Shown here: in pieces, positions 1-35,678 of the stretch
How the letters are laid out: every line of letters starts with the position of its first letter
How positions within the stretch are numbered: position 1 is the stretch's first letter
NCBI GenBank assembly: GCA_013373595.1
Contig: JABXHO010000141.1
Location: forward strand, 1 to 35,678
Source: Flavobacteriales bacterium
GTDB taxonomy: Bacteria; Bacteroidota; Bacteroidia; Flavobacteriales_D; Crocinitomicaceae
Length of the DNA: 35,678 nt
Direction of reading: 5' to 3'
The notes under the pieces: model-generated
Database searches by the model: none
Told to the model about the DNA's origin: nothing
Seen by the model: the letters and a program-made list of their open reading frames with translations, nothing else
Position numbers and translations under genes: made by a program

Positions 1-29
1 GACCAAACACAGCTTTGTGTCTTGACGCA

Positions 30-168
30 GTCAAGCCTGAGTCTTTGTGGTAAAAATAAACCACATAGTGACATAGTTTAAATTGCACCTCGAGGACAAA
101 GAATAACATAAACGAAGCTCCGTCAAGCCAAAGCCCTTGTGGTGAAAATAAACCACGAAGTCACAAGG
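30..168. repeat. Diverged intergenic direct repeat, two copies with internal hairpins
   Basis: Two copies of a roughly 47-bp sequence lie at 30-76 and 122-168, about 80% alike by eye. Each carries GTGGT and ACCAC arms around an A/T-rich loop (TTGTGGTAAAAATAAACCAC in the first copy). The text 'ctttgtggt' and 'aaccac.aagtcac' resembles a short intergenic repeat I recall from other Bacteroidota genomes; that link is memory, not a search. No open reading frame covers the copies. The rest of 1-319 holds a small GTGG/CCAC hairpin near 226-238, and I see no confident promoter for the kinase gene that follows. Confidence 0.6.
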
Positions 169-319
169 CACACAAGGCTTCTCATTGTTTGGATACACTT
201 ACTTCTCCAATAAAGGAGTTATGAATGTGGTAATTCCACCTGCCGTTCGAAACGTTAATCATTTGCTAACGTCCATGAATTCCAAGGTTTCAGTGGGAAG
301 GATTTTGTAATTTTAGCGC

Positions 320-1660
320 ATGAACAGACGAACGATCAACGCAGTAATCGTCCTTGGGATTTTATCCATCCTGAGCATTATGGTGATTCAAGGTGTTTGG
401 ATTCGAAAAACCATCTCTACGCAGGCGGCATCCCTCGAAATACAACAACAAGAAGACTCATTGAACTTTGTCCGGTTTACAGAGAATACTCACATCGCGT
501 TGAGCAATGTTCTGAAAGACATCGCACTACTCAGCTCAGACAGTTCAGACCTTTACGGAGCAGTTAAACAAATAGAACCAAACTATTTTTCTGTTGACAT
601 CAATGAAGAACTGCAACCGTATTATTTAGAAACCTTGTTGAAACGAGAATTTTACGCTCAGCAGGTTCGCTACGATTTTCAGTATGGGATTTACGATTGC
701 TTTACAGACTCCATTGTCTTTGGAAATCTCATCGAATATGTAGGAGACTCCACTTTTTCCTCCAAAGAAAGCACTTCCGAAGCCCCTCTTCCAGAAGCCA
801 TTTGGAGCAAAGACGGACATTATTTCACCGTTTATTTCCCTGACGTACAGGAAAACGGCGCTTTCACACAGTTATCAACTTCTTATTCGCCCTATTTTTA
901 CCTCATTTTTATTGTGGTAGTCATTCTGATCTTCTTCGGCTTTACCGTAAACGTGATTATGCGCCAAAAACGACTTTCTGAAGTGAAAACAGACTTCATC
1001 AACAACATGACGCACGAGCTGAAAACGCCCATTTCCACCATTGGATTATCAGCTGAAATGATCATGCGCAGCAACATCACGGATAAAGAAAAATTGCAAC
1101 AATACGCAGGAATTATTTTCAAAGAGAACAAACGCCTAGAGCATCAGGTGGAACGCGTATTGAACGTAGCCAAAATGGACAAAGACAAACTTTCTTTGAA
1201 AAAAGAACTGTTTGATGTTCATGAGCTACTAGATGAAGCACGGGATAACTTCGAGTTTAACCAAACCGAAAAAGGAGGTTCGATTCATTTGGAACTTGAA
1301 GCAACACAGTATGAAATCAATGCAGATCCCGTTCACCTTTCGAATGTTGTGTACAATTTGATGGACAATGCCGTGAAATACTGTGACCAAGCTCCAGATA
1401 TCACCATAAAAACACAATCTGACAAACGTTGGTTCCTGTTGGAAATTTCCGATAATGGAATTGGAATCAAGCGAGAAGACATTAAAATGATCTTCGATAA
1501 ATTCTACCGCGTTCCCACTGGAAACCGACATGACGTAAAAGGATTCGGATTAGGACTTTACTACGTAAAACTAATCATCGAAGAGCATGGAGGACAGATT
1601 AATGTGAAAAGTATTGTTGGAAAAGGAACCACATTCAGCATCAAATTACCGATTGATTAG
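320..1660 (+). CDS. Membrane sensor histidine kinase, orphan
   Basis: A 446-residue two-component sensor kinase of the inner membrane. One transmembrane helix lies at about residues 7-27, a periplasmic sensor region of some 160 residues follows, and a second helix lies near 193-213. The HisKA dimerisation domain carries the phosphoacceptor His232 in the motif MTHELKTPIS. The HATPase domain has an N box (NLMDNAVKY), a G1 box (DNGIGI) and a G2 box (GFGLGLYYVK). No HAMP domain is evident, and the sensor region matches no family I recognise. Bacteroidota kinases of this architecture usually sit beside an OmpR-type response regulator, but none follows here: the next gene is the cys operon, 186 bp on. 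The signal sensed is unknown. The ATG at 320 places the first helix correctly at the N terminus. Confidence 0.93.
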   Translation: MNRRTINAVIVLGILSILSIMVIQGVWIRKTISTQAASLEIQQQEDSLNFVRFTENTHIALSNVLKDIALLSSDSSDLYGAVKQIEPNYFSVDINEELQPYYLETLLKREFYAQQVRYDFQYGIYDCFTDSIVFGNLIEYVGDSTFSSKESTSEAPLPEAIWSKDGHYFTVYFPDVQENGAFTQLSTSYSPYFYLIFIVVVILIFFGFTVNVIMRQKRLSEVKTDFINNMTHELKTPISTIGLSAEMIMRSNITDKEKLQQYAGIIFKENKRLEHQVERVLNVAKMDKDKLSLKKELFDVHELLDEARDNFEFNQTEKGGSIHLELEATQYEINADPVHLSNVVYNLMDNAVKYCDQAPDITIKTQSDKRWFLLEISDNGIGIKREDIKMIFDKFYRVPTGNRHDVKGFGLGLYYVKLIIEEHGGQINVKSIVGKGTTFSIKLPID

Positions 1661-1758
1661 AACTTATTCAACGTCAGTATAAAGGATTAATAATCAAACA
1701 AAAAGACCTTTTAAAACCGTAAAAAAGCGGGCAAATCATCCTTACAATTAACGTAAAG

Positions 1759-1793
1759 TTTACTTCTTTTTAGAAAAAAAATACGTACAATTG
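1759..1793 (+). promoter_or_regulatory. Possible promoter of the cys operon
   Basis: TACAATTG at 1786-1793 is a one-mismatch match to the Bacteroidota -7 element TAnnTTTG and is followed by the often-seen GCA. The upstream element is poor: TTTA at 1759-1762 is 23 nt away, whereas 19-21 nt to a TTTG is usual. The site lies 53 bp upstream of the first ATG of the operon. Confidence 0.4.
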
Positions 1794-1846
1794 CACCATT
1801 AACATACTTATCAGGTAGGTTATTAGTATTTATAGAAGTATTCGTC

Positions 1847-2101
1847 ATGATTATTGATTCATTTTTTACGTCAAGAAGCCGACAAAAAGAGAAGGCCGCC
1901 CCTCCCGAAAAGTGGAAGCGCAGCTTACTCAAGACAATCAGTTGGCGTGCCATTGGTACGATTGACACCGTGTTGATTTCCTATTTCTTGACAGGAACCA
2001 TCGACGTGGCCCTATCTATTGGAGGAATTGAACTCATCACAAAAATGGCGCTTTACTTCGTACACGAACGATTGTGGAATCAAATTACATGGGGAAGATG
2101 A
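1847..2101 (+). CDS. DUF2061 family small membrane protein
   Basis: An 84-residue protein. The motif SLLKTISWRAIGTIDTVLIS followed by a second hydrophobic segment (GTIDVALSIGGIELITKMAL) and the ending YFVHERLWNQI is the DUF2061 signature: two short membrane helices and a conserved histidine-glutamate-arginine-tryptophan tail. The biochemical role of the family is unknown to me. DUF2061 genes are commonly found with sulfate-assimilation genes, and here the stop codon TGA (2099-2101) overlaps the ATG at 2098 of cysH, so the two are translationally coupled. A role in sulfate uptake or in anchoring the pathway at the membrane is only an inference. The N-terminal 25 residues are basic and probably cytoplasmic. 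Confidence 0.9.
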   Translation: MIIDSFFTSRSRQKEKAAPPEKWKRSLLKTISWRAIGTIDTVLISYFLTGTIDVALSIGGIELITKMALYFVHERLWNQITWGR

Positions 2102-2715
2102 TGAAAATAGACATCAATGAACTAAACGCACGATATAAAGACGAGTCACCAGAAAACATTATTCGATTCGCCTTATCGCTTGCAAAAAAACCAATATTAA
2201 CAACGAATTTTCGTCCGTATGAAGTCGCCATTTTGAAAGCTGTTTCTGACGTTCAACCCGCCATTGACGTGATTTGGTGCGATACCGGATATAATACTCC
2301 GAACACCTATCGTCACGCTGAAGAACTCATTAAGTTGTTGGGCTTGAATATTCATTTGTACATTCCGAAACAAACCGCAGCACACCGCGACATCACATTG
2401 GGGATTCCAAATGTTGACGATCCCAAACATGCCATATTCACCGAGCAAGTAAAGTTAGAACCCTTCGGGCGTGCCATGGCCGAACATCAACCCGACGTCT
2501 GGTTTACCAACCTTCGTCACGGACAAACTGCATTTCGAAACAGCATTGATATCTTCTCACAAGATGCGAAAGGTGTTTTAAAAGTAAGTCCGTTCTACCA
2601 TTGGTCTGATGAACAACTCGATGAATACCTCGCAACACACAAATTACCGAATGAATTCCACTACTTCGATCCAACCAAACAATTGGAGAATAGAGAATGT
2701 GGACTACATACATAA
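2098..2715 (+). CDS. cysH: Phosphoadenylylsulfate/adenylylsulfate reductase
   Basis: Assimilatory reductase that makes sulfite from PAPS or APS. The adenylyl-binding fold is visible (TTNFRPYEVAILKAV, then VIWCDTGYNTPNTY), and the protein ends in ECGLHT, which carries the catalytic cysteine at about residue 202. The two cysteine pairs that bind a [4Fe-4S] cluster in classical APS reductases are absent; only two cysteines exist in the whole protein. By the usual rule this predicts PAPS as substrate. The frame is open back to an ATG at 2074, but the ATG at 2098 overlaps the DUF2061 stop (ATGA) and follows GGGGAAG, so I chose it, giving 205 residues; 2101 is an equally close alternative. cysD starts 9 nt downstream. 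Confidence 0.92.
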   Translation: MMKIDINELNARYKDESPENIIRFALSLAKKPILTTNFRPYEVAILKAVSDVQPAIDVIWCDTGYNTPNTYRHAEELIKLLGLNIHLYIPKQTAAHRDITLGIPNVDDPKHAIFTEQVKLEPFGRAMAEHQPDVWFTNLRHGQTAFRNSIDIFSQDAKGVLKVSPFYHWSDEQLDEYLATHKLPNEFHYFDPTKQLENRECGLHT

Positions 2716-2724
2716 CAAAAGAAC

Positions 2725-3627
2725 ATGAACACGACAGCTAGTATCAACCCATTAGAAAACGAAGCTATCTATATCCTGCGCGAAGTGGTTGCGCAATTTG
2801 AACGTCCCGTATTGCTTTTTTCGGGAGGAAAAGACTCAATCACCCTGGTGAGATTGGCCCAAAAAGCGTTTTATCCCGGGAAGATTCCATTTCCGCTTCT
2901 TCATATCGATACGGGACACAACTTCCCAGAGACAATCGAATTTAGAGATCGATTGGTCAAAGAATTGGGACTTGAATTGATTGTTCGGAAAGTGCAACAA
3001 TCCATTGACGAAGGGAAAGTGATTGAGGAAACTGGTAAATACGCCAGCCGCAACATGCTTCAGACATCTACCCTACTCGATGCCATTGAAGAATTCAAAT
3101 TTGATGCCTGTATTGGTGGAGCCCGAAGAGACGAAGAGAAAGCCCGTGCCAAGGAGCGCATTTTTTCAGTTCGAGATGACTTTGGACAATGGGACGAAAA
3201 AAATCAACGCCCAGAATTGTTCGACATGCTCAATGGAGAGATCAATCTTGGACAAAACGTTCGCGTATTTCCCATCTCTAACTGGACCGAATTGGATGTT
3301 TGGTCGTATATCGAACAAGAAAACATTGAAATTCCATCCATTTATTTCGCGCACAAACGCAAAGTATTTCATCGCGATGGATTGATTTGGTCCTTTGATG
3401 ATGATATCGTTTATCGTGAAGAAGACGAAGTATGCGAAGAACTCACCGTTCGCTTCAGAACAGTTGGCGACATGAGCTGTACAGCGGCCGTGCTTTCCGA
3501 CGCGGGCGATATTGTGAGTGTGGTGCAAGAAATTCGCGAAGCCACCATTTCAGAACGCGGTGCTCGCATTGATGATAAACGATCCGAAGCGGCCATGGAA
3601 AAACGCAAGCAACAAGGCTATTTCTAA
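2725..3627 (+). CDS. cysD: Sulfate adenylyltransferase subunit 2
   Basis: Small catalytic subunit of ATP sulfurylase, which forms APS from sulfate and ATP with GTP hydrolysis by CysN. The 300-residue length is standard. The PP-loop SGGKDS lies at about residues 33-38, followed by the conserved LLHIDTGHNFPETIEFRD, the GGARRDEEKARAKER loop and the C-terminal SERGARIDDKRSEAAMEKRK stretch, all hallmarks of CysD. It lies 9 nt after cysH and 48 bp before cysN on the same strand, so it is part of the operon. No missing motif or frameshift is seen. Confidence 0.97.
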   Translation: MNTTASINPLENEAIYILREVVAQFERPVLLFSGGKDSITLVRLAQKAFYPGKIPFPLLHIDTGHNFPETIEFRDRLVKELGLELIVRKVQQSIDEGKVIEETGKYASRNMLQTSTLLDAIEEFKFDACIGGARRDEEKARAKERIFSVRDDFGQWDEKNQRPELFDMLNGEINLGQNVRVFPISNWTELDVWSYIEQENIEIPSIYFAHKRKVFHRDGLIWSFDDDIVYREEDEVCEELTVRFRTVGDMSCTAAVLSDAGDIVSVVQEIREATISERGARIDDKRSEAAMEKRKQQGYF

Positions 3628-3675
3628 GTAAGAATCAAAAAATAGTGAAGCCCAAAACGGCGACACAAACAAGCT

Positions 3676-4923
<1,248 letters not shown>

Positions 4924-4934
4924 ATAATTGGAGA

Positions 4935-5342
4935 TTAAACCAAGTCTGATAAATGCGTATTGTTGAAAATGGCAAGCGTATTGTCACGCACTTGAATCAT
5001 TAATTTGTGTACGCTGCACGATGCCTCATCGGGGCAATCGTCGCAGTGCTCGTAATATTTCAGACTCACGCAAGAAACCAATGCAATTGGACCTTCCAGA
5101 ATTCGCATTACTTGCGTCATTTTTGTTTCACTTGCTGGCTTTAACAAATAATAGCCTCCGCCCTTTCCTTTTTTGGAACCAAGAATTCCACTTTTGCGAA
5201 GTTGAACAAGGATACTTTCTAAATACTTGGGTGAAATATTTTCCATCTCGGCAATCACTCGCGTCTGCATTGGCGTATTATCTGTGGAGCGCGCTAGACA
5301 CGTGAGTGCTTTTATTCCATATTTGGTTCTCTTTGAGATCAT
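4935..5342 (-). CDS. Rrf2 family transcriptional regulator
   Basis: A 135-residue winged-helix regulator. The N terminus (MISKRTKYGIKALTCLAR) and the recognition region (VIAEMENISPKYLESILVQLRKSGILGSKKGKGGGY) are typical of Rrf2, the family of IscR, CymR and NsrR. The C-terminal half holds four cysteines in the pattern C-x8-C-x2-C-x5-C, compatible with an Fe-S cluster or with thiol sensing, but not identical to the three-cysteine pattern of IscR. Its position beside cysN and divergent from the DUF2480 gene suggests control of sulfur metabolism or Fe-S supply; that is inference. The intergenic region to 5470 probably carries its operator. Confidence 0.9.
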   Translation of the reverse strand: MISKRTKYGIKALTCLARSTDNTPMQTRVIAEMENISPKYLESILVQLRKSGILGSKKGKGGGYYLLKPASETKMTQVMRILEGPIALVSCVSLKYYEHCDDCPDEASCSVHKLMIQVRDNTLAIFNNTHLSDLV

Positions 5343-5469
5343 TTCACACTATCAATTGTTGTTCTTCGAGACAATTATACTGAATTAAGTGGTATTTCAA
5401 TGTAACTCAAGGCGCATAATAAACTCAATTGATCATTTCTTATTACCAGAAATAACTAATTTTATAACT
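5343..5469. promoter_or_regulatory. Divergent regulatory region between the Rrf2 and DUF2480 genes
   Basis: This 127-bp A/T-rich region separates two divergent starts. Read on the minus strand it contains TATAATTG about 18 nt after an ATTG, a weak match to the Bacteroidota promoter (TTTG-N19-TAnnTTTG) and well placed for the Rrf2 gene. I see no perfect palindrome that I could call an operator. Confidence 0.35.
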
Positions 5470-5973
5470 ATGGATGAAATTGTAAATCGCGTACAGCAAA
5501 GTGGATTAATTTCTATGGACCTCGCCGACTTTAAACCGACAAAAGCGTTGGTTGAGCTCGATATTTCTGAGCAATTGTGGCAAGGACTCGTTTTGAAAGA
5601 AAAAGACTTTCGCGCATGGGTAAAAGACACGGACTGGTCGGTTTATTCGAACAAAGCGGTTTATGTTCACTGTTCAGTCGATGCGATTATTCCAACTTGG
5701 GCGTACATGCTCGTAGGATCACGCTTGCAAGATCACGAAGCCGATTTTGTGATTGGGAGCAAAAAAGATTTGGAAAAACAATTGATCTTAGATCGAATTC
5801 AATCCGAGCCGCTCGACAACTATGTGGACGGAAGAATTATCATTAAAGGCTGTGCGGATATCGCAGATCCTGCATACGCAATGACGGAATTAGTTAAACA
5901 CCTTCAGCCCGTTGCGAAAAGCATTATGTATGGGGAACCATGCTCAACCGTTCCTGTCTATAAGCAGAAATAA
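5470..5973 (+). CDS. DUF2480 family protein
   Basis: A 167-residue protein starting MDEIVNRVQQSGLISMDL and containing TDWSVYSNKAVYVHCSVDAIIPTWAYMLV and a late KGCADIADPAYAMTELVKHL. This is the DUF2480 family, small cytosolic proteins found almost only in Bacteroidota; no function is established that I know of. The frame stays open to a GTG at 5389, but the family begins at the methionine encoded at 5470. The gene diverges from an Rrf2 regulator, and the protein has conserved cysteines (VHCSVD, KGCAD, GEPCS), so a link to Fe-S or sulfur metabolism is a reasonable guess only. Its last 50 bp overlap the 3' end of the convergent deacetylase gene. Confidence 0.85.
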   Translation: MDEIVNRVQQSGLISMDLADFKPTKALVELDISEQLWQGLVLKEKDFRAWVKDTDWSVYSNKAVYVHCSVDAIIPTWAYMLVGSRLQDHEADFVIGSKKDLEKQLILDRIQSEPLDNYVDGRIIIKGCADIADPAYAMTELVKHLQPVAKSIMYGEPCSTVPVYKQK

Positions 5974-6577
5974 CCGCAAAATTCAATCCCTTTTCTCGAA
6001 TTTTATGCACTAAAGCAGGTAAAAGCACTTTTATTCGCTCCTGGACCTTTACGTTATCGTGTACAACTAATACATCTCCTGCTTTGATTCGTTCCGCTTG
6101 ATCAAGCACTTTTTCAATGGGCACAGATGGATCGTAATCGTATGAAAGCCACGACCACATTACGATGGTATAATCGCGACTGATTTCCCGCCCGAAGTTC
6201 ATTGGAAGTCGTCCGTATGGAGGTCGAAACAAGGTGCTATTGATGTATTCCGACGCCTCTTCAATGGAACGCAAATACTCCTGCTTCGAGACCTTCGTTC
6301 CTTTCTCATGCTGCATCGTATGGTTTCCAATCGAGTGACCTTCATCTACCATTCGATTCATCAACTCAGGGTGAGACTTCGCATTCGCTCCAACACAGAA
6401 GAACGTTGCCTTTACATTTTCTTCCTGAAGGAAATCCAAGATCCAACTCGTCAGTTCTGAGGTTGGTCCATCGTCGAAGGTAAGAAATACTGAATTTGAA
6501 TCAGAAGAAAACCCCCATCTTCTCCGCGGGAAAAACCACGGAAAATAAATGGGGGTTCTAAATAATTTCACCTTCAC
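5924..6577 (-). CDS. Polysaccharide deacetylase (NodB domain)
   Basis: A carbohydrate esterase 4 type deacetylase of 217 residues, roughly one bare NodB domain. Motif 1 TFDDGPT carries the base and metal-binding aspartates, motif 2 GNHTMQH the two metal-binding histidines, motif 3 RPPYGR follows, and the late DVLVVHDN gives the final histidine. There is no clear signal peptide, though the first 20 residues (RTPIYFPWFFPRRRW) are amphipathic and aromatic. The start appears to be GTG; no in-frame ATG precedes the domain. It starts 4 nt after the DUF2723 stop, so the two form one operon and may act on the same envelope glycan. Its 3' end overlaps the DUF2480 gene tail-to-tail. Confidence 0.93.
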   Translation of the reverse strand: MKVKLFRTPIYFPWFFPRRRWGFSSDSNSVFLTFDDGPTSELTSWILDFLQEENVKATFFCVGANAKSHPELMNRMVDEGHSIGNHTMQHEKGTKVSKQEYLRSIEEASEYINSTLFRPPYGRLPMNFGREISRDYTIVMWSWLSYDYDPSVPIEKVLDQAERIKAGDVLVVHDNVKVQERIKVLLPALVHKIREKGLNFAVISAYRQERLSMVPHT

Positions 6578-6581
6578 AATT

Positions 6582-9500
6582 TTAGTTAGGCGACGTCGTA
6601 TCTTGTGCTGCTTGGGAAGCTCTCATCATGGCTTCCATCTCTTCCAAGGTCATTGTTGGTTCACCTGCACCAGGTTGAGGCATCATAGCCCCTTCTGGTA
6701 CCTTCATGTAACCAAATTCCATCGCCATTCCTTCCTTGTAATCTTCCAATGTGTTCAAGGTAGAAGTGTAGAATCCACCGTTTGTTGCACTGAGTCGCTC
6801 TCCATTCAGTTTAGCTCGCTCTCTCAACTCTCTGAACAATCTTGGGTACAATTTATTATTGATGTACTCCAATTTCTTACTTGTGCGAATCGCCAATTTC
6901 CCTTTCTCTTGTCCTGCATCCAACGCAGATGTATTCAAGATATAGTAGGCATGCATCGCTGCAAAGAAATCTTCTCTGTTATCCGGATCAGCAATAAAGC
7001 GAACATCACTTTGGTCAAAATAATCAATGATTGATTCCAATTGATCAGCAAGTGTTAATCCAAGCTTCTCTGCTGCCTCATTATCTCCTGCTCCGTAGAA
7101 CAATGTTACGTAGTTGTGAAGTTCACCATCGACATATCCTTTGAGTTTCACCTCTTGTCCAGATTCATCACGAATAACACGTCCGCTTGCATCCAATTGC
7201 TTGTAACCATCGCGAGGATCTCTACTCAAACTAGGCTCACCATAATCGATCACCACGTCCGCAGGCATCACCTCCAACGATTTCTTCAACAAAGAAATTG
7301 CTCGTTTCTTCTTTTCTGCTATTTCTTTCTCTGTCAATGCTGCTGCACCACCAAATCCACGTCCAGATTGATACACTTGTGCCATGTACTCTTCTGCAAG
7401 CGTGTAGAAATGCGCTCTGTATTGTTTCGTGTGGCGACGTGTGTAGTAATCCGTCAATACATCAGGATTTGCCATCTCACCGTAGGTGTAATTCTTCATA
7501 AGATTCTCGTACATCACATCTGCGTTTACTCGAGAATTTGGACGATCCAAAGGACTTAATTCGAACGCCATACCGTTTTGTTTAATGTATCCTCTTCGGT
7601 ACAATGCCAACGAAACGTCAGATCCACCAGGGGAAGAGAAGTACAATCCGCGCTTCCAATCGTTGTTGCCCATGATATCGAGCATCATCGCTTGCTCACG
7701 CGTTAGGTATTGCTTCGTAAAGTTGAAACGCAATTCCTTCACACATTCATCTTTCTGATCTTTCGTGATCACACCCGACTTCACAGCATTGTCAACGTTC
7801 ACTGGAAGAACGAATCCAGAACTTGGGAAGATACGTACGGTTTGTTGTCCATCGATATCAATCAAGTTCGCATCGTCGCGTGTAAATGCCATTGCATCGG
7901 CAAGGTTTGCGAAATCCCACGACTTTTCGAAGTTCAAGAGAAGATCTTGCATTCCTTGCGCTGCTTGTTGCGACATCTTCACCGCACCACCTTGAGAAGC
8001 CATCAAGACTTCCAAGCAAGCTTTGAAACGATTGTAGACGTCATCGGTCAAGTTCTCTTCATTGATCGGAGCACCAACAATCTCACGAATCTTATCCAAA
8101 CGTGCTTTTGTTCTAGGATCAGTTGATGAAACACTTGCCAAAATAGACTGTGCACCACGCGCAAACTGTGCCATCGCAGCTCTCACCTGTTCCTGACTAC
8201 CTGCTACTCTCAAATCAATCACCTTTTTCGTTAAATCAGGCGATGCACGTTGGAACAACTGCAATAAGTCGAAGAAATAAATTTGATCCGTATTTCCTGC
8301 ATACATCAAAATCTGATCTTCTGTAAACTTAATTGGTAATGGTTCCGACTCGTACGCTTTCATCTTCATTTGATCCGTGTACCAATCCGTTTGCATCAAC
8401 GAAAGGTTACACACACGAACGTCGGTTTTGAACCCTTCCACTTCTTGCATATACCACAATGGGAAGGTATCGTTATCACCGTTGGTGAAGATAATTCCGT
8501 TGTCTTCACATGATTTCAAATAGTTCATGGCCAAATCACGTGCTGATGTTTTCAAACTACGATCGTGATCGTCCCATCCTTGGAACGCCAAAATAAGTGG
8601 AACCGCTAATGTCAATAGAATCGCTGCACCCGCTCCGTGCTCATCTTTCTTGAGTACCTTTCTGAGCAACATCATTATTCCAATACCAACTGCAGAAATC
8701 ACCGCAATGATCAACCACGACATCGTGCGCACTAATTCTCCGCTTGATGCATCCAAAATGAGGAAGAGCACCAAACCGGCTCCTGCAATAATTCCCATTC
8801 GTGCCATTTCTTTTTTGCCGAAGGACTTGAATGCTTCGTAGAGTGCATACACCCCGACACCGATCCACATCGCAAAGAAGTAGAACGAACCTGCGTAAGC
8901 GTAATCACGCTCTCTTGGCTCGAATGGTTTTTGGTTCAAGTACACCACAATGGCGATTCCCGTAAATAAGAACGCCAAGAAGACTACAAATGCATCTTTC
9001 GGTGACTTGTAGAAGTGGAAAATCATTCCAATCAATCCTAAAATCAATGGTAAGAAGAAGAATGAATTATTGGATGGATTCTCTTTTGTGTAGAACGGAG
9101 CAGCATCTTGGCTCCCCAAACGTGCTTGATCTACCACATCGAAACCGGACTTCCAGTTTCCACGCATAGCGCTTCCGTGTCCTTGAATATCATTTTGACG
9201 TCCCGAGAAGTTCCACATGAAATAACGCCAGTACATCCAGCTGAATTGATAATTCATCATGTACGTCATGTTCTCACCGAAGCTTGGCAAGCGCATTCCA
9301 TCTTTTCCTATTTCTGTTCCTTTTTCTTCTGAAGGATCGTAACCCGACCATTTCTTATAGCCTGATACTTTACCATCACCCATGTTCCCCCAGTACATAC
9401 GTGGGAGGAATGTCGTTTGCGCGTAGGTTGCTACGGCATTTTCACGAATGTTCTCATTCGACATGTAATATTTTTCCGTCACTGTAGATCCAGAAACGCC

Positions 9501-10703
9501 CTTTGCAAATTCATTTGCACGTGCTTCGTCTTTGAATGCTTTTACGTCTGAATCTCCTTTTTCGACAACAAAACGACGAAGGTAGGTAGGCGAAAGATCA
9601 CCGTATTCCGAACGTGGATTCTCTTTTGAGTTCCAGTATTGACCGAAAAGAATCGGTGCCGACCCGTACTGCTCACGCTCGAGGTATGCTCTCAACGTTA
9701 CCAAGTTTTCTGGGTCATTTTCATCCAAAGGAGGGTTTGCATTCGAACGAATAATGATTACCGCGAACGAACCGAACCCGATCAGCAACAATGCCAATCC
9801 CATTACCGAAGAATACAAAATGCGCATTCCTTTCTTGCGTGCGTAGCGCAACAAGAAAACAGCCAATCCAACCAACAATAAAAGGAAGAAGATTGATCCT
9901 GAATAGAATGGTAATCCGAAAGAATTCACGAAAGACACCTCAAATGACGACGCCAATGCAACCGTACCAGAGATCACCGCTTTTTGGATAAATCCAAGGA
10001 TGATGATTGATAGCACTCCCGTGATCATTATTCCCGCCAGATTCACTTTTGTTGAGTATCTGAAATAGATAACGAAAGCGATAGCTGGAACCACCAAGAT
10101 CCCCAAAAGGTGAACCCCAACAGCCAAACCAAGCAAGAACATGATCAATAACAACCAACGATCGGGTGAATATCCCTTCACGATGGCACCACGTGCGATT
10201 TGCCCCATTTCTTCATCCCAACGAAGGATAGCCCAGAAAATAGCCGCTGTGAATAAAGAGGACATTGCATATACCTCACCTTCCACGGCAGAGAACCAGA
10301 AAGACTCTGTGAATGCATATGCCAACGAACCGATGGCAGCACCACCAAACACAGCAATCATATCACCTTTTGATAATACAGGACGCGTTTTGAGGATCAT
10401 TTTTTTGATCAACAAAGTGAGTGACCAGAACATAAACAGGATGGTCAACGAACTGGAAAGTCCAGATAAACGGTTGATCCAAACGGCTACATCTTCTACT
10501 CCTGCGAAGAAGGAGAACAAACGTCCAAGTACCATAAACAGCGGTGCTCCCGGAGGGTGACCCACTTCCAATTTATATGCTGCGGTGATGTACTCTCCAC
10601 AGTCCCATAAACTTACTGTGTCTTCAATCGTTAGGAAATAAACGATTGTTGCGATTAAAAAAACGAACCATCCGAGGTACGTATTTAACTTTCTATAATT
10701 CAT
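6582..10703 (-). CDS. DUF2723 (GT117 / TMEM260-like) membrane glycosyltransferase-like protein
   Basis: A 1373-residue inner-membrane protein. The N terminus has the family signature: a first helix, then VSLWDCGEYITAAYKLEVGH followed by PPGAPLF, with the acidic residue in the first extracytoplasmic loop that is typical of lipid-linked-sugar transferases. Many membrane helices occupy about residues 10-320 and again 540-710. The remainder is a long soluble region with GDNDTFPLWYMQEVEGFKTD and helical, TPR-like stretches near the C terminus. The family resembles protein O-mannosyltransferases and is usual in Bacteroidota, where a role in O-glycosylation or surface glycan transfer is suspected. 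It is the first gene of a two-gene operon with the deacetylase. The ATG at 10703 puts the first helix at the N terminus. Confidence 0.9.
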   Translation of the reverse strand: MNYRKLNTYLGWFVFLIATIVYFLTIEDTVSLWDCGEYITAAYKLEVGHPPGAPLFMVLGRLFSFFAGVEDVAVWINRLSGLSSSLTILFMFWSLTLLIKKMILKTRPVLSKGDMIAVFGGAAIGSLAYAFTESFWFSAVEGEVYAMSSLFTAAIFWAILRWDEEMGQIARGAIVKGYSPDRWLLLIMFLLGLAVGVHLLGILVVPAIAFVIYFRYSTKVNLAGIMITGVLSIIILGFIQKAVISGTVALASSFEVSFVNSFGLPFYSGSIFFLLLLVGLAVFLLRYARKKGMRILYSSVMGLALLLIGFGSFAVIIIRSNANPPLDENDPENLVTLRAYLEREQYGSAPILFGQYWNSKENPRSEYGDLSPTYLRRFVVEKGDSDVKAFKDEARANEFAKGVSGSTVTEKYYMSNENIRENAVATYAQTTFLPRMYWGNMGDGKVSGYKKWSGYDPSEEKGTEIGKDGMRLPSFGENMTYMMNYQFSWMYWRYFMWNFSGRQNDIQGHGSAMRGNWKSGFDVVDQARLGSQDAAPFYTKENPSNNSFFFLPLILGLIGMIFHFYKSPKDAFVVFLAFLFTGIAIVVYLNQKPFEPRERDYAYAGSFYFFAMWIGVGVYALYEAFKSFGKKEMARMGIIAGAGLVLFLILDASSGELVRTMSWLIIAVISAVGIGIMMLLRKVLKKDEHGAGAAILLTLAVPLILAFQGWDDHDRSLKTSARDLAMNYLKSCEDNGIIFTNGDNDTFPLWYMQEVEGFKTDVRVCNLSLMQTDWYTDQMKMKAYESEPLPIKFTEDQILMYAGNTDQIYFFDLLQLFQRASPDLTKKVIDLRVAGSQEQVRAAMAQFARGAQSILASVSSTDPRTKARLDKIREIVGAPINEENLTDDVYNRFKACLEVLMASQGGAVKMSQQAAQGMQDLLLNFEKSWDFANLADAMAFTRDDANLIDIDGQQTVRIFPSSGFVLPVNVDNAVKSGVITKDQKDECVKELRFNFTKQYLTREQAMMLDIMGNNDWKRGLYFSSPGGSDVSLALYRRGYIKQNGMAFELSPLDRPNSRVNADVMYENLMKNYTYGEMANPDVLTDYYTRRHTKQYRAHFYTLAEEYMAQVYQSGRGFGGAAALTEKEIAEKKKRAISLLKKSLEVMPADVVIDYGEPSLSRDPRDGYKQLDASGRVIRDESGQEVKLKGYVDGELHNYVTLFYGAGDNEAAEKLGLTLADQLESIIDYFDQSDVRFIADPDNREDFFAAMHAYYILNTSALDAGQEKGKLAIRTSKKLEYINNKLYPRLFRELRERAKLNGERLSATNGGFYTSTLNTLEDYKEGMAMEFGYMKVPEGAMMPQPGAGEPTMTLEEMEAMMRASQAAQDTTSPN

Positions 10704-10862
10704 AAGCGTTATTCTAAACTGCCAGTCGAAAAAAATAAACGACTGTGTTGAGGCTGTGCGAATTTAAAAATATATCCCTAGCCTACAGAATGGAAGTCGT
10801 GAAAAAATGCCAAAATTTCAAACTTGGCAAAAAATAAAAGTCTAATTTTTTTTGAAAGAGTA

Positions 10863-10893
10863 TTTGAGATTGTGAATTTTGTTATTACATTTG
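10863..10893 (+). promoter_or_regulatory. Bacteroidota-type promoter of tRNA-Gln
   Basis: TTTG at 10863-10866, a 19-nt spacer, and TACATTTG at 10886-10893 match the Bacteroidota sigma-A promoter (TTTG-N19-21-TAnnTTTG) in both elements. Transcription should start near 10900, about 37 nt before the tRNA. This is the cleanest promoter in the window and supports the phylum assignment. Confidence 0.8.
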
Positions 10894-10936
10894 CACCCGC
10901 AACTGGTTTAAATAGTTGTTGAGACAGTTGTGAAAC

Positions 10937-11009
10937 TGTCCTATGGTGTAACTGGCAACACGTCGGTTTTTGGTACCGAAGAGTCTAGGTTCGAGCCCTA
11001 GTGGGACAA
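10937..11009 (+). tRNA. tRNA-Gln (anticodon TTG)
   Basis: The 73-nt cloverleaf is readable by eye. The acceptor stem is TGTCCTA (10937-10943) with TGGGACA (11002-11008), including one G-U pair, and A11009 is the discriminator base. The T arm is CTAGG-TTCGAGC-CCTAG. The anticodon arm is TCGGT-TTTTGGT-ACCGA, giving anticodon TTG for glutamine. The CCA end is not encoded (CAG follows). It is a single tRNA with its own promoter and a terminator directly behind it. Its 3' end is repeated at 11160-11172. Confidence 0.95.
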
Positions 11010-11012
11010 CAG

Positions 11013-11040
11013 AAAAGGAGATCATTATTGGTCTCCTTTT
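11013..11040 (+). terminator. Terminator after tRNA-Gln
   Basis: AAAAGGAGA (11013-11021) pairs perfectly with TCTCCTTTT (11032-11040) around a 10-nt loop. The stem ends in four T residues, and the run is short, so intrinsic termination is likely but perhaps leaky. Confidence 0.75.
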
Positions 11041-11085
11041 GTCGTTTATGACTTTCCTATTTATATTTAATTATGCATTAAGTAC

Positions 11086-11208
11086 GGGCTCGAAAGAGCC
11101 TAACTTGAGCTATGCGGACTGGATGGTCCGCGCTCTGCGCCTTCGGAAATATATTTCCTCTAGTGGGACAACGAAAAGCCTTGTAATCATTTGATTATGA
11201 AGCTTTTT
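11086..11208 (+). other. Hairpin-rich stretch ending in a copy of the tRNA-Gln 3' end and a terminator-like stem
   Basis: This stretch has no open frame of note but contains a string of short perfect stems. GGCTC-GAAA-GAGCC (11087-11100) has a GNRA loop, GCGGAC/GTCCGC lies at 11114-11131, and GGAAATATATTTCC (11145-11158) is a perfect palindrome. The 13-nt tRNA-Gln 3' sequence CTAGTGGGACAAC follows at 11160-11172. A stem AAAAGC...GCTTTTT (11174-11208) with TAATCA/TGATTA inside comes next. It could be an attachment-site remnant, or a small structured RNA with its own terminator; I cannot decide between them. The remaining sequence to 11384 is A/T-rich with nothing recognisable. Confidence 0.45.
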
Positions 11209-11384
11209 ACTTTTTAACTGTCAGTTTTACTGTCAGTAGTTCAATATTTAGGGGTGATTTTTTGAGTGTTGATAACTTTATTCACCTTAATCTGTATTTT
11301 TAGGTGCTAATCATTGTTAATACTGTTTTTTTGATTCTGAATAGATGACACAATGAATTCACGAAACCTTAATTGATAATTGAA

Positions 11385-14300
11385 ATGACCATTTCCGAAT
11401 ACATAACCGCTATCAACAAACGCTTTTCACAAGGCAACGCAACGGAACACACATTTAGAGGTGACCTACAACAATTACTAGAAACACTAGAGCCAACCAT
11501 TTCAGCAACCAATGAACCCAAACGAATAGCGTGCGGTGCGCCTGACTACGTGTTAATGAAAAAGGATATTCCTGTTGGTTTCATTGAGGCAAAGAACATT
11601 GAAGATAGTGACCTAGAAGGAAAGAAGAAAACGGGCAACAAAAGCCAGTTCGACAGATATAAGGCTTCGTTGCCAAACCTCATCTTTACCGATTATGTGG
11701 ATTTTCATTTTTACTTAGACGGTGAATTGCAAACCTCTATTAAATTGGGCGCGGTTGATGGATCAAACATTATTCCGATTCCTGAGAATTTTGAGCGGTT
11801 CAAACATTTGTACCATGACTTTTGTATGAATGTTTCCCAAACTATTCGGAGCAGTCAAAGACTTGCGGAATTGATGGCAGGAAAGGCGCGTTTGTTAGCC
11901 GATATAATCGAAAAGGCATTAATTGATGATCTCGCCGACCACTTGAACCCTGAAACAGAATTGGAACAACAACTGAACGCTTTCAAAGATGTGTTGATCC
12001 ATGATATTACACCAAAACAATTTGCGGATGTATATGCTCAAACAATTGCCTACGGAATGTTTGCCGCGCGTTTGCATGATCCAACAATAAAAACATTTAG
12101 CAGGAAGGAAGCAGCAGAGTTAATACCAAAATCAAACCCGTTTTTACGCCGTTTGTTTCAATCCATTGTAGGTTATGACCTCGATACACGCATCCGTTGG
12201 GTAATAGATAGTTTGGTTGAGGTCTTTTTGGCGTGTAACGTTGCCGAATTACTAAAGGACTACGGTAGAAGCACTCAAATGAGTGATCCGATTATCCATT
12301 TTTATGAAACGTTTCTTGCCGAATACGACCCAAAATTGAGAAAGCAAAGGGGCGTTTGGTACACCCCTGCTCCCGTAGTAAATTTCATTGTACGTGCCGT
12401 GGATGAGGTACTGAAAACAGAATTTGGTTTAAAAGAAGGTTTAGCCGATACGAGTAAAATAAAAGTAAAGCGCCAACACACAACCAAAGCAACCGCAGAT
12501 CGACGTTCTAAGCTACAAACGGTAGAAACCGAAGAAGAAGTACACCGCGTTCAAATTCTCGATCCCGCAACGGGAACGGGGACTTTTTTAGCCGAAGTAA
12601 TAAAACACGTTCACAAAAAATTCAAAGGGCAAGAAGGAATTTGGAGTAGCTACGTAGAAAAAGACCTCATCCCACGGTTGAATGGTTTTGAGTTGTTGAT
12701 GGCGTCCTATGCAATGGCACATTTGCAACTGGATTTATTGCTTACGGAAACGGGGTTTGTGCCTACCAAAGAACAACGTTTGCGCATTTTCCTTACGAAC
12801 AGTTTGGAAGAATACCACAAGGACACGGGAACACTTTTTGCGAATTGGTTGAGCGCCGAAGCAAACGAAGCGAATCATATAAAGCGCGATACTCCTGTGA
12901 TGTGCGTGATTGGGAATCCACCGTATAGTGGCGAAAGTTGGAACAAAGGAAAATGGATATCAGGATTAATGGAGGATTACAAGAAAGAACCTGGAGGACA
13001 TACAAAATTAAAGGAAAGGAATCCCAAAGCGATAAATTCTGATGAGTATAAGTTCATTCGATACGCTCAACACTATATTGAGCGCAATGGCTCAGGAGTT
13101 ATAGCTTTTATTAATCCACACACCTATTTAGACGCTCCTGTTTTTAGAGGTTTGAGGTGGAATCTATTAAAAACTTTTGAAACGATTTATACGCTGGATT
13201 TACACGGCAATTCAACAAAAAAAGAAAAGTCTCCCGATGGTAGTTTAGACATTAATGTTTTTGATATTAAACAAGGGGTTTCGATAAACATTTTTGTCAA
13301 AACGGGAGTTAAGAAAACAGATGATTTAGGAAAAGTTTATCATTTCGACCTTTTTGGGCAAAGAAAAAGTAAATATGATTTTCTGAATCGCAATTCACTT
13401 AGCGATGTAAACTTCTCTGAACTCAAACCATCAGCTCCTGATTACAAGTTTATACCAACTGATATTAGAGGAGAAAATTCCTATAGTGATGGCATTGGCA
13501 TTTCAGAATTATTTTCAGTTAAAACAAGTGGTATTAAAACTCACGATGACAAAAACTTAGTCGCGATCGAACGAAATATTATTGAAACAAATATCCTAAA
13601 CATGGGAGTAGTTTACAATGATGAAAAAGTAATGAAATATAACTATCGCCCATTTGATAGGGCTTTTGTCTATTATGACCCATTATTACTTGGTCGAGCA
13701 AGAGAAAAGACCATTTATCATCTTAAAGAGAATAACATTGGACTAATGTGTGTCCGTCAATCTCAATCCTCAAATATGAATTTTTTCGATGGTGTTTTCA
13801 TTACAGATTGTTTCGCTGACACCAACATGTTCAGGAGAGGCGGGCCTTTATCATTTCCAATATATTCATATCCAACAATTAATGAGCAAAATGAAATTGA
13901 CGATTCGGTAAACAGAATTCCCAATCTGAACTCAAAAATAATCCAGCAAATTAGTACTGTGCTCGGTTTAACCTTCACCAACGAAAAGGAAACAAACAAA
14001 AACACATTTGCACCCATAGACATTTTAGATTACATCTATGCTGTTTTGCATTCACCCGCCTACCGAGAAACGTACAAAGAATTTCTGAAGATCGACTTTC
14101 CACGCGTGCCTTATCCAAGCGGTGCCGCGAAGTTTTGGGAGTTAGTGAAATTGGGCGGTCAAATTCGTGAAATTCATCTTTTGGAAAGTGAAACGGCAGA
14201 GAACTACATCACAAGCTATCCGAAAACAGGAACGAACGAAGTAACGCGCAAATTAACGAAAACAGACATAGGTTTCGAACTGACCGATGAGGCAAAGCAA

Positions 14301-14546
14301 ACGGGGCGTGTATGGATCAACAATGAACAGTATTTTGATGGCGTGCCACTGATCGCGTGGGAGTTTTACATTGGAGGGTATCAACCTGCTCAAAAATGGC
14401 TCAAAGATCGCAAGGGGCGCGTTTTAACGATGGAAGACATTTTCCACTATCAAAAAATTATTGTTGCACTCACCGAAACCGATCGTTTGATGAAGGAAAT
14501 TGATAAAATTGGAGTTGTAGAAAACGAAACATCTCAAAATGGGTAG
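11385..14546 (+). CDS. Single-chain restriction-modification enzyme (N6-adenine methylase with nuclease domain, type IIG/ISP-like)
   Basis: A 1053-residue enzyme combining cleavage and methylation. The N terminus looks like a PD-(D/E)xK nuclease: GAPDYVL with Asp54, then GFIEAKNI with Glu68 and Lys70. A helical linker leads to a gamma-type N6-adenine methylase: GVWYTPAPVVNFIVRAVDEVL (motif X region), DPATGTGTF for AdoMet binding at Asp393, and the catalytic NPPY at Asn511. The C-terminal part (YNYRPFDRAFVYYDP and beyond) resembles the specificity domain of type ISP enzymes. The helicase domain of true type ISP enzymes is missing, so this is better called type IIG-like. The frame opens at a TTG (11373), but the ATG at 11385 is the likelier start. 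The stop overlaps the next gene by 8 bp. Confidence 0.88.
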   Translation: MTISEYITAINKRFSQGNATEHTFRGDLQQLLETLEPTISATNEPKRIACGAPDYVLMKKDIPVGFIEAKNIEDSDLEGKKKTGNKSQFDRYKASLPNLIFTDYVDFHFYLDGELQTSIKLGAVDGSNIIPIPENFERFKHLYHDFCMNVSQTIRSSQRLAELMAGKARLLADIIEKALIDDLADHLNPETELEQQLNAFKDVLIHDITPKQFADVYAQTIAYGMFAARLHDPTIKTFSRKEAAELIPKSNPFLRRLFQSIVGYDLDTRIRWVIDSLVEVFLACNVAELLKDYGRSTQMSDPIIHFYETFLAEYDPKLRKQRGVWYTPAPVVNFIVRAVDEVLKTEFGLKEGLADTSKIKVKRQHTTKATADRRSKLQTVETEEEVHRVQILDPATGTGTFLAEVIKHVHKKFKGQEGIWSSYVEKDLIPRLNGFELLMASYAMAHLQLDLLLTETGFVPTKEQRLRIFLTNSLEEYHKDTGTLFANWLSAEANEANHIKRDTPVMCVIGNPPYSGESWNKGKWISGLMEDYKKEPGGHTKLKERNPKAINSDEYKFIRYAQHYIERNGSGVIAFINPHTYLDAPVFRGLRWNLLKTFETIYTLDLHGNSTKKEKSPDGSLDINVFDIKQGVSINIFVKTGVKKTDDLGKVYHFDLFGQRKSKYDFLNRNSLSDVNFSELKPSAPDYKFIPTDIRGENSYSDGIGISELFSVKTSGIKTHDDKNLVAIERNIIETNILNMGVVYNDEKVMKYNYRPFDRAFVYYDPLLLGRAREKTIYHLKENNIGLMCVRQSQSSNMNFFDGVFITDCFADTNMFRRGGPLSFPIYSYPTINEQNEIDDSVNRIPNLNSKIIQQISTVLGLTFTNEKETNKNTFAPIDILDYIYAVLHSPAYRETYKEFLKIDFPRVPYPSGAAKFWELVKLGGQIREIHLLESETAENYITSYPKTGTNEVTRKLTKTDIGFELTDEAKQTGRVWINNEQYFDGVPLIAWEFYIGGYQPAQKWLKDRKGRVLTMEDIFHYQKIIVALTETDRLMKEIDKIGVVENETSQNG

Positions 14547-15075
14547 GAGAAAAAAGGGCGGTTCTCATAGTTTTTTGGAAATAGTTCTGATTATTGTTGG
14601 TGTACTTCTGCTCGTTCTGATTATTGCTGATGCGTTAGAAAACCGAAGGGAGAGAAAGAAAACGGATGCGGAAAAGCTACAAGATTTAAAGGAACTCCGA
14701 GAAAAGTATAACTCAGGAATTAAACGATCTGTTCGGAACGAATTTTGGATCTATTTCATCGCGAGAACTATTATCGTGGGACTTATCGTAGGACTTAATT
14801 TGTTCTTCTATTTCTCATACTATTCAAACCTACATTGGGAAAATGCGTTAGCGCATTTAATGAATATAAATGAAGCCTTAATTCTGATTTATTCGTTCAT
14901 CGCATTTATGATTTACGGAACGCCTTCCAAGTTTGTAAAAGGTATTCGACAAGTAATTTATCGTTGGCGTAAACGAAGAAATCTACCTGCAAATTTGGAT
15001 ATTGACCAACTCGAAAAGGAAATAGCAGCGTTGGAAGCAAAAATTAAAGCAGACAAGAATAAACCTGATAATTGA
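14539..15075 (+). CDS. Small membrane protein coupled to the restriction-modification gene
   Basis: A 178-residue protein I do not recognise. A basic N terminus (MGRRKKGG) leads to a membrane helix at about residues 12-30, a charged helical stretch rich in Glu, Arg and Lys, two more helices at about 70-95 and 108-128, and a cytoplasmic basic tail ending in a short coiled coil (DIDQLEKEIAALEAKIKADK). Its ATG lies inside the last 8 bp of the restriction-modification gene, so translation is probably coupled. No catalytic motif is visible. A role as an accessory part of the defence island is suggested only by position. Confidence 0.75.
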   Translation: MGRRKKGGSHSFLEIVLIIVGVLLLVLIIADALENRRERKKTDAEKLQDLKELREKYNSGIKRSVRNEFWIYFIARTIIVGLIVGLNLFFYFSYYSNLHWENALAHLMNINEALILIYSFIAFMIYGTPSKFVKGIRQVIYRWRKRRNLPANLDIDQLEKEIAALEAKIKADKNKPDN

Positions 15076-15115
15076 GAACTCCAATTTGATTTTCATAATT
15101 CACTAACTTAGCCCC

Positions 15116-15722
15116 ATGAACATCCAACTCACAGACGAAGAAAAAAAAGGTTCTCAACGGAGACGACCTTTACGAGATCATGCAAAATCGACCGTGACCG
15201 TGAACACTTTTGGATCGTTGGATTAGCGAACAACAACCGTATTTTATTCGTCGAATTAATTGGTTTGGGATCGGTTAACGCCACTATTACCGAGCCAATC
15301 GATGTGTTTAACTTTGTGCTCCAAAAACGCGCTGTAAAGGTTGTTTAAGTGCATACCCCCCAAGTGGAGAATTAACCCCATCTGAAACCGACAAAAACAC
15401 TACCGATAACCTCATCCAAGCAGATAGAATAGTTCGCACTGAGGTTTACGATCATTTGATTATTACCGAGCGTAGTTATTTGAGTTTCCGCGAATCGGGG
15501 CTTTTGGCGGAATTGGAAAAAAGTTTGAAGTATGTTCCTGCCAATGAGGTTAAGGAACGAATGTTGGAGCAAGCAAAAGAATATGCAGAACGAAGCGTAA
15601 TTCTTGCAAAAAGTGAAATGGTGTTAACGATGCTCTCCAAAGGGATGAGGTTCGAAGATATTGCCGAAATTACTGGGTTGAGTGTTGAGGAAATTGAGTT
15701 GTTGAAACGGGAGAATTCGTGA
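15116..15722 (+). pseudogene. RadC-like (JAB domain) protein, decayed
   Basis: Reading across frames reconstructs a RadC-family protein: MNIQLTDEEKK, then VLNGDDLYEIMQ, then DRDREHFWIVGLANNNR and ILFVELIGLGSVNATITEP, then a damaged metal-binding motif, then DHLIITERSYLSFRESGL and the usual C-terminal helix-turn-helix-like tail (FEDIAEITGLSVEEIELLK). The lesions are visible. There is one extra base in the A/G run near 15141-15150, an apparent in-frame loss of about 24 nt near 15187, an in-frame TAA near 15344 where TTA is expected, and a 1-bp loss inside the expected HNHPSG motif near 15350. An intact frame survives only for the C-terminal 88 residues (15456-15722). Such radC-like genes are common cargo of mobile and defence islands. 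Confidence 0.85.
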
Positions 15723-15724
15723 GG

Positions 15725-17419
15725 TTATCCAATCAAACTAATACTAAACATACTTAAAAGAAACCAACCAGTAAACCCCTCTATAATTGCAACATAACGC
15801 GATAAACCTTGCACAGGAATTTTACCAAACCCAAGAGTTGAAAATGCGTTAATGCTCAGAAAAACGGAATTGAACGCTTTCAAAACAATTAGGTAACACA
15901 GGTATAAGAAGATTCCCACACCTACTATTGAACCTCTAAATATTCTTTTTCTTATTGACAAATCCTTCCAACTGGACTTTAACATGTCTGTTCGTCGGTA
16001 CAGGAATAGATTGATTCGATGTTTTGCAATTCCAGAAAAATAAAGTGGCCTTCCTAAAATTCGAATGTACAATGGAACTTTGCCATCTTTAGCTGCCATT
16101 TTATCTTTGTACTTCTCAAATGAATTTATCTCGTTCTTATGCCTTTTTTCGTATTCCCTTTCTAAATTTTGCTTTGTTTTGAAATAGAGCATTACTTTCT
16201 TGTGCTGCGCTATAAGAAATTCTCGATTTATACGATCCCAGTCACTGTAAAAAAAGAAGTAAACGCACGCGAAGCAGAGGATTGTGTAGAGGGATATTTT
16301 GAGTGCCTTAATAGGATTTGTACCGTAATCACAAAAAAGCTTGAAGAATTGATCAAAACGCCAGTTGAACCAATTTGACAGAGAATTATTTTGATCGTAC
16401 AACAACTCCATTCTCTGGGTCTCAATATCTTTCATTTCAACGAAACAAGCATTAGCTGACTCCACATCACCTATCGTCATATATATATCATAGAAGTTCT
16501 TATACTCACCAATTAGGTCGTTATAGGAATAAACATCACGAATAATTTCAGATCTGTTCTTCCCTATTTTATCCGCTAGTCCAATTCTAAAACCGTCTAC
16601 TAGAAACCAAGGAACTTTAGTCAATTTTGCGTTAAGATCAACATTGCTTAAATTGACTGATTGAGAAATATGCGTACTATCTATTGAGAACGCTCTTTGA
16701 ACAGTCAAACCGTGCATAGTTAAACTGTTTAAACTACAATTTGAAATTCTTAGATCATTCACCTCTGCACCACTCAAAGAAATCGAATTCATTTTATCGC
16801 CAATAGGAAAAGTGTTCTCCTTCAAAGTGATCATATTGTACACTCCACAAAACATTATAGACCCAATCGAGGAAGTTGCTTCGGAGTCAGCGTCCTTTGG
16901 TTCTAGAAAAGTGTTTTCAACTATCCAGCAAACTTCAAAGTCCTGATCGAGCCATACCTTACCTTTCACTTTTGAATTTATTAAGGAAAAAAAGCCAAAA
17001 AAAGTGTTTTTCTTAAGTGAGCCTATTGCTAAATTCTCTAGTTCACAGTTACTAAACCCCAGCCGATTCACGAAACTTTTTGTTTCAGTCAAGGATATTC
17101 TTTTAAATCGAGTTTTGAATAAATCCACTTGGCTAAAACCGCACTTAACAAGATGAATATTCACTCCTATATCAATCCAATCATGTGTAAGCCCTACAAG
17201 ATTGGAGGTGTCATCAACTTCTGGAGTCCAAGATATTTTTGTATTTCTCAGCCTATACACGTCCGATTCTTCGTTCAGTGCTTCTTGAATAAAAGTATGT
17301 ATAGATATAGTTCGGTCGTAAGTGTTTGTATCTGTACCTGTATCATCGGGAAGGATCAAATATCCTTGACAAAAAGTTAGAAAAGGAATAAAGCACAAAG
17401 TGATTAATATTACCCTCAT
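15725..17419 (-). CDS. Membrane protein with K+-channel-like pore and N-terminal extracytoplasmic region
   Basis: A 564-residue protein. It begins with a signal peptide (VILITLCFIPFLTFCQG). A roughly 330-residue extracytoplasmic part follows, with irregular repeats reminiscent of pentapeptide or beta-helix proteins (for example LRISNCSLNSLTMHGLTV). One membrane helix lies near residues 373-396 and a basic cytoplasmic loop follows. The last 70 residues look like a two-helix ion channel: helix 496-516, pore helix NSVFLSINAFS, selectivity-filter-like TLGFG at 528-532, and helix 542-564. TLGFG departs modestly from the classical TVGYG, so K+ selectivity is plausible but unproven. The gene is convergent with the radC pseudogene (2-bp gap). 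The stop comes directly after the final helix. Confidence 0.75.
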   Translation of the reverse strand: MRVILITLCFIPFLTFCQGYLILPDDTGTDTNTYDRTISIHTFIQEALNEESDVYRLRNTKISWTPEVDDTSNLVGLTHDWIDIGVNIHLVKCGFSQVDLFKTRFKRISLTETKSFVNRLGFSNCELENLAIGSLKKNTFFGFFSLINSKVKGKVWLDQDFEVCWIVENTFLEPKDADSEATSSIGSIMFCGVYNMITLKENTFPIGDKMNSISLSGAEVNDLRISNCSLNSLTMHGLTVQRAFSIDSTHISQSVNLSNVDLNAKLTKVPWFLVDGFRIGLADKIGKNRSEIIRDVYSYNDLIGEYKNFYDIYMTIGDVESANACFVEMKDIETQRMELLYDQNNSLSNWFNWRFDQFFKLFCDYGTNPIKALKISLYTILCFACVYFFFYSDWDRINREFLIAQHKKVMLYFKTKQNLEREYEKRHKNEINSFEKYKDKMAAKDGKVPLYIRILGRPLYFSGIAKHRINLFLYRRTDMLKSSWKDLSIRKRIFRGSIVGVGIFLYLCYLIVLKAFNSVFLSINAFSTLGFGKIPVQGLSRYVAIIEGFTGWFLLSMFSISLIG

Positions 17420-17509
17420 AGTGTGTTAGTTAGATTTGTAAGAAACGAAAAAAAAACGAAAATTAGTTGAAACCATTTCTTCGAACTCAAGAAACCATTC
17501 ACTCCGTAA

Positions 17510-17890
17510 TTAATCTAACTCTGAATCCACTCTGTTCAAAAACACATCCAACAACTCCGCAGGGGCGTGAAGTCCGTTAGAGTTTCTCCCGTGTCTTTGT
17601 TCACCCAATCGCGTTGTTTTTAGGTTGTACGTCCATAGGTCAAAATCAATCACGGCTTTTGCCCCTGATGGGGCTTGTTTTGGGTTGGGGTTGCTGAAGC
17701 CGAACCGCTCAAAAATTCGGTGTCCTTTCATTGCTTTGAAAATGGTGTACATGGCTTTTGAATAAAGCTTGGTATTTCCTTTTCGGTGCTTGTATTTCTC
17801 TACGGTTGGATCAGGAATTAGACTTAAAAAATTCTCGTTCCAACCGCTCATCAACCTCACCCTACCATTCAACACTCCTACTTCGTTCAT
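17510..17890 (-). CDS. Hypothetical protein
   Basis: About 126 residues from the ATG at 17890; the frame is also open upstream to 17932, which would abut the divergent esterase gene. The protein is basic, with the stretch SNPNPKQAPSGAKAVIDFDL and the tail HAPAELLDVFLNRVDSELD. I do not recognise a family. Codon use and composition look protein-like rather than like a shadow, and no other gene lies on either strand here. It could be a small stand-alone protein or the remnant of a larger one. It follows the island genes and precedes the conserved chromosomal genes. Confidence 0.5.
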   Translation of the reverse strand: MNEVGVLNGRVRLMSGWNENFLSLIPDPTVEKYKHRKGNTKLYSKAMYTIFKAMKGHRIFERFGFSNPNPKQAPSGAKAVIDFDLWTYNLKTTRLGEQRHGRNSNGLHAPAELLDVFLNRVDSELD

Positions 17891-17932
17891 TTCGAAAAAA
17901 CTCCTTATTTTCAGTCGACTAAAAATTACCAC

Positions 17933-19162
17933 ATGAAAACAACATTACTACTCGCTGCCTTGTTCGCAGCGACTACTTTTTCTTTCGGACAACACCCAAC
18001 GTGTGACGGATCGCGTTATTTGAACCCTACTTATTCGGTGGATCAAACGCTTGGCATTCAATACGGAAGCAATACAACCGTTGGCGGCAGCAACCAGGAT
18101 TTATTTCTTGACTTCTTCGAACCTAGTGGAGATGTAGCGACTGCTCGCCCCTTAATCATTTTGGCTTTTGGAGGAAGCTTTATCGGAGGAACACGTGACG
18201 ATATGCACCCATTTTGCGAGTATTATGCATCTCATGGATATGCGTGTGCAACGATCGATTACCGCCTTTACGACGGACCGCTTTTCCCTCTTCCCGACTC
18301 TACAGTGATGACAGACGAAGTGATCAAAGCATTGGGCGATATGAAAGCGGCTATTCGTTTCTTCAAGGAAGATGCTGCGAATGCTAATACGTATCGCGTA
18401 GATCCAGACTACATTATTGTAGGAGGAATTTCTGCTGGGGGAATTGTTGCTGCTCATGCAGGGATGCTAGACTCAACAGACGTTGTGGAGCCATACATCT
18501 TACCATTAGTTACGAATAACGGTGGTTGGGAAGGAAACAGCTCAGCGAACACGCAATATGATTCTGAAGTATTGGCCGTTTTGAATTACTCTGGTGCATT
18601 GAGAAGAACGGATTACATCGATCCTACAGACGTTCCCATTTTCTCTGTTCACGATGATAACGACGGAACTGTTCCTTACGCATTTGGATACGCATCCATT
18701 GCTACTTTCCCGATCATTAGCATGGAAGGGTCGTTCTTGATCGATCAAAAAGCGCAGGCGGAAGGAGTAACTTCTGAATTGATCACTTATGCAAACAGCA
18801 GCGGTCACGTGAGCTATTTCAGCGCAAACGCAACCACTACGGACACGATTCTTCAACGTTCATTGGAGTTCTTGTATCCACAAGTGTGTAATGCATCCGT
18901 TTCTATTGACCCAATTGAGGCACCGCTCGATTTTAGCGTATATCCAAATCCTGCACAAACGGAAATTACGATTAACGTAAAAAATGGTAGTGATTACCTA
19001 GTAAACATTTCCGATTTAGCGGGAAGATTAACACTTTCGAAAAGCATTACTGCTGGAGAAAACAAGATTTCGGTGGAGTCATTTAACTCAGGTGTATACC
19101 TCATCGAAGTAATCGATCAACAAAATGGAAAAAGCCTATTGAAACGATTGGTTGTGGAGTAA
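17933..19162 (+). CDS. Secreted alpha/beta hydrolase (esterase-like) with T9SS sorting domain
   Basis: A 409-residue exported esterase-like enzyme. The signal peptide is MKTTLLLAALFAATTFSFGQ. The hydrolase domain shows an oxyanion region (AFGGSFIGG), the nucleophile elbow GGISAGG with the catalytic serine, a candidate acid in HDDNDGTVPY and a candidate histidine in SSGHVSYF. The last 80 residues form a type A T9SS sorting domain: FSVYPNPAQTEITINV, then DLAGRLTLS, then SGVYLIEV and a terminal KRLVVE. It is therefore probably moved across the outer membrane and attached to the cell surface or released. The substrate is unknown. A strong terminator follows at 19206-19238. Confidence 0.93.
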   Translation: MKTTLLLAALFAATTFSFGQHPTCDGSRYLNPTYSVDQTLGIQYGSNTTVGGSNQDLFLDFFEPSGDVATARPLIILAFGGSFIGGTRDDMHPFCEYYASHGYACATIDYRLYDGPLFPLPDSTVMTDEVIKALGDMKAAIRFFKEDAANANTYRVDPDYIIVGGISAGGIVAAHAGMLDSTDVVEPYILPLVTNNGGWEGNSSANTQYDSEVLAVLNYSGALRRTDYIDPTDVPIFSVHDDNDGTVPYAFGYASIATFPIISMEGSFLIDQKAQAEGVTSELITYANSSGHVSYFSANATTTDTILQRSLEFLYPQVCNASVSIDPIEAPLDFSVYPNPAQTEITINVKNGSDYLVNISDLAGRLTLSKSITAGENKISVESFNSGVYLIEVIDQQNGKSLLKRLVVE

Positions 19163-19205
19163 TCTACCCTAGATATTTGAACTGATATTTTCAGTTATCC
19201 CATTT

Positions 19206-19238
19206 CGGGCTTGTGCTTTAGCAAGCCCGATTTTTTTT
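19206..19238 (+). terminator. Intrinsic terminator after the T9SS esterase gene
   Basis: CGGGCTTG (19206-19213) pairs perfectly with CAAGCCCG (19222-19229) around an 8-nt loop, and the stem is followed by an A and eight T residues. This is a textbook rho-independent terminator 44 bp after the stop codon. Confidence 0.92.
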
Positions 19239-19277
19239 GTGAAGCATCTTCTTGATAAAAGATCGGTGCCCTGCAAA

Positions 19278-19796
19278 TTAGATAAAGGCATTCGTACTGT
19301 CTGGCTTTGGACTAAACGCTTTAAAGTTATAGGTGCGTTCTGGCCATCCACCCTTTTTATCATTCGGCTGGACAGTAAATGTCGAATCGTTTTCAATGAT
19401 TGCCTTACTTTGAACCGTATGCATCCCCCGAAAAAGTACAGGGAACCAATTTTCGACAGTCAGTTCGTCATTATCTACCAAAAACAAGCCCCAGGCGAGC
19501 TTTCGATCGGCACTATTTGCATACGCATTCCCATTCACGATTTCAGCTTCAATCTCCGACAAGGATGTGTTGTGCTCTCTCTCGATACCCGGGAAAAGAA
19601 ACGTACCATCGCGATACAACACAACAATAGCGTAGCGCTGAACTCCTTCATCATCAATCACACTTGAATAGTAGTATCCATTCGTCTTTAGTTCGCTTCC
19701 GACGTAGAGTGTTTTTTGAAGTTCCATTGGTTTATCCTTCTTGCATGAGAGCAAGACCAATCCGAATAGTATAAAAGCTAGTTTTTTAATCGCCAC
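19278..19796 (-). CDS. Lipoprotein of unknown function
   Basis: A 172-residue protein with a lipoprotein signal: a basic start (MAIKK), the hydrophobic core LAFILFGLVLL, and a lipobox-like LLSC with the lipidated cysteine at about residue 18, followed by KKDKP. The mature part is beta-rich (YYYSSVIDDEGVQRYAIVV, then YRDGTFLF, then LTVENWFPVLF, then STFTVQP) and looks like a small beta-barrel or lipocalin-like sheet; I cannot name a family. The start appears to be GTG. It is convergent with the esterase gene, with the strong terminator lying between the two stops. Confidence 0.75.
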   Translation of the reverse strand: MAIKKLAFILFGLVLLSCKKDKPMELQKTLYVGSELKTNGYYYSSVIDDEGVQRYAIVVLYRDGTFLFPGIEREHNTSLSEIEAEIVNGNAYANSADRKLAWGLFLVDNDELTVENWFPVLFRGMHTVQSKAIIENDSTFTVQPNDKKGGWPERTYNFKAFSPKPDSTNAFI

Positions 19797-20000
19797 GCGG
19801 TTACGTTTTTAGCAGAAAAATGTTAGGAAGAAATCGCCAATCTCAAAAAACCACCTGAGAATGCATTGAAATACGTTCCGCTTTTTCTTCATAATACTGA
19901 TGCTTTACAAACAAAGGAATCCTACAATTACATCTCCAATGAGCGTTAGTGTGCTAATCAGACCATTAAAGAATTTCCCTATTCGTTTCCACATATTGGA

Positions 20001-21917
20001 TTAAAAATACTCATATTCCAAGATAGTTTCAACAGAATTCATGATTGCGACCTCAGCACGCTCTAGCAAATTTCCATTTTCGTCGTAGGTGAATTTCGTT
20101 TGTATATTGCCACTTGAAAGCCGGTCCATGTTTAAAATTTCCACGAGGCGACCGTTTCCATCGTATCGATAACGTTCTTCTATTATGTCACCCTGCGGAT
20201 TGGTTGTCGTGCGAAAAACATCTCTCCCCTGATAGTCAAAAAGAATCGTGGTTGTATCTCGCGAACTATACTGCCCCAAATAATTGGTGTACTTCTCCAG
20301 TTTCACCTTTCTCCCATCTTTCCAAAAATGCTCCTCCACTACATTTTCATCCGTTGTCCAATACTCCCCCCCATGAACGTCATACACTTTTAGCAAGCTG
20401 TCCATTTTATTGTATTCAAATCGCTCCTTCAGAAAATAGGTTTTGTGCAAGCCGTTTTCCTTCACCATCCGATTCAGAACCACACCCGACTTGTTGATAT
20501 CGAGCACCGAATCAATTTCACCTGCTTTATTCTGATAAACGTGTCGCATGAGGTTCGGCTTCCCGTTAATCGAAACGAAATAATGCTTTCCTCCTTTGTG
20601 CCTTCGAACGCGAACCGTATCACACGTGTAGTATTTTTGTCTCTTTGGTCTTCTTCCGAAATCTTCCGTGAGATCATCTATGACATACGTAGAGCAAAAT
20701 GCAGACTCAGCCAACCAACCCGAAACAATTTGATACTTTGCCAACACTTTCCCCGTAGAACTGTATCGATAAGCATATTGTTTCACATCCGCTTTTTCCC
20801 TCATCGCTTTCACTGAGCGCTTAAATCCCTTCACCTCACTTCGAAATTTCTCTGTGATGTTTCCCAAGGAATCAAACCGTTGGTAATCCACCCAAGTAGG
20901 TTGTTTTTCCCAGTAAGAAGTAATATAGATCAGCTTCGCTGTATCGCCCAAATACTCGGTTTCCATCAGTGAATTAAATGTATTTGCGCGTGCATAAACT
21001 TCCTTGATTTTCTCTCGTCCATTTTCGTAGGTGTACACCTCTCTTCGGTTAGACATGTTTTGACGTAGATTCTTCAAGTTCGTCATCAAACCACGCTCAT
21101 TGTATGCATACACATTGTATAACGTGTCCTTCTGATCGTGCCGCACAATTGCTCGTTTGATTAGTTGATCTTTGTCATCATAAAATGAATACCAACTGGA
21201 TTGATCTCCATAGTGAACGACTTTCTCCTTTCCATTTGCCAAGTATTCATATCTGGTTCGTGTATGTTCTCCTCTCGAATTGAACAAATCCTTGCGCACG
21301 AGCAACGTATCCTCTTTATACGTGTAGCGTTCATAAATAACTGTATCTCCACGAAAACCAAGATGCAAACGGCTTTTCACCAAGTTTTGCTCAGTGTAGG
21401 TTTGGAGATCTCGGTTCATGATTATTGAATCTTGTCGAATCTCCTGTCGTTCAACTACGTTGCCATTCTCATCCAGAAAACACGCGTAATGGGATGTGCT
21501 GTTTGGATTTTCCGCATTAAAAGAGCGCGCGATGTAATTACCATTGGGCAAGTATTCGTAGTGTACATAATCGTGTAGTTTACCCTCGTTGAAACGCTCA
21601 CTTTTCAACTTTCGCTGCTGATTATCATAAGTGTATTCCGTCCAGAAATATCGCTTATTCTTTAGAAAACCTGTTGAGTAAACCGTTAATCCATTTTGAT
21701 CAAATTCGTAGATACGGGAAGAGTCCGGCGGCAGTCCTTTCTCATCGTGATAGGCCGTCTTCGTTCGGATCACTATTCGCTTAATGCCATGTTTACGAAT
21801 AAACTCGGGAGAATGCTCATACAGTTCTTGTTGAGCACAGACAGCACTAGACACAAGACTAATGAGTACGCCTAAGAAACAGTTCCACTTTGAAGTCATT
21901 CTACTACGAAGATGCAT
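20001..21917 (-). CDS. Secreted YD/RHS-like repeat protein
   Basis: A 638-residue protein, or 632 if the ATG at 21899 is used, which gives a cleaner signal peptide (WNCFLGVLISLVSSAVCAQQ). The rest consists of many degenerate 20-30-residue beta-strand units such as EYTYDNQQRKLKSERFNEGK, RYEYLANGKEKVVHYGD and KFTYDENGNLLERAE. These resemble the YD repeats of RHS and wall-associated proteins, but there is no RHS core motif or toxin domain at the C terminus. It probably acts in the periplasm or at the surface; its function is unknown. No partner genes are adjacent. The 204 bp between it and the lipoprotein gene upstream hold nothing recognisable. Confidence 0.8.
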   Translation of the reverse strand: MHLRSRMTSKWNCFLGVLISLVSSAVCAQQELYEHSPEFIRKHGIKRIVIRTKTAYHDEKGLPPDSSRIYEFDQNGLTVYSTGFLKNKRYFWTEYTYDNQQRKLKSERFNEGKLHDYVHYEYLPNGNYIARSFNAENPNSTSHYACFLDENGNVVERQEIRQDSIIMNRDLQTYTEQNLVKSRLHLGFRGDTVIYERYTYKEDTLLVRKDLFNSRGEHTRTRYEYLANGKEKVVHYGDQSSWYSFYDDKDQLIKRAIVRHDQKDTLYNVYAYNERGLMTNLKNLRQNMSNRREVYTYENGREKIKEVYARANTFNSLMETEYLGDTAKLIYITSYWEKQPTWVDYQRFDSLGNITEKFRSEVKGFKRSVKAMREKADVKQYAYRYSSTGKVLAKYQIVSGWLAESAFCSTYVIDDLTEDFGRRPKRQKYYTCDTVRVRRHKGGKHYFVSINGKPNLMRHVYQNKAGEIDSVLDINKSGVVLNRMVKENGLHKTYFLKERFEYNKMDSLLKVYDVHGGEYWTTDENVVEEHFWKDGRKVKLEKYTNYLGQYSSRDTTTILFDYQGRDVFRTTTNPQGDIIEERYRYDGNGRLVEILNMDRLSSGNIQTKFTYDENGNLLERAEVAIMNSVETILEYEYF

Positions 21918-22054
21918 TAAACGAGAAAATCCACAAAAATCCTATCGAAAGTTCTATTCTAACATGACCTACATCATACTTTCTGAGCGATATTCCCCCG
22001 ACCTTTCTATTGTCAAAGAAAGACAGAAAATAGAACTAATAAAACAATCAGAAA

Positions 22055-22468
22055 ATGAAAAAGAGAGAGCCCGTTTCTAAGATTATGACATCAGATGTGA
22101 TCACGTTGAACCATACAGATAACCTCGATACTGCTGAGCAATTATTCAAAAAGAATAATATTCGACACATCCCTGTAGTGAGTGGTACATCGATTATCGG
22201 AATGCTCAGTTTAACAGATTTGCTTCGAATCAGCTTTGCAGATGCTGCGCAGGGTGGAGATGTTGACACAACCGTTTACAACATGTTCACGATTGAGCAA
22301 GTAATGGCAAAAAACATTGTGAGTATTGGTTCCGACGCAACAATCAAAGAGGCTGCAGAAATATTATCACAAAAGGAATTTCACGCTTTACCCGTTGTTG
22401 ACAACGGAGAGTTGGCAGGAATTGTAACGACCACAGATATGATTAACTATTTGTTGGATCAATACTGA
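22055..22468 (+). CDS. CBS-domain pair protein
   Basis: A 137-residue cytosolic protein made only of two CBS motifs. The first covers about residues 8-65 (VSKIMTSDVITLNHTDNLDT, then IRHIPVVSGTSIIGMLSLTDL) and the second about 80-137 (VMAKNIVSIGSDATIKEAAE, then FHALPVVDNGELAGIVTTTD). Tandem CBS motifs bind adenosyl nucleotides such as AMP, ATP or AdoMet and act as energy or ligand sensors. There is no attached enzyme or transporter domain, so the partner is unknown. A strong terminator follows at 22490-22528. Confidence 0.93.
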   Translation: MKKREPVSKIMTSDVITLNHTDNLDTAEQLFKKNNIRHIPVVSGTSIIGMLSLTDLLRISFADAAQGGDVDTTVYNMFTIEQVMAKNIVSIGSDATIKEAAEILSQKEFHALPVVDNGELAGIVTTTDMINYLLDQY

Positions 22469-22489
22469 AGACACACCAACTACTACGCA

Positions 22490-22528
22490 AACGCCCCTTC
22501 GATCATACAGATTGAAAGGGCGTTTTTT
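22490..22528 (+). terminator. Intrinsic terminator after the CBS gene
   Basis: AACGCCCCTTC (from 22490) pairs with GAAAGGGCGTT, with one mismatch, followed by a run of six T residues ending near 22528. On the opposite strand the same stem lies downstream of the small basic ORF at 22549-22659, but its T run there is weak. Confidence 0.88.
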
Positions 22529-22548
22529 GGTTTAGTTGACAGGTCAGG

Positions 22549-22659
22549 TTACTTTGCTTTTCCGCCCGATTTTGAAGTTTTATTTCCTCTCCTCTTTCCC
22601 GATTTCTTTTTAAACTTCTTGCTCGGAGCATTTTCTAACTTTTCATTTGATCCTCCCAT
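22549..22659 (-). CDS. Possible small, very basic protein (36 aa)
   Basis: A short frame running ATG to TAA with a strikingly lysine- and arginine-rich product: MGGSNEKLENAPSKKFKKKS, then GKRRGNKTSKSGGKAK. It has 13 lysines or arginines in its C-terminal 23 residues. The composition resembles small ribosome-associated or nucleic-acid-binding proteins, but it does not match the ribosomal protein THX pattern as I know it. It sits alone between the CBS gene terminator and yceH, divergent from the latter, in a region with no other candidate gene. Confidence 0.45.
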   Translation of the reverse strand: MGGSNEKLENAPSKKFKKKSGKRRGNKTSKSGGKAK

Positions 22660-22845
22660 ATCTACTTGTTTTTTGCTTACTCAAGATCAGAAATCTAAAT
22701 TGAAAAAATTGAGCTTCCGATTATTCGACCAGCCCACTTGATTTTTCGTTAGAAGTGTTAAATCATCTGAATCTTTGATCTCGTTCTGCATCGGCTTCTA
22801 CCACATTTTCTCCTATCTTTAAAATCCAAACCGTAAAAAACAACC

Positions 22846-23487
22846 ATGAGCGAATTAGTTGTACTCGACGCTATTGAACAGCGCATTTTAGGCGTTTTAT
22901 TGGAAAAGGAAAAAACTGTTCCTGACACCTACCCCATGACAGTAAATGGAATTCTCACAGCCTGCAATCAGAAGTCGGCTCGAAACCCCGTAATGTCGAT
23001 CGATCAGGAAATGGTACAAGTGGGAATTGATAGTTTACGTTCGAAAGGATTGGTCAATACCGTGACAGGAGCTGGAAGCCGAACACTGAAATACAAGCAT
23101 AATGCTCCTGCCAATTTGGATATCGGAGAAGACGAAGAAGCTGTTCTCTGCTTGCTCTTGCTGCGCGGTCCACTGACATCTGGCGAAGTGAATAGTAATA
23201 GCGGTCGATTGTTTGATTTTGAAAATCTGGATGCTGTTCAGCAATGCATGTCGGATTTAGCGGAAAGAGAACTACCACTGATTCAGCGTTTACCTCGAAA
23301 ATCAGGGCAAAAAGAAGCACGCTACGCGCATTGTTTAGGAGGAGAAATTGACCTTGAAAGCTTCGAAGAAGAAGAAAACACCAGTTTCGCACCTGTTTCC
23401 AACTATGAAAAGCGACTCTCTGAACTAGAACAAGAAGTCGCAGAACTGAAGGCAAAGATGGAGCGTTTGAGTGATTTATTGGATTGA
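22846..23487 (+). CDS. yceH: YceH family protein (DUF480)
   Basis: A 213-residue protein matching the DUF480/YceH family throughout. It begins VVLDAIEQRILGVLLEKEKT followed by VPDTYPMTVNGILTACNQK and SARNPVM; a second winged-helix domain carries LLLRGPLTSGEVNSNSGRLF. The last 30 residues form a coiled coil (EKRLSELEQEVAELKAKMER). YceH consists of two winged-helix domains; its precise function is not settled. It stands alone, convergent with the fasciclin gene. The start is the only sensible ATG, immediately before the conserved N terminus. Confidence 0.95.
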   Translation: MSELVVLDAIEQRILGVLLEKEKTVPDTYPMTVNGILTACNQKSARNPVMSIDQEMVQVGIDSLRSKGLVNTVTGAGSRTLKYKHNAPANLDIGEDEEAVLCLLLLRGPLTSGEVNSNSGRLFDFENLDAVQQCMSDLAERELPLIQRLPRKSGQKEARYAHCLGGEIDLESFEEEENTSFAPVSNYEKRLSELEQEVAELKAKMERLSDLLD

Positions 23488-23543
23488 TCTCCCAAACAAA
23501 GGAGGATTGAAAAAATCTTCCTTTAAAAACATAAACGTACAAA

Positions 23544-23564
23544 GGGGGCCCTTTCGAGCCCCCC
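23544..23564. terminator. GC-rich hairpin between convergent genes
   Basis: GGGGGC at 23544-23549 pairs with GCCCCC at 23558-23563. It lies between the convergent yceH and fasciclin genes. No long T run follows on either strand (only TTTG on the minus strand), so it may be a weak bidirectional terminator. Confidence 0.5.
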
Positions 23565-23567
23565 ACG

Positions 23568-23592
23568 CTAACCTAACCTAACCTAACCTAAC
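23568..23592. repeat. Tandem pentanucleotide repeat (CTAAC x5)
   Basis: Five uninterrupted copies of CTAAC lie in the gap between the convergent yceH and fasciclin genes. It is a simple-sequence tract, probably prone to slippage, but outside any coding region and too far from a promoter to suggest phase variation. Confidence 0.95.
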
Positions 23593-23608
23593 TGTTGAAA
23601 AGAAGATT

Positions 23609-24157
23609 TTATTTAGGAAGAACCACGGAATCAATTACGTGGATCACTCCGTTTGATTGATACACATCGTATACTGAGATATTGGCTTTTCCTCCGTTCT
23701 CATCTGTGAGCATAATATTGTGATCACCATTCATGGATGCTGTTAGCTTTCCACCGTTCAATGATGTTAATGTTGCTTTTCCTTTTCCTGATTTAATCAA
23801 TTTGGCAATTGCATCGAAATCATACGATCCTGAAACGACGTGATACGTCAATACGTTCGTTAATGCGCCCTTGTTTTCTGGCTTAAGTAATGTAGCTACC
23901 GTTCCTTCCGGCAAATTCTCAAATGCATCATTTACTGGAGCAAAAACAGTAAACGGTCCATCACCTTGAAGCGCACCCACTAAGTCTGCAGCTTTTACTG
24001 CGGCAACGAGTGTTGTGTGGTCCTCTGAATTTACTGCATTCTCAACGATATTCTTCTTTGGATACATTTGCTCTCCACCTACCATTGTTGTTTGTGCGAA
24101 ACTTGACGCTGTCATTAATAATCCAAATACTGCTGCTGTTAGAATGTTCTTTTTCAT
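23609..24157 (-). CDS. Secreted fasciclin (FAS1) domain protein
   Basis: A 182-residue exported protein with one FAS1 domain. The signal peptide is MKKNILTAAVFGLLMTASSFA. The domain shows the H1 motif DGPFTVFAPVNDAFENLP and the H2-region LTYHVVSGSYD, and ends IHVIDSVVLPK. FAS1 domains mediate adhesion or bind small ligands at the cell surface. There is no T9SS sorting domain, lipobox or membrane anchor, so it is probably periplasmic or secreted. It is a single-gene unit; the 277 bp upstream are very A/T-rich. Confidence 0.95.
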   Translation of the reverse strand: MKKNILTAAVFGLLMTASSFAQTTMVGGEQMYPKKNIVENAVNSEDHTTLVAAVKAADLVGALQGDGPFTVFAPVNDAFENLPEGTVATLLKPENKGALTNVLTYHVVSGSYDFDAIAKLIKSGKGKATLTSLNGGKLTASMNGDHNIMLTDENGGKANISVYDVYQSNGVIHVIDSVVLPK

Positions 24158-24382
24158 CTTGTTTGTTTTTTAGTTTTAATTAAATGCTTGTTCTAGTCTG
24201 ATTTAGCTTTGTTGTTAAATTCGACATACATACGCCCCTACTTTCGATTTGGATTTTTGAAAAGCAAAAAAAATTAATCAATACAACATAAAAACCATAT
24301 AACAAACTGAAAAACAATGGTTTGAAATGAAATATTTTTTTTAAAAAAAAGTATCGAATGATAAAGAAGGAAGGATAGAGAC

Positions 24383-24416
24383 AAAAAAAAGTCCTGACGA
24401 ATAAACGCCAAGACTT
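24383..24416 (-). terminator. Intrinsic terminator after the metal-binding lipoprotein gene
   Basis: Read on the minus strand, AAGTCTTG (24416-24409) pairs with CAGGACTT (24396-24389) with one G-U pair, followed by a run of eight T residues. It lies just downstream of the stop at 24435. Confidence 0.82.
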
Positions 24417-24434
24417 CAATCATTTCTGTTCTCC

Positions 24435-24701
24435 TTAAAGGATTTCCATTTCTTTACCACATTTTACACACGGACCGGGCTTGTCGTAAACAGGACCGTT
24501 TTCGCAATCATCAGGACATTGATACGAAACACTTGGATCAATCGTATCTGTATCTCCACCTTCTTGTATATCTTCTTTTGCTTCTTCGAGTTGCTTTTCC
24601 AAATCGTTGGCAGCCTCTTCCATGCCACTTGTATCCACAGAGCAAGCGGTGAAACCAAGGCTAGCAACTACTGCTGCAATCATTAAAACTCTTTTTCTCA
24701 T
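24435..24701 (-). CDS. Small lipoprotein with CPxxC-type metal-binding motif
   Basis: An 88-residue lipoprotein from the ATG at 24701; the frame extends upstream, but the signal peptide begins here (MRKRVLMIAAVVASLGFTAC, cysteine at residue 20 as lipidation site). The middle is an acidic helix (EEAANDLEKQLEEAKEDIQE). The C terminus carries YQCPDDCENGPVYDKPGP followed by CVKCGKEMEIL, the Cys-Pro-x2-Cys...Cys-x2-Cys-Gly pattern of the heavy-metal-binding domain found in efflux proteins and small Bacteroidota lipoproteins. It probably binds zinc or copper outside the inner membrane; no efflux genes are adjacent. Confidence 0.82.
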   Translation of the reverse strand: MRKRVLMIAAVVASLGFTACSVDTSGMEEAANDLEKQLEEAKEDIQEGGDTDTIDPSVSYQCPDDCENGPVYDKPGPCVKCGKEMEIL

Positions 24702-24782
24702 CGGAATTTCTTTTGGTAATTTTCGTAATGGACACAAGATAGAGATTGGAAGAACCAAAGTCAAGTGTCAAGCGAGCACAAA

Positions 24783-25187
24783 TCAGTTGAGAGCATCTTG
24801 TGTGTAATTTCTGAGCCAAGTCATCGCTTTTTCTTTATCAGTAAAGAATTTGGTCGGAACGCTTGGCTGGAAAAATCCTGTGTACAGATTGGCTCCTAAT
24901 TTCTCAATTTGATCACGTACCAAAATACCTGTTGCTGTGAGACATTCCATTGCGGGCCCAGTTGACAAGTAGCGGTTCGCAGCTCGATCCATTTTTGTTG
25001 CTTTACCCAATTCAACATACAAAGGACGCGCAACTCCTGCCGAAACCTTCAATCGATCGGCTACTATTTGCTTCGCCACTGGTAAATCTAAATGCCTAAA
25101 GGTTGACTTAAATATTTCGTGTACAACACCATATTCATCGATCCAGTATTCACAAAAATCATTTTCGAGATAAGCATTCTTTTGCAT
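24783..25187 (-). CDS. STAS/SpoIIAA-like protein
   Basis: A 134-residue protein with the layout of a SpoIIAA-like/STAS fold: an N-terminal sheet (FCEYWIDEYGVVHEIFK), a helix with LDLPVAKQIVADRLKV, a central strand (RPLYVELGKA), a helix, and a C-terminal PTKFFTDKEKAMTWLRNYT that is characteristic of this group. Such proteins occur often in Bacteroidota, usually alone; their role is unknown. It diverges from the synthase gene at 25408, with 220 bp between the starts, and there is no evident promoter for it. Confidence 0.7.
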   Translation of the reverse strand: MQKNAYLENDFCEYWIDEYGVVHEIFKSTFRHLDLPVAKQIVADRLKVSAGVARPLYVELGKATKMDRAANRYLSTGPAMECLTATGILVRDQIEKLGANLYTGFFQPSVPTKFFTDKEKAMTWLRNYTQDALN

Positions 25188-25349
25188 TGAGAGTATTTTT
25201 TTAGCGTAGGGAGCCTAATTTAAGCGTGAATGAAATTAACAACAGATTACACATCTTATTCACAACTCACCCAAATTTAGCAAGGATATTCTTATTATTG
25301 AATTAATTTACGGACTATTCTACTATCGTTTCTCAAAAAAAATTGACAG

Positions 25350-25363
25350 ATTCCATATGGAAT
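25350..25363. promoter_or_regulatory. 14-bp perfect palindrome upstream of the synthase gene
   Basis: ATTCCATATGGAAT at 25350-25363 is a perfect dyad 44 bp before the ATG of the fused synthase. Its size and place fit an operator for a dimeric regulator. No regulator gene is adjacent and no second copy was seen, so the function is a guess. Confidence 0.4.
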
Positions 25364-25407
25364 TGATAGTCTGAGTAGTCTCTTTTGTTTTATCATATAG
25401 GGCACCA

Positions 25408-27918
25408 ATGAGAAAGGAAGTTATCCATACAATTTATGATTCGATCTCGAAAGGTACTCAAATAGGGATCGGACAGCTCTATACCGAAGATGAATTCTAC
25501 GATAAAACAACCATTACGATTGGAAACAGTAGACACGTCAACTTTGGTTCGTACAGCTACCTAGGACTAGAGCACGACCAACGCTTGAAAGATGCAGCCA
25601 TCGATGCGATTAAGCGGTACGGAATTCAATATCCATCTTCCAGAACATACGTTTCATCTACCTTGTACGGAGAACTCGAAAAACTTCTGGGAGACATTTT
25701 TAAAAAGCCCGTCATTCTTGCCACCACGACCACTCTTGCCCATGTAGCAGTGATGCCGATCGTGGTAAACGAAGGTGATGTTGTTTTGATGGATCAGCAA
25801 GTGCATTCGAGTGTACAATTTATGATTTCACATCTTCAGCTTCAAGGAATTCCATTCCATGTGGTCAGACACAATAGCCTCGAAAGCATTGAACGGCAAA
25901 TAAAGGAACTCTCCCAGAAACACAACAATGTGTGGTATATGATGGATGGTATTTATAGCATGTACGGAGATCCAGCTCCGATGAAGGAGCTTCACGAATT
26001 GATGGATAAATATCCAAAGTTTCGATTGTATGTGGATGACGCGCATGGCATGTCTTGGAGCGGTCCGAATGGTTCAGGTTACGCATTGGAGTACACGCCT
26101 TTTCACGAACAGATGGTACTTGTTACCAGTCTCAACAAAGCCTTTGCCGCTGGAGGAGCCGTTGTGGTCATTCCCGATCCAAAGGTGCGCGAAATGGCAA
26201 GAACATGTGGTGGACCGTTTATTTTTGCCGGACAGCTTCAAATGTCGGCGCTCGGTGCCGGAATTGCATGCGCAAAAATTCACCTTTCGGAAGAAATCAA
26301 AGATTTACAGGCCGACCTCAAAATGAAAATCGCATTCTGTGAATCGCAGTTGATGGATCGCGGGCTTCCTTTCATCCAAAGCAAACATGGAACACCAATC
26401 TTTTTTGTGGCCGTAGGATTGTCCCGATTGGGTTACAATTTGGTTCAACGCATGATGCAGGAGGGATTTTATGTCAATCTTGCCATCTTTCCTGCCGTAT
26501 CCATTACACGAACAGGCATCCGTTTTTCCATAACGTGTAATCATACACTCGAGCAAATTGAAGCGTTGGTCGCTACACTAGCAGTGCAATTTGAGGAGAC
26601 TTTGATTGAAGAAGAGCGCACAATCGAAGACATCTATCACGCTTTCCGAAAAACGGAGATTTACAAGCCCACAAAAACAAAAGTGGCTCCCATCGTTCCG
26701 ATGCGATTGCCCAATTTCCAAATCCAACATGAAACGCGAATCGAAACGATTCCTAAGGAAGTCTGGAACACATTCATGCACGATAAGGGAAGCTACGATT
26801 GGGATGGATTACGTTTTTTAGAGAATGTATATCGAAACAACAAAGAAGAACACGACAATTGGGAATTCAACTACTTCATTGTTCGTAACGTTGAAGGGAA
26901 AATCGTGCTTTGTACTTACATGACAGCCTGTATGGTAAAGGACGATGCGCTCGTACCTGCACTCATTTCGCAACAAATTGAGCAGAAACGACAGTTAAAC
27001 CCCTACTATTTGTGCTCGAAGACATTGATGTTGGGCTGCCCCATTTCAATAGGAGATCATTTGTACATCGATAAAAGTTCTGCCGATTGGGAAGCAGCGT
27101 TTTCTTTCTTTATGGAGAAGATTACATCCATTTTCGACCAAGACGTGGCGAACGTTTTACAAATGCGCGACATTGCCAAAACAGAATCAAAACTACATGA
27201 GAGCTTCGAAAGTCAGGGCTTTGTGAAAGTAGATGTTTTTGATGGATACGCTATTAGTTTGAATGGAATTAATAGTGCCGATGCATTCCTACAACGACTC
27301 AAAAGTGATCGAAGAAGGTTTGTTAGACATCGCGCGATTGAGAATTCGGATCAATTTGAAGTGCGACTTCTCGGTAGTAAAGACATGCATCTACTTGAGG
27401 CTGTTTATCAGCTCTATCTTAATACCAAAGAAAAGCATGTTGAATTGAATCTATTCGACTGTCCAAAAGATCTTTTCAGACAAGCCATTCCCTCTCCAGA
27501 TTGGGATGTTCTTGTTCTTTCACTACGAGCAGATTCTACCAATAAACCGATCGGACTGGCATTGAACGTCAAATCAGGTTCGAACTACAATTTTATATTC
27601 GCCGGTTTGGATTATCGTTTTGTAGAGTCGCATGATACGTACAACCAGTTATTGTGGCAGATTGTTCTTCGCGCGATCCTCCTCGGAAGTTCGAAAATCG
27701 ATCTTGGACTCACCACCCGTCAAAACAAACGTAAGTTTGGCGCCAACGATTACTCAAGCGTGTCATTTGTTCAGGTAAAAGACGATTTCAATTACAAAAT
27801 CATTAGTTCGATGGTGAACTATGACAGTAACATGAATGAAATCTCAAAAATGCAGAAAAAGCGCATTACCTCACTCGAATCGCATTTCGGCGTACAAAAG
27901 GCAGCAGGTGCTTCCTAG
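25408..27918 (+). CDS. Alpha-oxoamine synthase fused to a GNAT-fold N-acyltransferase
   Basis: An 836-residue cytosolic two-domain enzyme. Residues 1 to about 400 are a PLP-dependent alpha-oxoamine synthase, the family of serine palmitoyltransferase, BioF, KBL and ALAS. The stacking histidine lies in DQQVHSSV, the PLP-nitrogen aspartate in VDDAHG (210-213), and the Schiff-base Lys244 in TSLNKAFAAGG. The usual GTR substrate loop reads PSSRTYVSSTLYGELE here. After a linker (about 400-450), the C-terminal half is GNAT-like, ending with the BioF2/Acetyltransf_6-like pattern GLDYRFVESHDTYNQLLWQI followed by RAILLGSSKIDLGLTTRQNK and RKFGA. The two steps would condense an acyl thioester with an amino acid and then N-acylate the product, as in sphingolipid or sulfonolipid synthesis. 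The substrate cannot be read from sequence. Confidence 0.85.
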   Translation: MRKEVIHTIYDSISKGTQIGIGQLYTEDEFYDKTTITIGNSRHVNFGSYSYLGLEHDQRLKDAAIDAIKRYGIQYPSSRTYVSSTLYGELEKLLGDIFKKPVILATTTTLAHVAVMPIVVNEGDVVLMDQQVHSSVQFMISHLQLQGIPFHVVRHNSLESIERQIKELSQKHNNVWYMMDGIYSMYGDPAPMKELHELMDKYPKFRLYVDDAHGMSWSGPNGSGYALEYTPFHEQMVLVTSLNKAFAAGGAVVVIPDPKVREMARTCGGPFIFAGQLQMSALGAGIACAKIHLSEEIKDLQADLKMKIAFCESQLMDRGLPFIQSKHGTPIFFVAVGLSRLGYNLVQRMMQEGFYVNLAIFPAVSITRTGIRFSITCNHTLEQIEALVATLAVQFEETLIEEERTIEDIYHAFRKTEIYKPTKTKVAPIVPMRLPNFQIQHETRIETIPKEVWNTFMHDKGSYDWDGLRFLENVYRNNKEEHDNWEFNYFIVRNVEGKIVLCTYMTACMVKDDALVPALISQQIEQKRQLNPYYLCSKTLMLGCPISIGDHLYIDKSSADWEAAFSFFMEKITSIFDQDVANVLQMRDIAKTESKLHESFESQGFVKVDVFDGYAISLNGINSADAFLQRLKSDRRRFVRHRAIENSDQFEVRLLGSKDMHLLEAVYQLYLNTKEKHVELNLFDCPKDLFRQAIPSPDWDVLVLSLRADSTNKPIGLALNVKSGSNYNFIFAGLDYRFVESHDTYNQLLWQIVLRAILLGSSKIDLGLTTRQNKRKFGANDYSSVSFVQVKDDFNYKIISSMVNYDSNMNEISKMQKKRITSLESHFGVQKAAGAS

Positions 27919-27948
27919 TAATTAATCTTGATAAGCGCTTGGTACTTT

Positions 27949-29439
27949 CTACAAGTAGATAGAAAACTTAGATCCTTTTCCTGGCTCACTTTCAACAGCG
28001 ATAGAACCATTGCAGCGCATCAAACAACGCTTGATAAAATATAAGCCCATTCCATAGCCTTCACCTTCCTTCGATCCGCGGTATCCTTTCTCGAAAACCT
28101 TATCGATTTGGTCTTTTTCAATCCCTATTCCATTATCTGAAATTTCAACCAGCACCGCATTGGTCACTTTTGAAAACTGGATCGTTACCTGTGGATTTTC
28201 TTGCTGAGCCGTGTATTTAATCGCGTTGCTAATTACATGCTTCAAAATCGAATAAACCGTTTCGAAATCGGCCAAAAACGACTCCGATAATTCGCTATTG
28301 ATGGAAAATTCAACCTTCTCAAAGTTCGTTTGGAAACGCAATTCCGACAAAATGCTGTTGACAACAGTTTTGGGGTCAATCAATTCTTCGGATGGCTCCT
28401 CCACCTTATTCAATTTGTCGAGTTGCGCATATTTGATTTTATACAAACTCTCCAATGATGTTTGAAGACGATAATTGTGGTCACTCGGTGAAACATCTCC
28501 CTTTTTGAGTGAACGTACCGCATCAATCACACTATCGATAGACGTTAGTTGATTGTACACCTCTTCATCCTCATCTATACTCGTTGTATCAAAATCGACA
28601 CTTAAAACGTATTCTTTTACTTCGTCAGAATCATCACTCAACTGATCATCCGATAAAATCACCGCATCCAGTTGAATATAGGCTTCAAGCTGCTTGTCGT
28701 CATTTCCAAAGTGATCAAAAATCCGTTCTCCCAGATGGTTTGAAGTTAACTCGCTCATTGTTTTTCCATTCCATGCAGGAACGAAGTCAAAAATGGAGAG
28801 GTCGATCAATTCACCATTTTGCACCTGAAGAATTTTCTCCAAACGTCGGCTCGCGAATCGAATAGATCCGTTATCACCCAACACGAGGAAACCTTTCGTT
28901 GGATCTTTACTCAAGTAGGTGTTCACTGCCTTTACCGAAACGGTGGATTCCTTGAACTTTTCTGCCAACGAACCGAGGATGTAGCCAATGTAATTGAAAA
29001 TGTTACGCTCTTCGTCGATTACCTCAAAAACGGGAATATCTTGCGAATAATCCAATCGCATTAAACCGTCAACCACTTGATTGATGATATCGGAATCACT
29101 TGTTTCGGAGTCATCATCGATACCCACAAAAACAATCTTCTTAAGTAAGAGAAAAAGTTGTCTATGATCTTCCGACCATTCCCCCTCTGATGTTTCTTCC
29201 AGAATTCGTTTTGCCGACCGAATGACGCCAGCCAGTTCTCGTTCAACTACCAAATCTTCATCCGAACACTGCATCTCAATGCTTTTGAGCAATATGGATT
29301 CGGAAATGTTTAGTTTTCCTTGCTTTTTGTTGATTAACTGCTCGCAATATTCCGCCAAGACTTCTGCCACAAATGGATCAAATTCGCGGATGTTATTTTT
29401 GATGCTATGTCCTTCTCTTGAAGAGGTAAGATTCTTCAT
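27949..29439 (-). CDS. Cytosolic PAS-type histidine kinase with degenerate H box
   Basis: About 496 residues from the ATG at 29439 (the frame opens at a TTG at 29466). No membrane helices are seen. A helical N-terminal region of some 170 residues has no recognised domain. A PAS-like domain follows (TKGFLVLGDNGSIRFASRRL, then IFDFVPAWNGKT). The candidate phosphoacceptor is His321 in SDHNYRLQTSLESL; it matches the HN(L/Y)R form seen in Bacteroidota kinases but lacks the usual proline. The HATPase domain is intact: N box HVISNAIKYT, G1 DNGIGIEKDQ and G2 GYGMGLYFIK, ending GKGSKFSIYL. It is convergent with the fused synthase (30-bp gap) and no response regulator is near. Confidence 0.85.
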   Translation of the reverse strand: MKNLTSSREGHSIKNNIREFDPFVAEVLAEYCEQLINKKQGKLNISESILLKSIEMQCSDEDLVVERELAGVIRSAKRILEETSEGEWSEDHRQLFLLLKKIVFVGIDDDSETSDSDIINQVVDGLMRLDYSQDIPVFEVIDEERNIFNYIGYILGSLAEKFKESTVSVKAVNTYLSKDPTKGFLVLGDNGSIRFASRRLEKILQVQNGELIDLSIFDFVPAWNGKTMSELTSNHLGERIFDHFGNDDKQLEAYIQLDAVILSDDQLSDDSDEVKEYVLSVDFDTTSIDEDEEVYNQLTSIDSVIDAVRSLKKGDVSPSDHNYRLQTSLESLYKIKYAQLDKLNKVEEPSEELIDPKTVVNSILSELRFQTNFEKVEFSINSELSESFLADFETVYSILKHVISNAIKYTAQQENPQVTIQFSKVTNAVLVEISDNGIGIEKDQIDKVFEKGYRGSKEGEGYGMGLYFIKRCLMRCNGSIAVESEPGKGSKFSIYL

Positions 29440-29584
29440 ATCAATCTGTTCGATAGTTATTATCAATAAAACAGTGGGTGTACGGACGAAAAATTTCTAG
29501 CTAGCAGTAACGATAGTGATGTAAATGTAAGGAGAAAAGATGGTTTATACCAACGTTTCCAATCTAATTGTACAATTATTCTTT

Positions 29585-29699
29585 CGAGATATAGCCAAAA
29601 TGAATGAAAAATATCATTTTTGGCTATAACTCAGATTTACATTTCAAAATTGAGATGTAGCCAAAATTAAATTAAAAAGCTATTTTTGGCTATAACTCA
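29585..29699. repeat. Twin long palindromes upstream of the DUF234 ATPase gene
   Basis: Two imperfect palindromes of about 48 bp lie at 29585-29633 and 29651-29699, 66 bp apart. Both share the arms GAGATrTAGCCAAAA and TTTTTGGCTATAACTC around different A/T-rich loops. The second ends 20 bp before the ATG at 29719, and the half-site GCTATAAC recurs at about 29703-29710. They could form hairpins in RNA or act as a double operator. The 500-bp stretch 29220-29718 holds no other gene. Confidence 0.8.
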
Positions 29700-29718
29700 A
29701 ACGCTATAACGCACAATT

Positions 29719-31137
29719 ATGTATCGCAAAATAGTAGGTCGGAACCCTGAAAAAGAAACACTCAACAGCGCTTTAAACAGCCATCGTTCGGAACTTATTG
29801 CGGTTTATGGACGAAGACGAATTGGCAAAACCTATCTCATTCGTGAGTTCTTTCAAGAAAGAATCATATTCAGTTTCACAGGACTAAACGGAGAAAATCG
29901 CCCAGAACAAATTGAAAACTTCATGCTAAAGCTTTCAGAAGTAACGAGCCGCTTTGCGAAGGAAGATCTACCAGAAAACTGGTTGCAAGCATTTAGTAAA
30001 CTGAAGGAACACCTCAAGAGCATTCGAAAATCACGTAAAAAGAAAGTAATTTTCATTGATGAATTTCCATGGGCAGACTCACAACGATCTGGTTTTTTGA
30101 GCGCTTTTGAAAACTTTTGGAACGACTACTGTACAACGCGCGACGACTTGGTGGTAGTTGTCTGCGGTTCCGCTGCATCCTACATGGTAAAAAAGATCAT
30201 TCGCAACAAAGGAGGTCTACACAACCGTATCACGCGGAAGATCAAGCTTAAACCGTTCAATTTATACGAAACTCAATCCTTTTTGAAGTACAAAGGAATT
30301 CCGCTGCCGCCAGTCGAGCTATTAAAAATCTACATGACGTTTGGTGGCGTTGCCGAGTACCTGGAACACATTGCGCCCGGAGATTCAGCCGTAACCGCCA
30401 TCGATCGCCTTTGCTTCCAGCCCAATGCTCAATTCGAAAACGAGTACGATGATATTTTTATCTCTCTTTTCGACGAAAACTCCTACCACGAAAAAATAAT
30501 TTCAGCACTCGCAAATGGTCCGAAAAAAGGACTCAGTCGCGATGAACTTCTTGAAGCACTCGGCATTGCATCTGGAGGAAGTTTTACGAAATCACTCAAC
30601 GAACTTATGCTTTCAGGCTTTGTGCTCAAATACGACGCTTATGCCAGTAATCGTAAAACAAAGCTCTTTCGCATTTACGATGAATTCTGTTCATTTCACT
30701 TGCAATTCATGACCACATTTAAAGGCTCAAAATGGAGCCAAGTATTCCAAAAGCCAGCCTACACCTCTTGGTGCGGATATGCCTTTGAAACGATTTGTTT
30801 GAAACATGTTGAGACGATCAAAAAAGCGCTGAAATGCGACCAGATTGAATCCAACAACTACAGTTGGAACAATGATAAAGCGCAAATCGACTTGGTGATT
30901 GACCGGAATGACGGTGTTGTCAACTTATGCGAACTAAAATTTTACAACGACACCTTTGAAGTAACAAGCGATTACGCCGCCAAATTACGCAACAAGGAGG
31001 CACAATTTCGTTCTGCAACCGGGACAAAAAAGGGATTGTACACTACGATGATCACCACGTGGGGAATCAAAGGAAAGCACAGCATTGGACTCGTAACGAG
31101 CGACATTACGGCGGAAGTACTGTTTCAAGAAGACTAG
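29719..31137 (+). CDS. AAA-type ATPase with C-terminal DUF234 nuclease-like domain
   Basis: A 472-residue cytosolic protein. It begins with the family signature VGRNPEKETLNSAL and a Walker A motif GRRRIGKT at 31-38; Walker B is KKVIFIDEFPW (Asp114, Glu115). A sensor-like VVVCGSAASYMV and a winged-helix region (GLSRDELLEALGIASGGSFT, then KSLNELMLSGFV) follow. The C-terminal DUF234 domain carries a PD-(D/E)xK-like set: FETICLKH, then Asp391 in AQIDLVI, then Glu405-x-Lys407 in CELKFY. This family is common in archaea and Bacteroidota, often in several copies; its function is unknown, and a nuclease or toxin-like role is suspected. Palindromes precede the start. The neighbours are unrelated, which fits a solitary mobile unit. 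Confidence 0.9.
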   Translation: MYRKIVGRNPEKETLNSALNSHRSELIAVYGRRRIGKTYLIREFFQERIIFSFTGLNGENRPEQIENFMLKLSEVTSRFAKEDLPENWLQAFSKLKEHLKSIRKSRKKKVIFIDEFPWADSQRSGFLSAFENFWNDYCTTRDDLVVVVCGSAASYMVKKIIRNKGGLHNRITRKIKLKPFNLYETQSFLKYKGIPLPPVELLKIYMTFGGVAEYLEHIAPGDSAVTAIDRLCFQPNAQFENEYDDIFISLFDENSYHEKIISALANGPKKGLSRDELLEALGIASGGSFTKSLNELMLSGFVLKYDAYASNRKTKLFRIYDEFCSFHLQFMTTFKGSKWSQVFQKPAYTSWCGYAFETICLKHVETIKKALKCDQIESNNYSWNNDKAQIDLVIDRNDGVVNLCELKFYNDTFEVTSDYAAKLRNKEAQFRSATGTKKGLYTTMITTWGIKGKHSIGLVTSDITAEVLFQED

Positions 31138-31203
31138 AAAGGCAGACATCCGACCCATCTCACTGATAATGAACCAAACGAATTGAAAACTGTACTTTTC
31201 AAT

Positions 31204-31977
31204 ATGAAATTACTAAGCTGTCTTCTCTTTCTAACGCTGAACACAACCAACGCTCAGTCACAAACATCTACTCTTCAATTCCCTTTTGAGATAAAATTTT
31301 CCCCCACGGATAAACGCTTAAAGGAACTGAAGATTAAAGAAATTAAGCAGACCACGATCTATACAGATAGTCTCAACGATGACACACTCAACTCATACAT
31401 CGACTTTCTGCTTACCTATGATTCCATTTCTAATCTTGCTTCGCTTCGCTGGGATTTCAGGCAAGAATACTTCAGTCTCCATCCTCGACGAGCAATCGGC
31501 GGCCCCATTCCAACCAGAACGGAATCCACCTTTACGTTTAGCTTTGGCAATACCAACTTGTATTTCAATCCAGACGATTCCGTTTACTACAACTTCGTTG
31601 AAGAACGCTATTATTGGGAAAACAATCGCATCCAAAAAACTGAGATATTCTACCCAAAAACAGAAACTGATGTTGATATTCCTTCTGCCTATCATCCAGA
31701 AATGCAAATGAATGGCTTCCTCCCATTTATTACCTTAGAGCAATCTGAACTACTCTTAAAAGTCACCTTCAACACGTCCGAAAAGAAACAATTTTATGAC
31801 GACGGGCGTTTAATCAAAGAAGAACTTATTATTGATGGTAAATTCATCGGTTCAACGACATACGATTACACCTATTTCCATCTCGACGGACAGGAACACC
31901 CATTCGTATCTAAAATAACGACCAACCGACAACACTACACTACAGTAAGCACGATCGAATACACATTTTACGAGTAA
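31204..31977 (+). CDS. Secreted protein of unknown function
   Basis: About 257 residues from the ATG at 31204; the frame opens at a TTG at 31183, but the signal peptide starts at the second methionine (MKLLSCLLFLTLNTTNAQS). The mature part is rich in aromatic beta-strands (SLRWDFRQEYFSLH, STFTFSFGNTNLYFNPDDSV, YNFVEERYYWENN, STTYDYTYFHLDGQEH). It ends in a YTTVSTIEYTFYE strand. The late text GRLIKEELIIDGKFIGSTTY resembles YD/MORN-like repeat units of secreted Bacteroidota proteins. I do not recognise a family. No partner genes are adjacent. Confidence 0.7.
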   Translation: MKLLSCLLFLTLNTTNAQSQTSTLQFPFEIKFSPTDKRLKELKIKEIKQTTIYTDSLNDDTLNSYIDFLLTYDSISNLASLRWDFRQEYFSLHPRRAIGGPIPTRTESTFTFSFGNTNLYFNPDDSVYYNFVEERYYWENNRIQKTEIFYPKTETDVDIPSAYHPEMQMNGFLPFITLEQSELLLKVTFNTSEKKQFYDDGRLIKEELIIDGKFIGSTTYDYTYFHLDGQEHPFVSKITTNRQHYTTVSTIEYTFYE

Positions 31978-32042
31978 ATCCTTCCACATTCGAAAGGCGA
32001 AGTCCTCCATAAATTGTAACTTCAAACCTCAAACAAAGTGAT

Positions 32043-32666
32043 ATGACGGAAGAATGGAAAAAAAGATGGGATGATCGCTACCAAGAAAAGGCGTACGCCT
32101 ATGGAGTAGAGCCAAATGATTTTTTCAAACATCAAATCAAACAACTCCAAGAAGGACAGATCTTGTTTGGAGCAGAAGGCGAAGGACGAAATGCTGTTTA
32201 TGCAGCTCAACTCGGTTGGAAGGTCGAAGCATTTGACATTAGTACTGAAGGACAGAAAAAAGCGCTTCATCTTGCTAAAGAAAACAATGTTTCCATCGAC
32301 TACCACGTAGGGTTTCTACCCGAATTAGATTTCACAGACGAACAGTTTGATGCCATTGCCTTGATTTACGCACATTTCCCACCTCCAGTTCGTTCCGAAT
32401 ACCACCAGATTCTCAACCAGAAATTAAAATCGGGCGGAACGATTATTTTCGAAGCATTTAGCAAAAAACACCTTGAATACCGCGAACGAAATCCTAAAGT
32501 AGGCGGACCTGCAAACATCGAAGGATTGTTCTCTTTGGAAGACATTAAGCGTGACTTCCCTGATTACGACATCGAACTACTGGAAGAAACAGAAGTAGAA
32601 TTAAACGAAGGATTGTACCATAACGGTACCGGATCTGTTATTCGCTTTGTGGGACGAAAACGCTAA
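32043..32666 (+). CDS. Class I SAM-dependent methyltransferase
   Basis: A 207-residue methyltransferase of the TehB/thiopurine-methyltransferase-like group. The N terminus EEWKKRWDDRYQEKAYAYGV is typical of these proteins. The AdoMet-binding motif I is EGEGRNAVYAAQLGWKVEAF, with the acidic end of strand 2 in FDIS; motif post-II is LDFTDEQFDAIALIYAHFPP, and a late GGTIIFEAF strand follows. The acceptor is unknown; tellurite, thiol compounds or small metabolites are known for relatives. It is a single gene with an A-rich leader. Confidence 0.9.
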   Translation: MTEEWKKRWDDRYQEKAYAYGVEPNDFFKHQIKQLQEGQILFGAEGEGRNAVYAAQLGWKVEAFDISTEGQKKALHLAKENNVSIDYHVGFLPELDFTDEQFDAIALIYAHFPPPVRSEYHQILNQKLKSGGTIIFEAFSKKHLEYRERNPKVGGPANIEGLFSLEDIKRDFPDYDIELLEETEVELNEGLYHNGTGSVIRFVGRKR

Positions 32667-32736
32667 TCCGTCGCTTTAGGAAAACGAATTGTACACAATA
32701 ATCCAACCACAACACGATTTCTACCTCCTTTCCGAA

Positions 32737-32979
32737 ATGCTTATTTCGCTGATTGGAGCCATCCTCCTACTCGCAATTTGGTCGGCTGTGCAACGGTATT
32801 TCAAACATCAACTCTCGCATGAAATTTCGATCAAGCGTGTAAAGAGAGGATTCAAAACACTACTCAAAAATGAGATAACAAAAAAGCCCACGATTTCTCG
32901 AGGGCTTTTGTTTGTGGTGATACTCGGTTACGATAATTATCGAAACGAACCAAGGACACAAAACACTACTCAAAAATGA
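32737..32979 (+). CDS. Possible small membrane protein disrupted by repeat DNA
   Basis: A short frame (about 80 residues from the ATG at 32737). The start MLISLIGAILLLAIWSAVQR forms one good membrane helix, followed by a basic stretch (HEISIKRVKRGFK). From 32854 on it simply reads through the 106-bp tandem repeat, so the native C terminus may have been lost when the repeat arrived. It may also be a chance frame. Confidence 0.25.
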   Translation: MLISLIGAILLLAIWSAVQRYFKHQLSHEISIKRVKRGFKTLLKNEITKKPTISRGLLFVVILGYDNYRNEPRTQNTTQK

Positions 32980-33064
32980 GACAACAAAAAAAGCCCATGA
33001 TTTCTCAAGGGCTTTTGTCTGTGGTGATACTCGGTTCCGACAGCTATCGAAACGATCCAAGAGC
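32854..33064. repeat. Structured 106-bp tandem repeat, two copies
   Basis: Copy 1 starts at 32854 and copy 2 at 32960; the match fades near 33064. Each unit carries, in order, a small CTCA-AAAA-TGAG hairpin, a terminator-like stem AAAAGCCC/GGGCTTTT flanked by A and T runs, the phrase GTGGTGATACTCGGTT, and the palindrome CGATAGCTATCG or a variant. Related copies lie at the window end (35552-35678). The stem variants CGA/TCG (copy 1) and TGA/TCA (copy 2) are a paired change. The terminator-like stem could serve genes on either strand. Confidence 0.9.
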
Positions 33065-33300
33065 ACATGGATTTTCAGCGCATCCCGTAAAGGAATCCTT
33101 TATCACTTGAAAGCCTTTCAGAATAAGAGAATGGGAGATTTCGGACAACATCACCCAAAAGTCCACTTTTCTACGATTTTGTGCTGAATTGTACACTTTG
33201 ATGTTTACTCCCAAAAAAGTGCCGTGGAAACCCCGTGGATATTTCCAAGCTCAATCTCCGCAATGGGGTGAATTGTTCCTTCTATCCTTGAAAATCCGTT

Positions 33301-33408
33301 ATGGAAAAAGGTAAAGCATTTGCTATAACGGATGAAAAGGGTGAAACAGCTCCGAAAGGTGCAGAAATTGAACCTAAATACCCATCAACCTTTTTTTATA
33401 ACACTTAA
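33301..33408 (+). CDS. Possible 35-residue protein upstream of the recombinase fragment
   Basis: ATG to TAA frame coding MEKGKAFAITDEKGETAPKG then AEIEPKYPSTFFYNT. The composition is protein-like (balanced charges, one aromatic cluster), and it ends 12 bp before the recombinase start. I recognise no family. It may be a small gene or the tail of a broken one. The rest of 33065-33300 shows nothing recognisable. Confidence 0.25.
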   Translation: MEKGKAFAITDEKGETAPKGAEIEPKYPSTFFYNT

Positions 33409-33419
33409 ATGATTGTAAT

Positions 33420-33716
33420 ATGGAAAAGAAAGTAAATGCAGTGGTCTTTTGTCGGGTCTCAACTATCGACCAGTCTTATGAACGACAAGTTAATGACCTA
33501 AAGAAAATTGCCAAGAGATTGTCATTTGATGTTGTTGGAGTGATTACTGAAAAGGTCTCAAGAGCAAAGTCTAATGACGAACGTGCAGGGGTGCAAGAGT
33601 TTCTCGAAGGAGCAATGAAAGGCAAATTTCAAAAAGTAGTCGTTACTGAGGTGTCAAGATTAGGATGTGGAGCTAAAAAGAACAAGGAAAAAGTATGTTA
33701 CAAGAATGCGAAATGA
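33420..33716 (+). pseudogene. Serine recombinase (resolvase) N-terminal fragment
   Basis: 98 residues matching the catalytic domain of serine recombinases. The nucleophile lies in VVFCRVSTIDQSYERQVNDL (serine at residue 14), with SRAKSNDERAGVQEFLEGA and KVVVTEVSRLG following as in resolvases. After SRLG the match stops: the frame degenerates (CGAKKNKEKVCYKNAK) and ends, whereas a complete resolvase continues for at least 80 more residues with a DNA-binding helix-turn-helix. The active site is present, but the dimerisation helix and DNA-binding domain are missing, so it is probably inactive. Confidence 0.85.
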
Positions 33717-33831
33717 ATTTGGTGATAACGCCAACTTCTTCACTGGTCATAAATCAGAAAGAGTGGATAAAAAGCACTACTACGATGACAGCGAAATCTT
33801 TGAGAAAGTGAAGACGCTTGCATTGTGGTAG
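33661..33831 (+). pseudogene. Possible C-terminal remnant of a tyrosine recombinase
   Basis: In the +1 frame relative to the resolvase fragment, the sequence reads RTRKKYVTRMRNEFGDNANF then FTGHKSERVDKKHYYDD then SEIFEKVKTLALW and a stop. The first ATG is at 33706. The spacing of GHK and HYY resembles box II of tyrosine recombinases (LGH... and the nucleophilic tyrosine), and the short tail after it fits too. This is pattern recognition only; the upstream catalytic region is absent. Confidence 0.4.
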
Positions 33832-33855
33832 TGAATAGAAGTTATCACTAAAAAA

Positions 33856-35370
33856 CTACTGTCCGAGTAATTTTGCTTCTTTCAACGAAATTTTGCTCTC
33901 AGGATATAGAAGTTTTAGGTACTTCTTTAACACTTTCTTATACTCCCGTGATTCTTTTGGCACCTCATGCACCTCATACTCGTTATCTCTTCTGTACAAG
34001 ACTCCAGTAGTGGATATATTGTACCCACCACTATGAAAAAATGGATTTCCACTTCCCATTACATACATTCCATCATTATCCCTTATTGAGAAAGTAAAAT
34101 TTCTTGGCGTATGGAAATATCGCCTACTTTCTATTATTTCTCCATCGAATTTTTGATATGATATAAAAAGCCCTTTTGGAAAACCTAATTCATAGTTTTG
34201 CACCGTTGCGAGGAATCCATCAGGATTGTAAAATTGCCATTTACCATGTTTCAAACCATTCTTGAACTGTCCAGAAATAGCAAGAGTGCTATCAGGATAA
34301 TAATATTTCCAACTACCATTCTCTGGAGCAACAGGGTGAGCTGAATCAGAATAATTGTAGTAATACCACCCATCCCCTGAAAAAGCTTGGAAGTTCGGGA
34401 TTCTATACTTCCAACCATTTACTGGAATACCATTTTGCACAGAGCCGATAACCAAGGTATCTTCTCTATTAGAATATGAATACCCTTCTATAACGTCTTC
34501 GTATGTTAGAATTAACGTTCCACTAAAAGATGAATCTAATTCTTTGTTTAGATACGCATTAATTTCATGATACGGATTTCCAATTATCTCTGGTGACAAG
34601 AGACTGGACAAGCAAGATATTTGTGGATAAAAGTCGCTATCTCTAAAATTTGAATTAGCTGGAGGATACCAGTCTTTCCAATCATTGGTATGGTACAGCG
34701 ATGGAATCTCCTTTAATCTATCAAGGGTAAGTATAGAGTATGAGAAAAAGTAAAAGATGTTGCCCATTGCAAGACGTTCCATGTTGGGGAAGGCCTCCAT
34801 GTGAACAGATAAATTGTCTCCGACTTGAGCTTCAGTCAACCCTTCAAACTTTAAAAATGGGTTCAACCAATCCTCATTAATTGCTTGTCCTTCAAACCTG
34901 ATAGAACTGAGCGTTTGGTTCAGTACCAATTCTTCATACATATTCCATTCATTCAAATGAAGAATAAAGTTCGGGTATCCTACTATCGAAAACTCTTTTA
35001 ATTGCGGTAGATACAAGGAGTTCAGGATTTCAAACGTGTCCAAATCAAAAGCGTATGTTGAAGAATATAAGTCTCTTAATGAGATTCGCAATTTTGTGAT
35101 TTGCTCAGGTGAACAAGTAAACGACTCGTCAATGGAATGACTTGAAATAGTGTATGTTTTCCAATCAAAACCGAAAGGCTCACAATTATCTCCTTTTCTG
35201 TCGGTTACAAAAGAATAAACTAGCAGTGAATCCTGATTTCCTCCAACAACTTCTATAGCAACACTCAATTCTAACTCACTATTCGTGTCCAAAGGACAAG
35301 AATCATAGTCCCATTGAGCATGGGATTCAGATGTAATCAAAATAAAAATGAGAAGCAGTCGAATATTCAT
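33856..35370 (-). CDS. Secreted LRR-like/MORN-like repeat protein
   Basis: About 504 residues from the ATG at 35370; the frame opens at a TTG at 35397, but the signal peptide is MNIRLLLIFILITSESHAQ. The N-terminal half has leucine-rich-repeat-like spacing (LPQLKEFSIVGYPNFILHLN, EELVLNQTLSSIRFEGQ, FPNMERLAMGNIF). The C-terminal half has MORN/YwqK-like units (NGSWKYYYPDSTLAISGQF, KNGLKHGKWQFYNPDGFLA, ELGFPKGLFISYQKFDGEI). It is probably periplasmic or surface-exposed. MORN-like repeat proteins of this kind are sometimes annotated as toxin-antitoxin YwqK-like, but no toxin is adjacent. It is bracketed by copies of the structured repeat. Confidence 0.75.
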   Translation of the reverse strand: MNIRLLLIFILITSESHAQWDYDSCPLDTNSELELSVAIEVVGGNQDSLLVYSFVTDRKGDNCEPFGFDWKTYTISSHSIDESFTCSPEQITKLRISLRDLYSSTYAFDLDTFEILNSLYLPQLKEFSIVGYPNFILHLNEWNMYEELVLNQTLSSIRFEGQAINEDWLNPFLKFEGLTEAQVGDNLSVHMEAFPNMERLAMGNIFYFFSYSILTLDRLKEIPSLYHTNDWKDWYPPANSNFRDSDFYPQISCLSSLLSPEIIGNPYHEINAYLNKELDSSFSGTLILTYEDVIEGYSYSNREDTLVIGSVQNGIPVNGWKYRIPNFQAFSGDGWYYYNYSDSAHPVAPENGSWKYYYPDSTLAISGQFKNGLKHGKWQFYNPDGFLATVQNYELGFPKGLFISYQKFDGEIIESRRYFHTPRNFTFSIRDNDGMYVMGSGNPFFHSGGYNISTTGVLYRRDNEYEVHEVPKESREYKKVLKKYLKLLYPESKISLKEAKLLGQ

Positions 35371-35492
35371 AACATCAAAATAACCCAATTTTCTCAATTC
35401 GTTTCAACTGACCGAGCAAACTGAAAAACAACCTACTATTTGACTTTAAAAACCCCAAAAGTCCACTCCAATTCCCAACTTAGTCCACTCCA

Positions 35493-35678
35493 CAAAAATC
35501 GTCCAAAAACGAAAAAACCCTCAACAGTACTACTGCTAAGGGTTTCGTGAAGTGGTGATACTCGGTTCCGATAGCTATCGAAACGAACTAAGGACACAAA
35601 ACACTACTCAAAAATGAGACAACAAAAAAAGCCCATGATTTCTCAAGGGCTTTTGTCTGTGGTGATACTCGGTTCCGA
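35493..35678. repeat. Structured repeat, further copies running off the window end
   Basis: A hairpin AAACCCT...AGGGTTT (about 35514-35554) is followed by GTGGTGATACTCGGTTCCGA, the palindrome CGATAGCTATCG (35569-35580), and a second unit from 35598. That unit has the CTCA/TGAG hairpin, the AAAAGCCC/GGGCTTTT stem and GTGGTGATACTCGGTTCCGA, cut by the window end. The second unit is almost identical to copy 2 at 32960. The first hairpin has a different sequence from the others but the same architecture. The region 35371-35492 shows nothing else. Confidence 0.88.

Follow-up and report, generated by a model that had tools for sequence, protein, structure and literature searches.

In Escherichia coli, the 178-bp repeats of tyrT (rtT RNA) are tandem units behind a tRNA gene, each of which has a tRNA 3' end; we know of no nuclease in these repeats and of no tRNA segment in them that is replaced by a palindrome. 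Tyrosine-recombinase islands at the 3' ends of tRNA genes, including tycheposons, restore the 3' half of the gene and displace the old one, and group I introns in tRNA genes can be accompanied by homing endonucleases, the nuclease gene entering near the anticodon loop. Furthermore, the GIY-YIG nuclease SegB of phage T6 is reported to cut a locus with tRNA genes and thereby to drive its tandem amplification by homologous recombination (PMC13096335).

In this study, we have analysed a stretch of 35,678 nucleotides (hereafter the window; contig C121 of its genome), which holds a repeat array near its end. This array exhibits some features of the cassettes described below: namely, a partial tRNA copy, a palindrome replacing a tRNA segment, and a terminator behind. 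No GIY-YIG ORF was found within the window array, while one is present in an array on contig C43 of the same genome. On balance, we favor the reading that the units in the window are nuclease-less members of a homing-type cassette, which would enter tRNA genes and restore the tRNA with its own 3' half.

Partial tRNA-Phe copies in the window

The repeat in the window is an array of partial copies of the tRNA-Phe 3' end, in which the T-loop is interrupted by a palindrome and each copy is followed by a terminator. A first-pass annotation had described a structured repeat, in which a terminator-like stem and a palindrome keep a fixed order, and this is borne out by the copies in the window; what it missed was the identity of the unit with the tRNA-Phe 3' end and its terminator, and also the GIY-YIG genes in sister arrays. 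Upon checking the sequence, two units of 107 nt were found at 32847-33060 together with further copies at the window end (Table 1), and GTGGTGATACTCGGTT was counted exactly four times in the window, as against an average of 0.16 in shuffles with up to three mismatches. The unit on the minus strand is composed of the 3' part of tRNA-Phe (i.e., variable loop, T-arm, and acceptor strand) with the palindrome in its T-loop, and then the terminator. When genome contigs were scanned for the exact pattern, a single record was hit (L066, a contig of a Crocinitomicaceae MAG), where the same words as in the window unit adjoin an intact tRNA-Phe; a similar scan of viral contigs gave two matches, neither of which had a tRNA-like context by eye. 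Also, a genuine tRNA-Phe followed by a terminator and then by one or two broken copies was found in G032, G004, G022, and G012.

Table 1. Positions of the tRNA-derived copies, terminators, and intervening ORFs in the window
Feature	Position	Strand	Remark
Palindrome GGAAATATATTTCC and last 14 nt of tRNA-Gln (one mismatch), then terminator-like sequence	11145..11172	+	148 nt behind the tRNA-Gln gene (10937-11010); second case inside the window
Terminator-like hairpin GCCCTCGAGAAATCGTGGGC and spacer behind copy 1	32847..32913	-	
Broken tRNA-Phe 3' copy, variable loop to acceptor	32914..32960	-	T-loop split by CGATAATTATCG palindrome
Terminator-like hairpin and T-run behind copy 2, GCCCTTGAGAAATCATGGGC	32985..33020	-	Closely similar hairpin comes after genuine tRNA-Phe in G032 (L037)
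Broken tRNA-Phe 3' copy, anticodon loop (33078) to acceptor end (33021)	33021..33078	-	T-loop split by CGACAGCTATCG palindrome; matches tRNA-Phe of L066 at 33049-33078 and 33021-33034
Truncated serine-recombinase N-terminal domain between both copy sets	33420..33716	+	Pfam PF00239, E=4.4e-14; breaks off after about 98 codons
513-aa ORF between both copy sets	33856..35397	-	Weak MORN_2 match, below cut-off
Terminator of a different kind behind copy 35552..35598	35500..35551	-	Resembles, by eye, that behind genuine tRNA-Phe of G017 (L108)
Broken tRNA-Phe 3' copy with CGATAGCTATCG palindrome	35552..35598	-	
Further unit: terminator and start of next broken copy, ending at contig end	35591..35678	-	

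The window contig terminates inside a tRNA-Phe copy, and its last 127 nt (35552-35678) are a repeat. Since exactly 127 nt is the size expected of an assembler k-mer overlap, more units of the array are probably missing from the assembly. Another contig of the genome, C2, opens with the 5' part of tRNA-Phe and continues with a divergent type III pantothenate kinase gene, which adjoins tRNA-Phe also in G022 and G004. Given this beginning of C2 and the repeated copy at the end of C121, the window array probably lies directly behind tRNA-Phe, and the two contigs would be separated by a part of the array that is missing from the assembly. Provided that the contigs join in this way, the copy at 35552..35598 would be nearer to the tRNA gene. 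A tblastn search of the window and of the first 6 kb of C2 detected no trace of a GIY-YIG gene; indeed, none of the four GIY-YIG matches in the genome is on C121 or C2. An Rfam scan of 32600-35678 gave four matches up to E=5, all of which were sub-threshold.

The 2.5 kb between the two sets of copies, including a recombinase fragment, raises the idea that the copies are attachment-site remnants of tycheposon-like tyrosine-recombinase islands in tRNA-Phe, with 33079-35551 as the cargo. The copy at 33021-33078 indeed extends to the anticodon loop, and in the genome G198 tails are located 825 and 2426 nt behind tRNA-Phe. A Pfam scan of the two ORFs at 33420-33716 and 33856-35397, however, hit no tyrosine recombinase or integrase, one of them being a serine-resolvase fragment; an intact tRNA end is expected of such remnants, yet the three readable copies in the window carry the T-loop palindrome, and the 107-nt spacing leaves no room for cargo. 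We thus regard this explanation as improbable. As regards the homing-type cassette favored above, it counts against it that the segment 33079-35551, recombinase fragment included, might just as well be what is left of an ordinary integration event.

The first-pass annotation had also suggested a REP/BIME-like element or a structured transcript, an idea that it would have given up if only a few copies were present in the genome, and had proposed looking for a REP-associated transposase. In the genome-wide search, the whole 107-nt unit was above the chance level solely on the window contig, other matches being at the chance level, and it is confined to the one array. The palindrome core CCGATAGCTATCGG is dispersed at 23 places in the genome with up to one mismatch (control, 0), the window array accounting for one of them and the C43 array for three, and a single match to a Y1 transposase exists; but this gene is surrounded by a different, AGGATTnnnAATCCT-type palindrome family, and the 3.5 kb read around it contains no CCGATAGCTATCGG at up to three mismatches. 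Spreading of the window units as REP/BIME elements by a RAYT transposase is hence hardly probable at all: it is refuted for the unit as a whole, a judgement that does not extend to the palindrome core alone. As a separate observation, the Y1_Tnp (RAYT-like) gene at L201 (G000:C162:8500-12000) lies amid ten AGGATTnnnAATCCT-type palindromes, and has the look of a true REP/BIME locus that is not connected with the array of tRNA copies.

Copies behind other tRNA genes

In the genome of the window, copies of the own 3' end were found downstream of four tRNA genes (Phe, Leu(CAA), Ser(GCT), and Gln) out of 23, namely 22 surveyed genes plus Phe; three low-scoring matches (L231-L233) were left out, and some of the 22 had little downstream sequence (1 nt in L222). 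Single tail copies stand behind each of tRNA-Gln and tRNA-Ser. Behind tRNA-Leu(CAA) on C43, an array of three copies was read, in all of which the T-loop contains a CCGATAGCTATCGG-type palindrome and a terminator is present; a GIY-YIG ORF of 98 codons is located between the second and third copies, its stop codon being inside the palindrome. Both in this array and in G329, ORF-less mini-units share an array with an ORF-bearing unit.

Partial tail copies on the same strand were noticed at 12 of 93 tRNA-Phe places in the family, and controls with the reverse complement and with reversed words gave none. A 13th tail match among these places (L144) is a second complete tRNA-Phe gene and not a partial copy; in this survey, L117 and L136 are the same gene, and L143, which has no tRNA by motif, is outside the 93. 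We also noticed in G441 (L374) a tRNA-Phe copy in which the D-arm and the T-loop are both replaced by palindromes and the anticodon arm is kept. In G116, furthermore, TCCGTCAGCCGACGGA occurs four times (L371, C13:106-495) and twice (L372, C11:38225-38364) with a period of 124-125 nt; these repeats are near contig ends, with no tRNA in the stretch read, and are perhaps another such array.

GIY-YIG nuclease genes behind tRNA genes

When the first 80 small GIY-YIG genes listed from 100 genomes of the family were inspected with their flanks, 24 were found to follow a tRNA on the same strand at a distance of up to 500 nt, which was 43-77 nt for 17 of these genes. In contrast, none of 11 controls of UvrC size was behind a tRNA within 500 nt, where UvrC size is defined by length (593-624 aa) and not by family search, and one control has only 35 nt upstream. 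The tRNAs preceding the 24 nucleases were those for Met (10), Val (4), Phe (3), Leu (2), Ser (2), and Ala, Asn, and Asp (one each), with two of the three Phe-linked nucleases being units of one array (L261 and L183 in G150). A tail copy of the same tRNA was present further downstream in 17 of the 24 loci, in 16 of which it was behind the ORF, and no tail copy was found on the opposite strand at the 24 loci; the other seven nucleases have no visible tail copy. In 33 of 36 close cases, a T-run is placed between the tRNA and the ORF. The order of the unit is tRNA, terminator, nuclease ORF, broken tRNA copy, and terminator, often in tandem. The remaining 56 of the 80 genes are not behind a tRNA; 44 of these constitute a separate clade with no adjoining tRNA in the flanks read, which looks like a different gene and may have another role.

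In an alignment of nine nucleases, Y, Y, G, R, and E are invariant, which we take to be the residues with catalytic roles in GIY-YIG nucleases; the proteins thus appear to keep what is expected of an active enzyme. A search of solved structures with one nuclease gave UPF0213 as the nearest relative (E 0.0006) and, weakly, SLX1 (E 0.006), while the four nucleases tried against NCBIfam gave no match above the cut-off. Relatives of one Met-type query nuclease were not found in phage, plasmid, and viral collections, and hence no carrier was found.

Alternatively, the broken copy might be an RNA that mimics tRNA and serves as a sponge or guide for a tRNA-specific nuclease toxin, the pair forming a toxin with an RNA antitoxin. 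Pairing of the nucleases with the Met and Val isotypes, the acceptor and T stems retained in the copies, the covarying hairpin, and the ORF directly behind the tRNA with the T-run between would all suit such a pair; ORF-less units are nonetheless common, the nearest solved relatives are UPF0213 and SLX1, and GIY-YIG enzymes known to us act on DNA. We therefore consider an RNA mimic very improbable.

Isotype specificity and spread of the nucleases

A tree was made of 82 proteins including 25 rows labelled with an isotype, in which many forks are open given short proteins. The isotype changes nine times on this tree, where the least possible number is seven, the shuffled mean is 14.2, and none of 200 shuffles was as low. 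This clustering is carried by Met (8 genera; nine of ten rows in one clade), Val (four rows, two genera), and Ser (two rows, two genera), and the Met- and Val-linked nucleases form clades that match the tRNA isotype across genera. The three Leu-linked rows required three changes and hence do not cluster, and the three Phe-linked rows required two, which is weak clustering (50 of 500 shuffles as low); isotype specificity is not supported by this tree for Leu or for Phe, the isotype of the window itself. The genus changes 17 times (13 genera; least possible, 12), a number without shuffling, and the comparison with genus is weaker than the raw numbers suggest.

With a Met-type nuclease as the query, matches were obtained in 54 of 395 genomes of the class. 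Among the 30 Met-type loci listed, 22 had a tRNA at most 1.5 kb before them, which was in every case Met(CAT) according to ARAGORN; this label does not separate initiator from elongator Met, and Ile2 may be hidden in it. Among the other eight, G309 has an array of ten 457-nt units behind tRNA-Met, and in G231 and G364 a 3' half of tRNA-Met from the anticodon arm stands, by eye, directly before the ORF without the 5' half. In G569, tRNA-Met is on the other side of the ORF, and in G574 a broken copy is behind the ORF with no tRNA in reach; in G558 and G501 the sequence before the ORF is shorter than 90 nt, and in G256 the 1500 nt upstream contain no tRNA. In the genus g22, moreover, the array is present in G150 and absent from G157 (L177) and G133 (L179), where the downstream sequence, collinear with that of G150, begins about 820 nt closer to the tRNA; at 65-69% identity this is an approximate empty site, and G182 gives no such comparison.

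These distributions bear on another explanation, in which the 3' end of a tRNA and its terminator are duplicated in tandem by slippage or unequal recombination, with the nuclease gene as a passenger. In its favor, the stretches read in the window, G004, G012, G162, G155, and G102 have arrays or single copies but no ORF, and the arrangement resembles the tyrT repeats of E. coli. We nevertheless regard duplication as unlikely; it leaves unexplained why GIY-YIG genes are behind tRNAs in Met- and Val-specific clades and why a hairpin replaces the same place of the tRNA in many families, and adjacent copies may bear different terminators, as at 35500-35551 and 32985-33020 in the window and in G022.

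Hairpins in the broken copies

The replaced segment and the position of the hairpin differ among isotypes, namely next to the anticodon loop in Met and in the T-loop in Phe. By eye, TCCCGAT...ATCGGGA takes the place of the anticodon arm in the copies of Leu(CAA) of G020 and of Val(TAC) of G128 and G161. In the Met copies, TCCG..CGGA replaces the strand behind the anticodon loop together with the variable loop, and in the Phe copy of G150 a part of the T-loop is replaced by TCCGCCGCGGCGGA. In the two surveys together, 28 of 35 first copies had, within 50 nt, a hairpin with a stem of 6 bp or more, as against 208 of 1400 random windows.

The first-pass annotation had inferred from paired changes between the copies in the window that the fold is under selection. 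In the terminator stem, one pair is indeed changed on both sides, being C-G in copy 1 and T-A in copy 2, and near the window end the stem has the same sequence as in copy 2. The three variants of the palindrome exist as quoted, and copy 2 carries a C-A mismatch; the change between AATT and AGCT, however, concerns the two central bases and is no test of pairing because these bases would sit in the loop of a hairpin. A single compensatory pair in the window is too little for the claim; in a wider test, paired changes were found again in the Met-type copies of relatives. For these, 28 of 31 Met copies were aligned; left out were L297 (first copy split by a second hairpin in the T-loop), L388 (hairpin elsewhere), and L292 (no hairpin). 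Within the 6-bp hairpin, 97.6% of the cells are paired, a percentage inflated by the choice of rows with a hairpin there, and two-sided changes are observed in five of the six pairs. The covariation score was 0.280 as against 0.142 in shuffles (none of 500 as high), and all slid versions scored lower; the further pair types, seven as against 6.3, were not unusual (130 of 500 as high). These paired changes are no proof of selection, since template switching during the repair of imperfect palindromes would be a mutational route to the same pattern.

As regards the origin of the hairpin, the palindrome core was found by eye in the loops of terminator-like hairpins in four of 16 printed contexts. 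At L084, L086, L091, and L092, CCGATAGCTATCGG and its variants are seen by eye within such loops. The palindrome TCCGTCAGCTGACGGA is scattered over 25 places in G129 and, to a lesser degree, in G154, G161, and G116 (eight each), while it is restricted to the cassettes in G051 and G144. In at least some Met-type units, therefore, the hairpin travels with the cassette; elsewhere, a local palindrome family may have been its source.

Discussion

The observed anatomy of the units and their association with tRNA genes can be accommodated in a homing-type mechanism, whose cutting, homing, and use of the hairpin are putative. Namely, the nuclease of the cassette would cut one particular tRNA gene at or near the site that the hairpin interrupts in the copy, and recombination repair would insert a unit beginning with an intact tRNA 3' half, so that the tRNA survives and its old 3' part is shifted downstream. 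The hairpin would make the displaced copy unlike the target and unfit to fold as a tRNA, and the restored tRNA would be open to repeated hits, giving rise to arrays; SegB of phage T6 is a precedent for tandem amplification after a GIY-YIG cut at a tRNA locus (PMC13096335). A unit begins with a working tRNA 3' half and ends with a broken one; this layout, together with the starts at the anticodon arm, fits a cassette that enters where the tRNA gene has been cut and replaces its 3' half. The window units would then be ORF-less members in tRNA-Phe, non-autonomous or decayed, comparable to the mini-units of C43 and G329. Because the ORF stands right behind the tRNA, it is likely to be expressed at a low level by read-through from the tRNA.

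Several points run counter to homing. Among them are the lack of a GIY-YIG gene in the window array, the seven tRNA-linked nucleases with no visible tail copy, the 56 genes not behind a tRNA, the Leu- and Phe-linked nucleases, and the hairpin position that varies with the isotype. The restored tRNA would also retain the supposed target site, so that self-cutting would need to be tolerated, and the palindrome is also dispersed in some genomes, at 23 places in that of the window and at 25 in G129. Alternatively, the nuclease may cut the hairpin itself, because its relative SLX1 is named a structure-specific endonuclease in the structure record.

Beyond the window, it is conceivable, although we propose this only tentatively, that unnamed minimal mobile elements are widespread in Bacteroidia: cassettes of about 70-460 nt with a matching GIY-YIG nuclease and one tRNA target, repair of the tRNA by a carried 3' half and not by splicing, a displaced half in which a covarying hairpin replaces a tRNA segment so that it would be neither target nor tRNA, and nuclease-less arrays as non-autonomous offspring. 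If so, tRNA genes would host not only integrase islands and introns but also parasites of another kind, which are very small, consisting of an about 80-aa nuclease with half a tRNA, and whose target is readable from the preceding tRNA. Such elements would explain tiny GIY-YIG families behind tRNAs and the broken tRNA copies there, as well as some contig breaks at tRNAs in draft genomes, and would provide a set of natural nucleases with predicted targets.

Comparison with known systems

In the open-access literature, where titles and the starts of abstracts of the top matches were covered, no description of tRNA-linked GIY-YIG units in Bacteroidetes was found. SegB, a free-standing GIY-YIG homing endonuclease of T-even phages, is similar in that a GIY-YIG gene is beside a tRNA; it differs in that it belongs to phages and a full-length tRNA is amplified (PMC13096335), and it is not known to have a tail-terminator unit or a hairpin-broken copy. 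The units described here, unlike those of SegB, are chromosomal and carry a replacement 3' half of the tRNA. REP/BIME elements with RAYT are likewise palindromic, structured, and repeated, but the window unit is not dispersed as a whole. As in tyrT/rtT, the window array is made of tandem units holding a tRNA 3' end, and no match to the Rfam family RtT was found in 32600-35678 at E up to 5. In comparison with tyrosine-recombinase islands, the segment read contains no integrase, the units are as short as about 70-460 nt, and a hairpin is present in the displaced copy; in comparison with group I introns, the tRNA is apparently restored here by a duplicated 3' half and not by splicing.
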